From positions 56,067 to 120,066 of the forward strand of contig PDOO01000025.1 in NCBI GenBank assembly GCA_002742885.1: DNA of 64,000 nucleotides. Direction: 5' to 3'. Below, piece after piece: positions 1 through 64,000 of the stretch (positions are counted from its first letter, which is position 1; each line of letters begins with the position of its first letter). The notes under the pieces were generated by a model. The model saw only the letters and a program-made list of their open reading frames with translations, was not told where the DNA came from and did no database searches. Source of the DNA: Candidatus Cloacimonadota bacterium. GTDB taxonomy: Bacteria; Cloacimonadota; Cloacimonadia; Cloacimonadales; GCA-2742885. Both the position numbers and the translations under genes were made by a program.

Positions 1-1
1 A

Positions 2-2515
2 AACAGCGCTTCGCAAATCATTAATGATGTGGCAGAAGGCGTAGGTTATATCAACTATACCGCTCACGGATATTTTCAAGAATGGAGCGATCCGCATTTC
101 GGAATCTCAGACATAAACAGCTTGGGTAATGTTAACGAATATACTTTTGCGGTAGGAAACTGTTGTCTTACCAATCATTTCCAAACCCTTACCTGTTTCG
201 GAGAAGCTTGGTTGAGAGCCGAAAACCAAGGATCTGTCGGTTACATCGGCGGAACAAACTCAACTTATTGGAACGAAGATTATTGGTGGGGCGTAGGAGC
301 CGGACCGGTTGTTGCTTCAGGAGCTTCTTACGAACAAACAGGCATAGGCGTTTATGACGGAATTTTCCACTCTCACAACGAACCGTATGAAAACTGGTAT
401 TTTACCGCAGCATCAATTATTATGTGCGGTAACTTGGCAGTAGTCGAAGCCGGAAGCGAAGCCGTTAATTATTATTGGGAAATTTATTCTTTGATGGGCG
501 ATCCTTCTCTTATGGTCTTCATGGGACAACCGGAAGAAAATAATATAACCTGTCCGTCGGAAATCCTGATGGGAACAACTAATTATCAAGTAACAGCCGA
601 GCCTTATTCTTACGTTGCTTTAACAAAAGACGGCATAATTCACGGATATGATCAAGTCGGAGCTTCAGGAGTTCTGGACTTGACAATCACTCCGTTTACA
701 ACAGCAGGCGATGCTCAACTTGTTGTTACCGCTCAGAACAAAGAACCTCATATTCAGTCAATCAGCTCAGTTCCCGCCGATTGTCCTTACGTAACTCTGG
801 CAAGCGCCGAGATTAACGGAATCGTTGAATATTCTCAAGAATTGACTCTTTCAACCGTATTTGAAAATATAGGTTCAGTTGATGCAATTAACGTTAACGC
901 CGTAATGTCTTCCCAATCAGAATACATAACTATTACGGACAACAGCGAAAATGCAGGCGATGTGGAAGCCAATTCATCCGTAAGCTTGGACGAAGCTTTT
1001 GCTTTCACGGTTGCGGATAATATTCCCGACCAAAATTCCGTCTTATTTAATTTTTCGTTGACTGACGGGGAAGCATATCCTTGGGTCTCAAGTTATAATA
1101 TTACTTTCAATGCTCCGGCTCTTGAAGTTACCGGAATAAGTCTCGACGATTCATCCGAAAACAACAACGGTATCTTGGATCCGGGCGAAACCGCAACAAT
1201 TACCGTAACTGCCGTAAACAACGGTCATGCTGCAACGATTGCCGGAGAAATGACTTTATCTTCAATTCATCCGATGATCGTAATTGAAAACGGTTCTTCC
1301 GAAATTGAAGCCTTGGGAACGGAAGAAACCGTGTCTGCCGAATTTGAAGTAACCGTTGACGCAAACTTCCCTGCCGGCACAAACGCTCGACTTACTGCAG
1401 GCATTCAAGCCGGCGCTTACTCAGACGAAAAAGTTAAAATTTATCCTGTAGGAATCAATTTAGAAGATTTTGAAAGCGGTGATTTTACATCTTATGACTG
1501 GGAAATGTCAGGAGTTGCAAACTGGACAATATCAGAAGATGCCTATTCAGGAGCTTATTGCGCCAAATCAGGCAATATTTCAGATAATCAGCAAAGCAGT
1601 ATTTTCGTAACAATGGACATTGAAGAAGACGGAGAAATTTCTTTCTTCAGCAAAGTTTCATCAGAAACAAACTACGATTTCCTCAGATTCTATATCGATG
1701 GATCTCAACAAGCTCAATGGTCAGGCAGTGCAGATTGGACCGAATACGTCTATGACGTTCCTGCCGGCGAGCACACCTTTAAATGGGAATATGACAAAGA
1801 TGTAAGTCAAAGCAGCGGCGAAGATTGCGCTATGCTGGATTATATTGTTTTCCCGGGAAGCTCAGCATCGGCTCCGATTCCGATTTTCGGTCTTAATATC
1901 GAAGAAATTAATTTCGGAGAAGTAAACATTGATTCCCTTGCAACAGCCAACTTTGTGATTCATAATCTCGGAACAGCCGAATTAACCGGTACAATAACAA
2001 CTTTTGAAGGTTATGAAGTTAACGAATTTGAAAGAAGAAAAGCAGCAAGAAACGAAATTTCTTATTCAATCTCGGCAGGAGAAACTCAAGAATACGAATT
2101 AAGCTTCATGCCAACGGAAGAAGCCGAGTACAACGGAAATATCGTCATCACAAGCAACGATGAAAACAATGCCGAAAATCATATTGCCGTAACCGGTACA
2201 GGTATTCCGGCATCAACCAACGATATTATAATTCCTGCCGTCACGGTCTTCAAAGGAAATTATCCCAATCCGTTCAACCCGACGACCTCAATTGCCTTTG
2301 ATTTGGCAAGAGACTCAGAAGTTTCTTTGGTCATTTACAATGTGAAAGGTCAAGCGGTAAAAACATTGATCAAAGATCGAGTGCATGCCGGTCAACACAA
2401 AGTTCAATGGAACGGAAAAGACGATAACAACAAATCTGTTTCAAGCGGAATTTATTTCACTCGTTTTATCGGAGACAATAAAGAAGTTGCCGCCAAAATG
2501 ATATTAATGAAATAA
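2..2515 (+). CDS. C25 (gingipain-like) cysteine protease with C-terminal sorting domain, 5' truncated
   Basis: The reading frame is open to the left edge, so the N-terminus lies outside the window and the GTG at 29 is not the start. The first ~170 visible residues match the end of a peptidase C25 domain: the likely catalytic His is in YTAHG (codon 65-67) and the likely catalytic Cys is the second Cys of GNCCLTNHF (codon 164-166). Ig-like and CARDB-like beta domains follow, then a jelly-roll/MAM-like domain beginning EDFESGDF and an ASPM-SPD2-Hydin-like segment (INFGEVNIDS). The protein ends in a sorting domain with NYPNPFNPTT, WNGKDDNN and a terminal MILMK, as in type IX-style secreted proteins. 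It should be an exported surface or extracellular protease. Followed by a clear terminator. Family call sure, substrate unknown. Confidence 0.88.
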   Translation, partial: NSASQIINDVAEGVGYINYTAHGYFQEWSDPHFGISDINSLGNVNEYTFAVGNCCLTNHFQTLTCFGEAWLRAENQGSVGYIGGTNSTYWNEDYWWGVGAGPVVASGASYEQTGIGVYDGIFHSHNEPYENWYFTAASIIMCGNLAVVEAGSEAVNYYWEIYSLMGDPSLMVFMGQPEENNITCPSEILMGTTNYQVTAEPYSYVALTKDGIIHGYDQVGASGVLDLTITPFTTAGDAQLVVTAQNKEPHIQSISSVPADCPYVTLASAEINGIVEYSQELTLSTVFENIGSVDAINVNAVMSSQSEYITITDNSENAGDVEANSSVSLDEAFAFTVADNIPDQNSVLFNFSLTDGEAYPWVSSYNITFNAPALEVTGISLDDSSENNNGILDPGETATITVTAVNNGHAATIAGEMTLSSIHPMIVIENGSSEIEALGTEETVSAEFEVTVDANFPAGTNARLTAGIQAGAYSDEKVKIYPVGINLEDFESGDFTSYDWEMSGVANWTISEDAYSGAYCAKSGNISDNQQSSIFVTMDIEEDGEISFFSKVSSETNYDFLRFYIDGSQQAQWSGSADWTEYVYDVPAGEHTFKWEYDKDVSQSSGEDCAMLDYIVFPGSSASAPIPIFGLNIEEINFGEVNIDSLATANFVIHNLGTAELTGTITTFEGYEVNEFERRKAARNEISYSISAGETQEYELSFMPTEEAEYNGNIVITSNDENNAENHIAVTGTGIPASTNDIIIPAVTVFKGNYPNPFNPTTSIAFDLARDSEVSLVIYNVKGQAVKTLIKDRVHAGQHKVQWNGKDDNNKSVSSGIYFTRFIGDNKEVAAKMILMK

Positions 2516-2534
2516 AATCTCAAAATAAATTATC

Positions 2535-2567
2535 AAAGCCTCGGATATTTATTCGGGGCTTTTTTTA
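2535..2567 (+). terminator. Rho-independent terminator of the C25 protease gene
   Basis: A 9-bp stem (AAAGCCTCG with CGGGGCTTT, one G-T pair) closes a 10-nt loop and runs into a T tract. It lies 20 bases after the protease stop codon. Confidence 0.85.
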
Positions 2568-2595
2568 CCTGTAAACGAGAAGAAAAAGGATTAAA

Positions 2596-3498
2596 ATGAA
2601 AAAAATACTTATCTTTGCGGCTGCCGTTTTGTCCATGCTGTTTTGGAGTTCCACTTTTGTATGGTTTAAAGTTGCTTTAAAGTACTATAAACCGATGACC
2701 ATTGTTTTTCTGCGTTTGGTTATCGCTTCCGTTTTTTTGACGGCATTGATTCACATTTTCGGAAAATACGAAAAAATAAAAAAAGAAGATTACAAGCATT
2801 TTTTCCTGCTGGCATTCTTCGAACCTTTTTGTTATTTTCTGGGAGAAGCTTTCGGAATGCAATTTGTCAGCTCGACGGCAGGCTCGATTATAGTTTCCAC
2901 GATTCCTCTCGTTACGCCTTTTTTTGCTTGGGTATTTCTAAAGGAGAAAATAACGGCATACACCTTTGCCGGTTTGGTTATCTCTTTTATCGGAGTAATT
3001 TTAATTGTTGCGAAAACCGCCGGAGAAGAGTCATCGCTACTTGGAATTTTACTGATGTTTTTTGCCGTTTTATCCGGCACAATGTACGGAATTCAATTGA
3101 GAAAAGTATCTTGCAAATACGGAAGTTTTACCATTGTAAGAGCTCAATCCGTTATAGGAATGCTTCTCTTTCTTCCTCTGTTTGCGATTTTTGAGAGAAA
3201 AGAATTTTTGCAGACAATTCCCGATGCGGAAATTATTTTTATTTTAATAAAATTGTCCGTTTTTGCTTCCTGCTTTGCCTTTATCCTATTTACTTACGTT
3301 ATCAGAGATATGGGAATATCTCGAGCCAATATCTACACTAATCTCATTCCCGTTTTTACTGCCGTAATTGCAAAATTTGAACTCAACGAACAGATAAACT
3401 TCAACAAAATTGCAGGAATTATTATTGTCGTTTCCGGGCTGTTCGTTGCTCAAATACCGTACTTCAAAAAAAGAAAATTCAGATTGCAAAAATTATAA
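2596..3498 (+). CDS. EamA/DMT-superfamily transporter
   Basis: A 300-residue, strongly hydrophobic protein with about ten predicted membrane segments arranged as two EamA repeats. Typical family features are the N-terminal FWSSTFVWFKVAL stretch, the FLRLVIAS helix and, in each repeat, a PLVTPFFAW- or NLIPVFTAV-like helix followed by an acidic residue. Length is normal for the drug/metabolite transporter superfamily. Members export or import small metabolites across the inner membrane and the substrate cannot be told from sequence. A weak AAAGGA ribosome site precedes the ATG. It stands alone between two terminators and converges on the MscS gene. Confidence 0.88.
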   Translation: MKKILIFAAAVLSMLFWSSTFVWFKVALKYYKPMTIVFLRLVIASVFLTALIHIFGKYEKIKKEDYKHFFLLAFFEPFCYFLGEAFGMQFVSSTAGSIIVSTIPLVTPFFAWVFLKEKITAYTFAGLVISFIGVILIVAKTAGEESSLLGILLMFFAVLSGTMYGIQLRKVSCKYGSFTIVRAQSVIGMLLFLPLFAIFERKEFLQTIPDAEIIFILIKLSVFASCFAFILFTYVIRDMGISRANIYTNLIPVFTAVIAKFELNEQINFNKIAGIIIVVSGLFVAQIPYFKKRKFRLQKL

Positions 3499-3550
3499 AA
3501 TTGTTTTGCAGGAAGATAATAAAAAAGTAATCGAAAAAATTTTAGAAAAA

Positions 3551-3577
3551 AGGCTATCTTTTTAGACAGCCTATTTT
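3551..3577. terminator. Bidirectional terminator between the EamA and MscS genes
   Basis: AGGCTATCT and AGACAGCCT form a 9-bp stem with one mismatch and a TTTT loop. An A run lies on the left and T-rich sequence on the right, so it can end transcription from both convergent genes. It overlaps the TAG stop of the MscS gene. Confidence 0.75.
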
Positions 3578-4860
3578 GTTATATCATTACCGGGTTTTAT
3601 ATATTTTTCAGGAATAATTTTTCCGTCAACCACTCGTTTTACATGATAATGAGGAGACAATATTTCAATACCGCTTTCATTAAAGCAATCTTGTAAGTTT
3701 TGATGCAGGAGAGAATAGACAAGACCCATTTTGGAGGGATTCTTGCAATAAGCGTTCAATTCATAAGAGACGCTGAAATCATTTAATTCCGTTTGTAAAA
3801 CAAAAGGTTCCGGCTTTTTCGCAATATCTTCCGTTCTTAAAGCGGATTCAATCATAAGTTCATGCACTTTACGCCATTCGACATCATAACCTATCGTAAC
3901 AGTGGTATGCATAAAAAATCCCCCGTCTATAGCTTCCGAGCTGTAATTAACAATTTGGTTTTGAGTAACAATTTTATTAGGTAAACTTATTTCTTCGTTT
4001 TTAGGAGTTTTTAACCTGGTTACAAGCATTCCTTTATGAATAACCGTACCCATTGTATCACCTATTTTAACAACATCACCTACGATAAAAGGACGCATAT
4101 AAATCATCATTAAACCGCCTACGGCGTTTGCAATAAAATCCGTGGAACCCAAAGAAAGAAGAACCCCCATAAAAATAGAGACTCCCTGGAATGCCGGAGA
4201 ATTAGCTCCGGGAAGATAAGGGAAAATAATAACAAACGAAAAAGCATATATTATTATTTTAATAATGGTGTAAGTCGGTTTTGCCCACTCTTTGTAAAAT
4301 CCTTCTATTTTTAAACGTTCTTTGGCAATTTCATCGGCAAAAAAGACTAACGCTTTATTTATATAATGAACAATGATAAGTACCGTTATAATAAAAAAAA
4401 GACCGGGTAAAAAATTAATAAAAGAAATAATCACCGCTTTCAAAGGTTCTGTCACATACCCTATTAAAGTATTGGAAATACTTTTAGTTGCCGGAAAGAT
4501 ACCAAATAAAAACGAGAACCAAAAATAGATAATCGAAGCCAGTAATATTACTCGAATAATTTTCAATACGGTTATACTTATTTTGTAAGTATATTTAGCC
4601 GGCAAAATATCATAATTCTTAATTTTTACCGTTTTAATTTTAGTTTTCGATACAGCTTCAAATTTTTTATGAACTGATTTGAATAAACGATTTATCCAAT
4701 ACAGGCTTCCTATCGTAACAAGAACGGAAATAATAACCGATGCAATCTCAATTTTATTGGGGATCTTGTTAAAAATCCCCACAATATAATTCGTTGTTTC
4801 TTTTCCTGCCGCTTCTTTGGCTTTTAAAACGGAATCAATTACAACTTCTGTAGTCTTCAT
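3571..4860 (-). CDS. MscS-family mechanosensitive ion channel
   Basis: A 429-residue inner-membrane protein. Hydrophobic segments lie near residues 38-58, 96-120, 141-168 and 198-216. The pore-lining helix at about 224-255 contains the glycine/alanine-rich GSTDFIANAVGG typical of MscS TM3. The beta domain follows with RPFIVGDVVKIGD, and then the alpha/beta C-terminal domain (VTIGYDVEWRKV). It is longer than E. coli MscS (about 286 aa) through extra N-terminal membrane helices, as in the larger MscS subfamilies. Such channels release solutes on hypo-osmotic shock. Monocistronic, with a long upstream region. Confidence 0.9.
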   Translation of the reverse strand: MKTTEVVIDSVLKAKEAAGKETTNYIVGIFNKIPNKIEIASVIISVLVTIGSLYWINRLFKSVHKKFEAVSKTKIKTVKIKNYDILPAKYTYKISITVLKIIRVILLASIIYFWFSFLFGIFPATKSISNTLIGYVTEPLKAVIISFINFLPGLFFIITVLIIVHYINKALVFFADEIAKERLKIEGFYKEWAKPTYTIIKIIIYAFSFVIIFPYLPGANSPAFQGVSIFMGVLLSLGSTDFIANAVGGLMMIYMRPFIVGDVVKIGDTMGTVIHKGMLVTRLKTPKNEEISLPNKIVTQNQIVNYSSEAIDGGFFMHTTVTIGYDVEWRKVHELMIESALRTEDIAKKPEPFVLQTELNDFSVSYELNAYCKNPSKMGLVYSLLHQNLQDCFNESGIEILSPHYHVKRVVDGKIIPEKYIKPGNDITK

Positions 4861-5704
4861 AAATAAATCCTCATCTATTTTTTTCGTTATGAAAGCAATG
4901 TCAAACCGCCTGAATTTACAGGTTTAATATTATGTCAAGAGTTTTTATGCAGGATATTTTTGTTGCAGCCAGAAGGTATCAATATATTAAATGCAATATA
5001 ATATGTTAAGGGATTCTTACAAACGATATAAATTTTGGTAAGGGTAAGAAGAGCAGGATAAAACTGACCTGATCTGTCTCTTGGAATTTGAAGTCTTATA
5101 TCTTAACCAAGTTCAAAAGATCTTCCGGATTGATACCCGTCAGCCTTATTTTACGGCAACCTTGTTCTGAGAAATTCCTTGCTATCCTGTTTCACACCAG
5201 ATAATTTACCGGTATTTCCGTAATTTGGTTTAGAAAGGATTATCTTATAATTAGGTTAATTGCTAATATGTTAAGCTAATAAAAACCGAATTTGATTATT
5301 GTTGTATTCAACAGGAGTTTTTTACATTTTGCCAATAATACATACTTTACCGGACAGCGGTCTCCGAAAGGACATAGAATATGGGCTTTTCGGGTCTGAT
5401 AAATTTATAATATAAACCCAAAAAAATTCGTATCAGTTTCCGATATACATGCTCTTAGTCTCAAAAAGACGAATCATGGGAAATTGACAGATTCCGGGTC
5501 TTCGGAGAATAAAATTTTATTTATCATTATAAAGTATTCATAATTAATAAAAACGCCGGTAAAGTTGTTACTCGAAATATTTACCAGAGATGTCATAAAA
5601 ATTTATAAATTTCAGCTACCTTATCAGGCGAATTATAATTTTTTCCCGGGAAATTTTCTGCCTTAAAGGCAGCATATTTCAGTTTAAGGGAATAAGAATT
5701 TATC
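4861..5704. other. Gene-free region with degraded sequence
   Basis: No intact gene is visible on either strand. The region holds a possible transposase remnant (5040-5141). On the minus strand, just past the lipoprotein pseudogene stop, a 35-codon stretch also reads like degenerate coding sequence, ending in an in-frame TGA near 5600. A small hairpin (CTGCC/GGCAG) lies at 5658-5672. The whole segment reads as decaying DNA rather than a regulatory region. Confidence 0.5.
5040..5141 (-). pseudogene. Possible IS256/mutator-type transposase remnant
   Basis: The minus-strand translation from 5141 gives DGYQSGRSFELG, an in-frame TAA (5103-5105), then DIRLQIPRDRSGQFYPALL. The pattern NGY-x-R...G-x-L-x-(V/I)PRDR-x-G-x-F-x-P is the hallmark N-terminal block of IS256-family transposases. 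Only about 34 codons are recognisable and no catalytic DDE region follows, so it is at most a short fossil. A second minus-strand frame over the same bases also looks protein-like (CRKIRLTGINPEDLL), so chance similarity is possible. Confidence 0.38.
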
Positions 5705-6475
5705 CTAATTTTTTAAATATACGGGAACGGTAACCGGATCTTTCTCGGAATCATTGACCGAAAGTTTTAAATTAAATAATTTTCGCTTATTATAAGTATC
5801 TTTTTTGTCAGACTTAATTTATTTTTATCGTAATCAAGTTTAAAATTTGTCATGCCGAGAGAATCAGTGATTTGTGTTTGATTTTTACCGATAAAATATT
5901 GTCTAAATTCTTCAGGTACGGATAACATTACCTTTGCCTTATTTAAAGGACCCCGGTATATTTCGGAATTTACAAAATTTCGGTTTACGATTTTCTCCTC
6001 TGTTTCTATATCTTTCGGAAGTTTATCTTCAGAATAAAGTTTTTTTCAATTCTTCATCTTCTTAAGAAGGATAAGATAAAAAAAGAGAACCGGCAAATAC
6101 GCTTAAAGCAGCAATATTCGCAATCTCCAAATTATCTTGTCTCGAATATTTATCGATATTATCGTTACTTTCCGTATCTATTGAAAAGAAAGCAATCAGC
6201 CATACTAAGACACCGCCCGAAAGCGGCAATAAAGGATTTTTGGACAGCCAAGGTTCCTTACGTATGAACACTTCTTTGGTTTCCGAATATTTATTCAGCG
6301 TTTTTTCTTCTTCACATTTAATATTGAGAATATCGTTTTTAAGTTCCGTTTTTACGATAATCTTATTGTTTTCCGTTAATTTCGTTTGCGGAGAAGATTC
6401 CAATACGACAACTGTGCATCCGTTTACCAAAAGAGTTAAGACAAGAAACAGAATTATATTTTTAAACCACCCCAT
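5705..6475 (-). pseudogene. Pseudogene of an outer-envelope lipoprotein, paralogue of the gene at 17893
   Basis: The ATG at 6475 has a good ribosome site (GAGAGG, 7 nt upstream) and begins a lipoprotein signal ending VNGC. The next ~130 codons align with the intact paralogue (for example YSETKEVFIRK and LSVFAG), but TAA at 6062-6064 stops the frame. Downstream the homology continues through two single-base indels in A runs: one extra A in the run at 6040-6046 and one lost near 5801-5806. Reading through gives LPKDIETEEK, then LSVPEEFRQYF and TDSLGMTNFKLDYDKNK, then LFNLKLSVND, and a stop at 5705-5707 that matches the paralogue's end. Function of the family is unknown. At most a truncated ~137-aa lipoprotein is made. 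Confidence 0.85.
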
Positions 6476-6562
6476 AAATTTTCCTCTCATATAAATTTTA
6501 TGAATTTCGAAATAAAAAAATCATTATATTGTCAAAATAAAACAAGGGTAATTCATAAAGCA

Positions 6563-6600
6563 ATAAAAAAAACAGGGAACACCCAATAATGCTCCCTGTT
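6563..6600 (-). terminator. Terminator of the thiol-redox operon
   Basis: On the minus strand an 8-bp AACAGGGA/TCCCTGTT stem with a 14-nt loop is followed by eight T residues. It lies 18 bases after the stop of the last gene of the 12557-6619 operon. Confidence 0.85.
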
Positions 6601-6618
6601 TTAATAAAAAATAATCTG

Positions 6619-7347
6619 CTATTTCATCAAAACCATTTTTTTGCTTTTGCTGAATCCGTTTCCGGTTAAACGATAGTAATAAATTCCGCTTGATACGGAT
6701 TTTCCGGAATTATCTTTACCGTTCCAAATAACCTGTCCTCGCTTTCCGTCGCTTTCAAGGCGGTTAAATATTTTCACCAATTGCCCCCGTGAATTATAGA
6801 CGGAAATTTTTGCGTCTTTTGCTTGCTTGGGAGTAAGGTTATAAGAAAGTGCGGTTACCGGGTTAAACGGATTGGGATAATTACCCAATTTAACTTGATT
6901 TTCGGCAACAACTTCATCGTCATTAGCTACGCCTTGCGAAGAAAAAGTCCAGTTATATTCAACGGAATCAATCGTAAACGGAACCGGGAAAGTTGCATCA
7001 GAGCTTCCGTAATAAAAAACGTAGTGAATAGGAGCATATCCGCCGGCAGGAATGGTTATTTGCGTCGGAAAATCAGCCATATAACATGTTTCAGTGTTAC
7101 ATACGGAAATAGCCCAACCTTCGGGAACGTCATGGTTAGTATATTGAAAGACAATAGTTATTTCCTCATCTGTATCGTTGTTGATGTGAGCCCATCCGGT
7201 TTCCCAGTGATCTCCTTCCAAATCAGCCGAAAGAGGACCGTGAATGGTCATTGTTTCTTCGTCAAAGCATTCCGGATATGTGATGTTAAGCGCCGTAAGA
7301 GACGCTAAGGCGAATAAGCCTAAAATTATCAATATGAATTTTTTCAT
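6619..7347 (-). CDS. Secreted protein with C-terminal sorting domain, last gene of the thiol-redox operon
   Basis: A 242-residue exported protein with a signal peptide (residues ~1-19). A beta-rich domain of about 115 residues contains three cysteines (YPECFDEE and CNTETC). The C-terminal ~85 residues are a sorting domain with NYPNPFNPVT, a GQLVKIF strand, WNGKDNSGKS, SSGIYYYRL and terminal KMVLMK. I do not recognise the central domain; it may be a single Ig-like fold. It follows the barrel gene after 30 bases and precedes the operon terminator. As cargo of a sorting pathway with spaced cysteines, it could be the surface client or end point of the redox proteins encoded upstream (inference). 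Confidence 0.75.
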   Translation of the reverse strand: MKKFILIILGLFALASLTALNITYPECFDEETMTIHGPLSADLEGDHWETGWAHINNDTDEEITIVFQYTNHDVPEGWAISVCNTETCYMADFPTQITIPAGGYAPIHYVFYYGSSDATFPVPFTIDSVEYNWTFSSQGVANDDEVVAENQVKLGNYPNPFNPVTALSYNLTPKQAKDAKISVYNSRGQLVKIFNRLESDGKRGQVIWNGKDNSGKSVSSGIYYYRLTGNGFSKSKKMVLMK

Positions 7348-7377
7348 ATTATACCTTCCTTTTTTTTATTTTTTAGA

Positions 7378-8913
7378 TTAAAAACGGGTTGTAATTGATA
7401 CTCTTACTCCCTCAAAAGGAGCCTGGTTTTTGCAAACGCCGTTACGGCAAACGATTCCGCCTTTTTCGGAGCCGGCAAAAACTTTTAATTCCGAATGTTC
7501 TTTTATCGGAGTTTTTACTTCTACTCCGATTTTTGCAGTTTGATCCGTTAAGTTGTTTTTATTTGAGAAATTATAAGTAAACAAGACGGAAACATCAAAT
7601 TTGCCGATTCCCAAATCAGTTTGGAATTCCGGTTCGTAATGATATTCTTTATGCCCGTCGTAATATTTGTCTTTGGTTTTCCATTTAGCTTTTATCAAAA
7701 ACGGCATCTCCCCGATGTTTGTATCAACGGAAATTTTTTGCGATTCTTCGTTATCGCCGTAGTTTTTGACTCCGCTTTCATCTATTCTTTCAACTTTATC
7801 ATATTCTAAGGTAAGTGTAGCCGCGCTCATTTCTCTTTTGTATTCAATGTGAGTATCGCTCATTTTAACCTTATCATTTGATGACCAAGCTTCGGAATAA
7901 TCGGCTGTAATTTCGTTTTCAAAATTGGGATTAAATCTGATAATTCCTCTGTAACCTTCTTCGTCAATACCGGGGTATTGATAATAACCGTAAGCCGCAA
8001 TCGCTTTTTCCGAATAATTTAAGGTAGGCAAATCGGCATAGCGATCGTTAAATTTTTTGTAATTTTTATAACCTCCGGTCAAAGTAAACATTCCGAGATA
8101 AAGATTGGAATTTGCATAAAAAGCATGTCCGAATTTTTCATCCGTTGAGTCATATTGATGCAATTCTGCATATTCTGCCTTAAAATCATATATTTCGCCT
8201 GTCAATTCTGTTTTACCGCCGAGAATTTCTCTTCTGTTATAGACATACTTATCCGAAACATCGGCAACCGGATCAGCTTCCAGTTTACGGATTAAAACCC
8301 CGGAAGCTCCTAATTTCCATTCTGTTCCCGACAAAGGTTTAAATGTATAGTCCAATCCTTGAGCAACATCGTATCTTTCGTTTTCTCCGGATTTTTCTTC
8401 GGTTTTAAAGTCATCTTTATCTGATTTTATTCTTCCGTAAACAGCTTGGATTTCCGAATTGAAAAATTTATCGAAACTTAATTTTGCTATTATTCCGTCG
8501 AGACGATAATCTTCTTCAAGATCCGTATTGTTATAGAGATGAAGCATCATTCCCGTACCGAAAACAGCCGATCCCGTTCCTCCTCGGAGATAAAATCCGT
8601 CCGTTTCGTATTCGAGATAACGGCTTTTCCATTCAACGTTTGCATCTCCCTTATCAAGATCGGCTTCCGGTTTGAATGAATCGTATTTCGGCAATTCGGC
8701 TCGAAACTCCATACCGAATCTGAATTTTCGGAAGTTTGTGTCAAACTTGAAAGAATCTTTGAAATAATGCTTTAAAGAATCTTCCGTATTTCGATAAATA
8801 TATTCCGCTTCGTTAAACCCCTGAATATAAAAATCGGAGTCGGACAAAAAGTCGTCGGCAAAAACTGAACAGGTTAAGAGCAAAGCGATAATCAGCAGGA
8901 AATTCTTTTTCAT
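7378..8913 (-). CDS. Outer-membrane beta-barrel protein, DUF6029-like
   Basis: A 511-residue protein with a signal peptide ending near CSVFA and an N-terminal motif (DSDFYIQGFNEAEYIYR) followed by about sixteen or more alternating amphipathic strands. It ends in a C-terminal Phe (ITTRF), the usual signal for outer-membrane barrel assembly. The segment YLEYETDGFYLRGGTGSAVFG resembles the DUF6029 family of Bacteroidetes-type genomes, recognised from memory. Just before the last strand is a cysteine pair (CRNGVC), unusual in a barrel. Ten bases separate it from the TlpA-like gene, in one operon. Probable role: outer-membrane port or anchor for the redox lipoproteins, not proven. Confidence 0.7.
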   Translation of the reverse strand: MKKNFLLIIALLLTCSVFADDFLSDSDFYIQGFNEAEYIYRNTEDSLKHYFKDSFKFDTNFRKFRFGMEFRAELPKYDSFKPEADLDKGDANVEWKSRYLEYETDGFYLRGGTGSAVFGTGMMLHLYNNTDLEEDYRLDGIIAKLSFDKFFNSEIQAVYGRIKSDKDDFKTEEKSGENERYDVAQGLDYTFKPLSGTEWKLGASGVLIRKLEADPVADVSDKYVYNRREILGGKTELTGEIYDFKAEYAELHQYDSTDEKFGHAFYANSNLYLGMFTLTGGYKNYKKFNDRYADLPTLNYSEKAIAAYGYYQYPGIDEEGYRGIIRFNPNFENEITADYSEAWSSNDKVKMSDTHIEYKREMSAATLTLEYDKVERIDESGVKNYGDNEESQKISVDTNIGEMPFLIKAKWKTKDKYYDGHKEYHYEPEFQTDLGIGKFDVSVLFTYNFSNKNNLTDQTAKIGVEVKTPIKEHSELKVFAGSEKGGIVCRNGVCKNQAPFEGVRVSITTRF

Positions 8914-8922
8914 AAAATCCTC

Positions 8923-9417
8923 TTATTCGCCCTTGGTCTTCAGGTATTTTTCAATTTCTTCTTCAATATGCTTTTCATCGCCTCTGGTGAAACCGGTATG
9001 AGACCAGATAATTTTTCCGCCCGGAGCGATTAAAACGGTTCTCGGAGGATTATCTACATTGTAGAGGCGTTTTACTTTTTGATCCGGATCAAGCAAGGTC
9101 ATAAATTTATATCTTTTTGATTTCACGTAAGATATTGCTTTCGATTTATGACGCGGCTTGTCTATTGAAACACATAAAACTTTGATTTTGTCTCCGTATT
9201 TTTTTTGAATTTTATCCAAATGAACCATTTCTTTTTTGCATGGAACGCACCAGGTTGCCCAAAAATCAAGCAGAACCAAACTGTCTTTGTAATCGGAAAG
9301 CTTTACTTTTTTCCCTTTGTAATTTTCCAATTCAAAGTCCGGGGCTTTTTTATTTTCTGCGAATAATCCGCCGACAATCAACAAAGCGATTATTGCGGCT
9401 AAAATAAATTTTTTCAT
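8923..9417 (-). CDS. TlpA/ResA-like periplasmic thiol-disulfide oxidoreductase
   Basis: A 164-residue protein with an N-terminal signal peptide or anchor (residues 1-20) and a complete AhpC/TSA-thioredoxin fold. It starts at APDFELENYKG, has the active site FWATWCVPC (Cys57 and Cys60), and a cis-Pro region around NPPRTVLIAPGG. Such proteins transfer electrons to or from protein cysteines in the periplasm. It lies between the Omp28-like and barrel genes with about 10-base gaps, in one transcript. It is a paralogue of the TlpA-like lipoprotein at 10515. Confidence 0.88.
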   Translation of the reverse strand: MKKFILAAIIALLIVGGLFAENKKAPDFELENYKGKKVKLSDYKDSLVLLDFWATWCVPCKKEMVHLDKIQKKYGDKIKVLCVSIDKPRHKSKAISYVKSKRYKFMTLLDPDQKVKRLYNVDNPPRTVLIAPGGKIIWSHTGFTRGDEKHIEEEIEKYLKTKGE

Positions 9418-9426
9418 ATAAAACTC

Positions 9427-10503
9427 CTATTTTTCAACTGTTATTTTTACGGCGTTGTGAACTTTATTGTTATCAGGATTTAAATCAAGTTCCTTGGTTT
9501 GGAATAAAACGACTAATTCTGCATCATCGGGAATATCCGTATCCGATAATTCTATGTCATAATTAATATTTCCGAGGTTTTGAACCGATGTTTCCCAGGC
9601 TCCGATAACCTGATTATGCATTTCCTGACCGTTAACATGATATTCTATGCCGGGATGAGGAATCGTCAAAACCATTCTCATTTTCAGGTTTTCAAGATTA
9701 ACTGAGGCGTCGTCTTCGGTTGTAACTTCAACCTTAAGGTTATTTCCCGTGAATTTTGCCGTTGCCTCAAACCTGATTTCTGCCGGTTCAGATGTTATTT
9801 TGGCAACCTTATCCCAATATTCTCTAATTTTGTTGTTTCCTGCTCCGATAATCGGTCCCTCACCGCTTATAACTGTTGCCGGTTGAGAAGCCGCCTGATA
9901 ATAAATCGCCTCGTTCATATAGGCATTTCCCGGATCAGCATCAAAAATGTAATCTGCAAAAATAAGCTGATCGCCGTAAACTGATTTAATCTGTTCTATA
10001 ACGGCAGACATCATCGGGCAGTTTCCGCAAGTAGTCGCGGTAAAAAATTGAATAAAAGCAACTCGGTTATTCGGATCGGCGGGAACAACGCTCAATTGAT
10101 TTCCGTAAAATTTACGTGTTTCGCCGCTAATCATTATAACGTCGTTGAAGTGTTCCGGAACGCCTGCTTCACTGCCTTCGGCAGTAAATTTCTTCAAGTA
10201 ATAAGAAACTTTTCCGGTTCTGTCGTAATCTTCGACGTAAATTCTGTATTTAAATGTATCGGCAGCCATATTTTCATAGCTTACATACATTAAATCGTAA
10301 TTTATTCCTGTATTTAAATAAGCGGAATCATAATATGTTTTAACGAAATTCTCAACCTTTTCAGGGGTAATTTCATATAAATCATTACTCATCTCTAAGA
10401 ATAAATTTTCGATTTTGCTGTCGGAATAAGTTACATGATCATATCTTTCGCATGCCGAAATCACAAGGACAGAGGCAATTAAGAAAATCCAAATTTTTTT
10501 CAT
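9427..10503 (-). CDS. Omp28-related lipoprotein with thioredoxin-like CGNC site
   Basis: A 358-residue lipoprotein with signal and lipobox VISAC (Cys18). An N-terminal region of ~130 residues is followed by a thioredoxin-like domain whose strand VAFIQFFTATTCGNCP carries Cys159 and Cys162. A C-terminal Ig-like domain resembles that of the Omp28-related proteins (MVLTIPHPGIEYHVNGQEMHN, ending in a DNNKVHNAV strand). Omp28-related proteins are outer-membrane or surface proteins in Bacteroidetes, and their biochemical role is poorly defined. The intact CxxC implies redox activity. It sits between two TlpA-like genes with gaps of 9 and 11 bases. Confidence 0.8.
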   Translation of the reverse strand: MKKIWIFLIASVLVISACERYDHVTYSDSKIENLFLEMSNDLYEITPEKVENFVKTYYDSAYLNTGINYDLMYVSYENMAADTFKYRIYVEDYDRTGKVSYYLKKFTAEGSEAGVPEHFNDVIMISGETRKFYGNQLSVVPADPNNRVAFIQFFTATTCGNCPMMSAVIEQIKSVYGDQLIFADYIFDADPGNAYMNEAIYYQAASQPATVISGEGPIIGAGNNKIREYWDKVAKITSEPAEIRFEATAKFTGNNLKVEVTTEDDASVNLENLKMRMVLTIPHPGIEYHVNGQEMHNQVIGAWETSVQNLGNINYDIELSDTDIPDDAELVVLFQTKELDLNPDNNKVHNAVKITVEK

Positions 10504-10514
10504 ATTATCTCCGC

Positions 10515-11066
10515 TTATTTTTTAAGCGAAGCCAATGCTTCTTTGAGTTTTTCTTCCAATTCGACTTCGTCACCTGTTTTGTATCCGGTATGCTTATAGA
10601 AGATTTCTCCGCCGGGCAACACGATATAGGTTACCGGAATAGCGCTTATTTTTAAATCTTTTTTAAGACCTCTTCCGCCGACATCAATCAACGTTTGGAA
10701 AGTAAATCCGTTTTTTCTGACAAATTCTTTGCCTTTTTCGGAAGTTCTTGCTCCGTCGGTGTCAACGGCAAAAACGGTTACGTTATCGTATTTTTCATGG
10801 ATTTTGTTCAAATGCGGCAATTCTTCGCAACAGGGACCGCACCAAGTTGCCCAAAAATCGATAATTACGGGACCTTTTTTCAAAGTTTCGTAAAGAGAAA
10901 CTTTTTCTCCGTCGATATTCTCAAGCGTAAAATCTGCCATTATTTCTGATTTTTTTACTTCGGTTTTGTGTCCATCTTTGTGTTCGGCTTTTTTGTCTGA
11001 TGAACCGCAGTCAGCTAAAAACATGGTGATTGTTGCAATTATCAATAATTTTGTGAATAATTTCAT
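10515..11066 (-). CDS. TlpA-like lipoprotein thioredoxin
   Basis: The ATG at 11066 is chosen because it has an AGAGAGG ribosome site and starts a proper lipoprotein signal (FLADC, Cys20). The in-frame codons upstream fall inside the preceding gene. The 183-residue product has a charged linker rich in Lys and His, then a thioredoxin fold (ADFTLENIDGEKV) with active site FWATWCGPCCEELPHLNK. Cys76 and Cys79 are the redox pair, with an extra Cys80. Its ATG overlaps the TGA of the polyferredoxin gene (ATGA), implying translational coupling and a shared task. A likely recipient of electrons from the inner-membrane partner (inference). Confidence 0.87.
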   Translation of the reverse strand: MKLFTKLLIIATITMFLADCGSSDKKAEHKDGHKTEVKKSEIMADFTLENIDGEKVSLYETLKKGPVIIDFWATWCGPCCEELPHLNKIHEKYDNVTVFAVDTDGARTSEKGKEFVRKNGFTFQTLIDVGGRGLKKDLKISAIPVTYIVLPGGEIFYKHTGYKTGDEVELEEKLKEALASLKK

Positions 11067-11926
11067 TTTTTCCTCTCTTTTTCTATTGTAAATATTTTGG
11101 TTATGGCTCCGCAACGTTCTTTTGTACAATTTCCGCACAAAATGCATTCCGGAGAATTGATTTCTTTGGAAGGGTTAAGATCAACCGGACAATGTGTTTC
11201 GCAAAGATTGCAATGGTAACATTTTGTCTCGTTGAAATTCAATTTAAGCAAGCTGAATTTATTCGTAATGCCGAAAAAAGCTCCCAAAGGGCAAACAATT
11301 CTGCAAAAAGGGCGCTTTATAAAAACGGCGGCAATCAAAACAGCCGAAAGTATTGCAAGTTTTGTCCAATACATGAATCCGACTAAGGGACGCAAATCCT
11401 CATGCAAAATAACTTGAGGTATTCCCGCGCCGATACATCCGGAAGGACAAATTTTGCAAAAATAAGTTTCCGTATTGCCGGAAGACGTTGTCAAAAACAT
11501 GGGCATCAAAATAACCGTAAAAATCAAAAACAGATATTTTCCGTATTTAAGCCAATCCGGTATTTTTATTTTTTTTGACGGGATATGATACACCCATTCC
11601 TGAATGAATCCGAAAGGACAAATCCAGCCGCAACTCCAACGTCCTATGAGACTTCCCAGCAACAAAAGGAATCCGAACATCAGAAAAGAAACGGAACCGA
11701 TGACAAAAAAGTGCTGGATACTGCCGATGGGACATGCCCAAATTGTCGAAGGCACCGAGTAACAGTTCAAAGCCGGAATGGGAACATACTTGAAAATATA
11801 TTCCAAATTTTCGTAATATTTTATATAAAAGTGTCCGTTTACGATGTATAAAAACAAAAACAGAATAACTAATCGAGTGTAGTTATTTGCGAATAAACTG
11901 ACTTTTCTTCGTCTTTTCTTTGCCAT
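11063..11926 (-). CDS. Membrane-bound polyferredoxin, NapH/CcoG-like 4Fe-4S protein
   Basis: A 287-residue inner-membrane protein with about five membrane helices and many cysteines. Two CxxxCP motifs of the NapH/RdxA type lie at SCGWICPFG (Cys99/103) and FCRIVCPLG (Cys208/212). A further CKICPSGC motif lies at 157-164. Two ferredoxin-type 4Fe-4S sites are at the C-terminus (Cys236-239-242-246 and Cys261-264-267-272). Such proteins pass electrons between the quinone pool or cytoplasmic donors and periplasmic acceptors. It is coupled by a 4-base overlap to a TlpA-like lipoprotein and preceded by a DsbD-alpha-like gene, so it may replace the usual DsbD/CcdA membrane segment (inference). Confidence 0.85.
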   Translation of the reverse strand: MAKKRRRKVSLFANNYTRLVILFLFLYIVNGHFYIKYYENLEYIFKYVPIPALNCYSVPSTIWACPIGSIQHFFVIGSVSFLMFGFLLLLGSLIGRWSCGWICPFGFIQEWVYHIPSKKIKIPDWLKYGKYLFLIFTVILMPMFLTTSSGNTETYFCKICPSGCIGAGIPQVILHEDLRPLVGFMYWTKLAILSAVLIAAVFIKRPFCRIVCPLGAFFGITNKFSLLKLNFNETKCYHCNLCETHCPVDLNPSKEINSPECILCGNCTKERCGAITKIFTIEKERKK

Positions 11927-11959
11927 AAGGTTTACCTAACCTATTCCTATACACGACAG

Positions 11960-12136
11960 TCACAAAGTTACGGCATTAGTCAAAATTTCAGGTAATTCGT
12001 CGTTTACTATTCCGACCAAAATCAATCCGATTCCGCCGATAATACCGAAAATTGTCGTTATTTTTCGCAGTAAAGATGATTTCTGTTCCGAATTTGTACT
12101 CGTGTTTTGGGATAAAGCTGCATTTTGTTCAGACAT
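11960..12136 (-). CDS. Small membrane protein of 58 residues in the thiol-redox operon
   Basis: A short gene with a strong ribosome site (AAGGAG, 7 nt before the ATG) and a TGA stop at 11960. The product starts MSEQNAALSQNTSTNSEQ, a polar Ser/Asn/Gln-rich N-terminus of ~20 residues. Residues SLLRK and a single hydrophobic segment (about 26-44, with GIIGGIGLILVGIV) follow, then a short acidic tail. It has no cysteines. It lies 13 bases after the DsbD-alpha-like gene and 33 before the polyferredoxin gene. I do not recognise a family. It may be an assembly factor or small subunit of the membrane polyferredoxin (inference). Confidence 0.75.
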   Translation of the reverse strand: MSEQNAALSQNTSTNSEQKSSLLRKITTIFGIIGGIGLILVGIVNDELPEILTNAVTL

Positions 12137-12149
12137 TTAAGTTCTCCTT

Positions 12150-12557
12150 TCAGCGAACGGACAATTCAATTTCAAATTCTTCCGGAGGTTCGCAATATGA
12201 ATCGAAGCAGAATTGATATCCGACATAAATCTTTATTTTATTAAGTTTTACTTTCGGATCAACTTTAAAGCTTTTCTTCATTTTAATCGTACCGTGATAA
12301 GAAATCATTCCGTCATGATTTTCTCCGCCCTCAGGATAAATTGTCTTGCCGAATGATACTCCTTCTGCTTTCTCTCCCTCTATAAAACAGAAATCTTCCT
12401 GTAAATTCATGTGCATTTTTTCAGGGATGTTAAGAGTTACGACAACAGTGTCTTTAATTGTCTCAGCCGAAACAATATCGTTTACTTTCACAACATTGCT
12501 TTTGCCGATAAGCAAAACAGGCAACAAGGCAATAAGCAATAAGATAAATCGTTTCAT
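12150..12557 (-). CDS. Stand-alone DsbD-alpha (N-terminal) domain protein
   Basis: A 135-residue exported protein: signal peptide (1-19), then an Ig-like fold of the DsbD N-terminal domain family. The diagnostic C-terminal motif is YQFCFDSYCEPPEE, with Cys117 and Cys122 matching the redox pair and the following Pro-Pro of DsbD-alpha. In DsbD this domain receives electrons from the membrane and gamma domains and hands them to periplasmic partners. Here the domain is alone, with no DsbD-beta or CcdA homologue nearby, and heads an operon with a membrane polyferredoxin and two TlpA-like proteins. An additional Cys is present at FCFIEGEK. First gene of the operon; AGGAAAT ribosome site. Confidence 0.8.
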   Translation of the reverse strand: MKRFILLLIALLPVLLIGKSNVVKVNDIVSAETIKDTVVVTLNIPEKMHMNLQEDFCFIEGEKAEGVSFGKTIYPEGGENHDGMISYHGTIKMKKSFKVDPKVKLNKIKIYVGYQFCFDSYCEPPEEFEIELSVR

Positions 12558-12893
12558 AATTTCCTCCGATTTTTATCTGATTATTTTTATTAATTACATT
12601 TAAAATCAGTTTAATTTAAACAATTCAGCAATAAAAGATAAAAATTATTTTCTAAAACGGATGTCAACAGTTCTCTTTGTTATGAGAGGTAAAGAAAATA
12701 ACAATTGATTGATGAAATACGCTTTAATGAAAATTCAGTAATAAGACAGCTCCGAAACAACCTGCAATACTGTCAATTATTTTAATATCCGGGAAGCTTC
12801 GAGGCGTAAAAAAATATTTTTTTGGACAAAAAATTAATAAAAAAATATTAAGATTTATTATTCTGTAACTAAAATCAAAAAAAGGAGATGTTT
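12558..12893. other. Divergent intergenic region
   Basis: This AT-rich 336-base segment separates the thiol-redox operon (minus) from the DUF975 gene (plus). No small gene with a ribosome site is visible. It must hold the promoters for both directions, but only the plus-strand one is suggested by sequence. Confidence 0.5.
12822..12851 (+). promoter_or_regulatory. Candidate sigma70-type promoter of the DUF975 gene
   Basis: TTGGAC and TATTAA are separated by 18 bases and lie about 45 bases before the start codon. The match is partial and the surroundings are very AT-rich, so this is tentative. Confidence 0.3.
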
Positions 12894-13565
12894 ATGAGAA
12901 CTGAAAATTCTATTTTAATGGAAAATGCGCGAAAATCGCTTCAAGGCAATTGGGGAAATGCCGCAGCCGGAACCGCTGTTTTTACCGGGCTTAATCTGCT
13001 TATCAATTCTTTTTTGCCGGGAATCGGTTTTTTTCTCGTTACCCCGACAGTTCTTTTCGGTTACATTCTTTTTACTTTATCGATTTCAAGAGGGAAAGAT
13101 GCTCAACTGGAGCAGATATTGAAAGGTTTCAATAATTTTATTCGGTTTGCATTGGCAGGCTTATTGATACGTCTTTTTATTTTTCTGTGGAGCTTGCTTT
13201 TTATTATTCCCGGCATTGTTGCTTCTTATTCTTATTCTATGGCATTTTATATTATGGCGGACGATGATTCCGTATCTGCTTCGGAGGCAATTGCAAAAAG
13301 TAAAATAATGATGAGAGGAAACAAATGGAAACTCTTTTACCTGCATTGCAGATTTATCGGTTGGGCAATTTTAGCTTGGCTGTTTTCTTTCGGAATCGGC
13401 TTTCTTTGGCTTTCTCCTTATATTCGGGTCAGCACGGCAAAATTTTATGATGATTTAAAATGCAGTTCCAAAGAAGAAAACATGACCTCCGATAACTTTA
13501 AAAATATAGTATCCGACGGAGGATGCGAAGATTACTCGCAAGATTTTACCGGATCTCAAGGATAA
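12894..13565 (+). CDS. DUF975-type integral membrane protein
   Basis: The ATG at 12894 is preferred over the one six bases earlier because AAAGGAG lies 6 nt upstream of it. The 223-residue product has a polar N-terminus (NARKSLQGNWGNAAAG) and four to five membrane helices. The family-like blocks are SRGKDAQLEQILKGF and IIPGIVASYSYSMAFYIMADD, followed by SEAIAKSKIMMRGNKWKLF. These match DUF975 (YesL/YciC-like) membrane proteins, whose function is unknown. The tail is acidic and Ser/Asp-rich. It is monocistronic and converges on the glycosyltransferase group. Confidence 0.75.
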   Translation: MRTENSILMENARKSLQGNWGNAAAGTAVFTGLNLLINSFLPGIGFFLVTPTVLFGYILFTLSISRGKDAQLEQILKGFNNFIRFALAGLLIRLFIFLWSLLFIIPGIVASYSYSMAFYIMADDDSVSASEAIAKSKIMMRGNKWKLFYLHCRFIGWAILAWLFSFGIGFLWLSPYIRVSTAKFYDDLKCSSKEENMTSDNFKNIVSDGGCEDYSQDFTGSQG

Positions 13566-13598
13566 ACGGATTCAAATTTTAAAAGATGCGTATTAATT

Positions 13599-14246
13599 CT
13601 ATGTTCGCTGACTCCCTGTTTCTTTTATGTTTTTCAGAATCATAGTCAGCATTTCTTTAAATTCCGACATATTTTTATAACCGGTATTGGTAATCAAATC
13701 GCTGAATGCGGTATATCTGTTATCTTGTCCGACATAAAAAAATCCCCACATTCCAGAAGATAAAAATCGATAAATCATTTTAGCCGGCTGAACTTCTTTT
13801 CCTGCTTCTCGGAGAATATCTTCTTTTTCGTAAAATATATTCCCTGTCGAGTTAATTGCGGAAACCTGATATTTCGTTTTTTCGCTTTCAAAAATCCAAG
13901 TTTTTTCGCCAAGGGGAGGAAGTTCGTCCGTTTCAATAAAAATCATGGGTAAAATCGGATTTTTAAAATCCGGTTTGACGATAACCGCCGATTTTAATTT
14001 AACCTGCCAATAATTATCTGAATCCTCCAAATAAAAAGAAATATATTCGGATTTATTTTCAGCTTTTACCGATTGCGAACAAAAAGAATTTATCGAATCT
14101 ATTCCGCATTTCGGTTCTTTTCGGATAAGTTCCCTGATAATCCTGAAAATTTGATGAGGATTGCGAGTTACCTTGAATTTACCCGGATCAGGCAAAAGTT
14201 TTTCTTTTTCAAAGATTTTTTCAAGTTCTTTTTTTGCTTTTTTCAC
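13599..14246 (-). CDS. Hypothetical protein downstream of glycosyltransferases
   Basis: A 215-residue soluble protein without signal peptide or membrane helix. A basic N-terminus (MKKAKKELEKIFEKEK) is followed by a mixed alpha/beta domain. Recognisable segments are YISFYLEDSDNYWQVKLKS, a hydrophobic strand with PMIFIETDELPPLGEKTW, and a C-terminal helix rich in Met, Leu and Lys. I do not recognise the family. It lies two bases after the family-9 glycosyltransferase gene, so it is surely cotranscribed and possibly an accessory subunit. Its 3' end is 33 bases from the convergent DUF975 gene. Confidence 0.65.
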   Translation of the reverse strand: MKKAKKELEKIFEKEKLLPDPGKFKVTRNPHQIFRIIRELIRKEPKCGIDSINSFCSQSVKAENKSEYISFYLEDSDNYWQVKLKSAVIVKPDFKNPILPMIFIETDELPPLGEKTWIFESEKTKYQVSAINSTGNIFYEKEDILREAGKEVQPAKMIYRFLSSGMWGFFYVGQDNRYTAFSDLITNTGYKNMSEFKEMLTMILKNIKETGSQRT

Positions 14247-14248
14247 GT

Positions 14249-15892
14249 TTAGTTGCCTTTATAATTTATAAATTTTATCAAAATATTTAATTGCATGGTC
14301 AACTCATCGTAAACGATAAGAGTTTTTTGGATTAAACGATTGAAATCGCTGTCTTTAAAACTGCTTTCCAGGAATATTGCATAATAAAAAAAATCGTAAA
14401 TAATCGAAAATTCTTTCGCCTCTGCGAATAGTTTTTCTTTAATTATTTTTGCATTTTCCCAAAGACGGTTAATTTTTTTTATCGATTTTTCAGACTTTAA
14501 TTTTAAAGACGAAATTTGACGAATAATTTCAGTGAATTTCCGCAAGTTTGCCGTCAAAGAGTTCAAAATTCTTGTTTCGGAATTAAAATTAAATTTATCA
14601 ATGAAATAAGCAGATTCCAGATAAGAGACGCTTTCTTTTATCCAATCAAGCTTCGGATCAAGATTTTTTATCATTGTCATGCCCCAAACACATCTTTTGG
14701 CTTCAAAGAAAAATTCGTTTTTCCTTATCTTTCGTTTTTTCAACGGGACATTATGTTTTAGTCCGAAAATATCCGTCGTTGTTTGCCAATAATCGATTCT
14801 TTCATCCGCAATATAATAATCTTTTTTCTCTAAAATCGAGACAATCGCTTTAAAAACGGCATCCGGAGTAATATAATTATGGCAATTCAGATGACTGCAA
14901 ATTTTATCGAATTTACAGGGATGACAATCTATGTTTGCCTGCATAATTACTGCTTTTTCCGAATAGGGACCTGTTTCCCAAAGACTTACCGGACCGAGAG
15001 AAAGATTAAGGATTTCCGTGCCGGAAGCAGCGGCAATATGCATGGGACCGGTGTCGTTGGTAACCAGCAAATCAAAATGTTTCATCAGCGAGACCAACTC
15101 TCCGAGTTTGGTTTTATCAATCAAAACATGAAAACGCTCATGGTCAATATCCGAAAAATACGGTAAAAGTCCTCGTTCTTTATAAGCTCCGAGCAGAACA
15201 ATTCGGCAATCGGTGTATTGGAGCATCCCTTCAATCACGACTCTGAATTTTTCGGTTTCCCAGGCTTTATTGCTTTGACTTGCTCCAATATGAAAGGCAA
15301 CGATTTTCTCTTTATTGCGACGAATTTTTTTGATGAAATTTTCCGCTTTTTCGCTTTCCTTATCCAATAAATAAAAATTCTGTTGAGCAGAAGGAACCGA
15401 TTTTCCCGAAATAAAATCAAGCTCTCCGGTTCCGGAAAAAATGTCGGTTAAATTGAAAGTTCGGTCTCCGAGATGGTGTTCGTTGGCAAGATGAAAAGCC
15501 GTCCAAGGCGACAAAATTTCCTGCTCGCCGTCTTGATTTTTAAACATTCCGAGTTTTTTCTTTGCTTTAATCAAACTTCCTAAAACAGATGATTGCTCTG
15601 AAACAATCGGACTTATAAATAAATCGTAATTTTTGGCATTGATATAATCAAGTTTGAGTTTTAATTCAAAATATCCGTTCCATAAATCTTTTTTGATGTT
15701 TTCTGTTAAAATTTTGTCATCGAAAGAAATAATTTCATTTAGATTATCAAAATAATTCAAAATCCCTGAAAATGAAGATAATGCGGCATAATCAATCTCG
15801 GAATCAGGATATTTCTTCTTTAAGCCGTTGACCAAAGGCGCAGTCTGAATCAGGTCTCCCAAACGGGTAAAATTCATTATTAAAATTTTCAT
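14249..15892 (-). CDS. Glycosyltransferase family 9 (heptosyltransferase-like) with C-terminal extension
   Basis: The first ~355 of 547 residues form a GT-B heptosyltransferase fold. It starts with MKILIMNFTRLGDLIQTAPLV, has an ADP-sugar-binding half including AFHIGASQSNKAWE, and the signature VTNDTGPMHIAAASGT. A cysteine cluster (DCHPCKFDKICSHLNC) follows, as in many family-9 enzymes from deep-branching phyla. The last ~190 residues are an all-helical extension unlike LPS heptosyltransferases. It lies between a CgeB-like transferase and a hypothetical gene in one operon. It probably glycosylates lipid or protein at the cell envelope; acceptor unknown. Confidence 0.8.
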   Translation of the reverse strand: MKILIMNFTRLGDLIQTAPLVNGLKKKYPDSEIDYAALSSFSGILNYFDNLNEIISFDDKILTENIKKDLWNGYFELKLKLDYINAKNYDLFISPIVSEQSSVLGSLIKAKKKLGMFKNQDGEQEILSPWTAFHLANEHHLGDRTFNLTDIFSGTGELDFISGKSVPSAQQNFYLLDKESEKAENFIKKIRRNKEKIVAFHIGASQSNKAWETEKFRVVIEGMLQYTDCRIVLLGAYKERGLLPYFSDIDHERFHVLIDKTKLGELVSLMKHFDLLVTNDTGPMHIAAASGTEILNLSLGPVSLWETGPYSEKAVIMQANIDCHPCKFDKICSHLNCHNYITPDAVFKAIVSILEKKDYYIADERIDYWQTTTDIFGLKHNVPLKKRKIRKNEFFFEAKRCVWGMTMIKNLDPKLDWIKESVSYLESAYFIDKFNFNSETRILNSLTANLRKFTEIIRQISSLKLKSEKSIKKINRLWENAKIIKEKLFAEAKEFSIIYDFFYYAIFLESSFKDSDFNRLIQKTLIVYDELTMQLNILIKFINYKGN

Positions 15893-15919
15893 GTTTTCCG
15901 CCGAATTTATGCATTAAAT

Positions 15920-17608
15920 TTATAAGTTTTTTGTAAAAGTATCCAAAACTTCGAGAATGCTTTCATATTCCGCTCCCGTGCGGTTATTTTTTATTTTATT
16001 CATAATCAAATCAATATCATATCTTTCATTCGGACGAAGAGTCTGCAAAAATCTTTTAAGTTGGGGATCTTGTATTTTCTCTTCGGCAAAACGCCATTTT
16101 TTTTCTTCGGCAATTATTTTTGCCCCGAATTCGGGAGATTCTGCCGAAATTTTATAGATAATTTCTTTGATTCTCAGTTTGTAAGTATGTGAAGTCAAAA
16201 CTTTTTTGCGCGCTTTATCGGCAATGCTTTGCCTTTCTTTTTCATGTTCGAGATAATATCTTATTTTCTCTTTTAAATCGGCAACGGAATCAAAAGTTAT
16301 GATTTCTTTTCCGGGTTCAAAAATTTCTGCCAGCAAAGATCTGTTATCGGTCAATTGAAATCCTCCGCAAGCGGCAATTTCAAATAATCTGGGGTTGAGA
16401 AAATCTCCGTTTTTTTCAAAAATATCATTTCCGAAAGATGAATGCAAATTGATGTTTATTTTGGAAGAAGAATAAATTTTTACGCTTTCTTCTATGGAAA
16501 CGGTTTCTCCGTTTTTTTGCGCGAATTGTTTTAAGCTGTCAAATTTTTCCCATCCTGTTCCCCAAAGTTTAAGATCAAACTCGGATAACTCCGAGAATAA
16601 CCTTACTCTGTTGGGATAAGGAGCCCCCATAAAGGAAACATCGGAACCGAAATATTTCTTCTCGTTTGCAGGCAATACAGCTTTTTTATGAATCGAATCA
16701 TCCGCCGCCATAGGCAAATAGCTGTAATTTTCACATCCGAATCTTTGCAGAAAAACGGGAAATTCACCTTTTTGTATCCCGAAAAAATAATCAAACAAGC
16801 TTGCGTAATCTCTCCAATATCCGAATCGTTTATAATCTTCCACAAACCAAATTACGGTAATGATTCCTTGTTTTTTTATCTCGCGCAGAGCGTCTTTCGT
16901 TATCGGAGACTGAGCGTTTATAAAAACCAGATGAGGATTGTATTTTTCAACTTCGTGAAGCAGAATATCGGACATGAGTTCTGTCAGTTTAAGAGCGGAT
17001 ATGCCGGAAAAATCCTTGTCTTCAAATCCCGTAATCAGATGCAAAAGTTCGGAAGCCGAAGAATTATCGATAAATTTTACCTGTGTTCCGAGCTTCTCGA
17101 AAGCGTTTTTAACGTAGCGGGAAGTTGTGGAAGAACCGCCGTAAATCGGAGAATCAATCAGAACTTTTATCTGAGAGATGTTTATCGGCTCCGATTCAGA
17201 TCTGCCGTTTTCCAGATTTTTGACAAATTTTTCAAATTTATCGGGGAAAAGTCTTTTTACCGACGGTAAAGCAAAAACCCCGTAATTCCTTTCTTTGGTT
17301 ATTGCATTCAAATCCGTTGCAATAAAACATTTTTTGCGAATCTCATTTTTCGGATAAGCTTCGTACAGTTCCGGAACAGGTTCAAAAACAATGATTTTTT
17401 TATTTTCGGACAATAAAGGTAAAATATGATAACCGAATCCCAGTCCGAAAACGGCAATTATTTCCGCTCCGGCATTATTTTCCAAAAATTTTTCGGCAAG
17501 TTTTCTTCCTTCGTCTTCCGGAGCGTATCTGCTGTGCAAAGAAACTCCGTTTATTACCGGTACCGCAGCCCCTGTCTTAGAATACGCAATTTTTAAATCT
17601 GCCGTCAT
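15920..17608 (-). CDS. CgeB/DUF3880-type glycosyltransferase with Maf-like N-terminal region
   Basis: A 562-residue cytoplasmic protein. Residues ~45-75 (IIAVFGLGFGYHILPLL then IIVFEPVPELYEAY) resemble the nucleotide-binding entry of Maf-type/DUF115 protein glycosyltransferases. From ~150 a DUF3880-like GT-B half begins (VLIDSPIYGGSSTTSRYVK). The C-terminal transferase half contains DVSFMGAPYPNR, NINLHSSFG, and NPRLFEIAACGGFQLTDNR, a typical CgeB signature. First gene of a three-gene operon with a family-9 transferase. In other bacteria such pairs often modify flagellin or surface proteins. No flagellar gene is present here, so pilin or S-layer-like targets are possible (inference). Confidence 0.75.
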   Translation of the reverse strand: MTADLKIAYSKTGAAVPVINGVSLHSRYAPEDEGRKLAEKFLENNAGAEIIAVFGLGFGYHILPLLSENKKIIVFEPVPELYEAYPKNEIRKKCFIATDLNAITKERNYGVFALPSVKRLFPDKFEKFVKNLENGRSESEPINISQIKVLIDSPIYGGSSTTSRYVKNAFEKLGTQVKFIDNSSASELLHLITGFEDKDFSGISALKLTELMSDILLHEVEKYNPHLVFINAQSPITKDALREIKKQGIITVIWFVEDYKRFGYWRDYASLFDYFFGIQKGEFPVFLQRFGCENYSYLPMAADDSIHKKAVLPANEKKYFGSDVSFMGAPYPNRVRLFSELSEFDLKLWGTGWEKFDSLKQFAQKNGETVSIEESVKIYSSSKININLHSSFGNDIFEKNGDFLNPRLFEIAACGGFQLTDNRSLLAEIFEPGKEIITFDSVADLKEKIRYYLEHEKERQSIADKARKKVLTSHTYKLRIKEIIYKISAESPEFGAKIIAEEKKWRFAEEKIQDPQLKRFLQTLRPNERYDIDLIMNKIKNNRTGAEYESILEVLDTFTKNL

Positions 17609-17892
17609 ATTCTCTCCCGAAATTTTATTATTATTGGATTTTTATTTACAAGATAAAGAAAATTCAATATGCAAATTCTTTGCCAAATAAATGATTTTTT
17701 TATCAACCGTAAATTTTGTAAATAAAAAACAAATATTTTAAACAGATAAAGCAATGACGGATTAGCTGATTTTCAGGAAAATTTTTTTTTATCTTCTTAA
17801 TTGCAATTACAGTTTGACAATCAGTTTTTTAGAAAAAAATTTCCGTTTATGTTAAAATTGATTATTGAAAAAATTAAATTTGGAGAAAACCG

Positions 17893-18660
17893 ATGAATTT
17901 GCTAAACAAAAATATTCTGTTTTTAAGTTTAATTATTTTTTTGATAAACGGATGTTCAAGTGTTGTTTTGGAGTCAAAGCGCAACATGAAATCAACAGAG
18001 AACAATAATATCAAAGTTAAAATCGAACAGCAAAGAGATATTATTAACATCAAGTGCGAAAAAGAAAAAATACGTAAAAATTATTCTGAGACCAAAGAAA
18101 TATTCATCCGGAAAATCCCTTTGATTTTAAAGGATCCTTTATTTCCTTTTGCAGCCGGCGCTTTAACATGGATTATTACTTTATTTCTTCCCTCTGCGGA
18201 AAACGGAAACGATATTACCGAATATTCTGCGAAAACTGCGAATGTTGTCGGTTTAAGCGTATTTGCCGGATTGCTTTTTTCTCCTTATCCGTTAAAAAGC
18301 GACAAGGATTTAAAAAAGCTCTATTCGAATAATAAGCTTCCGGAAGACATAGAAGTAAAAGAGAAAACCGTAAACGTAAAATTTATCGATTCGGAAACTT
18401 TCAGGGAACCGTTGAAAAATACGAAAATAACTTTATCGGTACCGGAAGAATTAAGCAAATATTTTACGGAGATAAAGCAAACTCAAGCAACAGACTCTCT
18501 CGGCATGACAAAATTTAATCTGTATTACGACAAAAATAAAATCAGTTTTGAGGAAACTGATATTTACAATTCAGTAAAAACATTCAGTTTGAAAATTTTT
18601 GTTAATGATTACGAAAAAAATATTGATTTAGAGCCGGTATATGTTAAAAAAGATTACTGA
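17893..18660 (+). CDS. Lipoprotein of unknown function (intact paralogue of the pseudogene at 5705)
   Basis: A 255-residue lipoprotein: signal with lipobox INGC (Cys21), then a Lys/Asn-rich segment. A central region with two hydrophobic stretches follows (PFAAGALTWIITLFLP and VGLSVFAGLLF), then a C-terminal ~110-residue domain that reads as a beta sandwich (ITLSVPEELSKYF, DSLGMTKFNLYYDK, FSLKIFVNDYEK). The hydrophobic pair suggests two membrane-crossing helices after the lipid anchor. I do not recognise the family. TGGAGA ribosome site 8 nt before the ATG. Monocistronic. The decayed copy at 5705-6475 shows that the genome once had two. Confidence 0.75.
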   Translation: MNLLNKNILFLSLIIFLINGCSSVVLESKRNMKSTENNNIKVKIEQQRDIINIKCEKEKIRKNYSETKEIFIRKIPLILKDPLFPFAAGALTWIITLFLPSAENGNDITEYSAKTANVVGLSVFAGLLFSPYPLKSDKDLKKLYSNNKLPEDIEVKEKTVNVKFIDSETFREPLKNTKITLSVPEELSKYFTEIKQTQATDSLGMTKFNLYYDKNKISFEETDIYNSVKTFSLKIFVNDYEKNIDLEPVYVKKDY

Positions 18661-18916
18661 TTTTTGATGTTTTCAGAATGATATATTTATCCTTTATTAT
18701 GCTGCGACCGTAAATATTAAGAGCATAAAAAATCATAATCAGGAATTGTTGCCGCTGAATAAGGAATCTCGTATTTTTTTTCTTTGGACAAGATGACAAA
18801 CGAAAAAAATATTGGAACGCTTACGTTTGAAACAGGTTAAGCATCATAAAATCAGCAGTTTAAAAAAGAATAAAATATTTCCCGTCGGAAACGGGTTATT
18901 ATAAAAGAGGTTTTGC

Positions 18917-19675
18917 ATGAAAATAATATCTTGGAACGTAAACGGATTACGCGCCGTCATTAAAAAGAATTTTTTTGAATATATAAAAGATGAAAATCCC
19001 GATATTATCGGTCTTCAAGAAACCAAGCTCGGCGAAAGTCAAATCCCGGCAGAAATAGAAGCTCTTGCCGATTATCACAAATATTGGAGTTTTGCCGAGA
19101 AAAAAGGTTATTCCGGGACTTTGCTTCTTACCAAAAAGAAGCCGAATTCCGCGGTTACTTCTGTCGGGGAATCATGGTTTGACGACGAAGGGCGCATTAT
19201 CAGAGCTGATTTTGACGATTTTGTCCTTTTCAATGTATATTTCCCCAACGGTCAAATGAATGATGAGCGATTGACTTTTAAGATGGACTTTTACGATAAA
19301 TTTTTAGCGCTGATGAACGAGATAAGAGATTCCGGAAAAAACGTGATGGTCATGGGCGATTATAACACCGCTCATAAAGAAATAGACTTGAAAAATCCCA
19401 AAGCAAATGCGAAAAGAAGCGGATTTTTGCCTATAGAGAGAGCCTGGATAGACAAAGTAATCGGAAACGGTTATGTCGATACCTTCCGGGAGTTTAATCA
19501 AAATCCGGGAGAATATTCCTGGTGGAGCTATCGTTTCAGCGCCAGGAAAAACAATGCGGGATGGCGGATTGATTACGTTTTTGTGAACAAAGAATTTCTT
19601 CCGAAAATAAAAAACGCTTTCATCAGACAAGATATCTTGGGAAGCGATCATTGCCCGGTCGGAGTGGAGATATAA
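18917..19675 (+). CDS. xth: Exodeoxyribonuclease III (AP endonuclease)
   Basis: A 252-residue member of the exonuclease III / ExoA endonuclease-exonuclease-phosphatase family. Visible active-site blocks are WNVNGLRA (Asn), IIGLQETKL (metal-binding Glu), VYFPNG, MGDYNTAH (Asp/Asn) and GSDHCPVGVEI (terminal Asp-His pair). Length is normal. The enzyme cuts DNA at abasic sites and degrades 3' ends in base-excision repair. AAAGAGG ribosome site. Its TAA directly abuts the ATG of the Wzz-like gene, so it is transcribed with the polysaccharide operon although unrelated in function. Confidence 0.95.
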   Translation: MKIISWNVNGLRAVIKKNFFEYIKDENPDIIGLQETKLGESQIPAEIEALADYHKYWSFAEKKGYSGTLLLTKKKPNSAVTSVGESWFDDEGRIIRADFDDFVLFNVYFPNGQMNDERLTFKMDFYDKFLALMNEIRDSGKNVMVMGDYNTAHKEIDLKNPKANAKRSGFLPIERAWIDKVIGNGYVDTFREFNQNPGEYSWWSYRFSARKNNAGWRIDYVFVNKEFLPKIKNAFIRQDILGSDHCPVGVEI

Positions 19676-20842
19676 ATGGAAAATAAAGAGAGAATAGATA
19701 TCTTTGATATCATATTGATGGGTTTGAAGCATAAAATATTTATACTGTTTTTTACGGGAATAGCAAGTATTATAGCCGTTTCATACAGCCTGCTTACCCC
19801 CGAATTATGGACTTCGCAAGCTGTATTAATGCCGGAGAAAAGCAACTCATTAGGACTGGGATCATCAGGGTTATTAGGATCTTTGGGCGGAGGTTTATTT
19901 TCAGGTTCAAATGATGAAGGAATAAAAATGCTTACAATTTTAAGCAGTAAAAATACCTCCATTGATATAATAAATAAATTCAACTTATTGGAATATTTTG
20001 AACTTATTGATAATCCGGACATAAAAAAGGCTTACGATATAGCAATGATGATGTTGAGAGGAGAGGTTTTATCAACCTATATAAACCAAGAAAACGGGGC
20101 GATTGTCATAAGCGCTAAAACCAAGGATAAAAAACTGTCTAAGGACATCGTTGATTATTGTATAACTTTTTTAGAAAAATATAATCGAGAATATACTAAC
20201 TCAAAAGGTAAGAATAAAAGAATTTTTTTAGAAAAAAGAATAAAAGAAATAGAAAAAGAAGAAAATGAGCTTTTAGAGGAAAGCATCGAATATGCTCAAA
20301 AAAATAAAGTCATTCATATAGAAGAACAAAGCAAGCAATTGTTGTTGGTTTACAAAGAATTAATTTCTCAAAAAGTTGAACTGGAAATTAAAAGAAGATT
20401 TCAGTCCGAATTTATAAATAAAGAATCATTGAAATCTTTACAAAATAAAATTTCCGTCCTTAACGAAGAAATTAAAAATTTAGAAATAAAAGGGAACGGA
20501 GGTTATTTCCCTAAAATATCTGATATCCCGGATTTTTTTACTCAAAAATTCAAGCAGGAAACGGCTCTTGTAATTTTTCAGGAAATAAAAAAGACTATTT
20601 ATCCGCAACTTGAATTGGCTCGTTTGGAAGAATTGAAAGATACGCCAACACTTGATATTCTGGAATATCCTATGGAAGCCGGTTTGCGTTCGTGGCCTAA
20701 GAGAGCAGTTATATGTATCATTATTTTCTTTTGCGCCTTAATGTTTTCTTTTATTATTTCTGTTTCCTATGAATACTTGGATAAAGAACAAAAAAGTAAA
20801 ATCTCGCTGATTTTTAAATCTTTGCTGTTTATTAAAAAATGA
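19676..20842 (+). CDS. Wzz-type polysaccharide chain-length determinant
   Basis: A 388-residue protein with the classic Wzz layout. An N-terminal membrane helix (about 20-40) follows IDIFDIILMGLKHKIFI. The periplasmic domain begins WTSQAVLMPEKS, has a Gly/Ser-rich loop, and forms long coiled coils (residues ~165-270, rich in Lys/Glu). A Pro-rich DTPTLDILEYPMEAGLRSWPKR block precedes the second membrane helix (about 342-362). No tyrosine-kinase domain is present, so this is the separate co-polymerase type. It sets chain length during O-antigen or capsule polymerisation. First gene of the polysaccharide set; GGAG ribosome site inside the end of xth. Confidence 0.88.
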   Translation: MENKERIDIFDIILMGLKHKIFILFFTGIASIIAVSYSLLTPELWTSQAVLMPEKSNSLGLGSSGLLGSLGGGLFSGSNDEGIKMLTILSSKNTSIDIINKFNLLEYFELIDNPDIKKAYDIAMMMLRGEVLSTYINQENGAIVISAKTKDKKLSKDIVDYCITFLEKYNREYTNSKGKNKRIFLEKRIKEIEKEENELLEESIEYAQKNKVIHIEEQSKQLLLVYKELISQKVELEIKRRFQSEFINKESLKSLQNKISVLNEEIKNLEIKGNGGYFPKISDIPDFFTQKFKQETALVIFQEIKKTIYPQLELARLEELKDTPTLDILEYPMEAGLRSWPKRAVICIIIFFCALMFSFIISVSYEYLDKEQKSKISLIFKSLLFIKK

Positions 20843-22080
20843 AAAAAGTAGCTTTATCTGATATCCTTTTTTCTTTTGTTATTTTTGTTTTAATGATTCA
20901 GGATTTACCGCCTTTATTTAATATCAGGCTCAGATTTTTTTCCGTTCTGGCATTTTTTATTTATATGTCAATTAAGAAAAAATTTTCTATTATTAACGAC
21001 AAAAATGATATTTTACTTATTTTGGGGACTGTTTTTTTTAATACTTTCAGTATGTTGAGTATTGTTTGGTCAAATAATTTTACAGTATGTTTGCAATATA
21101 CGTTTTTTCTGATTTTTCACTCCTTAGTTTTTTTAATTGTATTCTTTTATTTAAAAGAGATAAAAGATATTAAGTTTATTTTTATTCCCGTATTCTTATC
21201 CGTAATAACCGTTCAAGCTGTATGTATATGGGAAATGAAGACTTTTAATCATTTACCGGGCTCCGAATTATACAAATATTTTCTTCCTGTTCCTACCGGT
21301 ACATTTTATAATAGAAACATGTGTGCTTGGATGCTCATCTTAACTTCTCCAGCTGTATTATATTGGGCTTTTAATTCGAAAATTTTTCTTATAAAATGTT
21401 TGGCTTGGGTAAGTTTTTTTCTTAATCCGATTATAATTGTTGTTCAATCAGCAAGACTGGCAATATTTACGTTTATAATATATTTCGGAATAATTTTCGT
21501 TATACACTTCTCAAGAAGCAAGAAAATAATCTTTTTGGCAACAATAATTTTATTGCTTTTTATGGTAATCTTAATGTTACCCAAAGTTACGTCATTAGCT
21601 TTTGAATATGTTAAATTTCAATTTGAAAGTCTCCGATACGAGAATATTTCATTTAAAGTAAATTCTTTGAATATAAGGAAAAAACTTTATATAGAAGGGG
21701 TTGAACTTTTCTCTGAAAATTGGTTCAAAGGAACAGGTGCCGGAAATTTCATGGATAATGTTAAATTTGATACTTTGGTCGCAACTTTAGGAACATCTGC
21801 GCCTCACAATTTTATACTGGAAATAATTGTAAGTTATGGCATTATTGGGATATTTTTGCTTTTTCTGATTTTTATAATGACAATTACCTGTTTCAAGAAA
21901 GCATTAATGCATATATCTTCTATTAATTATTATACTATTGCCGCTTATTTCATGTTAAACTTTTTTCTCTTGTGTATTCTTCCCAGTACCATAATGAGAT
22001 TTTATGCTCATCACTATATTATTTTTGCTGTATGTCTTGCCATAATTACAAGAAAAGAACCGAAACAAGTTTATAATTAA
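20839..22080 (+). CDS. O-antigen polymerase/ligase (Wzy/WaaL-type) membrane protein
   Basis: A 413-residue polytopic protein with about eleven membrane segments and a large periplasmic loop. The loop contains RKKLYIEGVELFSENWFKGTG, GAGNFMD and PHNFILEIIVSYG, the His-Asn block typical of the Wzy_C/O-antigen ligase family. It overlaps the Wzz gene by four bases (ATGA). It is expected to polymerise lipid-linked repeat units on the periplasmic face. A ligase role cannot be excluded from sequence alone, but the Wzz neighbour favours polymerase. Confidence 0.85.
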   Translation: MKKVALSDILFSFVIFVLMIQDLPPLFNIRLRFFSVLAFFIYMSIKKKFSIINDKNDILLILGTVFFNTFSMLSIVWSNNFTVCLQYTFFLIFHSLVFLIVFFYLKEIKDIKFIFIPVFLSVITVQAVCIWEMKTFNHLPGSELYKYFLPVPTGTFYNRNMCAWMLILTSPAVLYWAFNSKIFLIKCLAWVSFFLNPIIIVVQSARLAIFTFIIYFGIIFVIHFSRSKKIIFLATIILLLFMVILMLPKVTSLAFEYVKFQFESLRYENISFKVNSLNIRKKLYIEGVELFSENWFKGTGAGNFMDNVKFDTLVATLGTSAPHNFILEIIVSYGIIGIFLLFLIFIMTITCFKKALMHISSINYYTIAAYFMLNFFLLCILPSTIMRFYAHHYIIFAVCLAIITRKEPKQVYN

Positions 22081-22089
22081 GGTATTTGC

Positions 22090-23274
22090 ATGAAAGTATT
22101 GTATCTCTCTTCATATTTTACAAGTTATGTGCATGATCAAATAAATGAATTGATTAAGAACCGTAATATTGAGGCAACGGTGGATTTCAGTCAGGATGCT
22201 TACTGCTATTTACGATCAAGGAAAATAAGAGAAAAATACAAACATTATGATTACTCAGATAAAATTCCTGATAAACTTTGGGATTTTACCCTTTATCCCG
22301 GATTTCCCAAAAATATGTTTGAAAGTTTTAATGCAGAAATCCTTTTTAAAAGATTATTTAATAAATATAAATATTTAGAGATTGACCTTATCCATTCTCA
22401 TACTATTTTCCCGAGCGGATACGTTGCAATGAGGTTGGCGGATAAATTAAATGTTCCTTTTGTAGTATCCAGTCATGGTGTTGATTTTTACAGATGCTTA
22501 GAAAATGTATCTGAGACAAGAGATTCTAAACCTTATTCAAAGGAGACGATTAAAAAAGTAAAGAAAACATTACGAAAGGCCAGTTATGTTATTGCTGTTT
22601 CCGATAAATTTGGTAAAGATATTAAATTATTTGCTCCTGATGCAAGAGTAAAAGTTATAGAAAACGGTTATAAAAAGCATATTTTTTATCCAAGAGAAAA
22701 GACAGAAATTCGTAAAAAATTATATTTTAAACCCGACGTAAAGTATCTTATTTCTGTGGGTAATTTGGTAAAAACCAAAGGGCATATACATCTGATAAAA
22801 GCTTTACCGGAAATAATTAAATTTGAACCTGATATAAAATTGATTCTTGTCGGGAACGGAAATGAGAAAATAAGGCTAATGAATAAATTACGAGAACTTA
22901 AATTAACTGAATATGTAGAATTTCATGATTTTCTTCAACCCGAAAAGCTGGCAGAATATTATTCGGCTTCGGATTTATTTATTTTCCCTTCTTTAAACGA
23001 AGCGTTCGGAATTGCTTTAGTTGAAGCAATGGCATGCGGTTTGCCTGCCATTGCCACTAAAACTCACGGACCAACGGGAATTATAGACGTAAATGAAACA
23101 GGATTTATTACCGAAATAAATTCATCCCAACAAATTGCCGATAAAGTTATCAAGTTGCTTGCAGATAAAAAACTTATCTTGAAAATGTCAAAAAAAGCAG
23201 CTTTGGTAATGCCCGTAAAATATGGAGAAAAATATTCGGAAATATATGAAATATATAAAGAGTCATTAAAATGA
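22090..23274 (+). CDS. Glycosyltransferase family 4
   Basis: A 394-residue GT-B glycosyltransferase. The N-terminal acceptor half has IDLIHSHTIFPSGY and VVSSHGVDF. The C-terminal donor half has LISVGNLVKTKGH, LILVGNGNE, the E-x7-E block EAFGIALVE, and MACGLPAIATKTHGP. It is cytoplasmic and adds a sugar to the growing lipid-linked repeat unit; donor unknown. It begins nine bases after the polymerase gene and overlaps the next by four bases. Confidence 0.9.
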   Translation: MKVLYLSSYFTSYVHDQINELIKNRNIEATVDFSQDAYCYLRSRKIREKYKHYDYSDKIPDKLWDFTLYPGFPKNMFESFNAEILFKRLFNKYKYLEIDLIHSHTIFPSGYVAMRLADKLNVPFVVSSHGVDFYRCLENVSETRDSKPYSKETIKKVKKTLRKASYVIAVSDKFGKDIKLFAPDARVKVIENGYKKHIFYPREKTEIRKKLYFKPDVKYLISVGNLVKTKGHIHLIKALPEIIKFEPDIKLILVGNGNEKIRLMNKLRELKLTEYVEFHDFLQPEKLAEYYSASDLFIFPSLNEAFGIALVEAMACGLPAIATKTHGPTGIIDVNETGFITEINSSQQIADKVIKLLADKKLILKMSKKAALVMPVKYGEKYSEIYEIYKESLK

Positions 23275-24353
23275 GCAGATTAAAGTGCATATTCCACATT
23301 CCTTGGAAGTTAGCGGAAAAACAAAATGTCGCATCAGAAATAAGACCTCGAAAAATGCTGAAGGCATTTATGGATTACGGTTATGAGGTTGATACGGTTT
23401 GGGGAGATTCCCGAGAAAGAAAAGAAAAAATAAATAACATAAAAAATAAGATAAAACACGGTATTAAATATGATTTTATGTATTCCGAGAGTTCAACTTT
23501 ACCAAATGCTTTAACCGATTACGACCATCTCCCCAGGAGTCCTTTCGCCGATTATTTTTTCTTTCGTTTCTGTAAAAAGAACTCTATACCGGTCGGATTA
23601 TTTTATCGAGACGTTTACTGGAATATTTCCGGGTACAGACGTTTTAATCCTCTTCTCAACAGCGGGGTAAATTTTTTTCATAAACTTGATAACTTTTTGA
23701 TTTTTCCTCTTTTAAAAAAACTTTATTTACCTTCGGAAGCAATGAAACCATACGTTCCTTTTGTTCCCGATGAATTGTCCTGCAAGGCTTTACCGTCAGG
23801 GGTTGAACCGAAAACCGGAAAAAATACGGAAAATAATACTTTTCTGTATGTGGGAAATGTTAATGATTCTATTTATGACATTTCCGTTTTGTTCAAAGTA
23901 TTCTCTAAAATACCAGAAGCTGAACTTATAGTTAATTGCAGAGAAACATCCAACGAATTTATAAAAAAGACTTATAAAGAGTATTTAACCGATAATATTA
24001 AAGTAAAAAATTATTTTGGTTCAGATCTGGTTAAACTTTATGATACGGCATCTTATGCTTTCTTATTTTTTAAACCTGATATTGTCAGAACTTTTGCTTC
24101 GCCTTACAAACAGTTTGAATACATTTCTTACTGTAAAATTACTATTGCCAATATCGAAACTCACGCCGGTAAATTTAATCGGGAAAACAATCTTGGATTT
24201 TCGATAAAATATGATGAAAATGAATTGGCTGAATGCGTGAAATCTTTATTGGGAAAAGACCATGCCGAGATTAAGAAGCAAATAAAAAAATTTGCCGATG
24301 AAAATACCTGGTTAAAAAGAGCGGAAACGGTTATTAATGATTTAAGGTCATAA
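23271..24353 (+). CDS. Glycosyltransferase-like protein of the polysaccharide operon
   Basis: A 360-residue protein whose layout suggests a divergent GT-B enzyme. It opens with LKCIFHIPWKLAEKQNVASEIRPRKM-like sequence (shown here only in part), followed by YDFMYSESSTLP and GLFYRDVYWN. The donor half contains FLYVGNVNDSIYDIS and a region around FASPYKQFEYIS, in place of the usual E-x7-E motif. It overlaps its neighbour upstream by four bases. The absence of a canonical E-x7-E block makes the exact family uncertain. Position inside the operon supports a transferase role. Confidence 0.7.
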   Translation: MSRLKCIFHIPWKLAEKQNVASEIRPRKMLKAFMDYGYEVDTVWGDSRERKEKINNIKNKIKHGIKYDFMYSESSTLPNALTDYDHLPRSPFADYFFFRFCKKNSIPVGLFYRDVYWNISGYRRFNPLLNSGVNFFHKLDNFLIFPLLKKLYLPSEAMKPYVPFVPDELSCKALPSGVEPKTGKNTENNTFLYVGNVNDSIYDISVLFKVFSKIPEAELIVNCRETSNEFIKKTYKEYLTDNIKVKNYFGSDLVKLYDTASYAFLFFKPDIVRTFASPYKQFEYISYCKITIANIETHAGKFNRENNLGFSIKYDENELAECVKSLLGKDHAEIKKQIKKFADENTWLKRAETVINDLRS

Positions 24354-24356
24354 ATA

Positions 24357-25619
24357 ATGAAAATTAAAAGTATCAAACAGGCAAGTCTTGTAATGATTGC
24401 GGATATTTTCCAGAAAGCAGTTTTTTTCATTATAACCTTTATGACTGTTCGTCTTGTCTCAAAAGAAAACTACGGAGCTTACAGCTTTGCCTCTACCGTT
24501 TTGAATTTATTTTTAATTTTCAGCGGATTAGGTTTGTCAACAGGATTCATGCAATACGCCAGTTATAATATTTCGGACGAAGAAAGATACAAAATTTTGG
24601 GCACTTCTTCTCTGGTGTCAATCAGCAGCAGTATTTTTTTCGGATTAATTTTAATTTTTGCAGGTTCAGTCAATTTATTTAAAATAGATCTCGGAAATAC
24701 TTTAATTATCTGTATGAGCATGCTTTTGGCATTAAAAGCAATATCAGACCTTCTCATGAAATATTACAGGTGTGTTTATAATTATAAAAAATATTTATCC
24801 ACAGTGATCATAAGTAACTTATTCTATCTTATCTCTTCTTTTTTATTTATTCGTTTTTGGGATATTTACGGTTTGATTTCGGCTCGTTATCTGTTTACTG
24901 CGGTTATTATTATATTGGGTATAAATGTTCTGAAAAAAGTTTCTTTTAAGCTTAACTGGTCTCGACAAAAATGGAAAAGTTTTATTTCCTTTTCGCTTAG
25001 CGCCGTTACGGCAAATTCGGTTTCCGCCATATTGGTTTATGCGGATATTTTTTTGTTGGGGCAGATTTTAAGCGACTCATCGGTACTTGCCGAATACAGA
25101 GTGGCAGGATTATTGCCGCTTAATTTAATAATCATTCCCTCTTCTTTGATGATGTTTTTCTACCCTAAACTTGTAAAATTGAATAAAGAATTGGAATATT
25201 TCAAAAAATATTTGATGATTGTAGGAATCTTATTTGTAATTAATACGATTATTTTTTTGTTTTTTACTTTTACCGCCGAATGGTACTATCCTCTTGTTTT
25301 CGGGAAAAATTATTCCGACAGTTTGCCTGTTTTTTATATTATGATGGCAGGATATTTGATTAACGGTACATTAAGAATCTCGGCGGGAAATTTTCTTGCT
25401 ACCGCCCATAAAATTAAAATAAATATTTACATTGCCCTTTTCAGCGGAATACTTAATATCGCTTTAAATATTATGCTCATTCCCGAATTCGGAAGTATCG
25501 GAGCGGCCGTTGCCTCGCTTTCTGTTTTTATATTGGGAAGTATCGTAAGCAATGTATATATTTTTAATCTTTATAAAAAAATGAAAGTTCAGAAATCAGT
25601 AACTTCCATAGCAACTTAA
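24357..25619 (+). CDS. Wzx-type polysaccharide flippase (MOP superfamily)
   Basis: A 420-residue protein with about twelve membrane helices and the start IKQASLVMIADIFQKAVFF. It has the internal block ISARYLFTAVIIILG and, late in the chain, AGNFLATAHKIKINIY and GSIGAAVASLSVF, all characteristic of RfbX/Wzx exporters. It flips undecaprenyl-linked repeat units across the inner membrane for the Wzy polymerase encoded two genes upstream. Three bases separate it from the previous stop codon. Confidence 0.9.
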   Translation: MKIKSIKQASLVMIADIFQKAVFFIITFMTVRLVSKENYGAYSFASTVLNLFLIFSGLGLSTGFMQYASYNISDEERYKILGTSSLVSISSSIFFGLILIFAGSVNLFKIDLGNTLIICMSMLLALKAISDLLMKYYRCVYNYKKYLSTVIISNLFYLISSFLFIRFWDIYGLISARYLFTAVIIILGINVLKKVSFKLNWSRQKWKSFISFSLSAVTANSVSAILVYADIFLLGQILSDSSVLAEYRVAGLLPLNLIIIPSSLMMFFYPKLVKLNKELEYFKKYLMIVGILFVINTIIFLFFTFTAEWYYPLVFGKNYSDSLPVFYIMMAGYLINGTLRISAGNFLATAHKIKINIYIALFSGILNIALNIMLIPEFGSIGAAVASLSVFILGSIVSNVYIFNLYKKMKVQKSVTSIAT

Positions 25620-25634
25620 AATACGGAAATTGAA

Positions 25635-26747
25635 ATGGTAAAAATAAAGACAGCTCATGTTATTCATCAACTTTGCCGAGGCGGAGCGGAAACCTCACTT
25701 TACGATATTTGTCGTTTTTTTAATTTTAAGGATATAGAATTTACGATAATTATTTTTGAAAAAGACAGCGACTTTGAAGATGAATTCAAAAAACTTAAAA
25801 ATATAAAGATAATTAATTTAAACGCAAAAAGCAGATATGACCCCGTAATTTTTTTTAAGTTGTTTAATGTATTTAAAGCAGAAAATTTTGATATTGTTCA
25901 TACTCATCTTCCCGTAGCCGGAATTTATTCAAGAATTATTAATTTATTTTTTAAAAAGAAACTTATAACAACGCAACATTCAGTTCTTTATAAAACCTCT
26001 GTTTTTCATAAAATAGACCGTCTTACCATGAGGATGTTTAATTACGGAACAATTGCAAATTCGATTTTTACCCGAAAATTCCTTCAAAAATATAATTATA
26101 TTGATCAGAATAAAACCGAGCTTATTTATCTAGGTGCGGATTTTTCAAAATTAGATAATCCGAAGACAAATAAAGCAATGAGAAAATTTATCGGAATTAA
26201 TGAAAGTGATATTGTCTTAGGTCATATCGGAAGTTTCAAACCTCAAAAAGGGCATAAATATCTTATTAATGCATTTATGAAAATTCATGAAAAATATAAA
26301 AATTCAAAGCTTGTTTTAGTCGGGAAAGGTAAACTTGCGGATGAAATAAAGGCTTTGGTAAAAAAAAATCAACTTTCTAACTCGGTGATTTTTGTCGGAG
26401 AAAAATCAAATATAAAAGATTATATCAATATGTTTGATATTTTTGTTTTTCCTTCAATTTCGGAGTCTTTCGGTATTTCTGTTTTGGAAGCATTGTATTT
26501 GGAAAAACCGGTTGCGGCATTTAATATTGATGCCGTATCGGAAATAATTGAAAACGGAAAAGACGGAGTATTAACAGACTCTAAAAATACCTCAGCATTT
26601 GCGGATGCCGTTATCAATTTGCTGAACAATGCAAATTTAAGAGAAAAAATAATTTCAAATGCAAAAAATAAAGCGAAGAAATTTGAGATCGATTTATGCT
26701 GTGAGAAATTGGAAGAATATTATAAAAAAATATATTACGAAGGGTAA
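25635..26747 (+). CDS. Glycosyltransferase family 4
   Basis: A 370-residue GT-B enzyme. It begins with TAHVIHQLCRGGAETSLYDI, the usual glycine-rich acceptor loop, then FDIVHTHLPVAG. The donor half has LGHIGSFKPQKGHKYLI, LVLVGKGKL, the E-x7-E block ESFGISVLE and a VSEIIENGKDG segment. Typical length. Part of the Wzx/Wzy operon, 15 bases after the flippase gene. Donor and acceptor unknown. Confidence 0.9.
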   Translation: MVKIKTAHVIHQLCRGGAETSLYDICRFFNFKDIEFTIIIFEKDSDFEDEFKKLKNIKIINLNAKSRYDPVIFFKLFNVFKAENFDIVHTHLPVAGIYSRIINLFFKKKLITTQHSVLYKTSVFHKIDRLTMRMFNYGTIANSIFTRKFLQKYNYIDQNKTELIYLGADFSKLDNPKTNKAMRKFIGINESDIVLGHIGSFKPQKGHKYLINAFMKIHEKYKNSKLVLVGKGKLADEIKALVKKNQLSNSVIFVGEKSNIKDYINMFDIFVFPSISESFGISVLEALYLEKPVAAFNIDAVSEIIENGKDGVLTDSKNTSAFADAVINLLNNANLREKIISNAKNKAKKFEIDLCCEKLEEYYKKIYYEG

Positions 26748-26750
26748 AAT

Positions 26751-27890
26751 ATGAAGAAAATTGCCAGAATTATTACCAGATTGAATATTGGCGGTCCGAC
26801 AATTCACACGGTTTTGTTGTCAGACAAACTGAAAGACGAATACGAAACGGTTCTTATTGCCGGCAAAATCGAATCTCACGAAAGCGATATGTCTTATTAT
26901 GCCGACAAATATAATGTTAAACCTGTGTATCTTGATAAAATGAGTCGAGAACTAAGGTTCCTCGCCGATTTTTTTGCCTTTTGGGAATTGTTTAAAATTT
27001 TGCGAAAGGAAAAACCGGACATTGTTCATACTCACACCGCAAAAGCGGGAACTTTAGGCAGAATTGCGGCATTTTTGGCGGGAGTTCCCGAAATTTATCA
27101 TACCTTTCACGGTAATATTTTCAAAGGGTATTTTTCGCCTTTAAAAACTCGGATTTTTATCTTGATAGAAAAAATTTTGGCTTTGATTTCCACCGAAATA
27201 ATCGTTATCAGCGAACAGCAAAAAAAGGAAATTGCGAGTTTAAAAATTGCTCCTTTGTCTAAATTGAAAATCGTAAAACTCGGTTTTGATTTTGAAAATG
27301 TTTTACCCCGAAAGGAAGATAAAAATAAATTTCGCAGAAAATTCGGTTACTCCGAAGAAGATATTTTAATCGGAATAGTGGGAAGAATTACTGCCATAAA
27401 AAATCATTTTCTTTTTTTGGATATTGCCGAAAAATTGGCAAAAAAATATCCGAACGCCAAGTTCCCGATTATCGGAGACGGAGATCTGAGAGACGAAATA
27501 CAAGCCCAAATAAAAAAACGAAATCTTGCGGAGAAAGTAAAAATTACCGGATTTATTACTGAGCTTAATCCTGTTTACGCCGACCTTGATTACGTTTTGC
27601 TGACATCCAAAAACGAAGGCACTCCGGTTGCTTTAATTGAAGCCATGGCGTGTCAAAAAATAGTTTTATCCTCAAATGTCGGCGGTGTTTCCGACTTCAT
27701 AGAACACGGGGAAAGCGGATTTTATTTTGATTCTTTCGTTCCAGATGATTTTGTGAAAACACTTTCCGAACTTATTGACGGAAAAATAAAAAAATCGATT
27801 ATTTCCGAAAAAGCGAGAGAAACGGCAATAAAAACGTTCGGATCGGAACGTTTGGTAAACGATATTCGTAAAATTTATCGTCATGCTTAA
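26751..27890 (+). CDS. Glycosyltransferase family 4
   Basis: A 379-residue GT-B enzyme: KIARIITRLNIGGPTIHTVLL at the N-terminus, PDIVHTHTAKAGTLGRIAA and IYHTFHGNIFKGYF in the acceptor half. IGIVGRITAIKNH and the E-x7-E block EGTPVALIE with SSNVGGVSDFIEHG lie in the donor half. The sequence resembles WbnH/PelF-like sugar transferases that act early in repeat-unit assembly. Last transferase of the operon; its final eight bases overlap the folA start. Confidence 0.88.
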   Translation: MKKIARIITRLNIGGPTIHTVLLSDKLKDEYETVLIAGKIESHESDMSYYADKYNVKPVYLDKMSRELRFLADFFAFWELFKILRKEKPDIVHTHTAKAGTLGRIAAFLAGVPEIYHTFHGNIFKGYFSPLKTRIFILIEKILALISTEIIVISEQQKKEIASLKIAPLSKLKIVKLGFDFENVLPRKEDKNKFRRKFGYSEEDILIGIVGRITAIKNHFLFLDIAEKLAKKYPNAKFPIIGDGDLRDEIQAQIKKRNLAEKVKITGFITELNPVYADLDYVLLTSKNEGTPVALIEAMACQKIVLSSNVGGVSDFIEHGESGFYFDSFVPDDFVKTLSELIDGKIKKSIISEKARETAIKTFGSERLVNDIRKIYRHA

Positions 27891-28386
27891 AGCCATTGTT
27901 TGTCTTTCTCGAAATTATGTTATCGGCAGAGACGGGAAAATGCCCTGGCATATTCCTGAAGACCTTGCCCGTTTCAAAAAATTAACTTCGGGACATCCGA
28001 TAGTTATCGGTTCAAGAACTTTTGAATCCATCGGAAAATTATTGCCGAACCGAGAGAATATCATCCTCAGTAAATCTAGAACAGTAAACGGAGCAACAAA
28101 TTACGATTCTCCTGAACCTGTATTGAAAAGATCAGAAAAAGAGGATATTTACGTTTGCGGAGGCGAATCTGTTTATGAGTTTTTTTTGCCGTATGTACAG
28201 GTTTTGGAACTTACCTTAATAGATGCTTTTATTGAAGGCAATACTTTTTTCCCGAAAATAGCTCAAAAAGAGTGGAAAGTTATAAAAAAAATAAAAGGGA
28301 AAAACAATTTTAAGGGTCATAATTATCATTTTTTTACCTTAAAGAAATTGAATATTCAAAAACATTTTGACAAAAAGACCTTATAG
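27883..28386 (+). CDS. folA: Dihydrofolate reductase
   Basis: A 167-residue DHFR: KAIVCLSRNYVIGRDGKMPW with the active-site PEDLARFKKLT segment, the NADPH-binding VIGSRTFESIGKLLPNR, and VCGGESVYEFFLP. The protein reduces dihydrofolate to tetrahydrofolate with NADPH. All catalytic landmarks are present, including the acidic residue after MPWHIP. It overlaps the preceding glycosyltransferase gene by eight bases and is therefore tied to the polysaccharide operon's transcript. No thymidylate synthase gene is nearby. Confidence 0.93.
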   Translation: MLKAIVCLSRNYVIGRDGKMPWHIPEDLARFKKLTSGHPIVIGSRTFESIGKLLPNRENIILSKSRTVNGATNYDSPEPVLKRSEKEDIYVCGGESVYEFFLPYVQVLELTLIDAFIEGNTFFPKIAQKEWKVIKKIKGKNNFKGHNYHFFTLKKLNIQKHFDKKTL

Positions 28387-28471
28387 TAATTTTTGAGTAA
28401 ATATTAATATAAAAAAAGGATTTTTTTAATTCCGATTTATAAATTTTTGATGAATTATTGTTGGAGGAAAA

Positions 28472-28891
28472 ATGGCAAAAACAAAAAAATACGGAAAGAT
28501 TTCATTAATTGAATTTTTAATGATTTTAATGCTTGTCGGCATTGTCTTCACTTTCATTGTTCCCATGAAACAAAAAAGAATAAATTTTGAAAGAACGAAA
28601 GAAGCTGTAAGATTAATGCAGGTGATCAGAAATGCCAGCATAGAATTTAAAAATGATCCCGAAGGCGGAGACGGAGATTATGCTTGGGTTATTGATCAAT
28701 TGAATATGGATTTGGAAAAAGAGGGAGCTTATTTCTTTGATTATTCTTTGACCGATACTTCCGTGGTTGCCGTTACCAATGAAAAATTCGGTAAAAAAGG
28801 GCTTGAAATAATGTATTACATGCCTTCCGGTCCTTTCACCATAAAAGACGAAAAAACCAAAAGCATTATTGATCCTAACTGGCTTCCTTAA
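28472..28891 (+). CDS. Divergent pilin-like (type II pseudopilin-like) protein
   Basis: A 139-residue protein with one N-terminal hydrophobic helix. The block ISLIEFLMILMLVGIVF resembles the type IV pilin helix FTLIELLVVIAIIGIL with Glu at +5, but the residue before it is Lys, with Gly one further back. The prepilin peptidase site is therefore displaced or lost. The soluble part is short (WVIDQLNMDLEKEGAYFFDY, then IMYYMPSGPFTI). A GGAGG ribosome site lies 5 nt upstream and a terminator follows, so it is its own transcription unit, 1.6 kb from the type IV pilus locus. Confidence 0.65.
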   Translation: MAKTKKYGKISLIEFLMILMLVGIVFTFIVPMKQKRINFERTKEAVRLMQVIRNASIEFKNDPEGGDGDYAWVIDQLNMDLEKEGAYFFDYSLTDTSVVAVTNEKFGKKGLEIMYYMPSGPFTIKDEKTKSIIDPNWLP

Positions 28892-28912
28892 AGGATTAAT
28901 ATAAATTTTACG

Positions 28913-28937
28913 GACCTTCTCCGGAAGGTCTTTTTTT
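28913..28937 (+). terminator. Terminator after the pilin-like gene
   Basis: GACCTTC and GAAGGTC form a perfect 7-bp stem with a TCCG tetraloop, followed by seven T residues. Confidence 0.9.
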
Positions 28938-28949
28938 ATACCCGAAAGT

Positions 28950-30473
28950 ATGTTTTTTCCTCTGTTATACGCATCGAGTCATTATAGGCTGAATTATCTT
29001 ATTCCTCGATATTTTCGGAAATTCCCCGATTGTATTGCCGATATTCCGTGCCGATTGTTCAGAGACTGTTCTCCGAAGTTGCCTGTTCTCATAGTAATCA
29101 AAGATTCCGATAAATTTCCAGTTACTTTTCTGAGAGCTGACGTAATTATCGGAAATGAAAAAATTCATTACAGTCAAAAATTTCTGCCTGACATAAAACT
29201 TGCAATTCCTTATTATTCCAAAATTTTCTTTGCTGAACTTGATCCCGATATAAACGGTAAAATAAATGTTACCGTGAGAATGGAGTTTAAAACGGAAAAA
29301 GGACTTAAAGTTATTTATAATCATTCTTATCCTTACATGCCTTTTGAAACTTTGAGCTGCGAAATAAGAGAAAAAAAACTTATTTCGGATGATTGGTATG
29401 CAGGCGATATTCATTATCACAGCAACCATACGAACGATCAGGTTGAATTCGGAGCTGATATCCCTTCAACGGCAGTTATGGCAAAGGCAATGGGAGTGAG
29501 CTGGTTCTTCGTAACCGATCATTCTTACGATTTGGATGACGAAGAAGACGATTATCTCAAACAAAGCGAAGATTTTCCTAAATGGCAACGCATGAAGTTT
29601 GAATGCGAAAAATATTCGGATGATAAATTAACCGTTATTCCCGGTGCGGAAACATCCGTCGGTAACATGAATAATCGTAATATTCATCTGCTGATGTCGG
29701 GAAATCAAAATTATGTCAAAGGTTCAGGCGACGGAGCGGAAAAATGGTTTCAAATGCAACCCGAATACAAACATTTTGAAGCTGTAAAATACGGTAAACC
29801 GACTTTGGCAATTCCGGCTCATCCTTTTGAAAAAGCTCCTTTTTTACAAAAAAAACTTCTGAACAGAGGAAATTGGAATCCGGAAGATTTTGATAAACTT
29901 GCTCCGCAAATAATTCAACCGTTTAACTCAAACAATCTCGCAAAGATACGCAAAAATAAGAAAAAATGGATTGAACTTCTTCTGAAAGGCAAGCGATATT
30001 CCGCAGTCGCCGGCAATGACGCTCACGGAGATTTTAATTTTACGAGACAAATTACCGTTCCTTTTTGGAAAATCGTTTTTTCCCGAAAACAACTTTTCGG
30101 ACAACTTATGACTCTGGTAAACGACAGAAATATTATCAAAGGTTTGAAATCCGGAAGGATTATCGTTTCAAACGGAGCATTTTTGAATTTTCGCCTCTTA
30201 AAAAACGGAAAAAAATATTTGATTAATGACGTTGTTAAACCGGGTATATATAAAATTGAAACCGAAATAAAGAGTTACGAAAAAATCATTTCAGTCGATG
30301 TTTTTATCGGAAATATTCTCGCCGGAAAGGAAAAATGCGTTAAATATAATGACGGAATGAATATTGAATTAGACTCTTCCGGTTACGTCAGAATGGAAAT
30401 GAATACCGCAAATAAAGGAATTGTTATCACAAATCCGATTTGGATTGAACGTGATAACTTATGTCAAAATTAA
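28950..30473 (+). CDS. PHP-domain metallo-phosphoesterase
   Basis: A 507-residue protein with an N-terminal beta-rich region (~1-145) and a PHP domain. Metal ligands are visible in WYAGDIHYHSNHTND, FVTDHSYDLDD, IPGAETSVGN and AVAGNDAHGDFN, the set expected for a trinuclear PHP hydrolase of the CehA/McbA type. It lacks an obvious signal peptide. The chosen ATG lies just 12 bases after a terminator and has no good ribosome site, so the true start may be downstream. Substrate unknown. Ends at a bidirectional terminator. Confidence 0.78.
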   Translation: MFFPLLYASSHYRLNYLIPRYFRKFPDCIADIPCRLFRDCSPKLPVLIVIKDSDKFPVTFLRADVIIGNEKIHYSQKFLPDIKLAIPYYSKIFFAELDPDINGKINVTVRMEFKTEKGLKVIYNHSYPYMPFETLSCEIREKKLISDDWYAGDIHYHSNHTNDQVEFGADIPSTAVMAKAMGVSWFFVTDHSYDLDDEEDDYLKQSEDFPKWQRMKFECEKYSDDKLTVIPGAETSVGNMNNRNIHLLMSGNQNYVKGSGDGAEKWFQMQPEYKHFEAVKYGKPTLAIPAHPFEKAPFLQKKLLNRGNWNPEDFDKLAPQIIQPFNSNNLAKIRKNKKKWIELLLKGKRYSAVAGNDAHGDFNFTRQITVPFWKIVFSRKQLFGQLMTLVNDRNIIKGLKSGRIIVSNGAFLNFRLLKNGKKYLINDVVKPGIYKIETEIKSYEKIISVDVFIGNILAGKEKCVKYNDGMNIELDSSGYVRMEMNTANKGIVITNPIWIERDNLCQN

Positions 30474-30494
30474 ATAGTCTTATACTGGAAGTTG

Positions 30495-30528
30495 TAAAAA
30501 AAGCCCTGCCGAAGCAGGGCGTTTTAAT
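30495..30528. terminator. Bidirectional terminator between the PHP gene and pilC
   Basis: GCCCTGC and GCAGGGC (7 bp) enclose a CGAA tetraloop at 30503-30520, with an A run on the left and TTTTAATTT on the right. It serves the plus-strand PHP gene and the end of the minus-strand pilus operon. Confidence 0.88.
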
Positions 30529-31782
30529 TTATTTGATACCTGAACTGATAGCGGAACCGAGTTGGAAAATCGGAAGATAAATAACGATAATAGTTCCTCC
30601 GACCACTACAGCCATGATGATAATCAACATAGGTTCAATCAATGAAGTAAGACGATCCACTACGGAATCTACGAGTTTTTCGTAAAATTCAGCGGCTTTA
30701 GCCAAGAGTCTGTCCATATCGCCGGTTTCTTCCCCGGTTGCCGTCAATTGCAACATGGTTGAAGGGAAAACGCCTGTTTTACCGAATGCTCCAGCTATAG
30801 AATAGCCTTCTTTCACCATAACCCTTGTTTTGCGAATAGCGCTTTCGACTACGGCATTTTGAACAACGTTTTCAGTAAGAGCCATTGTATCCATAATAGG
30901 AACCCCGGCAGTCATCAAAATACTGAAAGTTCTTGCAAATTTACTCATAATCGAATTTCTTACCAATTCTCCGATATAAGGAATTTTAAGAAGAAGCATA
31001 TCAAAGAAATACCGTCCTCTGTCGGTAAGTTTGGTAACCCAAAAAACTACACCGGCGACAATTAAGGCAAAAATAACGCCGAGTACGTTGGCTCTTAATA
31101 TGTTCGACAATTTGATTGCTGCTTGAGTAGCAAGCGGCAAATCGGCGTTAAATCTGTTGTAAACACCTTCAAACTGAGGAATTACAAAGTAGAAAAGCGC
31201 CCATATAACTACAGCTAAAACCACAATAATGAATATCGGATATGCCATTGCCGAACCTACTTTTCTTCTTGTATCTTCTATTTTTTCCAAATAATCGGAA
31301 AGTTCATCCAAAACAGTATGCAAAGTACCGGAAGCTTCCCCCGCTTTCACAAGCGAGATATAAAGATTATTGAAAACTCCGGGATGCTGTTCCATTGCTT
31401 CCGAAAGGCTGTAACCTTTTTTAATGTCATCGCTGATTTTCAAAAGAACTTTTTTAAATCTTGGATGAGTTTCGGCTTTGCCTAAGTCCGCAATTGATTT
31501 TTCAAGCGTCAATCCGGCGGAAAACATAGTAGAAAGCTGACGCGTAAAGAAAACCAATATTTTTAACGGAATTCTGTTGCGAAATTTATGAATCGAAAGC
31601 ATCATCTTATCGACAAGAGACATGTTGCCGCTGAAAGCTCCTGACTCGGCGCTTTTCACTGCTATAATAGTATGTCCTTCTCCGGTAAGCTTTTCGACCG
31701 CTTCGTCTATGGTTCCGGCTTTTATAACACCTTCAGCACGGGCACCTTTCGCATCTTTTACTATATATGCAAATGTTGCCAT
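30529..31782 (-). CDS. pilC: Type IV pilus inner-membrane platform protein PilC
   Basis: A 417-residue GspF-family protein with two repeated cytoplasmic domains: LVFFTRQLSTMFSAGLTLEKS and SKFARTFSILMTAGVPIMD. Each is followed by the conserved VKAGEASGTL or TATGEETGDM block and a membrane helix (AMAYPIFIIVVLAVVIW and IIIMAVVVGGTII). The N-terminal ~45 residues (FAYIVKDAKGARAEG) match the PilC entry domain. It forms the platform on which PilB and PilT act. Last gene of the long minus-strand pilus operon. Confidence 0.95.
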   Translation of the reverse strand: MATFAYIVKDAKGARAEGVIKAGTIDEAVEKLTGEGHTIIAVKSAESGAFSGNMSLVDKMMLSIHKFRNRIPLKILVFFTRQLSTMFSAGLTLEKSIADLGKAETHPRFKKVLLKISDDIKKGYSLSEAMEQHPGVFNNLYISLVKAGEASGTLHTVLDELSDYLEKIEDTRRKVGSAMAYPIFIIVVLAVVIWALFYFVIPQFEGVYNRFNADLPLATQAAIKLSNILRANVLGVIFALIVAGVVFWVTKLTDRGRYFFDMLLLKIPYIGELVRNSIMSKFARTFSILMTAGVPIMDTMALTENVVQNAVVESAIRKTRVMVKEGYSIAGAFGKTGVFPSTMLQLTATGEETGDMDRLLAKAAEFYEKLVDSVVDRLTSLIEPMLIIIMAVVVGGTIIVIYLPIFQLGSAISSGIK

Positions 31783-31803
31783 AAAAAATCCTTAATGACG
31801 TTA

Positions 31804-33513
31804 TTATTCGGCAAAAGTAAGCTTAATCACTTCGCGAATAGTTGTTATACCTGATTTCATTTTACTTAATGCGCTTTTATGAAGAGTATCCATTCCGTTT
31901 TCCAAAGCCTGTTCTCTGATTAAATCCTGATTGGCATTTTGGAAAATAAGCTGACGAATATTCTGCTTCACTTCGAGCATCTCGAATATGCCGGTACGAC
32001 CTTTGTATCCGGTATTGTCGCAATGAACGCAACCGGCTCCTATTTTAAAATCTATTCCGGCAGCCTCTTTGGGTGAAATGCCGGCATCAAAGAGTTCTTT
32101 TTCGGTAGGTTGATAATCCGTTATGCAATGTTTACAGATTTTACGAACCAAACGTTGAGCCATAACAAGATTCAAAGATGATCCGACCAAATAACTGGGG
32201 ATACCTATGTCAACAAGACGGGTAAGGGTATTCGGGGCATCGTTGGCGTGAAGAGTCGTGAAAACAAGGTGTCCGGTAAGCGAAAACTTTACGGCAATAT
32301 CGGCTGTTTCTTCGTCGCGAATCTCACCGATAAGAACAATATCCGGGTCTTGACGAAGTACGGAACGAAGAGCGGAACCGAAAGTAAATCCGATTTTCTC
32401 GTTTACTTCTATTTGACTGATTCCTTCCAAACGATATTCCACCGGGTCTTCACAGGTAACTATATTGTTTTCGACATTTTGAATTTCTTTCAAAGCAGCA
32501 TGAAGCGAAGTTGACTTACCGCTTCCGGTAGGTCCGGAAACAATGATGATTCCGTAAGGTCTGTGAATCCATTTTTCAAATATTTCCCGGTGCTTGTCTT
32601 CAAAACCCAAAGAGTTGAGGGTAAAGCCGAAATCGCCTTTATCCAAAAGACGCATAACCACTTTTTCTCCCAAAACGTTTGGAGTGATTGAAACACGAAC
32701 GTCAACCGCTTTTTCTGCCGTTTTCAATGAAATATGACCGTCTTGAGGTAAACGACGCTCGGCAATATTCAATTTTGACATAACCTTTATAAGGGAAACA
32801 ATACCGTTGTGCATTCCGATAGGAGGATTCATCACTTCGCGCAATGCTCCGTCCACTCTGAAACGAACTCTGGTGTGCTTTACTAAAGGTTCAATATGAA
32901 TATCCGTACAATTTGCCTTTATCGCTTCTTTTACTATGAGATTAACCAGTTTGACAACCGGAGCATCCTGTTCTCCGCCTTGTTTTTCAAGATTGATTTC
33001 TTCATCATCTTCGCTGACGGCAACAAAATCAAAAGATCCGGCTGCATCTTCAACTTGTGAAGTTGTTCTTATGCTCTTATAATATTTTTCCATCGTATCG
33101 GTAAGGGTTTGTTCCCCTATCAATACAGCATCAATATTCATTTGAAGTATTTTTTTCAGGTTATCATGGATGATAATGTTTTCCGGGTCTGTCATGGCTA
33201 CCGTTACGGTATTGTCGGTTCTGGCAATGGCAATACAACGGTTTTCATGCGCAAAAGGTTCCGGAATTAAAGCGACAACTTCTTCATCAAGTTCCATAAG
33301 TCTGTTTTCATCTACAATATCTATTTCCAATTGTAAATGCAAAGCATGGAGAAGTTGTTTTTCTTCCAGGTAGCCCAATTTAATTAAAGTTTCGCCTAAT
33401 TTTAAACCGAAGTTATTTTGCTTGATAAGAGCTTCTTTAACTTGTTCCTCGGTTACGTATTTTAAGTGAACCAATATCTCGCCCAATCGCGCAAATTGAG
33501 GATTAAACGACAT
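31804..33513 (-). CDS. pilB: Type IV pilus extension ATPase PilB
   Basis: A 569-residue GspE/PilB ATPase. An N-terminal GSPII_E_N domain (LGEILVHLKYVTEEQVKEAL) precedes the ATPase core with Walker A GPTGSGKST at 327-335 and the Asp box CEDPVEYRLEGISQ. His-box sequence GHLVFTTLHANDAP follows, with a zinc site of four Cys in two CxxC pairs (CKHC and CVHC). These features separate it from PilT. It powers pilus polymerisation from the cytoplasmic side. It lies 22 bases before pilC and after a strong intercistronic hairpin. Confidence 0.95.
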   Translation of the reverse strand: MSFNPQFARLGEILVHLKYVTEEQVKEALIKQNNFGLKLGETLIKLGYLEEKQLLHALHLQLEIDIVDENRLMELDEEVVALIPEPFAHENRCIAIARTDNTVTVAMTDPENIIIHDNLKKILQMNIDAVLIGEQTLTDTMEKYYKSIRTTSQVEDAAGSFDFVAVSEDDEEINLEKQGGEQDAPVVKLVNLIVKEAIKANCTDIHIEPLVKHTRVRFRVDGALREVMNPPIGMHNGIVSLIKVMSKLNIAERRLPQDGHISLKTAEKAVDVRVSITPNVLGEKVVMRLLDKGDFGFTLNSLGFEDKHREIFEKWIHRPYGIIIVSGPTGSGKSTSLHAALKEIQNVENNIVTCEDPVEYRLEGISQIEVNEKIGFTFGSALRSVLRQDPDIVLIGEIRDEETADIAVKFSLTGHLVFTTLHANDAPNTLTRLVDIGIPSYLVGSSLNLVMAQRLVRKICKHCITDYQPTEKELFDAGISPKEAAGIDFKIGAGCVHCDNTGYKGRTGIFEMLEVKQNIRQLIFQNANQDLIREQALENGMDTLHKSALSKMKSGITTIREVIKLTFAE

Positions 33514-33526
33514 TTTCTCTCCTTAA

Positions 33527-33558
33527 AGTTTTGAGGAGCCGTTAAGCTCCCTAAAACT
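33527..33558 (-). promoter_or_regulatory. Intercistronic hairpin between the Ig-repeat lipoprotein gene and pilB
   Basis: On the minus strand AGTTTTAGGGAGC and GCTCCTCAAAACT form a 13-position stem with one mismatch and one G-T pair around a 6-nt loop. It is followed by only three T residues and then the pilB ribosome site. It looks like an attenuating or RNA-stabilising element that sets PilB/PilC levels separately, or a weak terminator. Confidence 0.6.
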
Positions 33559-33571
33559 TATTATTAATTTT

Positions 33572-35926
33572 CTACAATCCTGCGTAATTCCAAATCTGAA
33601 TATTAACTTGATAAGAAACTCCGATAAAAGGAATTTCTACTGTTAGAGCACCCTGATTGCTGCCCGGAGGCGGATTGGCGGGAGGACATTCTTCTTCATA
33701 AAACAGAACCTTTAACTGAGTAATACCGTCTTCGTTAGTAATGACTCTGCTGGGAATATTAGGATCTACCATAAATTCCGGCTCAGGCATAATAAAGTCC
33801 CCCAGGGTGCCGTAGCCGACACAAATACAATCGTTCATGGGATTAGCCTGACCGTCCATCACTGTTGTATTGAGCAAAGAGACAGCAGGAACGGTGGGAG
33901 TTGCTCCGTTAAAGTCAATATGAAAAGGATCCGGTATAACAACCAGAGATACGTCATTCATAGGCAAGACAAGATCATCCAGAATAAATTCGACATTGTT
34001 CTCACCCTGACCGACAATAACTTTTATCGAGATTTCTTCGTTGGATTTTATGCCGTCATAAGTAATTGTCGTATAAGCTACTCCGGCTGTTGAATCACCG
34101 TCGGCATTAACGTTTCCGATAAAACCTGATCCGTAAATAGAAGCCCAATCAGGATTTCCGACAATTTCAAAGGCAACATCGGTTCCGTTGGGAACGGGAT
34201 TTGAGTACTGGTCGGTAACGGTTGCCGCCAATTCAAGCAACCAGAGACCTCCGCCGATATTTTCGCCTTCATTATAGCCGCCGATAGCGCAAGATACTGC
34301 ATCCGGTTTACCGGAGCGAATAATAATATCTGAATTAACAATTTTGATATCTTCGTTTTCAACCAAAGATATTTCAACTGTTACGGGACCGATTTGAGTT
34401 CCCGCATTTACGGAAATTTGAGCCTGACCGTTTGCGGAAGAAACAATGACTTCGGTTCCTTCATTATTAATTGAAGTTCCTTCAGGATAATTCAATAATT
34501 TAAATCTCAAGCTTTGACTTACCGTAACAAGATTATTCATCATGTCATAAATTTCAACCGTCAAAGCAGCGGAAGAGATTTGACCTGAACCTTCAACATA
34601 AATAACGCTGTTCTCTGATTCTTTAACCACCAAATAAGCCGGAGTATCGGATGTAACGTTAACAACCGTTGAAGCAAAAGCGGAATCTCCTACCGTAGCG
34701 CTTACTTCGGCAAATCCGGCTGCTGTTCCGGGTGAAAACTCAGCAGTACATTGTCCGTTTTCATCCGTAGTGGCAACAGGAGTAATTGAACCTATATTGG
34801 TTTCAAAATTAACGCTTGTTCCCGCACGCAATTTATTGTGATATAAATCTTCGACTGAGGCGCTTATAATTGAGCCTTCCGTATTTACCGGAACTTCCGC
34901 AGGATCAGATACGAGATAAATAAATCTGGCCATTCCGGGATAAATATCAATATTTCCGGAAGTGATTTTTCCGCCTACCGAAGCTTGAAGATGAGCCGTG
35001 CCGGCGGAATTGCCGGAATTGAACTTAACTCTTGCTATTCCGTTTGATGTTTTGGAAGAAACAGCTTGACCGAGTCCGTTGCCTTCTCCGTCCACAAATA
35101 TTCCCAAATCGGAAGTGAAAATAACATCTGTTCCGTCCGGAACATAATTTCCGGCATCATCAATTGCTACAGCGGAAACTTCAGTCATTTCAGTAACATT
35201 CAAGTTAGTTGAATTAATATTAAGGTTTAAATCCTGAATTTCGGGGGATTCTCTGATTTCAACGCCAACGGTATCGATAACATCATCGACAAAAGCCGTA
35301 ATCAACACATTCTGAGCCGGATCTCCGCTGTCCCAGAAAAGAGCGGATGCTACCCCGGTAGTGTCGGTTAAAGCTGAAACCTGAATGGTTCCGCCGGTTG
35401 TTTGGAATTTCACTTTTTTACCCGAAGCAGGGAAATTATCGCTGTCTCTGACAATTACTTTAATTGTCGAGAATGTTACATTATTGTCTGAGTAAATAAA
35501 TTCCGGAGAAGCTGTAATTTTATGGATAGAGTATCCTGTATTTTCCATTGTTTTTATTACTTTCTCAGCCTTTGAAGAACCGGCTGTAACCCTAACAATA
35601 ATATCTTCGCTGCTTCCGATATCATAAATATTTACTCTTGCTGAACCGCTCTGGTCAGTTAAAGGATTAACTTCCGAAGCGCGACCGTTGACAACAGAAA
35701 ACTTTACAGGCACGTCAGTTGCGTCAATTCCCGTTTTGGGATCTGTAACTTTTGCTGTGGCAACAACGTAAGTCTCGTCATTATTATCGGCTACAATTGA
35801 GGTTGAAGATAAAATAAGCGTAACCTCGTAAGACGGGACATCAATGGAACGTTTGTCGCAACCGGAAATTAATACTGAAAGCAGACCGATAACGGTTATT
35901 AAATAGATAAGTATTCGGTTTTTCAT
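33572..35926 (-). CDS. Large lipoprotein with repeated Big_1 (invasin/intimin-like) Ig domains
   Basis: A 784-residue lipoprotein (signal and lipobox LISGC). After it come at least five Ig-like repeats of ~95-110 residues. Each has the bacterial Ig-like group 1 pattern of a substitution loop (DVPVKFSVVNG, GKKVKFQTTGG, GTDVIFTSDLG, GTSVNFETNIG, GTDVAFEIVG) and a turn like TDENGQCTAEF or TDQSGSARVNI. The last region is Cys- and Pro-rich (CICVGYG, EECPPANPPP). It is encoded between the secretin and pilB, so it may be a secretin-associated or pilus-associated surface stalk (inference). In other phyla such domains occur in adhesins. Confidence 0.82.
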   Translation of the reverse strand: MKNRILIYLITVIGLLSVLISGCDKRSIDVPSYEVTLILSSTSIVADNNDETYVVATAKVTDPKTGIDATDVPVKFSVVNGRASEVNPLTDQSGSARVNIYDIGSSEDIIVRVTAGSSKAEKVIKTMENTGYSIHKITASPEFIYSDNNVTFSTIKVIVRDSDNFPASGKKVKFQTTGGTIQVSALTDTTGVASALFWDSGDPAQNVLITAFVDDVIDTVGVEIRESPEIQDLNLNINSTNLNVTEMTEVSAVAIDDAGNYVPDGTDVIFTSDLGIFVDGEGNGLGQAVSSKTSNGIARVKFNSGNSAGTAHLQASVGGKITSGNIDIYPGMARFIYLVSDPAEVPVNTEGSIISASVEDLYHNKLRAGTSVNFETNIGSITPVATTDENGQCTAEFSPGTAAGFAEVSATVGDSAFASTVVNVTSDTPAYLVVKESENSVIYVEGSGQISSAALTVEIYDMMNNLVTVSQSLRFKLLNYPEGTSINNEGTEVIVSSANGQAQISVNAGTQIGPVTVEISLVENEDIKIVNSDIIIRSGKPDAVSCAIGGYNEGENIGGGLWLLELAATVTDQYSNPVPNGTDVAFEIVGNPDWASIYGSGFIGNVNADGDSTAGVAYTTITYDGIKSNEEISIKVIVGQGENNVEFILDDLVLPMNDVSLVVIPDPFHIDFNGATPTVPAVSLLNTTVMDGQANPMNDCICVGYGTLGDFIMPEPEFMVDPNIPSRVITNEDGITQLKVLFYEEECPPANPPPGSNQGALTVEIPFIGVSYQVNIQIWNYAGL

Positions 35927-35937
35927 TTTTTCTCCGC

Positions 35938-37344
35938 TTACTCTTGTTCTTCCGTTTCAATCAAACGTCTTTCCATTCTTTCGTCAACTTTTGCTTTTAC
36001 GGTCATATCTTCAGCCGTAACAACACGAGGAGTAATTTCAATAATAAGATCAGTTTGATCAATCTGTTCAACTTTATGTTGGAAGAAACGTCCTATCCAA
36101 GGCAAATCTCCGAGGAAAGGAACTTTGTTTGTTGTTTCAAATGTTTTTGAGCTTAAAAGACCGCCTACGTTTACGGTAGTTCCGCTCGGAACGGTTACGG
36201 TTGAATTTAATTGGCGAGTTTTTTTGCGAGGCAAGTAGCCGTCAACAAGGTCGACGATGGAACTTACTTCAGGATAAATTTTTGCCGTAATTTGACCGTC
36301 TGCATTGATAGTAGGATTAACATTAAGTTTAATGCCGACTTCCGATTCGTTTACTTCGTATTCGTTATCTCTTACGCGAGCAACGTAAGGAATAACTTCT
36401 CCGATAAGTATGGATGCGTCTTCTCCGTTCATGGTTGTGATTCTTGTATCGGTAAGAATTTTTGCCGCATTATTGGACAATAACCAATCAACCGTAATGT
36501 CAAAAGCGTAAAGCTGACGACTGAATTTAAAAGCATCCTCAAAATCGGACATCTTTTGGAAGTATTGCTCTTCCGGAAGAGCCGCAAAATCATTTCTCTT
36601 TTTACCGTGAGGCAAAGCTCCCGTCGGATCGGAATAATCGTAAGGTAAACCTACTCCGTCGGCATTAACGGGATCTTCTGCCAAAATGGTGGTCAAATGA
36701 TTGAGACGAGACCAGTCTATACCCATTTTTTTGGCATCGGAGATATTTACTTCAATAAGTCTTGCGCGCAATTCTATTTGCTGAACCGGAACGTCGATCA
36801 TTTCAACTTTTTTGGAAATGTCGGCAAATGTTTCAGGGTTTGCGTTTACAAGCAAAGCATTAATGCCTTCGACCACCGAAACTTTACCCGAAAGGATTTT
36901 TAAAGCTGCGGCTGCTTTTTTTGCATCAATGTAATTAAGTTGAATAACGTAACTTCTTTCTCCGACTTCTTCATTAATTCTTTTTTTATCACCGACAATA
37001 AAAGTTTTTTCACCCATTACGCGATAAGATAAGCCGGCTGTTTTAACAACCAAACCGACAGCTTGTTCAAGCGGAATATCTTTCAAAGTAATGGAAATTC
37101 TTCTTTCATTGTCTTGTTTGTCTTTATTTTGAGATGATGATTGTTGATCAACAGCAAGAACAATATTGCAACCGCTGATCTTTGCCATGGTTTGCAAAAC
37201 ATTTGACAAAGACTCGTCTTGAGCATCGACACTGATTTTAGTGTTAATGATATCATCCGCCGGTTGGGCAAACAACAGCATTGAACCGAAAAGCGTCAGC
37301 ACAGCGGTCAATATAATCTTCCTGAAAGATAACGACGATAACAT
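35938..37344 (-). CDS. pilQ: Type IV pilus secretin PilQ
   Basis: A 468-residue secretin with a signal peptide ending LLFAQ. A short STN-like domain (ISLTLKDIPLEQAVGL-type sequence; actual ISITLKDIPLEQAVG) and one N-type domain (VIQLNYIDAKKAAAALK) come before the secretin core. The core has IEVNISDAKKMGIDW, RLIEVN, TVPSGTTVNVGGLLSS and VPFLGDLPWIGRFFQ, the standard signature. It is shorter than E. coli-type PilQ because AMIN domains are missing. The multimer forms the outer-membrane pore for the pilus. Twelve bases before the Ig-repeat gene. Confidence 0.94.
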   Translation of the reverse strand: MLSSLSFRKIILTAVLTLFGSMLLFAQPADDIINTKISVDAQDESLSNVLQTMAKISGCNIVLAVDQQSSSQNKDKQDNERRISITLKDIPLEQAVGLVVKTAGLSYRVMGEKTFIVGDKKRINEEVGERSYVIQLNYIDAKKAAAALKILSGKVSVVEGINALLVNANPETFADISKKVEMIDVPVQQIELRARLIEVNISDAKKMGIDWSRLNHLTTILAEDPVNADGVGLPYDYSDPTGALPHGKKRNDFAALPEEQYFQKMSDFEDAFKFSRQLYAFDITVDWLLSNNAAKILTDTRITTMNGEDASILIGEVIPYVARVRDNEYEVNESEVGIKLNVNPTINADGQITAKIYPEVSSIVDLVDGYLPRKKTRQLNSTVTVPSGTTVNVGGLLSSKTFETTNKVPFLGDLPWIGRFFQHKVEQIDQTDLIIEITPRVVTAEDMTVKAKVDERMERRLIETEEQE

Positions 37345-37362
37345 ATTGACTCCTTTTAGATT

Positions 37363-37899
37363 TTACCAGTTATATGATTTTGCATTTTTGTTCTCCGAAA
37401 TAGCGGCGGGTTTTTCGGGTATGGGAGCCAGTTTAAGGATTCCCTTGCGTCCGCTTACCGTATAAGTAAGCTGTCCGTCGATAATTTCGGTAATGGTACG
37501 ATTTTCTATTTTGTCTCCGACTTTATAAACGTTGCTTTTGCCTTTATATTCTATGGTTGCCCATTGTGAATCATCGGCAATAAACGTAGCCGCAAGTCTC
37601 ATAATAGAATTAACTTTCGCCTGCCATTCTTTTTCCAAATCGACCTTTGTTTTAACAATAAGATTTTGTTCCAACGGGTCTTTTTTCACCAAAAATACAA
37701 ACGACTGACGATCACTGATGGATGTTTCGATCTGTTTAATTTGTTGAAGCAGTTCTTCGCTCAATGCCATCTTACTGTATTTAGACTGCATCGGTATCTT
37801 GTTTTCTCTTGAAAACGCTCTGTAATTAACTGCTCCGAGTATAATAGCCGCCAGCACAACGACAACCCAAAACAAGTCTTTCACATGTCTGTGTTCCAT
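37363..37899 (-). CDS. PilP/GspC-like pilus assembly protein
   Basis: A 178-residue protein with one N-terminal membrane helix (residues ~8-28) and a periplasmic part. Its C-terminal ~60 residues (ATIEYKGKSNVYKVGDKIEN and LTYTVSGRKGILKL) match the beta-rich homology region of GspC/PilP that contacts the secretin. It is not an obvious lipoprotein, unlike classic PilP. Position directly between PilO-like and PilQ genes supports the call. Its start overlaps the PilO stop by one base. Confidence 0.75.
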   Translation of the reverse strand: MEHRHVKDLFWVVVVLAAIILGAVNYRAFSRENKIPMQSKYSKMALSEELLQQIKQIETSISDRQSFVFLVKKDPLEQNLIVKTKVDLEKEWQAKVNSIMRLAATFIADDSQWATIEYKGKSNVYKVGDKIENRTITEIIDGQLTYTVSGRKGILKLAPIPEKPAAISENKNAKSYNW

Positions 37900-38462
37900 T
37901 ATGCCTCCTTCTTGATTTTTGCAGAAATCAATTCCAGAATAACACGATAAACGGTTTCGTCGGAGTTTTCCGATACGATTTCGTTATTTATGCTTGCCGG
38001 TCTTACATCCAAGGTTTTAACCTTTAATATATGATCCAAACTTTCCAATCTTGATAAGAATAAACCGAGTTGCACGTAAGTTGCCTGCAATTCCAAATTA
38101 TATTGTTCTTCCAACAAGGTTCTGTTGCTGTTGGTGAAGGTTTCTTTCGGAATAACTCCGGCAACGGCAATATGGTATTCATCAGCAATTTGCGCTAAAT
38201 GTTCCACAAAATCATTTACTTCTTCGGCAGAGAAATGTTCTTCATTCGTGATACTGTTTTTTATCACTTTAGAAACCTGCTGAAGCTGGTTATTCAATAC
38301 TTTCGCGCTATTAAGCATTTCCTGTTGCGTTTTAATTTTTTTGTCTATCCTCTTAATCTGTCTTATTCTTTTCTTGGTAAGGGTTCCTCCCCAGGAAATC
38401 AAGACTGCGGTCAGCAAAATCGAGAACAGTATTAAAAGAGTGTATTTCTGTTTTAATTCCAT
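37899..38462 (-). CDS. pilO: Type IV pilus alignment protein PilO
   Basis: A 187-residue bitopic protein: membrane helix at residues ~9-25 (LLILFSILLTAVLISWGG), a basic coiled-coil stretch, and a ferredoxin-like periplasmic domain (YNLELQATYVQLGLFLSRLESLDH). This is the classic PilO pattern. It pairs with PilN to link the PilM ring to the secretin. Three bases separate it from the PilN stop. Confidence 0.82.
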   Translation of the reverse strand: MELKQKYTLLILFSILLTAVLISWGGTLTKKRIRQIKRIDKKIKTQQEMLNSAKVLNNQLQQVSKVIKNSITNEEHFSAEEVNDFVEHLAQIADEYHIAVAGVIPKETFTNSNRTLLEEQYNLELQATYVQLGLFLSRLESLDHILKVKTLDVRPASINNEIVSENSDETVYRVILELISAKIKKEA

Positions 38463-38464
38463 TC

Positions 38465-39055
38465 TTAGCCCCTTACTCTTTTACCTGATTTCGGAGATAC
38501 ACAATCAATCTGGAATCGCATAATATCCGTATCTTTTTCTTTATCGCGACTTGATTTGACAAATATAATTTCAGGGAAATCAGAATTGATTTGTTCGTTT
38601 TTCATCAGATCCTGAATAAATCCGTTAATAAGATCAAATTCCTTTTGGTCTTTGCGAATTTCCGTAATTCCGTAAAGACTTAATATCCCGTTTTTAAAAG
38701 CAAATCTGGTAATTGCTATTTTATCGTTTGTCTGCTCGGAAAGAGCAACAAGTTTTTTAGCCCAGAAGATACGTTCATTTGATGTTTTTGCCAATCTTTC
38801 CAAATCATCGGTTGAAAGATATTCGCCGCTTGCTTTATACTGTTGAATTTCTTTCTTGATTTTAGCGGAAAGTTTTTTACGGGAATGAATTTTTTTCTCT
38901 AATAAATTGACTCTTACAAATAAGAGAGCGGAAGCAATTAAAATAACAACAAATGCCGTTATGCAGGCGCTTATAAATTGTTTTTGCTCCTCTTCTTTTT
39001 GTTTTTGCAATTCACCGAATTTATTAAGATTGATTTTGAAGAAAAATTGATTCAT
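38465..39055 (-). CDS. pilN: Type IV pilus alignment protein PilN
   Basis: A 196-residue bitopic protein. A cytoplasmic N-terminus FFFKINLNKFGE (in place of the usual INLLP PilM-binding motif) precedes a membrane helix (~28-48) and a periplasmic coiled coil plus ferredoxin-like domain. The NLN motif near the start is the PilM contact site in this family. Order pilM-pilN-pilO is conserved. Confidence 0.82.
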   Translation of the reverse strand: MNQFFFKINLNKFGELQKQKEEEQKQFISACITAFVVILIASALLFVRVNLLEKKIHSRKKLSAKIKKEIQQYKASGEYLSTDDLERLAKTSNERIFWAKKLVALSEQTNDKIAITRFAFKNGILSLYGITEIRKDQKEFDLINGFIQDLMKNEQINSDFPEIIFVKSSRDKEKDTDIMRFQIDCVSPKSGKRVRG

Positions 39056-39064
39056 AACGCCTCC

Positions 39065-40135
39065 CTATTCCGGTCTCATCGCCAAACCCAGAGCCAAAGC
39101 AATTTGAGGATCATGTTTGTCCTTAAATTTTTCAGGCATCTCTATGTTTGTAAACGGGTTATAAATTTCAGTCGGAATATTGAGCTGTTCCTGAATATAT
39201 TCCGGAAGTCCTTTCAGTTTGGCAGATCCTCCGGTTAACAGTATTTTTCGAAAATCACTGTTGCCTGCTTCTTTTACGTAAAATCTCAAAGAGCGTTTTA
39301 CTTCTAAAGCGATCTGTTCCTGAGTTGTTTTTTCCGAAATATCCAAAAGCGATAAATTTGCTCCTTCGGCAGTATCTTTCTTTTCGATAATGCCGTTTTC
39401 ATGCTTATATTTATCAGCTTCTTCAAATCCGATATCTTGTTTTTTCATAATATCCTTGGTGAAGTGATAACCTCCCCAATTAATATCACGCGAGAAAAAT
39501 TTTGCTTTCGCTCCGTAAATAACCATATTCGTTCTGTGCGCTCCGATGTTAAGAATAACAAAAACACCGTCTTCCGTGTAACTGTTCAGGGCAAAACAAT
39601 TGGCAACCGCCAAAGGCTCCACATCGACAATCCCCGGCAATAAGCCCGCAGCCGTTAATATATTGGAATGATCTTCAAGCATAGATTTGGTGCTGGCAGC
39701 CAGAAGAACATTCATGTTATTCGTCTTTTCTTCAACGGATAAAACCTGATAATCAAGCAACATGTCGCCGCCCGAAATAGCCAAATGCTTTTTAGCTTCA
39801 AAGAATAAAGCTGATTCAAGCTCATCATCCGGAAGGAATATGGTTTTTATTTGTTTAATGCTGATGTCGTCTCCTCCGATGCAACTTACAAGATGTTTTA
39901 CTTTCTTGGGGTTGATTTTAAGAGCTTTCAGCATTTCGGCAAGAACCGGAGCAAAACGATCTTTTCTTAAATCACTCGGGATATACTCCACTCCGGAAGG
40001 AATGGTGGGACGAATCTCATAGTTCAAAAGCTTAAATCCTTCGTGAAGTCTTTTCAAATGGACAAGCTTAATACTGTGAGTTCCTATATCCAGACCGATT
40101 GATTCTTTGAACTTTTTCGGTTTCTTTTTTGCCAT
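39065..40135 (-). CDS. pilM: Type IV pilus assembly actin-like ATPase PilM
   Basis: A 356-residue FtsA/PilM-type actin-like protein: phosphate-1 motif SIGLDIGTHSIKLVHL, the connecting HLVSCIGGDDISIKQI, phosphate-2 ILNIGAHRTNMVIYG and adenosine motif ILLTGGSAKLKGLPEYI. It forms a cytoplasmic ring that binds PilN and aligns the machine. It follows the DUF4900-like gene after a 33-base gap and is the first of the M-N-O-P-Q set. Confidence 0.93.
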   Translation of the reverse strand: MAKKKPKKFKESIGLDIGTHSIKLVHLKRLHEGFKLLNYEIRPTIPSGVEYIPSDLRKDRFAPVLAEMLKALKINPKKVKHLVSCIGGDDISIKQIKTIFLPDDELESALFFEAKKHLAISGGDMLLDYQVLSVEEKTNNMNVLLAASTKSMLEDHSNILTAAGLLPGIVDVEPLAVANCFALNSYTEDGVFVILNIGAHRTNMVIYGAKAKFFSRDINWGGYHFTKDIMKKQDIGFEEADKYKHENGIIEKKDTAEGANLSLLDISEKTTQEQIALEVKRSLRFYVKEAGNSDFRKILLTGGSAKLKGLPEYIQEQLNIPTEIYNPFTNIEMPEKFKDKHDPQIALALGLAMRPE

Positions 40136-40168
40136 AATACCTCATTTATTTAAAAAATGAATAATTTA

Positions 40169-42052
40169 CTAAAAATTAATTGGAGTAACCTTAAACCTTA
40201 ACGAAACTCTTTCTCTGGGGCTTTCTCCGGAAGTTACGTGAACCTCGGGGAAATCGGGAGGCGGAGTTCTCATAAATCTGTAATCATAATGATAATCTTT
40301 ATCATACCCCGAAGGACTGTGTTCCGGTCCGTACTTTGGAACGTTTTCACCCCAGAGCCAATCTCCGCCGTCGGTATGGTTCGCGGGATCATGTCCTGAT
40401 CTGTGAACAAAACCGCGTCTTGTCTGAGCAACGGAACCGAACAGCCTGATGGCTCCCCTTTCTCCGACAACGCCTATTTCGGGCCAAACCGGATTATACC
40501 ACGGATAGTCCGGAGGCGACATAGTTCCTATTACATTATAATTTTGGGTCGACCAGCCGTTACCCCACGGAAACTGATTTAAATGTAAATCAGGGAAGTG
40601 GGTTAATCTGTTATGCAACAGAGAGTCCCCGTTTATTGTTATTTGCACTATCGGCGTAGAGGGATGAGGATGTTGATATTCGAAAGAGAAAATACCTTCT
40701 TTTATCGGATCTTCATCTTTAGCTAAAGCGGCAAGAGCTGCGTAGATATAAATGTCATTGCAATTCCCGTCATTGATTTGGATCGGATTTCCCGGTGTCC
40801 AATCTCCGAAAAGATCAAGGCATTTATATTTTATGTAAATACGTTTTTCCGAAACAAGACCGAGAAAATCTCGAGTGTTTGCCGTACCCGTATAGTCTCC
40901 GTTTTCATCAACTCCGTCGGCAGATTCGCCTTTTTCCGTTCCGGCATAATAAATATCGTCCGTCAGGTACAAAGTATCGGCGCAACCCCAAGTAATGCTT
41001 CCTCTCACCCTTCCTTCAAAAAACAATTTGTTTTCCACGAAATAAGAGTGTCCGCTGGTCAAGTCTCCGCTTCCGAGATCCAATAACAAAGTATCAATCG
41101 GGATACGCATATTGTTTAATCCGATTGAATCGCCCAGTTCATTTGAATAAGGCGGAAAGCCCGGGAATTGACGAACTATCATGGTGTCAGGTTCCCAAAC
41201 GACTTTTATTGCTTTGGCAACATATCCTCCGTCATTCATTTGAACATGAATATAATCAACATCGTTTAAACCGGAAAACAGTTCAGTACCGTTTTTTCTA
41301 ATGGAAGACATTTCCGGGTTCCAATTGATCACTCCGGCATTCTCTGTTAAACCGTCCGTGAAAATATCATCAATATTTCCCCCTGAACTTTCCCATTGTA
41401 CTTCTCCGGCAGTCGAAACATGATCGTGGAATAGCGGCCAGCCGTTATTGGAACCGCCGCCGCCGTTCATAATCCAAATATCTGAATTGCTGTGAACCCT
41501 TCCGAATATCTCGTCTCTTCCCCAGAATTTAACTTTGGCTGCATCCGGACCTTCTGCGGCATTTTCCGACTCATCGGTATTGGTTAAATACATATAGCCG
41601 GCGAAAGTCTCCTTTCTGTCTCCTTGCTCAGCATAGAGTTGAAGGTGAGATCTGTTATGGCTGTGATAGGAAACGGAATTGATCTTTTTGTTAAAACATC
41701 TGACATTGGTTTTAATCTTTATAATGTTAGCAGCCGTATAATTAGTAGATTCAAGATTTTTCGACAGTTTGGTTCTCATTATGTACGAACGTTTGATAAA
41801 ACCATGATCCAACTCGTATCGGGCATCGGGCAAAACGTACATATTAAAATCCGATAACCTTCCGGAAACAGCGCTTCCGAAACGGAGTTGACCCCGAGCG
41901 GAATGTATTTCCTGAGTCAAAATCAAATCATTAATGAAATCTTGACCGACGGAAAAAGCCCGACTTGCCATCGTAAGTCCGGCAACGGCGGCAATCAACG
42001 CGATAACCATAGACACGACAATACTGCCGTACTGATTTTTTAACCAATTCAT
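40169..42052 (-). CDS. DUF4900-like protein of the pilus operon
   Basis: A 627-residue protein with one N-terminal hydrophobic helix (SIVVSMVIALIAAVAGLTMA). It has no FTLIE motif, resembling the minor pilin/PilX-like entry. The large exterior domain contains KFWGRDEIFGRVHSNSDIWI, a block typical of the DUF4900 family, and later IYIYAALAALAKDEDP and GVVGERGAIRLFGSVAQTRRG. Such proteins occur in pilus or secretion operons of several anaerobic phyla, with unknown function. Strong GGAGG ribosome site. It sits between two pseudopilins and pilM, so it is probably a tip or minor-pilin complex component. Confidence 0.75.
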   Translation of the reverse strand: MNWLKNQYGSIVVSMVIALIAAVAGLTMASRAFSVGQDFINDLILTQEIHSARGQLRFGSAVSGRLSDFNMYVLPDARYELDHGFIKRSYIMRTKLSKNLESTNYTAANIIKIKTNVRCFNKKINSVSYHSHNRSHLQLYAEQGDRKETFAGYMYLTNTDESENAAEGPDAAKVKFWGRDEIFGRVHSNSDIWIMNGGGGSNNGWPLFHDHVSTAGEVQWESSGGNIDDIFTDGLTENAGVINWNPEMSSIRKNGTELFSGLNDVDYIHVQMNDGGYVAKAIKVVWEPDTMIVRQFPGFPPYSNELGDSIGLNNMRIPIDTLLLDLGSGDLTSGHSYFVENKLFFEGRVRGSITWGCADTLYLTDDIYYAGTEKGESADGVDENGDYTGTANTRDFLGLVSEKRIYIKYKCLDLFGDWTPGNPIQINDGNCNDIYIYAALAALAKDEDPIKEGIFSFEYQHPHPSTPIVQITINGDSLLHNRLTHFPDLHLNQFPWGNGWSTQNYNVIGTMSPPDYPWYNPVWPEIGVVGERGAIRLFGSVAQTRRGFVHRSGHDPANHTDGGDWLWGENVPKYGPEHSPSGYDKDYHYDYRFMRTPPPDFPEVHVTSGESPRERVSLRFKVTPINF

Positions 42053-42060
42053 AATTCCTC

Positions 42061-42675
42061 CTACCCGCCTATGCTTATCCCCGTTTTATACGTTACGGTT
42101 CGGGGCGGAGTTTTTTTATTTTCGGTTTCGATCTTTGCTTCAAGGGTCAAATAAACGAATGCTTTGGAATTTATCGTTTCATTGGAGTTTTTGTGCAAAT
42201 ACTTGAATTCTAATTTTGTTACTTCTATGCCTTCATCTGCGACTTTAGGGAAAAGCACTCCTGTTTTTACTTGGGTACCGTAGTAGTATTGATACTTCAC
42301 AACATTGTCGTCAAAATAAAATTTGACTCTGTCATTAGTAGGAACTCCGGTATCGCTGCCCATAAAACAGGTGATTTCATTTGAAGGTATCGGATTGCCC
42401 GGAGAAGTATAGCCTAATTGAACTTCAGCTGATCCGGCAATTCCGTAAAATTCGTAATTGCCGTTTTGCCCCACGACAACTCCTCGTTTCATTTGATTTA
42501 CGGCAATATATGCCTGCTCCTGCAAAGAGGAATATTTTTCAATTTCATCAAATTTTGCAATAAAATGCCCGATCGCCCAAAAAGCAAAAAAAGCAAGAAT
42601 GCCGAGAACAATCACGACTGAAATAACCTCAATAAGAGTAAAACCTTTGACATTGCCTAAGTTAGATTTCATCAT
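42061..42675 (-). CDS. Type IV pseudopilin (minor pilin)
   Basis: A 204-residue prepilin. The class III signal ends with KG, and cleavage leaves FTLIEVISVVIVLGILAFFAFWA, with Glu at +5. The soluble part is beta-rich, with no obvious disulphide pair. Its ATG overlaps the end of the preceding pseudopilin gene by four bases. Likely part of the initiating minor-pilin complex with the next gene and the DUF4900-like protein. Confidence 0.85.
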   Translation of the reverse strand: MMKSNLGNVKGFTLIEVISVVIVLGILAFFAFWAIGHFIAKFDEIEKYSSLQEQAYIAVNQMKRGVVVGQNGNYEFYGIAGSAEVQLGYTSPGNPIPSNEITCFMGSDTGVPTNDRVKFYFDDNVVKYQYYYGTQVKTGVLFPKVADEGIEVTKLEFKYLHKNSNETINSKAFVYLTLEAKIETENKKTPPRTVTYKTGISIGG

Positions 42676-43085
42676 AAAATTTTCTCCATCAAAGTAATTC
42701 TCATTCGTTTATTGTCATTAGCATCTTCTTCCCATAAAACATTTACTTTTACGACCAAAACATCAATGGCAAAGCCTGTACTCATGTCGTTAATTATTCT
42801 CATATCAAAAGATATTCTTCCCGTAACATCCTCGGAAAGTTTAATGTCTTCCGTATAGAGTCCGTACTTTGCTTGTAATTGCATAAGTGTCAGGTAGTTA
42901 CTTTCATAGACGATTCTATCCAGCCATCCGGAAGCCTGCAAGGTCGCAGATCTGTTGTGATAGGCAATGCGAGCAGAGGACTCGGCATATATCATGCCGA
43001 TATAAACACCGGTAATCGCAATACCGATAATCAACACTGAAATCAAAACTTCAATAAGAGTAAATCCCGACTTATTTTTTAACAT
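42672..43085 (-). CDS. Type IV pseudopilin (minor pilin)
   Basis: The ATG at 43085 is chosen because it gives a normal prepilin start (LKNKSGFTLIEVLISVLII) and has AGGA upstream. Codons further upstream overlap the pilT end and give an unlikely leader. The 137-residue product has the GFTLIE cleavage site with Glu at +5 and a short soluble domain (FDMRIINDMSTGFAIDVLVV). Four-base overlap with the next pseudopilin gene. Probably the GspI/PilV-like member of the minor-pilin complex. Confidence 0.83.
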   Translation of the reverse strand: MLKNKSGFTLIEVLISVLIIGIAITGVYIGMIYAESSARIAYHNRSATLQASGWLDRIVYESNYLTLMQLQAKYGLYTEDIKLSEDVTGRISFDMRIINDMSTGFAIDVLVVKVNVLWEEDANDNKRMRITLMEKIL

Positions 43086-43095
43086 AGTAAATTTC

Positions 43096-44151
43096 CTAAA
43101 AACCGGCGCCGGTTGCAAACATTTTCGGATTGTCGGCTGCTTTTTCGGCAACCGCTCTTTCCAAAAGACCGTTCATTACATGATTATAAAGAGACTGATC
43201 TTTGGTTTGCATGCCTTCTTTGGTTCCGGATTGAATAACTGACGGTATCTGATACGTTTTTTCTTCGCGGATCAAATTTCGTACAGCCGAATTTGCAATC
43301 ATGATCTCCAAAGCCGGCACTCGACCGTTACCCTGTTTGTTTTTCAACAATGTTTGAGCGACAACAGCTTCCAATGATTCGGATAACATGGAACGCACCT
43401 GAGCCTGTTGTTCTCTGGGGAACATGTCGATAACGCGGTCAATGGATTTTGTGGCGCTGCTGGTGTGAAGGGTTGCCAAAACAAGGTGTCCCGTTTCAGC
43501 AGCTGTCAGAGCAAGCGAAACCGTTTCAAGGTCACGCATCTCGCCGACGAGAATCACATCCGGATCTTCGCGAAGAGCTGAACGCAACGCAGCCGTAAAC
43601 GACCAGGTATCATGTCCCAGTTCTCTTTGGTTAATAAGCGAGTTTTTGCTCTTGTGTACAAATTCGATAGGATCTTCAATAGTAATAATATGACAATGTT
43701 TGAGTTCGTTTATTTGGTCAATCATTGTCGCAAGCGTAGTAGATTTACCGCTTCCTGTCGGACCTGTTACCAGAACAAGACCTTTGTCTTTCATGGCAAT
43801 GGTTCTCAACGTTTCGGGCAGATGGAGTTCATCAAATCCTTTCACTTCGTTCGGAATAACCCTGAAAGCGGCTGCCAGTCCGTTAATTTGATGAAAAGCG
43901 TTCACGCGGAATCGCACATCATTGGACAATTTTGTAGAAAAGTCGATTTCCAATTTTTCAAGAAACATCGTTTTTTGCGAATCATTCATGACGCCGAAAA
44001 TCAATTCTTTTACTTCTTCTTCCGACAATTTGGGAAGGTTCAGTCTTTTCATTTGTCCGTGAACGCGAACCATCGGAAAGGAACCGGCTGAGATGTGTAA
44101 ATCAGATGCGCCTGCATCAGACGTGAATTTTAACAGTTCCTGAATAGTCAA
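43096..44151 (-). CDS. pilT: Type IV pilus retraction ATPase PilT
   Basis: A 351-residue PilT with DLHISAGSFPMVRVHG, Walker A GPTGSGKST at 130-138, the Asp box IEDPIEFVHK, Walker B DPDVILVGEMRD, the His-box TGHLVLATLHTSSA, and the retraction-type C-terminal AVRNLIREEKTYQIPSVIQ. The NLIRE block separates PilT from PilB. It powers retraction for twitching motility or DNA uptake. Fifteen bases after the main pilin gene, so major pilin and motor share one transcript. Confidence 0.95.
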   Translation of the reverse strand: MTIQELLKFTSDAGASDLHISAGSFPMVRVHGQMKRLNLPKLSEEEVKELIFGVMNDSQKTMFLEKLEIDFSTKLSNDVRFRVNAFHQINGLAAAFRVIPNEVKGFDELHLPETLRTIAMKDKGLVLVTGPTGSGKSTTLATMIDQINELKHCHIITIEDPIEFVHKSKNSLINQRELGHDTWSFTAALRSALREDPDVILVGEMRDLETVSLALTAAETGHLVLATLHTSSATKSIDRVIDMFPREQQAQVRSMLSESLEAVVAQTLLKNKQGNGRVPALEIMIANSAVRNLIREEKTYQIPSVIQSGTKEGMQTKDQSLYNHVMNGLLERAVAEKAADNPKMFATGAGF

Positions 44152-44166
44152 GATATCCTCCCCGGA

Positions 44167-44592
44167 CTATTCTGATTCTTCGTCATCTGTAAATGTATCG
44201 ATACCGTAACCGTGGAATTTAGCTTCTTCCACATCATAAAGAACTTGGTGACCTTCACCGCCGGCAAAGTCGGCTGTAGAAGTTGCAACGAAACGTTGCG
44301 GCGGATCACCGACAACTTCAAATTCCCAGTTTTTTCTTGTAGCTTCGCCTACATTAACGTCTTTTAATGCTTGTTCAATATCGTAATTTCTGGTTGAGCC
44401 GTACTGTTGTTTATACAAATCATAAGCTCCGCGAATGGAACGGATAGCAGATTGAGCCTCCGTTGATCTGGCTTTTTCCACGTACCTCATATAAACCGGT
44501 ACAGCCATTGCGGCCAGAATGGCAACAATAATGACCACGACAAGGATTTCAATAAGAGTAAATCCTTTTTGATTGCGCAAGAATTTTGACAT
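44167..44592 (-). CDS. pilA: Major type IV pilin
   Basis: A 141-residue prepilin: short leader MSKFLRNQKG, then FTLIEILVVVIIVAILAAMA with Glu at +5 and the Tyr-rich VYMRYVEKARSTEAQ of major pilins. The globular domain is small (about 85 residues) and lacks the C-terminal disulphide pair. The tail is very acidic (TDDEESE). A GGAGG ribosome site lies 6 nt upstream of the ATG. First gene of the pilus operon, with a promoter region containing an inverted repeat. Confidence 0.93.
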   Translation of the reverse strand: MSKFLRNQKGFTLIEILVVVIIVAILAAMAVPVYMRYVEKARSTEAQSAIRSIRGAYDLYKQQYGSTRNYDIEQALKDVNVGEATRKNWEFEVVGDPPQRFVATSTADFAGGEGHQVLYDVEEAKFHGYGIDTFTDDEESE

Positions 44593-45048
44593 TAATTCCT
44601 CCTTATATTAAATTATTTTGTCAAGATGTTTGCAACAAACATTCCAATATCAGGAAAATGTGCAATTTATTTGTATAAATTTAATTTTTATCTTTACGGT
44701 CAAGAACTTATTTACGAATAATAAAATATTCTGATCGAAAGGGGGTATTTTTATAATTTCAAACATCTTATCGCTTTATTTTCGAGCTTAATGGAATTAA
44801 ATAACCTTTCTGATTTCTTTTATAAAAGGAGACTGTTAATCCTAACTAAAAAAAATTATGCAGAGCAATCTTTTAATTGTAAAAAAAGTTAGCGCCCTGT
44901 TTACGCTTGGAATTATTAATATGTAACTTTTTACAGTAAAAAAGTTCATCTTCAAACCGGAGTCAGAAAAAGGAAATAAAATTATTAACTTGATTTAAAC
45001 TAACAATATCAATGTTTGACTTCAGTTATAAAAAAGCGGGAGTTTATT
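44593..45048. other. Divergent intergenic region
   Basis: This AT-rich 456-base segment separates the pilus operon (minus) from the ABC importer genes (plus). It contains the pilin upstream inverted repeat (44626-44642). A second, looser inverted pair (AAAAAGTTA near 44884 and TAACTTTTT near 44932) has a loop of about 40 bases. No small gene was found. Confidence 0.5.
44626..44645 (-). promoter_or_regulatory. Inverted repeat and possible sigma54-like element upstream of the pilin gene
   Basis: ATGTTTG-CAA-CAAACAT is a perfect 7-bp inverted repeat, a plausible operator. The same bases on the minus strand also read TGGAATG-N4-TTGCA, with GG and GC exactly ten bases apart as in a -24/-12 sigma54 promoter. 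The start would fall about 28 bases before the pilin ATG. Both readings are tentative. Confidence 0.35.
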
Positions 45049-45909
45049 ATGAAAAAAACATTTTTATTAATCTTTCTTTTAATGTCGGTTATGGGCAAAA
45101 GTATTGAGATTTCGGCGCCTCCGACTCCTTCGTCATTACCTTTTTTCATTGAGGAAGACGATTATAACGTTGAAATCTTTAAGTCGCACGATAAAGCAAA
45201 TGCAAAATTTGTCAGCGGGAAATCTCAGGTTTTGGTAACAGGATTTAACGCAGCTTTTGCTTTCAGAAAACAAAATATTCCGATTAAAGTAATTTCTGTT
45301 TCTTTCGGCGATTTGAGTTATTTTATTTCGGACGGTTTTGACCTTTTCGCTTCGGGGAAAAATTTCACCGTATCCCTTCCTTTTAAAAATTCTCCCCTGG
45401 ATACGCAATTCAAAACAATTTTATCCGTTGACAATGAATTGAACAAACGATGTAAAATTGTTTACAATCCTTTTCAGGCAAGCAGACAATTGTTGAAGAG
45501 AAAAAAAATAGACTTAACCGTTCTTCCTGAACCTTTGGCTTCCAAAGCGGTTATTGTCGATAACTTGAAAAGAGTTTCTTCGATAAATCAATTATGGCAT
45601 AAATTTTTTCAAACCGAAAACGGAGTTCCCAAAACAGCTGTAATCGTAAGAACAGATATTTTATCTGAAAAAGAGATTTCCGAAATCAAACAAAAATTGA
45701 AGAAACACGCGGAAGAATTGAAAAAAAATCCGAAAATGACAATAAAACTTTTGCAAAAGAATCTTAAATTAACAGAAAAAGAAGCAGCAACGGTTGCGGA
45801 AAATATATCGATAAATTACTTGTTTGACGAGGAATTGGTAAAAAATGCAAGCGAATATCTGAAATCGATAAAAAGAGAGAATGATTTTGATAAGGATCTT
45901 TTTAAATAA
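45049..45909 (+). CDS. ABC transporter substrate-binding protein (SsuA/ThiY/NMT1-like)
   Basis: The ATG at 45049 is chosen because GGGAG lies 8 nt upstream and it begins a normal signal peptide (MKKTFLLIFLLMSVMG). The 286-residue product has a periplasmic-binding fold with APPTPSSLPFFI, the VLVTGFNAAFAFRK loop, IDLTVLPEPLASKAV, and a C-terminal helical lid (EISEIKQKLKKHAEELKKNP). It belongs to the group that binds sulphonates, pyrimidine precursors or similar small molecules; the ligand is unknown. Its 3' end overlaps the permease start by 29 bases. Confidence 0.82.
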   Translation: MKKTFLLIFLLMSVMGKSIEISAPPTPSSLPFFIEEDDYNVEIFKSHDKANAKFVSGKSQVLVTGFNAAFAFRKQNIPIKVISVSFGDLSYFISDGFDLFASGKNFTVSLPFKNSPLDTQFKTILSVDNELNKRCKIVYNPFQASRQLLKRKKIDLTVLPEPLASKAVIVDNLKRVSSINQLWHKFFQTENGVPKTAVIVRTDILSEKEISEIKQKLKKHAEELKKNPKMTIKLLQKNLKLTEKEAATVAENISINYLFDEELVKNASEYLKSIKRENDFDKDLFK

Positions 45910-46630
45910 ATCCAAACCGGCATTGGCAGGTTTTTTGATTTATCTGACAGTCTGGCAGATATTATCTTTGTTTTTCGCCGAATATATTGTTCCGTCTCCC
46001 GTAAAGGTTTTGCGAGCCGTAAGTTCTTTTGAGAATACGGGAATCAATATATTGCATACTTTTCTGCGGATAACGGTATCTTTTGCCGCTTCTTTTTGCT
46101 CAGGGATTACGATTGCCGTTATTTTCCATAAATTTGCATTAAGAGACTATATTAGGTCTTCCCTTACCGTTTTGCAAATTATTCCGGGAACAATTTTAGC
46201 ATTGATCCTGTTCTTGATTTTCGGGAGCGGTTCAGCCGTTCCCGTTTTACTGATAGCTGCGGTAATTTTTCCTCTTTTTGTTAATCATACCTTTAATTGT
46301 CTTGATCTTATTCCGCAAGAAAGAACTGAAGCATGCAAGCTGTTCGGCGGAGGGAAAGCGGATCTGGCAAGATACGTTTGGCTTCCCGAATTAATTCCCA
46401 TGTTGAAAGAAACCGGAAATACGGCAATAAGTCTCGGCAGTAAAATTGTCATTCTCGGAGAATTTATCGGATCAGACAGCGGTATCGGTTATGCTTTGAA
46501 CAATGCCAAAACATTTTTCAAAATGGATGAAGTTTTCGGTTATTTATTGATAATAATACTGCTTAATTTCTTTTTGCAGATTGCCTACTCTTTCTTTTTA
46601 AAAATATTGTTTTTACTGAGCAAAGCATAA
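45881..46630 (+). CDS. ABC transporter permease (SsuC/TauC/ThiX-type)
   Basis: A 249-residue membrane protein with six helices. The cytoplasmic EAA loop motif has EACKLFGGGKADLARYVWLPELIP, the ATPase contact typical of BPD-type permeases, and YIVPSPVKVLRAV, the family's hallmark N-terminal loop. The start is uncertain: ATG at 45881 has AGAGAG only 2-6 nt upstream and a TTG lies two codons later. No ATPase gene follows; the importer must borrow one encoded elsewhere. Confidence 0.83.
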   Translation: MILIRIFLNKSKPALAGFLIYLTVWQILSLFFAEYIVPSPVKVLRAVSSFENTGINILHTFLRITVSFAASFCSGITIAVIFHKFALRDYIRSSLTVLQIIPGTILALILFLIFGSGSAVPVLLIAAVIFPLFVNHTFNCLDLIPQERTEACKLFGGGKADLARYVWLPELIPMLKETGNTAISLGSKIVILGEFIGSDSGIGYALNNAKTFFKMDEVFGYLLIIILLNFFLQIAYSFFLKILFLLSKA

Positions 46631-46671
46631 AAAAATCCGGAAAGAAAAACAATTTTTATTCGTTCCGGATT
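46631..46671. terminator. Terminator between the permease gene and the metallo-hydrolase gene
   Basis: AATCCGGAA and TTCCGGATT form a 9-bp perfect stem with a 20-nt loop. On the minus strand it is followed by seven T residues, so it ends the HK-PPloop-MBL operon. It may also serve the plus-strand permease transcript. Confidence 0.8.
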
Positions 46672-46697
46672 ATAATCTTTATTCGGGTTTGCGACAA

Positions 46698-47312
46698 TTA
46701 AAATATTCCGCCTGCTTCATCGCCGATTGTGGTAGTCGGTCCGTGTCCGGGATAAACGACGGTTTTCGGATCAAGTTTAAATAAAATATTTTTTATGGAA
46801 TATATAATTTCATCATAACTGCCGCCCGGCAAGTCAGTTCTTCCCATGCCTCTTCTGAATAATGTATCTCCGGCAAAAAGATGATTTTTATGAAGAATGC
46901 AAATACTTCCTTTTGAATGTCCGGGAGTATGTAAGATTTTATATTTTTCATCTCCGAGACTCAGTTCTTCTCCGCCCTGCAATTCCGTATCCGCTGAAGG
47001 AGAATCAAGTTCAAATCCCATCAATGCGCTCATATTTTTATTGTTGTCGGGCAACATGTGAGCGTCATTTTTATGAATTAAAAGAGGGGCGTTGTATTTT
47101 TCCTTAAAAAATCTGTTCCCTCCGATATGATCTCCGTGTCCGTGCGTATTCACTATGTATTTAATTTTCAATTTATTGTAATCGACAAAGTTTATAATTC
47201 TGTCGCTTTCGAGAGAGGGATCAATCAACATGGCTTCCCTGCTTTTTTCGTCCCAGACAAGAATGGTATTAGTTTCAAATCCGGGTAAGAGTACGAAAAT
47301 TTTAGATTTCAT
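46698..47312 (-). CDS. Metallo-beta-lactamase-fold hydrolase (glyoxalase II-like)
   Basis: A 204-residue MBL-fold enzyme. Metal ligands are THGHGDHIGG (the HxHxDH motif), LHTPGHSKGS, LFAGDTLFRRGMGR and YPGHGP. These are all the ligands of a dinuclear zinc or iron hydrolase of the GloB type, but the C-terminal hydroxyacylglutathione domain is missing. It is cytoplasmic and probably hydrolyses a thioester. Last gene of a three-gene operon with a PP-loop enzyme and a sensor kinase; GAGG ribosome site. Confidence 0.88.
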   Translation of the reverse strand: MKSKIFVLLPGFETNTILVWDEKSREAMLIDPSLESDRIINFVDYNKLKIKYIVNTHGHGDHIGGNRFFKEKYNAPLLIHKNDAHMLPDNNKNMSALMGFELDSPSADTELQGGEELSLGDEKYKILHTPGHSKGSICILHKNHLFAGDTLFRRGMGRTDLPGGSYDEIIYSIKNILFKLDPKTVVYPGHGPTTTIGDEAGGIF

Positions 47313-47324
47313 TTTATCCTCATG

Positions 47325-48308
47325 CTATATCCTGTAACAATCATATTGTTCGGATTTCATTTTTGTTACTTTCATTTCGTTTTCAAGCGCAAAGTTTTTG
47401 CCGAATAATACTTCATCGGTATTTTTTGCTTTTCCGCAATAACTGAGAAAAATTGCTCCCGCCAGCTCTGCCGTTTCTTTGGAAATATCGGATTCGGATG
47501 AAATAATTCCTAAAGGACCCGTTACGTTTTTTGCTTTCAAGACGATTCTTTCTCCGGCAAGTTCGGATAATCCTTCATTATCGGACTTTGTGCGTCCCAC
47601 CAATAATTTGGTATCTTTATTTAATCTGAAATGTCGTCCGTATTTCAAAAGAGAAATTTCTGATTTTTCGGAAAAATCATGTTCAAGCAAATCGCGCATT
47701 CTGCGAGAAAAGTTATTGTCGGTCAAAAGACATCCGCCTCCGGCGCTCGGGAAAACTTTAACATTGAATTTCTCGGCCAACTCCAATTGACGATGCCTGG
47801 AGCGTCCTTGAATATCAAGCATTTCGTTTTTATTAACCCATCCCAGGGTTACCGGCAATGTATCTTTTAATAATTTTTGAGATAACGGTCTGACAATAAG
47901 GTCTTTCACTCCGCTTAATTTTGACACCGAGTTCATGGCATTTTTTCTTTGCGACATTGGTCTTTGTCCGAGGACTTCGCCTGAAATCAAAAAATCGGCT
48001 CCGAATATTTTCAGAGTTTCTCCCGCTTTTTTAAACATAAGTCCGTGGCAATCAATACAAGGATTAAGATGCTTTCCGTAACCGTAACGAGGACTTTTAA
48101 GCATTTCAAGATGATCAGTCGCAATATCGATGATTTTGAGATTTATTCCGTTGATTTCAGCGTATTTCAAGGTTTTTCGGGAATCAAAAAAAGGAGTATC
48201 GAAAAAAACGGGAATAACTTCATATCCCAAACTTTGCATGTATTTGACTGCCAATATTGAATCTAACCCGCCGGAAAATAAGGCAACGGCTTTATGTTTT
48301 CTCTTCAT
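47325..48308 (-). CDS. PP-loop ATPase, tRNA thiolation-like (MnmA/ThiI-like)
   Basis: The ATG at 48308 has AGAGG close upstream. The first ~190 of 327 residues form a PP-loop N-type ATPase domain: ALFSGGLDSILAV with the ATP-pyrophosphatase signature, and the HLNPCIDCHGLMFKK motif with a CxxC, like the NPC..C of MnmA. The conserved SGEVLGQRPMSQRKNAM loop follows. The C-terminal ~130 residues contain GRHFRLNKDTKLLVGRTKSDN, resembling the DUF814/NFACT-like RNA-binding domain. Expected to adenylate and thiolate a tRNA base. Twelve bases before the MBL gene and 26 after the kinase gene. Confidence 0.8.
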   Translation of the reverse strand: MKRKHKAVALFSGGLDSILAVKYMQSLGYEVIPVFFDTPFFDSRKTLKYAEINGINLKIIDIATDHLEMLKSPRYGYGKHLNPCIDCHGLMFKKAGETLKIFGADFLISGEVLGQRPMSQRKNAMNSVSKLSGVKDLIVRPLSQKLLKDTLPVTLGWVNKNEMLDIQGRSRHRQLELAEKFNVKVFPSAGGGCLLTDNNFSRRMRDLLEHDFSEKSEISLLKYGRHFRLNKDTKLLVGRTKSDNEGLSELAGERIVLKAKNVTGPLGIISSESDISKETAELAGAIFLSYCGKAKNTDEVLFGKNFALENEMKVTKMKSEQYDCYRI

Positions 48309-48334
48309 TATTCCTCTTGCGATCATTTACGCAA

Positions 48335-51220
48335 TTAATTAAATTTATTATTGCAAATGCTGTTAATTATTTTTTTTATTTTTTCTATGCTGAAAGGTTT
48401 TGAGATAAAGCCGAACAAGCCTTTTTTCGTTAATTCTTTTATTTGTTCATCTTCCGTCATTCCGCTGGTAATGATTACGGGAATATTCTTTTTGTTTTCA
48501 ATAACAAAGTTAAACAATTCTATTCCGCCTTTCAGGGGCATGTTTTTGTCGGCAATAATCAAATCAATATTATTGTCTTCCTCTTCAAGATGTCTTAATG
48601 CTTCCAAAACTGTTACGCAGGCAATAATTTCATGTCCTTCTTCTTCCAAAATTTCCGTATATAAATCCAAAATATCTTTTTCATCATCAACAAATAATAT
48701 TTTTAATGAATGCTCTGGACAGGTCTCTTCTGCTTCTTCCGTCAAATAATCCTCCGGTTCTTCGGGTTCTTTTTCTGATGCAGGCAACAATATCGTGAAG
48801 ACCGATCCTTTTCCTTCTTCGCTTTCAACTGTTATTTTACCGTCGTACTCATCAATAATTCTTTTTGCGGTGCTCAAACCGAGTCCGGTGCCTTTCCCTT
48901 GTTTTTTAGTAGTGTAAAACGTTTCAAAAATATGCTTTTTGACTTCATCGGACATGCCGATTCCGTTATCTTTAATCTCTATTTTTATGAATGTATTTAT
49001 TTTTTGACCGTAACACAAAATTTCATCATCTCTGATTAAAGAGGATGATACAACTATTTTACCGCCTCTCGGCATAGCGTCTTTGGCATTGACGCAAAGA
49101 TTAATAAAACATTGCTGAATTTTAACTTTATCTCCTTTAAAAGCCAAAATTTCTTCCGGAAGATATGATTCGATTTTAATATTTGCCGGCAATGTCGGTT
49201 GCAACATATCAATTAAATATTGCAATTCTTTGTTTATATCGAACACCGTAACTTTTTCGGAATTTTTTTGGGAATATTCCAAAATCCTTCCGGTTAATCC
49301 TGCTCCGTGTTCTGCCGCTTTTTTTATCATCTTTACCGATTTGTAAAAATCATCGTTTTGGTCGGATTTTTGCAATAAAATTTCCGAAGATCCTCCTATT
49401 ATCATAATAAGATTTTTAAGATCATGAACGATTCCGCTTGCAAGTTCTCCCAAAGATATTAAACGTTGATTTTGGAACATTTTTTTATTTAGCATTACCC
49501 TGTCGCTGATATCTATCAAAACTGCAATGATTGAGGGCTTGTTATCCCAATTTATCAATCCGAAAGTTACTTCAAACATTATATTTATTTTATCGGCAGT
49601 AATAAATCTTACGGGAATAACTTCTTTTTCTTCGCTGAATAAGGTAGTTGCGGCAACCGAAAAGAACTTGAATTTGTCTCGTTCATCAATCAAATCGCTG
49701 ATATTTTTACCGACAATCTCTTTTTCTTCGTAACCCAGTTTTTTCTTTAAACTTTTATTTACGAAAACAGTTTTTTTATCCTTAATGATAACTATCCCGA
49801 CGACAGTTTCGTTTATGAGACGGCAATAATTATTTATCGTGTAACGAAGCTCTCTTATTGTACGGCTGTTGCCGATAATAACTTCTGATCTGCGAGCCAG
49901 AAAGTTTAGGTCAGCCAAATCTTTATCCGTAAAACTGAGTTCGTCAAAACGCGAAAAATACATAACTCCGAAAATTTTTTGTTTAATAAAAACAGGTATA
50001 GCCAAAACGGATTCTGCATCTTTTCTTATTTCCGAAGCAGATGACTCGCTCATTTTTTCTCCTTGTCTGAGAAGCAGCGGTTTGCAAGTTTCTGCAACGG
50101 TACCGACGATTCCTTCGCCTGTTTTTATTTCTGTATGCTCGTATTCATGACTTAACTCTTCCGAAGTATAATAAGGAACTAATTTGTCCTCGCCCTTTAT
50201 AAAAAAGATTCCCAGATCAAAACGGATCAATTTGCCGACTTCATACATAATGACTCGAACAATATCGGACTGGCTTCTCATTCGAGAAGTCATTTCGCAT
50301 ATTTTGGCAACAGTACCGATACGTTTAAGTTCATCTTCTAATTCTTCTCTTGTTTTTTTCCCGTTGCCTTTATCGTAAACAAGAAGCAGATAAGAATCTG
50401 TTTTCCGGTCATTTTTATTGTAGGGAATTATCGTAAATAAAGCTTCCGAATATTCGGAATTTCCTTTCTTCAAGTATCCGTTTTTTTTATTGAACTCCAA
50501 TATCTGTTCTATTTTATACTTCCCGGATTTAGATGCAATAAAGTCGCAAATATTTTTCCCTTTCAGACTTTTTATGTCTTTTTTCAGTAAATCCGGAACT
50601 GATTGCCCGGCAAACTTAATTTTTCCTTTCCCGTCAATTTCAAAAATAAGCGATATCTCCGAATTATTAAAAAATATTTCGGAAATCAATTTTGTTTTTT
50701 CATCATAATCTTTTCTTTTGTTCGGACTAATCTTTTTTATGCTCCAAAAAAGCAGAATCAAAAGGGATAATAAAGAGAACAATAGCCTCTCGTCTTTAAA
50801 ATTAAAAGAAGAATCCGTAACCGAAACAAGAAAATAAGGGGAGTTGTCGAGTCTGATATTTTTTACGAAGCATGTGTGTTTTTTGTCTGAAGAGACATAA
50901 GTTAAAGAATCTGTAGAATCATTGAGAACTTGATTTTTTTTAAGTTCATTGATAATGCGAAAATCAAATTCGGAAAAATTTTCGAGGACGAGATTATATT
51001 GTTTGTCGCATATGAAAACATGATCGCCTGAAGCAGTAACGGTATTTTTTATAAATTTAAAGGCATCAGAATTAATTTCTTCAGGAAAAGCAGAAATCAG
51101 ATTTTTGTAATTTTCAACTTTATTGCAGGATTCTTTTTTTATTTGAATAAAAGAATATACAGTAAAAAACGATATAAAAAAAAACAATGCGAAAATTAAA
51201 TAATTTTTCTTATCTCTCAT
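48335..51220 (-). CDS. Hybrid sensor histidine kinase with PAS, GAF and receiver domains
   Basis: A 961-residue protein. Two membrane helices (~8-27 and ~147-165) enclose a periplasmic loop of ~120 residues. A PAS-like region (~180-290), a GAF domain (~305-460), and a second PAS (~470-580) follow. Then come the HisKA dimer (SLGELASGIVHDLKN, phosphorylatable His599) and the ATPase domain (DNGIGMSDEVKKHIFE, GKGTGLGLS). A CheY-like receiver with phospho-Asp891 (IIADKNMP) ends the chain. No DNA-binding output domain is attached. First gene of an operon with two enzymes; weak ribosome site. Confidence 0.92.
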   Translation of the reverse strand: MRDKKNYLIFALFFFISFFTVYSFIQIKKESCNKVENYKNLISAFPEEINSDAFKFIKNTVTASGDHVFICDKQYNLVLENFSEFDFRIINELKKNQVLNDSTDSLTYVSSDKKHTCFVKNIRLDNSPYFLVSVTDSSFNFKDERLLFSLLSLLILLFWSIKKISPNKRKDYDEKTKLISEIFFNNSEISLIFEIDGKGKIKFAGQSVPDLLKKDIKSLKGKNICDFIASKSGKYKIEQILEFNKKNGYLKKGNSEYSEALFTIIPYNKNDRKTDSYLLLVYDKGNGKKTREELEDELKRIGTVAKICEMTSRMRSQSDIVRVIMYEVGKLIRFDLGIFFIKGEDKLVPYYTSEELSHEYEHTEIKTGEGIVGTVAETCKPLLLRQGEKMSESSASEIRKDAESVLAIPVFIKQKIFGVMYFSRFDELSFTDKDLADLNFLARRSEVIIGNSRTIRELRYTINNYCRLINETVVGIVIIKDKKTVFVNKSLKKKLGYEEKEIVGKNISDLIDERDKFKFFSVAATTLFSEEKEVIPVRFITADKINIMFEVTFGLINWDNKPSIIAVLIDISDRVMLNKKMFQNQRLISLGELASGIVHDLKNLIMIIGGSSEILLQKSDQNDDFYKSVKMIKKAAEHGAGLTGRILEYSQKNSEKVTVFDINKELQYLIDMLQPTLPANIKIESYLPEEILAFKGDKVKIQQCFINLCVNAKDAMPRGGKIVVSSSLIRDDEILCYGQKINTFIKIEIKDNGIGMSDEVKKHIFETFYTTKKQGKGTGLGLSTAKRIIDEYDGKITVESEEGKGSVFTILLPASEKEPEEPEDYLTEEAEETCPEHSLKILFVDDEKDILDLYTEILEEEGHEIIACVTVLEALRHLEEEDNNIDLIIADKNMPLKGGIELFNFVIENKKNIPVIITSGMTEDEQIKELTKKGLFGFISKPFSIEKIKKIINSICNNKFN

Positions 51221-51891
51221 ATATCAGACTTCCCAAACGCCATTAAAAAAACTGCTTAATCGCTTATAAAAAAAATATATCAATACTTCAAAGACATTAA
51301 GATAAAATACCTGAAATTAACCATTGGAGAGGATGTTTCTTATTATGCTTGATTTATGTCAAATATTTAGTTAATAAAGATTTTATTTAAATAATACGGA
51401 TCTTCTTTTTCCTTAATATTACTGTAGTTATACTAAAAAACCGGCACAGTTAAATAAAGTCTGCATGCTAACCGGATCAATTGAGCATCGAATTTAAAAT
51501 GCAGGCATCCGCTATGTATTTTGTTTCTTGAACCGATAAAACATATAATTTGCATTTATTTAAATATTGTTTCCCATGCGTCTGTATTGCGCAAAAATTG
51601 CTTTAAAACAGAGGTTTTAATTTGTCGGCTTATTATACTCGTCCTGATTCGATAAATATTTTTATCTGATTCTCATCACATAGTAAAACAATATGCTCTG
51701 AAAACATAAGACTCTTTCTTACAAATAAATTAAATAAAAACCACATTCCGATAATTATTGAACTGAAATACCGTAACTGTCGTAAATAATAAAGTTATTG
51801 ACTTTCATGAATATCGGCGGTTATTTGTTTTTAAAATATCATGCAAATCAGGCAATAACAACCTGTTAATAAAAAAATAAGAAGGGTATTT
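51221..51891. other. Long divergent intergenic region
   Basis: This AT-rich 671-base segment separates the sensor kinase (minus) and the FG-GAP protein (plus). No gene with a ribosome site, tRNA or repeat was recognised. Promoters for both directions must lie here but none is clear enough to call. Confidence 0.5.
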
Positions 51892-54252
51892 ATGAAAAAA
51901 AACATTTTTGCAATCGCATTTATTTTTTGCGCGGTTTCCGTTTTTTCCCAAAATAATTGGATAAAACGAAATACTTTCGATTCCGTTATCGAAGGTCAGC
52001 TTTTAAAACCTGCTTTTACGGACTTGGATGATGACGGACTTACGGATCTGCTTACAGGGGACTTCAACGGTCATATTAAGCATTATGAACAACAAGCCGA
52101 TTCTTCGACTGAGTTTGAACTTATAACGGAAGATTTACTTCAATCCGATATTGATATATATAATTCGGCTCCGACGATTATTGATTTGGATAATGATGAA
52201 AAATTAGATTTAATCATCGGCAAAAAAGACGGGAAATTACTTCATTATGAGCAAATAGAGAAAAATTCAACGGAATTTGATTACGTAACCGACAACTTCA
52301 ACGGGATTGACGTCGGAACTTATTCTTCTCCTGTTTTTACCGATTTGAACGGGGACGGAATTCTGGATTTGTTTGTCGGAGAATATAACGGAAATATTAA
52401 TCGTTACATGCAAAACGGCGCAAACTCAAACGTATTTACCTTACAAACTGCGGTATTCGGCAATATCAACAACGGATTTTATTCTGCTCCCGCATTTACC
52501 GATTTAGACAATGACGGACGTTTGGATTTACTTATAGGAGAATACAGCGGTAAAATTTATCATTACCGGCAAAACTCTGTAAATTCATCTGATTTTACTT
52601 TGGTAAACCCAAAATTCAATGATATTGATGTCGGAGAATATTCCTCTCCCTCTTTTATTGATTTCGATAATGACGATAATTACGATATGGTTATCGGAAA
52701 AGCAGACGGCGCTTTATTGCATTACGAGGAGGTTAAGGAAGCGATCAATCCTGGAGATTTAATTATCACGGAAGTCAGAAGCAGCAATACGTCTTCTTAT
52801 GCGGAATTGTATAATAATACGGATAGAGAGTTATATTTGGACAATATTGTATTAAAAAGCTTTAACAACGGATATTCGGAGCCGAACGAAATAAATTTAT
52901 CGGGAATACTGGGCGTTCGAGAATATTATCTTGTTATCAGGAACAGTTATTATTTTAACTTGGATTACGGTAACGCAGAATATGATTTAATTTTTTCAAC
53001 TCTTAATGCCGACGGCGGCAAAGACGCTCTTGCACTGGTTTATAACGGAACGGTTATAGATCGTTTTAATAAGGAAGGAAATGAAGCAACTTCTTATCCG
53101 GCGGGAACTCATTTTGAAAGAGTCGATTTTTTAAGTTCGGGAGAATCTTTGGAAAACGATTGGGAAGATGCAGAGACCGAACATACCCCGGGAACAATAA
53201 ATGAATCCGATAATAAAACGGCAACGATTCTCAATCCCAATGATAATTTTAATTTCGGATACAACGGACAAGGAAATCCCGCTATGGTTTTGACTGTAAA
53301 CGGTGAAAATTTGCCCGGAGAAACGTCAGTTACAGTAAACAGAGGAAGAGATGTCGCCGATTCGGGAGAAAAATTATTTGTAAGACGTTACTTTGAGATT
53401 AATTCCGAAAATCAAGAAGTTGATTATTCTTTGAAAATATACTACAAAGATTCCGAATTAAACGGATTGGATGAAAATAATTTGATCATTGTCGGTTATC
53501 GGGACGGAGAATGGCATGAATTTAATGATGTAACCAGAGATACAACTGAAAACCGGATACAGGCTGCCGGATTGAATTATTGCTCAATCTGGGGATTGCG
53601 AGAAGAAGAAAGCACAAGTTTGCCTGTGAAATTTTCAACTTTCAGTCTTGCTCAATCGGGCGAGGATGCAATCATAAAATGGATTACTCAAACCGAAAAC
53701 GATATGAGAGGATTTTATGTTTTGAAAAGCGAAGCGGAATCTTTGGAGTCGGCAGATAAGATTTCGGATTTAATTCCGGCTTCCAATACGCCTTTTGCTC
53801 ATGAGTATGTTTACGAAGATAAAAGTCTCGAATCCGGCAAACATTATTGGTATCGGATAGAAGCTGTTTCTTTAAGCAATAATTCTTTTTTCACCGAATC
53901 TCAGTCAATTTTATTGGCGGAAGAAAACGAGCCTGATGAAGATGCTCCTGATGCAGAATCAGTTACCTGCATTAAAGATGTTTACCCGAATCCTTTCAAT
54001 CCTCCGGTCAAAATATCTTTTTATATCGATGAAAAAACAGCCGGAAGAAATGCCGGAGTTTCAATAGAGATTTACAATGTCAGAGGACAAAAAGTATATT
54101 CAAAAGATCTCGGAAATCGAAACGAAGGTTTGCATACAATCAAATGGAACGGGAAAAATGAAAACGGAAGGGAATGCGGAAACGGCATTTATTTTATAAA
54201 ACTTATCGCAGGTTATCGTAATTTCCTGAAAAAATCAATTAAATTGAAATAG
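51892..54252 (+). CDS. Secreted FG-GAP/VCBS repeat protein with lamin-tail domain and sorting domain
   Basis: A 786-residue exported protein: signal peptide (1-19, ending VFSQ). Five FG-GAP-type repeats of about 51 residues follow, each with a DLDxDxxxD calcium-binding loop (for example DLDDDGLTD, DLDNDEKLD, DLNGDGILD). A lamin-tail domain spans about 288-430 (LIITEVRSSNTSSYAELYN, with LVIRNSYYFN). A region with YSLKIYYKDSELNG comes next, then a FN3-like part. The C-terminal sorting domain has VYPNPFNPPV, GIYFIKLI and a KLK end. Probably a surface or extracellular binding protein; cargo of the same export route as the proteins at 1-2515 and 6619-7347. Terminator follows. Confidence 0.85.
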   Translation: MKKNIFAIAFIFCAVSVFSQNNWIKRNTFDSVIEGQLLKPAFTDLDDDGLTDLLTGDFNGHIKHYEQQADSSTEFELITEDLLQSDIDIYNSAPTIIDLDNDEKLDLIIGKKDGKLLHYEQIEKNSTEFDYVTDNFNGIDVGTYSSPVFTDLNGDGILDLFVGEYNGNINRYMQNGANSNVFTLQTAVFGNINNGFYSAPAFTDLDNDGRLDLLIGEYSGKIYHYRQNSVNSSDFTLVNPKFNDIDVGEYSSPSFIDFDNDDNYDMVIGKADGALLHYEEVKEAINPGDLIITEVRSSNTSSYAELYNNTDRELYLDNIVLKSFNNGYSEPNEINLSGILGVREYYLVIRNSYYFNLDYGNAEYDLIFSTLNADGGKDALALVYNGTVIDRFNKEGNEATSYPAGTHFERVDFLSSGESLENDWEDAETEHTPGTINESDNKTATILNPNDNFNFGYNGQGNPAMVLTVNGENLPGETSVTVNRGRDVADSGEKLFVRRYFEINSENQEVDYSLKIYYKDSELNGLDENNLIIVGYRDGEWHEFNDVTRDTTENRIQAAGLNYCSIWGLREEESTSLPVKFSTFSLAQSGEDAIIKWITQTENDMRGFYVLKSEAESLESADKISDLIPASNTPFAHEYVYEDKSLESGKHYWYRIEAVSLSNNSFFTESQSILLAEENEPDEDAPDAESVTCIKDVYPNPFNPPVKISFYIDEKTAGRNAGVSIEIYNVRGQKVYSKDLGNRNEGLHTIKWNGKNENGRECGNGIYFIKLIAGYRNFLKKSIKLK

Positions 54253-54269
54253 AATTGATGCAAAAACTT

Positions 54270-54302
54270 AAAGCCCCGGCACTAATGTCGGGGCTTTTTT
54301 TA
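54270..54302 (+). terminator. Terminator after the FG-GAP protein gene
   Basis: AAAGCCCCG and CGGGGCTTT form a 9-bp stem around GCACTAATGT, then a T run. In the reverse sense it has TTTAAGTTTTT, so it may also stop leftward transcripts from cdsA. Confidence 0.88.
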
Positions 54303-54393
54303 TTGTTAAAATTTTCATTTCGTTGAGAAAAATGTTATAAATATGAGATAACTTTATTCCTTGAAAAGAAGCATTAAACTTAAATAAATTATT

Positions 54394-55215
54394 TTAGGGG
54401 ATTAATAGAGTGATATAGCCTTTTGTCAAAATCTCCGTAATACAATAAAAAACGGGAGAGGCAATTAAAAGACTGTCGAATCTGTCCAAAAATCCGCCGT
54501 GTCCCGGAATAAGATTAGAACTGTCTTTCACGCCTGCATCGCGTTTGAAAACCGATTCTGCCAAATCACCGAATTGCCCAGCGGCGCCTGCCGAAAAAGC
54601 GGCAATAAGCGCAATTTTTAAACTGATTTGCAAAGGGAAAAAATAATGAGCGGTTATTGCGCCGATAAAAGCAAATGAAAAACCGCCGATAAACCCTTCC
54701 AGCGATTTTTTGGGACTTACCTTAAAAATTCCTCGATGTTTGCCGAAAGTCATACCCGTAAAATAGGCGAAAGTATCGGTTATCCAGATGAGAGCAAGCA
54801 ATAAAAGAGCAAAATATTCTCCGTTCGGCAAAGAACGCAATTTAAAAAAAGAAATTAAAAATAAGCCGGGATATATAAAAAGAAGAGATAAGCCGCCCGT
54901 CCGAATAAGAGAGTTCTCTATATTACCGGTCCCCGCGTCTTTCCCGGAAACGGTAAAAAAAGCAAAAAGAACGGTAAATAAAGCAAAAATATTATGTTCG
55001 CAGGTCGCAAACAAGATAAATGAAAAAATATAAAAACTTATTTTAAGCGGAATATCAATATTTTTTTTACGCATCATTTTCAATAACTCGTAAGCAATCA
55101 ATCCGCCGATAAAAGACAGAAGAAGAGAAAGAAAAATACCGCCCGACCAAATAATCCAAATCAGAAGCGGAATAAAAACAACGGCAATACCGGTTCTTTT
55201 CAAAAGGTTACTCAT
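54394..55215 (-). CDS. cdsA: Phosphatidate cytidylyltransferase
   Basis: A 273-residue inner-membrane enzyme with about eight helices. The CDP-diglyceride synthetase signature is visible near the C-terminus: KRDAGVKDSSNLIPGHGG followed by LDRFDS. Also typical are ALIWITDTFAYFTG and FGKHRGIFKVSPKKS. It makes CDP-diacylglycerol, the precursor of phospholipids. Its ATG overlaps the uppS TGA by four bases (ATGA), the standard uppS-cdsA pairing. Last gene of the trmB-dgt-prfB-uppS-cdsA operon. Confidence 0.95.
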   Translation of the reverse strand: MSNLLKRTGIAVVFIPLLIWIIWSGGIFLSLLLSFIGGLIAYELLKMMRKKNIDIPLKISFYIFSFILFATCEHNIFALFTVLFAFFTVSGKDAGTGNIENSLIRTGGLSLLFIYPGLFLISFFKLRSLPNGEYFALLLLALIWITDTFAYFTGMTFGKHRGIFKVSPKKSLEGFIGGFSFAFIGAITAHYFFPLQISLKIALIAAFSAGAAGQFGDLAESVFKRDAGVKDSSNLIPGHGGFLDRFDSLLIASPVFYCITEILTKGYITLLIP

Positions 55216-55949
55216 ATTCTGGCTCCGAAGCGTCGTTTTCTGTTTTGATATTCCAAAATTGCCTCCATAAATTCAGCTTTGGAAAAATCCGGCCATAAAG
55301 TCGGAGTAAACCAAAATTCGGAGTAAACGCTTTGCCACATTAGAAAATTGGAAATGCGCTGTTCTCCGCTTGTTCTTATGATCAAGTCCGGATCGGGAGT
55401 TCCCGCCGTATAAAGATGTTCGGAAACGGTTTCTTCGTTAATATCTTTCGGCGTAAGTTCACCGGTTTTTATTTTCTCGAAAATGCTTTTTACGGAATCG
55501 ATAACTTCTTTTCTTCCTCCGTAATTAAAGGCAACGTTAAGTCTCAGTCCTGTATTCTTTTCGGAAAGTTTACAGGTTTCCGTCACTTGTTTTACGTAAT
55601 CCGATTCCAAACCTTCTTGTGATCCGATAAATCTTATGATAACGTTATTTTCCGATAACTGCTTTATTTCTTCCAACAAAGAATTAAGGATAAGTTTCAG
55701 CAGATAATCAACTTCCGAATCAGAACGTCGCCAGTTTTCGGTGGAAAAAGCATAAATTGTCAGATGTTTCAAGCCTATTTCAACACTTGCTTCCACAATG
55801 GAACGAACGGTGTCTCGTCCGACGGAATGTCCTTCAATACGCTGTTTTCCGTGTTTATCCGCCCAACGTCCGTTTCCGTCCATGATAATCGCAATGTGTT
55901 CGGGCATTTTTTCTTTGTTTATTTTTTTTATTAAATCTTTATAATTCAT
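55212..55949 (-). CDS. uppS: Undecaprenyl diphosphate synthase
   Basis: The ATG at 55949 is chosen because AAAGG lies 7 nt upstream and it avoids overlap with prfB; a TTG-initiated longer form is possible but unlikely. The 245-residue enzyme has HIAIIMDGNGRWA (catalytic Asp and Asn-Gly-Arg), GHSVGRDTV, LTIYAFSTENWRR, and LIIRTSGEQRISNFL with YSEFWF. All cis-prenyltransferase landmarks are intact. It makes the C55 lipid carrier needed by peptidoglycan synthesis and by the Wzx/Wzy pathway encoded at 19676-27890. Confidence 0.95.
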   Translation of the reverse strand: MNYKDLIKKINKEKMPEHIAIIMDGNGRWADKHGKQRIEGHSVGRDTVRSIVEASVEIGLKHLTIYAFSTENWRRSDSEVDYLLKLILNSLLEEIKQLSENNVIIRFIGSQEGLESDYVKQVTETCKLSEKNTGLRLNVAFNYGGRKEVIDSVKSIFEKIKTGELTPKDINEETVSEHLYTAGTPDPDLIIRTSGEQRISNFLMWQSVYSEFWFTPTLWPDFSKAEFMEAILEYQNRKRRFGARI

Positions 55950-55959
55950 GATGCTGCCT

Positions 55960-57076
55960 TTAATCAAGCAATGATTTTTCCGCTGAATATTTCAGATAAG
56001 CGTTAATAAATCCCGAAAGATCGCCGTCCATAACGGCGGATATATTGCCTGTCTCGAAATTTGTTCTGTGATCTTTAACCATTTGATAAGGATGAAAAAC
56101 ATAAGAGCGAATTTGATTGCCCCAGCCTATTTCGGTTTTGTTTCCCGCCAATTTATCTTTTTCTTTAACCTGTTCTTCTTCGTATTTTTGATAAAGACGA
56201 GCTTTCAAAACTTTCATGGCAAACTCTTTGTTTTTCAATTGAGATCTTTCGTTTTGACATTGGACAACCGTTCCCGTCGGCAGATGAGTTATGCGGACTG
56301 CCGAATCGGTGGTGTTTACGCATTGACCGCCTTTTCCTCCGGCTCGGTAAGTATCTATACGCAAATCTTTTGCCGCAATTTCAATTTCGATTTCTTCTTC
56401 AATGAGAGGATAAACGAAAACAGAAGCAAAAGAAGTCTGACGTTTTCCTTGAGCATTGAAAGGAGAAATTCTGACCAGACGATGAATGCCGGCTTCACAT
56501 TTAAGTTCACCGAACGCATTTTCTCCGGAAACCTTGAGAGTCGCGCTTTTGATGCCGGCTTCGTCTCCCGGAGAAAGCTCTATTTCTTCTATTTTATGAT
56601 TACTTTTATCAGACCAACGTCGATACATGCGATAAAGCATTTCCGCCCAGTCCTGAGATTCGGTTCCGCCGGCTCCGGGATGAATGACAAGAATTGCGTC
56701 GCAATCGTCGTGTGAGCCGTTCATGAGAATAGCTGTTTCTTCCGCTTCAATTTCCTCTTTACAGGATTCCAATTGATAAACCGCTTCTCGCAAAGATTCT
56801 TCCGAAAAATCTTCTTCCAAAATCATGCGATACATTTCTATATCGTCCGCCACGGTTTCAGTTTTTTTGATATTTTCCAGCTTATTGCGTAAAAATTGCA
56901 CTCTTTTGCTTATCTTTTGAGCTGATTTAGAATCATTCCAGAAATCGGGTGAATTTACGGATTTTTCCAGCTCAGAAATTTCTTTTTCTACGGAATCCCT
57001 GTCAAAGAAACCTCCTGATTTCATTTATTTTTTTCAGCATTTCTTCCGAATCTCGTAAATAGTCGTTGTATTCCAT
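55960..57076 (-). CDS. prfB: Peptide chain release factor 2, with programmed +1 frameshift
   Basis: The gene begins at ATG 57076 (peptide MEYNDYLRDSEEMLKKINE...), reaches an in-frame TGA at 57002-57004 after 24 codons, and continues in the +1 frame from 57003. The +1 frame's own first ATG (57024) lies within this leader and is not the start. The full product is 371 residues, close to E. coli RF2. RF2 landmarks are SPF (LVRISPFNAQG, stop-codon recognition) and GGQ (GGKGGQCVNTTDSAVRITH, peptidyl hydrolysis). It terminates at UGA/UAA. Autoregulated through the frameshift. Ten bases upstream of uppS, 17 after dgt. Confidence 0.95.
57001..57016 (-). promoter_or_regulatory. prfB programmed +1 frameshift site
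   Basis: The minus-strand sequence is AGGAGG-TTT-CTT-TGA-C: an internal Shine-Dalgarno (57011-57016), then three bases, then the slippery CTT followed by TGA and C. This is the conserved prfB recoding signal (E. coli has AGGGGG-TAT-CTT-TGA-C). Low RF2 lets the ribosome slip and make more RF2. Confidence 0.95.
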
Positions 57077-57093
57077 TTTAATTAAAACTCCGT

Positions 57094-58251
57094 TTAAAAT
57101 CTTCCGGGAAGAAGACAATCTTTTACTTCTTCGTTAAAATATCTGTCCGTCATGGTGGCGATAAAATCCCTCACGTAAACGGGAGCGTTAAATTTCTCGA
57201 TATATGTTCTGTTTTTATGATCAAGAAAGTGTTTGAATATTTTTGATTCTCTGTTGTTTTCCGTAATGTCATTCATATATTTTTCAAAGAGCAAAGCCAT
57301 TGCTTTCGATATTTTAGTATTTGAATTTTTTACGTTTTCGGCAGTGTATATTTTTCGATAATTAAAGGCTTTCAATTTTTTCAGATATGACGAAGTTTCG
57401 TCATCAAAAGCAATATAATCATTTTTATAACTGGCTGCAACAACTGACTTTACCAAGGTATCAATAATTAAACTGTTTTTATCTCCCATATATCTCACGC
57501 AATCAAAAGGCAATTCTTCTCGGCGCAGAATTTTCATTCTTATGGCATCTTCTATATCCTGACCGATGTAAGCAATGGTATCCGAAATACGCACAACGCA
57601 ACCTTCCAGAGTCGCGGGCATCCAGCCGTAACCTTTACCGTTTGTTTTGGCGGCAATATAATCTTCTATTTCTTTTTCTGTTTTGTTTTTTTCCGGATAA
57701 AGTTTGGTATTATGAACTTCGCCGTCATGAGAAATTATGCCGTCTCGAACCTGAAACGTAAGATTTAATCCGTTTCCTTTCCGCGAAATATGATCTACAA
57801 TATGAAGACTTTCTATGTTATGATGAAATGCTCCGATTCCGTGTTTTTGACAGCAACGCGATAAAGCCCGTTCTCCGTCATGCCCGAAAGGCGTATGCCC
57901 CAAATCGTGTCCCAATGCTATTGCCTCTATAAGATTGACGTTCAAACGCAAAACAGTTCCTATAGTTCGGGCTATTTGAGAAACGTAAGTTGTATGTAAT
58001 GAACGATTTGACATTTCTTCGTCAAATTGATTGCTGAATGAAAAAACTTGGGTTTTCCCTTGATAACGACGATAAGCTCCGCTGTACAAAATTCTGTCTC
58101 TGTCAACGGCAAAAGGATTTCTCAATTCATCATTTTCTTCTTTTTTAAGTCGTTTAGCATCAACTGAACGAAAAGCATGTTCGGAAAGATTTTTATCTTG
58201 CAGATTAATAATATTTTCGTATATTTCGGACAGTTTATTTTTATCTATCAC
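57094..58251 (-). CDS. dgt: Deoxyguanosinetriphosphate triphosphohydrolase-like protein
   Basis: A 385-residue HD-domain protein. The start is GTG at 58251, with GGGAGG 5 nt upstream. Metal and substrate residues are in RRYQGKTQVFSF, LHTTYVSQIART, ALGHDLGHTPFGHDGER (HD motif) and VVRISDTIAYIGQDIEDA, matching the Dgt/dNTPase family. It hydrolyses dNTPs to deoxynucleoside and tripolyphosphate. Length is normal for the type 2 subfamily. Part of the housekeeping operon, between trmB and prfB. Confidence 0.93.
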   Translation of the reverse strand: MIDKNKLSEIYENIINLQDKNLSEHAFRSVDAKRLKKEENDELRNPFAVDRDRILYSGAYRRYQGKTQVFSFSNQFDEEMSNRSLHTTYVSQIARTIGTVLRLNVNLIEAIALGHDLGHTPFGHDGERALSRCCQKHGIGAFHHNIESLHIVDHISRKGNGLNLTFQVRDGIISHDGEVHNTKLYPEKNKTEKEIEDYIAAKTNGKGYGWMPATLEGCVVRISDTIAYIGQDIEDAIRMKILRREELPFDCVRYMGDKNSLIIDTLVKSVVAASYKNDYIAFDDETSSYLKKLKAFNYRKIYTAENVKNSNTKISKAMALLFEKYMNDITENNRESKIFKHFLDHKNRTYIEKFNAPVYVRDFIATMTDRYFNEEVKDCLLPGRF

Positions 58252-58263
58252 ATCGCCTCCCGA

Positions 58264-58899
58264 TCAATAAGATATTTTTCTGTAGTGCATAAATTTAGGT
58301 TCAAAACCTTCTCGCCGTTTTATCGTCTCGAAATAAGTAACGATATGTCCTTCGTAAGGTTCAAGGGTAAAACCGTTTTCAAATTTCGGAGAAAAATCTT
58401 TTCTTTCTTTAAAATGTTTGACTATCCATTTTGTGTAATCGTCATGATCTGTAGCAATTCTGACTTCCGCATTTTCTTTTAACATCTTTGCCAGAGCATC
58501 AATAAACGGTTGTTGAATCAAACGATGCTTATGATGCCGACGTTTAGGCCACGGATCCGGATGTTGAATGTAAATACAGTCAAGCGATTGAGGTTTTATA
58601 TGCTCCGTGATATTATGATCGATATAAAAATTGGCAATTCTGACGTTGGGATGATCTTCAATATTCAACTTTTTTAAAATTTTAACTATTCTTTTCATCT
58701 TTAACTCAAAACCGATGAAATTTATTTCCGGATTCAATAATGCTTTGGCTGCAAGAAATTCTCCTTTGCCGCTTCCTATTTCAGCATGGACGGGATTTTT
58801 ATTTCCGAAAACTTCCTCATAATCCAATTGTTTGTCTTTTTCGACTTTTATAAGAAAAAAATTGCGTTTTTCCTCTAATAACTCTTCTTTGCTTTTCAT
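58264..58899 (-). CDS. trmB: tRNA (guanine-N7-)-methyltransferase
   Basis: A 211-residue class I methyltransferase: SAM-binding AEIGSGKGEFLAAKALL, INFIGFELKMKRI, and the TrmB signature YIQHPDPWPKRRHHKHRLIQ. It forms m7G46 in tRNA. The C-terminal GHIVTYFETIKRREG is also family-typical. First gene of the housekeeping operon. The region upstream marks the edge where base composition changes. Confidence 0.94.
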   Translation of the reverse strand: MKSKEELLEEKRNFFLIKVEKDKQLDYEEVFGNKNPVHAEIGSGKGEFLAAKALLNPEINFIGFELKMKRIVKILKKLNIEDHPNVRIANFYIDHNITEHIKPQSLDCIYIQHPDPWPKRRHHKHRLIQQPFIDALAKMLKENAEVRIATDHDDYTKWIVKHFKERKDFSPKFENGFTLEPYEGHIVTYFETIKRREGFEPKFMHYRKISY

Positions 58900-59152
58900 T
58901 ATTCCCCTGACGGAATATCCGTTTTTATCGAAAAATTACTTCTTCCGTCTTCATCTTACTTAATAATTTAATATTCCTATAAGAAATATTTTACAAATAA
59001 AAAGACGAAAATTCCGAAATATGATATTTTGTCAAATATGAGATGAAAAGCTGATAAACTTATTGAATATTTAACTTTTAAATGCAGAAAAATAAAACCT
59101 CTGATTATCTTAATTTAAATATAAAATCTGTTCAGCAAGAGGACTTCTTAAT

Positions 59153-62100
59153 CTAATTCTCCATTAAGCTTTCATTAAAGATATAATCTTTATAGTTTAC
59201 TTTATAGAAGATGCTGAATATAGCCGGTATAAATATTAGTGTGATTACCGTACCAAAAAGCAATCCAATCATAATACTTACTGCCATTCCTTCCCACATC
59301 TCCCCTCCGGATATAAGGTCTGAATCTTTGTAGACAAGCTGTAATTACAGCATCATTAATATTTCGACCATTAGTTAACTCTACCTCCATTCTGTCAATG
59401 AGGACAATGGCATTATTAATAACAATTCCGGCAAGTGAGATAACTCCTAAGAAAGGCATAAATCCAAAAGGTGTGCCAAAGATTAGCATTCCTATAACTA
59501 CACCTATTATTCCAAGCGGAATAGTCATAAGTACCATACTCATCTTACGAACAGAATTAAATTGAATTATTAGTAGAAGTACAATAATAAACCCTGAAAT
59601 AGGTAAAAAACCTATTACCGGACCCATATTTTCAGCTGATTTCTTGGCATCTCCACCTACTTCAAAGCTGTATCCTTTATCCCAATCTTTTGCAGAGTTT
59701 TCAAGCCAAGGAAGTAGCTCTTTTGTAACTAAAGAAGCATTAGCACCGGATTTTAATCCTGATGTTACCCTTATTGCTCTCTTTAGATTTGTCCTTTTAA
59801 TTTTACTATATTGCCACTTTGGAACAATTGTAGCTACTTGAAGCAGAGGAACACTTTTACCCGTACCTTGAGCAAATACATTTAGAGCCTCTAAAGAAGC
59901 TAAAGATTGTTCTTGATCTGTATTAGCTCTTAAAACAATAGGTATAGATTTATTCTTCTCTCTAAACTCTCCTGTCTTGAAACCATCAAAAACAGTTGCT
60001 AGTGAAGTTGCAATATCTTGACTGCTTACTCCCGCTTTCTGTGCTCTGTTTTGATCTATCTCTATCAAAAACTTTTTACTTTGAGGTCCCCAGTCATCTT
60101 TTATATTTTTAGTTCCCGATATGTTAAACAGCTTTAGCTTTATGCTCTCAGCAATGGCAGATAGTTTATCGGGGTTTTTACCGTATACAATAACTTCAAT
60201 AGGATCTCCACCACCACCGGATGCTAATTTCCCTATTTTTACCGCAGCATTTGGAAAGTTTTCAAAGGTGAATTTATCCAATTTTGATATTAGTTTATTA
60301 TTTACCCCAAAAGATGTGGTATTTACAAGAATGTGAGCATAGTTTGAGTTTGGTTCATCTTGTGTGTAACCTAAATCATAAGAAGCGGGACCTTTACCTA
60401 TGTATGAACTCCAATCAACAATACCTTCGCTCATTTTCTTAGAATTAACTTGTAGAGAATCCCTCATAAATGTTTCCAATTTAGAGACAACCTCTTTTGT
60501 CTTCTCTATTTTAGTTGCTTCCGGTAGATTGATATCAATTGTTATCATATTTCTATCACTATCGGGGAAGAATACAAAAGGTATAAAGACAAATCCGTAA
60601 AGGGATACAATAAATATTAAAAAGATAGATAAAGTTACCTTTACCTTATGTCTTAGAGCAACCAAGATGATATTTTTATAATAATTTTTTAAATTTTTTA
60701 TTACTCTATCTATTAAACTTAACTTTTTCTCCTCTTTAGCAGGATTTTTTAAGAATAGATAAGAGAAGAGAGTAATAATAGATAGGGATATTACCCAAGA
60801 GGATAGTAGTGCAATAGATATAACTACAAATATAGGACCTACAATATCACCCATTGTTGTTGGAGAGAGATAAAATGCTAAGAAAGCTGCCGAAGTTGTT
60901 AAAGTTGATATTAGAAGAGGCATCCAGAGTTCTGAAAAAGCATCTATAGCCGCCTTGTATCTTTCAATACCCTCCTCCATTTTAACCATAATAGTTTCAG
61001 CTACAACAATAGCATTATCAACCAACATTCCAAGTGCCATAATTAGGGCTGCAAGGGTAATCTGATTTAGGCCCATATCCATCAAATACATTATTAGTAG
61101 GGTCATGATAACCACAATTGGGATCAAACTGGCAATAAGCAGTCCGGTACGAATCCCTAAGAATATGAGCATTACAATTAAAACAATACCAATGGATTGT
61201 AGTAGATTAACAACAAAGTTATCAACCTTATCTTCAATATATGTATCTAGAGAGGAGGTTCTTATAAGATCTAATCCCATAGGTAGTTTTCCCTGCCATT
61301 CTACGGCTATTTTATCAACCTCTTTTCCCAAAGCGGTGATATTTGAACCCTCTTTCAGATTGACATGAATGGAAATTGCATCTTTACCATTGATACGAAC
61401 AAGTTGCTCCGGAGGATAGATATAACCTTTTTTGATATTGGTAATATCTCCAAGTTTAATCAGCTGGGAACCGTTTGAGCCAATAGTAATAAGCGTATTT
61501 TTTATATCCTCTATTGAGTTAAAATTACCTGTAGGTTCTAAAATAATCTGTTGATCTCCTACTGTGATTTGTCCACCGGAGTTTAAAATATTGGTTGATG
61601 TTATAAACTGTTTTAATTTGTTGGCAGTTAAACCATATTTTTTTAGCAGAGTATTATCAAACTCTACAAAAACCCTTTCGCTCTGCTCTCCACCCAAAAC
61701 AACTTTTGCTGCATTGGGTAAACGGATAAGTTTATCCTTAATCTCATCGGCATACTCCTTCATTTCAGAGTAGGAGTGCCCATCTGAAGTGAGACCTAAA
61801 ACAACTCCATAAACCTCTCCAAGACCATCATCATTTAATTGAATATGAACCCCTTGGGGTAATCCTTGTAAAGAGCTTAGTTTTCGTCTTAACCTATCCC
61901 AAACACTCTGCATTTTATTTCCCGGAATCTCATCTTTAAGAGCAACGCTAATAACAGCTAAACCGGTTCTGGATGTACTGTTTACCTCTTTTAATTCAGG
62001 GAGCTCTTGTATGGTTTTTTCTATCTTATCCGTAACGAGCTGCTCTACCCTTTCAGGTCCTGCCCCGGGGAATGAAGCAACAACAGATGCAACACGCAAG

Positions 62101-62222
62101 GTAAAAGGAGGCATACTATCACGAGACATTTTTTGATATGAAAAAATCCCCATAACAATAATTGCCAGTAGAATCATTGTAGATATTCTATTTTTATCTA
62201 TTGAAAACTTTGTTAAATTCAT
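59153..62222 (-). pseudogene. RND efflux permease (AcrB/MexB-like), frameshifted by internal deletion
   Basis: From ATG 62222 (AGGAAAAG ribosome site) the frame reads as an RND permease: LTKFSIDKNRIS, FPGAGPERVEQLVTDKIE, ALIMALGMLVDNAIVVAE and, near the end, GFMPFLGVISLAGIVINNAIVLID, then CLQRFRP. Instead of the expected ILLTTLTT...GLIPL helix, the frame shifts at about 59310 and the ORF ends at 59202 in a scrambled tail. The correct C-terminus (LISGGEMWEGMAVSIMIG...LIFIPAIFS) continues in another frame to TAG at 59153-59155. A deletion of roughly 45-60 bases, not a multiple of three, removed the helix. Probably non-functional. The deletion size is estimated from family knowledge. Confidence 0.85.
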
Positions 62223-62276
62223 CTCTTTTCCTGACTTATTAATAGTTTACTTATGTTTTTTAGCTTGGAGAGTGTA

Positions 62277-62330
62277 GAATGTAGACGGAAGACCGGAGAC
62301 CGAAGACCGAAGTTTGGAGGATAGTTTAAT
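62277..62330. repeat. GACCGAAG-type short tandem repeats beside the four-helix-bundle gene
   Basis: Between the RND and four-helix-bundle genes lies GAAGACCGGAGACCGAAGACCGAAG, split here for length as GAAGACCGGAGACCG plus AAGACCGAAG. It is a run of 7-9-base variants. A related GAAGACGGGAGATGAGGAAG-type sequence on the minus strand just before the four-helix gene makes an imperfect inverted pair (about 11 of 13 bases). Confidence 0.7.
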
Positions 62331-62365
62331 TACACCTTCCAGCTTTGGTTTTCTACCATTTACCC

Positions 62366-62725
62366 CTATCCCATTTTCAAACTTTTTTTATAGGCAATAA
62401 GCATATTCATTAAGTTAAAAGAAGTTTTATATAAAACATTAAATTTTTCTTTTGAAATATATTCTCTTTTATTTGCTTTGTGCAAACAGGTTACAACTTC
62501 AGCAAGAGAACGGATTGAATAACTTATAAATTTCATATTTTCTGCATTAGATTGCCCTATTGAACCTTCAGATATATTTAATGCAACAGAATCTACAGCT
62601 CTTCTTATTTGGGAAGATAAATTAAACTTTTCAATTTCAGGGAAATTGTATGCTACTCTATTTATTTCTTCTCCAAAATCCATTGATTTTTGCCAAACGA
62701 TTAATTTTTCAAATTTAAAATTCAT
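62366..62725 (-). CDS. Four-helix-bundle protein (23S rRNA intervening-sequence/S23 type)
   Basis: A 119-residue all-helical protein with the family's hallmark blocks: FEKLIVWQKSMDFGEEI, LSSQIRRAVDSVALNISEG (the RRA...NI-EG core) and FISYSIRSLAEVVTCL. Such proteins are encoded in intervening sequences of 23S rRNA or as free-standing genes. They form pentamers with unknown cellular role. Here the gene sits between a membrane-fusion gene and an RND gene and overlaps the former by four bases (ATGA), so it was probably inserted into an existing efflux operon. Confidence 0.9.
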   Translation of the reverse strand: MNFKFEKLIVWQKSMDFGEEINRVAYNFPEIEKFNLSSQIRRAVDSVALNISEGSIGQSNAENMKFISYSIRSLAEVVTCLHKANKREYISKEKFNVLYKTSFNLMNMLIAYKKSLKMG

Positions 62726-63804
62726 AATATTATATACTTCCTCATCTCCCGTCTTCTAACCTTCTGTCCGTCCAATAAAGTCTGTAGACCTGCAACGGCT
62801 ATTTTATCACCCTTATTCAAACCTTCCTTTATCTCAAAACCGGAAGTTGTCAGTTTTCCTATGGTTACTTTTTTCTTTTTTACCGTTACAATATCTTTAT
62901 CACCTTTTAGGAGAAATACAAAGTTTCCATTAATATCTTCTCCAACAGCATTTGCAGGAACAAATAGTTTATTGTTATCCTCTTTGTTGTTATCAAAAAG
63001 AAAGGTTACATTAGCTGCCATTCCACTTTTAATTTTATTACTGGGATTTATTACAGATATTTTTACGGGGTAGGTTGCCGTATTATTATCTATTGAAGGA
63101 GAAATCTCCTTTACCTTACCTTTAAACTCACCCTCTTTAAGAGCCGTAAACTTAATATCTACCGGCATGTTTTCAGATATATTATTTATAAAACTCTCGG
63201 GTAAACCAAGTGAGATCTCCATTGTTTTTCCCGCATTTAAGGTAGCTATTACTTGACCCGGTGATACATTTTCATCAACTTCACTATTAACAGAAGCAAT
63301 AGTACCCGATGCCGGCGAATATATGTATCCAAACTTTATCTGTTCCGCTTGGATATCCAGACCTCTTTTTGCTGCTTCATAGCTTTGTTCTGAAGTTCTA
63401 AAAGAGTTTTTTGCATTCTCAAAATCGCTTAAAGAGGCACTCCCTTTTTCATAGAGAGAACTAACCCTGTCAAAGCTCAACTTTGCTGTATTCATCTGAG
63501 ATTTACTACTGTTTACTTGGGTTCTTGCCTTTTCGTATGATAACCTTGCTTGAACATTATCCAGTTTTGCAAGCAGATCATCTTTTTTCACCTTTTGACC
63601 CGGTCTAATATTCAGATCTGTAATAATACCTGAATTACGGAAGCTTAGGTTTATGATTTTTTCAGTCTGTGCCGAACCGCTAAATGAACGATCCATATTT
63701 GCATTTGCATAGTTTATCTCTTGATATTTTACGGGACGGATAGACTCCTCTACCTTCTTTTCCTGCTTATTACATGAAAAAAGAGTATCTTTGTTCCTTA
63801 CTAT
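62722..63804 (-). pseudogene. RND membrane-fusion lipoprotein (HlyD/AcrA-like), start region missing
   Basis: The open frame has a lipobox-like LFSCNKQEKK (Cys codon 63772-63774) followed by the adaptor: VEESIRPVKYQEI, barrel-sandwich (IRPGQKVKKDDLLAKLDN), coiled-coil hairpin and beta-barrel domains ending GDKIAVAGLQTLLDG. Between the TAA at 63805-63807 and the first ATG at 63696, which would cut off the lipid anchor, there is no start codon. The AAGGA ribosome site is at the right place, so a short deletion seems to have removed ATG and signal peptide. The 3' end is replaced by RRREMRKYIIL where the four-helix gene inserted. Probably inactive. Confidence 0.75.
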
Positions 63805-63846
63805 TTAATTTGTAATAGTTCAATCTGTTTTTACTGTTCTAATTCT

Positions 63847-64000
63847 CTATTTGCTCTTATTTGCAAATTCAAGAAACCTCTTTTCAAAGTCAGCTATCTC
63901 ATCTTCACTATCCAACAAAAAGTAGTTACCTAAATATCTTTCAAGTTGAACCATCTGGATTAAATAGTTGTAAGAGGCATTTGTCTTTGCTTCTTGAGTT
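63847..64000 (-). CDS. Outer-membrane efflux protein (TolC family), C-terminal part
   Basis: The minus-strand frame entering from the right edge reads TQEAKTNASYNYLIQMVQLE, then RYLGNYFLLDSEDEIADFEKR and ends TAG at 63847-63849. The Ala-x-Asn-Tyr-Leu...Ala-x-Gly/Leu-like helix is typical of the last helix of TolC-family outer-membrane factors. Only 51 codons are inside the window. It is the first visible gene of the TolC-MFP-(four-helix)-RND operon. No damage is seen in the visible part. Confidence 0.7.
   Translation of the reverse strand, partial: TQEAKTNASYNYLIQMVQLERYLGNYFLLDSEDEIADFEKRFLEFANKSK

Follow-up and report, generated by a model that had tools for sequence, protein, structure and literature searches.

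To our knowledge, what is understood of how bacteria reduce disulphides beyond the cytoplasm concerns chiefly DsbD/CcdA/ScsB, whose source of reductant is cytoplasmic thioredoxin. DsbD itself is built of three domains: alpha, beta (the membrane carrier) and gamma (of thioredoxin type). The locus described here shares with these systems its cluster position and partners (Omp28-like, TlpA and DUF6029 proteins), a homologous alpha domain and a thioredoxin-type output; however, it has no DsbD_TM, a polyferredoxin and a selenopeptide together are the proposed carrier, its parts are separate proteins, and its presumed donor is an Fe-S chain rather than cytoplasmic thioredoxin. The small peptide scores close to the cut-off of the CD1871A family (NF040920), for which we know of no function and which shares the CXXC motif and adjoins a 4Fe-4S protein in Peptoclostridium, but peptides of the type seen here have putative Sec at either motif position and SECIS-like hairpins, and are coupled to DsbD-alpha and an outer-membrane module. 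NapH/MauN/NosR and, presumably, the CcoG-type membrane polyferredoxins are the closest kin of the polyferredoxin, sharing Fer4_5 motifs (CxxxCP) and a C-terminal dicluster ferredoxin; unlike them, it has thiol partners and not nitrate or nitrous oxide reductase genes. In the excerpted account of the Tso cluster (PMC13188914), TsoA carries LULAXC and TsoB is rhodanese/DsbD-like, so that selenoproteins are again linked to a DsbD-like protein and LULAxC superficially recalls our LULSC, whereas the motif spacing differs and that excerpt names no polyferredoxin for Tso. TsoA gave no match to our peptide at E-values up to 1.

We propose, with a probability of about 0.72, that the first four genes of the locus take over from DsbD the supply of thiol reductant across the membrane, using a non-homologous membrane part, and that electrons pass on to the outer membrane.

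The locus and its proteins

All eight open reading frames of the original prediction were found at their location in the window (the whole stretch of 64,000 nucleotides that was analysed), every one on the minus strand:

12150..12557, minus strand: stand-alone periplasmic DsbD-alpha-like domain, 135 aa (GYQFCFDSYCEPP), CxxxxC
11936..12136, minus strand: 66-aa single-TM probable selenoprotein, CD1871A-like, C-terminal UxxC (translated with TGA as U)
11960..11962, minus strand: UGA codon very likely read as selenocysteine, U59 (TGT/TGC at the matching position in Cys orthologs)
11928..11942, minus strand: SECIS-like hairpin with AGGUA loop, the loop beginning 22 nt past the UGA
11063..11926, minus strand: membrane polyferredoxin, 4 predicted TM helices, C-terminal 2x[4Fe-4S] ferredoxin
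10515..11066, minus strand: TlpA1, thioredoxin-like, WCGPC (thioredoxin-type family match; lipobox by eye)
9427..10503, minus strand: Omp28-like lipoprotein with a thioredoxin-like CGNC segment (weak partial Omp28 match)
8923..9417, minus strand: TlpA2, WCVPC (thioredoxin-type family match; fused to the barrel in five relatives)
7378..8913, minus strand: DUF6029 beta-barrel, C-terminal CRNGVC (PF19494 match)
6619..7347, minus strand: small protein with type IX sorting domain and three Cys (TIGR04183 match)
6569..6602, minus strand: terminator-like hairpin past the last gene, 15 pairs, T tail

The eight genes are one minus-strand unit, closed by the terminator-like hairpin; the TlpA1 start overlaps the end of the polyferredoxin gene by ATGA and the intergenic gaps are 9-30 nt, so the predicted co-orientation, overlap and short gaps were borne out. 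The order DsbD-alpha, peptide, polyferredoxin, TlpA is repeated in five more genomes (G002, G019, G029, G031 and G043), with parts of it on two truncated contigs, those of G089 and G090. The conserved synteny that had been anticipated was thus present, and its recurrence argues against the cluster being a chance association.

The stand-alone DsbD-alpha protein had no Pfam match (PF11412 was reached by none of six), yet BLAST shows its homology with the N-terminal domain that complete DsbDs of relatives carry, with 36.6% identity to that of G029 and a best match of 40.8% (E 5e-22); one homologous complete DsbD is itself positive for Pfam DsbD_N (26.2 bits against 25). Both of its Cys are invariant in the six aligned orthologs. 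TlpA1, which lies directly 3' of the polyferredoxin gene in seven Cloacimonadota loci including the window, and TlpA2 clearly belong to thioredoxin-type families, with ResA scoring best, under its cut-off. The Omp28 match (NF033782) covered 47 residues at 24.5 bits, under the cut-off of 150, whereas the DUF6029 barrel (PF19494, 43.4 bits against a gathering score of 27) and the T9SS type A sorting domain (TIGR04183, 34.7 bits against 23) passed theirs. CRNGVC is present in all six polyferredoxin-linked barrels, and C[RK]NGxC was found in the 12 other barrels read.

The polyferredoxin matched Fer4_5 with 68 bits (cut-off 22). Its best named families, NapH/MauN and NosR, were far under cut-off, e.g., 55.9 bits against 213.05 for NapH/MauN TIGR02163. 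Predicted topology places the CxxxCP pairs C99/C103 and C208/C212 on the cytoplasmic side, and the K+R distribution places C55, C65, C157 and C160 in the periplasm. C65 and C157 are kept in 13 of 13 members and in none of 17 distant NapH-like proteins; the latter do have C55 and C160, plus an extra Cys just before C55, and cysteines at the outer face are therefore no hallmark of the members alone. Three of the 13 members are without three Cys of one C-terminal cluster.

The small peptide and its UGA codon

The original prediction had described a 58-aa peptide, which we found to be truncated at an in-frame TGA (11960-11962): the frame continues to a TAG at 11936-11938, giving 66 aa ending in U-L-S-C-IGIG when TGA is read as U. 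Orthologs were found in all 12 polyferredoxin genomes searched, three of them weak matches (E 0.04-0.3) assigned by position; in G107 the peptide and polyferredoxin are on separate contigs, the region before the polyferredoxin being without a peptide. Six of the 12 have an in-frame TGA, always at one of two CxxC positions, and the other six have Cys at these same two positions; a single genus holds both forms (CLGU in G089, CLGC in G090). Codon differences 3' of the UGA are 14 synonymous and 0 non-synonymous among the four ULSC copies (six overlapping pairs), and 3 synonymous and 0 non-synonymous between G029 and G089. With Cys in place of Sec the peptide reached 31.3 bits against NF040920 (cut-off 32), which was passed in two of the 12 genomes (G090, 36.9 bits; G107, 35.6 bits). 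Orientation as judged by charge fits in eight of 10 cases, being undecided in G131 and opposite in Peptoclostridium. Cys-form peptides adjoin such polyferredoxins in Peptoclostridium and on a gut contig, there with a TlpA gene as well; our search found no published function for Cys forms beside such polyferredoxins.

The genome of the window encodes tRNA-Sec (60 bits, cut-off 47), SelB (360.6, cut-off 242.25) and SelA (524.7, cut-off 267.9), and all three are also above cut-off in G019, G029, G031 and G043. In G019, G031 and G043, 4-20 nt separate the tRNA-SeC gene from the DsbD-alpha ORF downstream of it. SelA was not found in the UGA carrier G089 (89% complete, 490 contigs).

A hairpin at 11928-11942 spans the stop codon of the peptide, just ahead of the polyferredoxin start. 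A hairpin with an (A)GGU loop 17-23 nt past the UGA occurs in all six UGA copies and none of the six Cys copies; as background, such a hairpin was seen at seven of 215 TGA stops elsewhere and at 64 of the 2000 Cys codons that were sampled. The published SECIS frame (PMC13188914) has a stem of 4 bp or more, a loop of 3-9 nt with G at its first or second position, a spacing of 16-37 nt and an energy of -7.5 kcal/mol or lower. Its shape and spacing were found in all six UGA copies. This frame is looser than our stricter form, which takes a GGU loop, and it is not specific: two of three Cys copies tested also fit (G002, -7.5; G058, -2.2; G090 had no hairpin). Core stems of the UGA copies are weak (-2.8 to -6.8 kcal/mol, short of the -7.5 in that description), the window's being -2.8 within a larger structure (11921-11958) of -6.9, and one larger structure in G019 reaches -7.8 kcal/mol. 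Whole 50-nt folds ranged from -5.3 to -11.1 in the five UGA copies of the other genomes and from -4.8 to -7.7 in six Cys copies, G058 having the -7.7; the lowest-energy 50-nt fold of G031 is without the GGU-loop hairpin.

It could be argued that the TGA is an ordinary stop, leaving a 58-aa membrane peptide, and that the conserved bases downstream are a ribosome-binding or regulatory element for the polyferredoxin; the stretch does overlap the region just ahead of that start codon, and the hairpin is weak. This is highly improbable given that six orthologs continue through TGT/TGC to endings of the form [LF][SG]CIG[IL], that TGA falls at two different Cys positions according to clade, that copies of the same UGA type differ by synonymous codons only, one stop-to-stop change included, and that Sec machinery is encoded. 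Sec insertion at the UGA is thus very likely on sequence grounds, and the 66-aa single-helix membrane protein is a probable selenoprotein. Placed just ahead of the polyferredoxin start, the hairpin may couple polyferredoxin translation to selenium supply.

Exchange with DsbD

The DsbD_TM/CcdA membrane domain (PF02683) had no match in the genome of the window (93.6% complete), with control matches in 10 of 14, whereas it was found in 106 of 124 Cloacimonadota genomes. In 83 of the 101 genomes where the barrel could be placed, 2.0-3.9 kb separate it from DsbD_TM, and the gene order behind the head is the same in 10 of 11 DsbD-linked loci mapped; in six genomes the barrel instead lies at most 3.2 kb from the polyferredoxin, with DsbD-alpha, selenopeptide, polyferredoxin and TlpA as neighbours. 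In G029 the new module stands in tandem with DsbD. Among 70 high-quality genomes, DsbD_TM was missing from four of five carriers and none of 65 non-carriers (Fisher 5e-6), the four cases amounting to about two independent lineages because G019, G031 and G043 are close relatives; over all 124 genomes, 12 of 115 non-carriers also lacked it, all at most 86% complete (Fisher 3e-4). Five of 12 carriers (G002, G029, G090, G130 and G131) retain DsbD_TM genes, so replacement is not universal and the module can coexist with DsbD/CcdA. On the refuting outcome named beforehand, a DsbD/CcdA encoded elsewhere, the result is mixed: none was found in the window's genome, and these five have one. As to the outer-membrane half, it is present as predicted, but it is not special to this cluster: Omp28-like, TlpA, DUF6029 and sorted proteins are common in the phylum, normally beside DsbD, and the novelty is the exchanged head.

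Replacement of the DsbD membrane carrier is likely. The same retention in five carriers, and the tandem heads of G029, would also suit a module that is an additional line for a special client (e.g., peroxide repair), leaving general needs to DsbD/CcdA and making DsbD loss incidental or an assembly gap; this we consider unlikely, as the four high-quality genomes without DsbD_TM are all carriers and the window directly shows the module at the normal DsbD position. That position, which belongs to a reductant pump, also weighs against an oxidising or respiratory line of the NapH/NosR type, in which the NapH-like protein would take electrons from periplasmic thiols or quinol and the thioredoxins would aid assembly only. 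The best named families of the polyferredoxin, far under cut-off, point that way, but no Nap/Nos genes were seen in the cluster, the partners (DsbD-alpha, TlpA) are reductase-type, and C65 and C157 are missing from all 17 distant NapH-like proteins, making it quite improbable. We give still less weight to a thiol line for cytochrome c maturation substituting for CcdA/ResA: ResA is the top-scoring family for both TlpA proteins, under cut-off, but Cytochrom_C_asm (CcmC/CcsA) was found in none of the 13 genomes of Cloacimonadota that were tested, among them that of the window. Three Latescibacterota carriers do encode a Cytochrom_C_asm protein, and in these such a line may apply.

Proposed electron path

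Our preferred reading, a reductant supply in place of DsbD, draws on gene order, homologies, the UGA/Cys exchange, the Sec machinery, the hairpins, the exchange with DsbD in the same neighbourhood and the complementary presence of DsbD, as read from sequence; electron direction and path, Sec insertion itself and the surface clients we infer. For the single thiol pathway of the original prediction, synteny, the lack of a DsbD/CcdA match and the DsbD position speak in favour, the last making the case stronger than it had been, while its electron path stays conjectural. It is the exchange of position that suggests that the module passes reducing equivalents to periplasmic thioredoxins.

In this proposal DsbD alpha would survive as a separate protein, TlpA1 would stand in for gamma, and the polyferredoxin and 66-aa selenoprotein would stand in for beta. 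The polyferredoxin would take up low-potential electrons on the cytoplasmic side, at its C-terminal [4Fe-4S] ferredoxin domain, and carry them across the CxxxCP cysteines at the inner face and then the four invariant outer-face cysteines C55, C65, C157 and C160, as a cluster or dithiols. At the periplasmic surface it would hand them to the peptide motif (UxxC, or CxxU/CxxC), from which they would pass to DsbD-alpha and TlpA1. These would reduce the outer-membrane module, i.e., the Omp28-like lipoprotein and TlpA2, the latter presumably docked on the barrel, to which it is fused in relatives; the CRNGVC pair of the barrel is perhaps also reduced.

Taken jointly, and at even odds in our estimate, this would be a new class of reductant pump, independent of DsbD. 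Its polyferredoxin would move electrons one at a time from cytoplasmic ferredoxin, via Fe-S centres, to the periplasmic face of the inner membrane, and the 66-aa selenoprotein would turn them into two-electron selenol/dithiol chemistry for use by DsbD-alpha and TlpA. In Cloacimonadota the pump would have ousted DsbD from the DsbD locus, and in its Cys form it would also serve Clostridia and Latescibacterota. No other part of the system is as unusual as the selenopeptide with its UxxC. A further question, posed by the common DsbD-Omp28-TlpA-DUF6029 cluster, is why the outer membrane should receive reducing power. A few little-known bacteria seem to have swapped the DsbD carrier for an unrelated Fe-S protein and a tiny selenium-containing membrane protein. 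If true, this would enlarge the set of selenoproteins by one that gene finders cut short, assign a role to a very small membrane protein with CXXC and to the 4Fe-4S protein next to it, and provide an Fe-S-fed, non-homologous carrier that lets fermentative bacteria use low-potential ferredoxin directly.

The gene cluster and the reading frame of its small peptide

Eight genes run on the minus strand from 12557 to 6619 with intergenic gaps of 9-30 nt and one ATGA overlap, between the polyferredoxin and the first TlpA-type protein (TlpA1), and a 15-pair terminator-like stem (6602-6569) closes the cluster. The family names of the original prediction were borne out overall, but two were weak as profile matches: the Omp28-like lipoprotein scored 24.5 bits where the cut-off is 150, and the DsbD-alpha protein had no Pfam match of its own. 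The latter aligned with the N-terminal domain of the 549-residue DsbD of the Cloacimonadota relative G029 (36.6% identity, E-value 3e-16) and with the same domain of complete DsbDs in other relatives at up to 40.8% identity, one related DsbD reaching the Pfam DsbD_N cut-off; judged by sequence, the stand-alone protein and that domain are homologous. Searched against PDB sequences, the alignments of DsbD-alpha and of the polyferredoxin had no meaningful match, and an Rfam search of the window at gathering scores gave none. Beyond the terminator lies a 142-residue lipoprotein-like ORF (6062-6490) with no family match above cut-off, and a separate contig of the same genome (C16, 15426-15680; extracted stretch L050, 7361-8479) carries a second, distant 4Fe-4S protein in a 372-residue ORF.

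The small gene before the polyferredoxin had been described as encoding a 58-aa peptide. That ORF does end at a TGA (11960-11962), yet the frame continues to a TAG: the codons after the TGA are CTG TCG TGT ATA GGA ATA GGT TAG, which would read U-L-S-C-I-G-I-G-stop. With U read as C, the peptide scored 31.3 bits (cut-off 32) against NCBIfam NF040920, "CD1871A family CXXC motif-containing protein". This model found the peptide in all 12 genomes with the polyferredoxin (hereafter carriers), six of the copies having one in-frame TGA; the matches in relatives G019, G031 and G043 were weak (E-values 0.04-0.3) and were accepted on position and on the sequence as read. In these three the TGA takes the first motif position, as in the window (ULSC), in G029 and G089 it takes the second (CLGU), and both positions are Cys in relatives G002, G090 and G107 and in the Latescibacterota genomes G058, G130 and G131. 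The peptide immediately precedes the polyferredoxin in 11/12 genomes; in G107 the two are on separate contigs, and the 261 nt preceding the polyferredoxin gave no peptide. A second polyferredoxin of the same subfamily in G131 (locus L131, 6663-7445) has no upstream peptide that we could see.

Selenocysteine as the probable reading of the UGA

We rejected the reading of the TGA as an ordinary stop on three grounds: UGA and Cys exchange among orthologs, the differences downstream of the UGA among copies of the same type are synonymous only, and GGU-loop hairpins are restricted to the UGA copies. The exchange extends to G089 and G090, members of one genus whose motifs differ by TGA/TGT. For the hairpins we took a bacterial SECIS frame from PMC13188914. 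In its loose form, scanned on three of the six Cys copies, this frame also found a hairpin in two of them (G002 and G058), whereas a stricter form with an (N)GGU loop, scanned on all 12 copies, found one in 6/6 UGA copies (loop beginning 17-23 nt past the UGA) and in 0/6 Cys copies, against a background of 7/215 TGA codons ending other long ORFs and 64/2000 random Cys codons. The loop is kept while the stems vary between clades (e.g., AGGTT-AGGTA-AACCT, ATAGGC-GGT-GCCTGT and GAGTAA-AGGT-TTACTC). Core energies were -2.8 to -6.8, short of the -7.5 kcal/mol published in PMC13188914; in a scan of 50-nt folds the window's genome fell outside the pattern and G089 narrowly outside the energy limit, and the lowest fold in G031 was one lacking the GGU hairpin. 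Apart from the known copies, a scan for further genes with UGA readthrough returned frame noise for the most part.

tRNA-Sec and SelB both passed their cut-offs in several genomes, the window's, G002, G019, G029, G031 and G043 among them; neither passed in G058 or in the relative G010. This search covered 29 genomes, with G089, G090, G107, G130 and G131 outside the set. SelA was above cut-off in nine of 14 genomes searched (the window's genome, G002, G008, G019, G029, G031, G043, G090 and G131) and was not found among them in the UGA-bearing G089. In G019, G031 and G043, 4-20 nt separate the tRNA-SeC gene from the DsbD-alpha ORF downstream of it, as if the tRNA travels together with the module in these three relatives.

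tRNA-SeC genes in extracted loci of relatives
L033, 7237-7331: tRNA-SeC gene
L035, 6646-6740: tRNA-SeC gene
L036, 6461-6555: tRNA-SeC gene

A conserved protein of ~190 residues, which may be four-helix-bundle-like, separates the barrel from the tRNA-SeC/DsbD-alpha part in G019 and G043, where it has opposite orientations (L033, 6559-7134; L036, 5765-6346). In the window the SECIS-like hairpin (11928-11942) overlaps the sequence immediately ahead of the polyferredoxin start codon, and selenium supply might therefore affect polyferredoxin translation.

Conservation of the module and its exchange with DsbD

The expected synteny was found for the core of the chain. A stand-alone DsbD-alpha lies upstream of the peptide in all seven Cloacimonadota loci with sufficient contig (the window, G002, G019, G029, G031, G043 and G089), and TlpA1 directly follows the polyferredoxin in 7/8 loci with enough downstream sequence, the exception being G107. 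In the three Latescibacterota carriers (G058, G130 and G131) a thioredoxin_7/DsbH-type gene instead precedes the peptide and polyferredoxin. In Peptoclostridium acidaminophilum the peptide gene overlaps that of a 4Fe-4S protein, and a TlpA gene lies ~1.5 kb upstream. In L161 (MT836032.1) the peptide, polyferredoxin and a TlpA-type protein are consecutive, with a 4-nt overlap between the latter two and divergent two-component genes adjoining. L161 is an unannotated contig from human faeces/gut filed as "Bacteriophage sp."; it looks like bacterial chromosome. A scan of viral contigs found no relative. The module is sparse, in 9/124 genomes of the window's phylum and 3/64 of the Latescibacterota set.

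The original prediction had noted that the usual membrane carrier, DsbD-beta/CcdA, was missing from the window, and a search with DsbD_TM (PF02683) found none in the window's genome. This search covered 50 of 58 relatives (the eight less complete ones omitted) and six others, and later all 124 Cloacimonadota genomes, 106 of which have the domain. Among the Cloacimonadota carriers, six of nine lack it (the window's genome, G019, G031, G043, G089 and G107) but the other three keep it; the non-carriers without it (12/115) are each at most 86% complete. When we considered the 70 genomes with completeness of 90% or more and contamination of no more than 5%, the four without DsbD_TM were all carriers and 65/65 non-carriers had it (Fisher p 5e-6, ignoring the kinship of three of the four; p 3e-4 over all 124 genomes). 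Outside the phylum, the carrier G058 lacks DsbD_TM and G130 and G131 have it.

The position of the DUF6029 barrel marks where DsbD would sit. In the 101 of 102 DUF6029 genomes with a listed barrel position, DsbD_TM is 2.0-3.9 kb from the barrel in 83, the polyferredoxin is within 3.2 kb in six (one of which, G029, also has DsbD at 5.9 kb), and neither is on the barrel's contig in 12. We chose 12 loci for mapping, and the order DsbD, Omp28-like, TlpA, DUF6029, sorting-domain-type protein held in 10 of the 11 that were DsbD-linked; in the remaining one, G016, neither the Omp28-like nor the sorted gene was found. The order in the window equals this one, with DsbD swapped for DsbD-alpha, selenopeptide, polyferredoxin and TlpA1. 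These head genes and the outer-membrane module (Omp28-like lipoprotein, second TlpA, barrel and sorted protein) are joined in reverse order in G019, G031 and G043, and G029 has DsbD, a TrmB-type regulator (both at L032, 4852-7399) and then the entire new module. In G089, DsbD-alpha is preceded by an ORF that resembles this regulator (L087, 1250-2083). The polyferredoxin-linked barrels did not form one clade in a tree of 18 barrels, the DsbD-linked G122 being nested among them with strong support, so the head must have changed at least twice. The DsbD-headed cluster is widespread (L149-L158 and L160).

Topology, proposed electron path and known systems

For the polyferredoxin we compared a close set of 13 (the truncated G089 protein out, G131 counted twice, Peptoclostridium in) with 17 of 24 distant NapH-like loci of the phylum; NapH membership was rejected as the NapH profile cut-off was not reached. 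Hydropathy and charge were analysed in five close members. In four of them this predicts four helices and both termini on the inside; the pattern of the fifth, G058, does not resolve cleanly. The loops of the window protein hold 6, 2, 6, 3 and 12 K/R in order. Under this topology the ferredoxin domain would face the inside together with C99/C103 and C208/C212, and the outside would hold C55, C65, C157 and C160. The complete outer set is present in 13/13 close members; C65 and C157 occur in 0/17 distant proteins, to which C55 and C160 are common together with another Cys just ahead of C55. The peptide has more K/R before its helix than after in 8/10 sequences (G131 equal, Peptoclostridium contrary), so its UxxC/CxxC is expected on the outer side.

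From the predicted topology of the polyferredoxin Cys and the peptide motif we propose a path, whose steps beyond gene order and conservation we infer, in which electrons would start in the ferredoxin clusters, pass to the inner CxxxCP set and then the outer Cys set, and move via the peptide UxxC to DsbD-alpha, TlpA1 and the outer-membrane module. A role in cytochrome c maturation was rejected for the window's genome; no Cytochrom_C_asm was found in 13/13 Cloacimonadota genomes. At the outer-membrane end, TlpA2 is fused to the barrel N-terminus in five relatives (G019, G029, G031, G043 and G090), which would dock a thioredoxin on the periplasmic face of the outer membrane. The G090 fusion ORF (L085, 2696-4675) extends beyond the usual C-terminal F near a contig end, perhaps an assembly error. 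A frameshift as the cause of the split in the window was rejected because the barrel ORF has its own ATG and signal-peptide-like start and the 11 mapped DsbD-linked barrels are unfused too. The barrels share a C[RK]NGxC motif (6/6 polyferredoxin-linked and 12/12 others read) before the last strand; under barrel topology rules that stretch would be a surface loop.

PMC13188914 (2026) catalogues 119 prokaryotic selenoprotein families and subfamilies; its Table 1 has no CD1871A entry and no family linked with a polyferredoxin of this type. The entry closest in motif, TsoA (LULAXC), gives no match to the window peptide, and we found no published description of a CD1871A/polyferredoxin/TlpA/selenocysteine system in the open-licence literature. 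Since neither Table 1 nor this literature describes such a system, we class the chain as extracytoplasmic thiol-reductant supply, itself a known kind of system, with a membrane carrier that is unrelated to the known ones.
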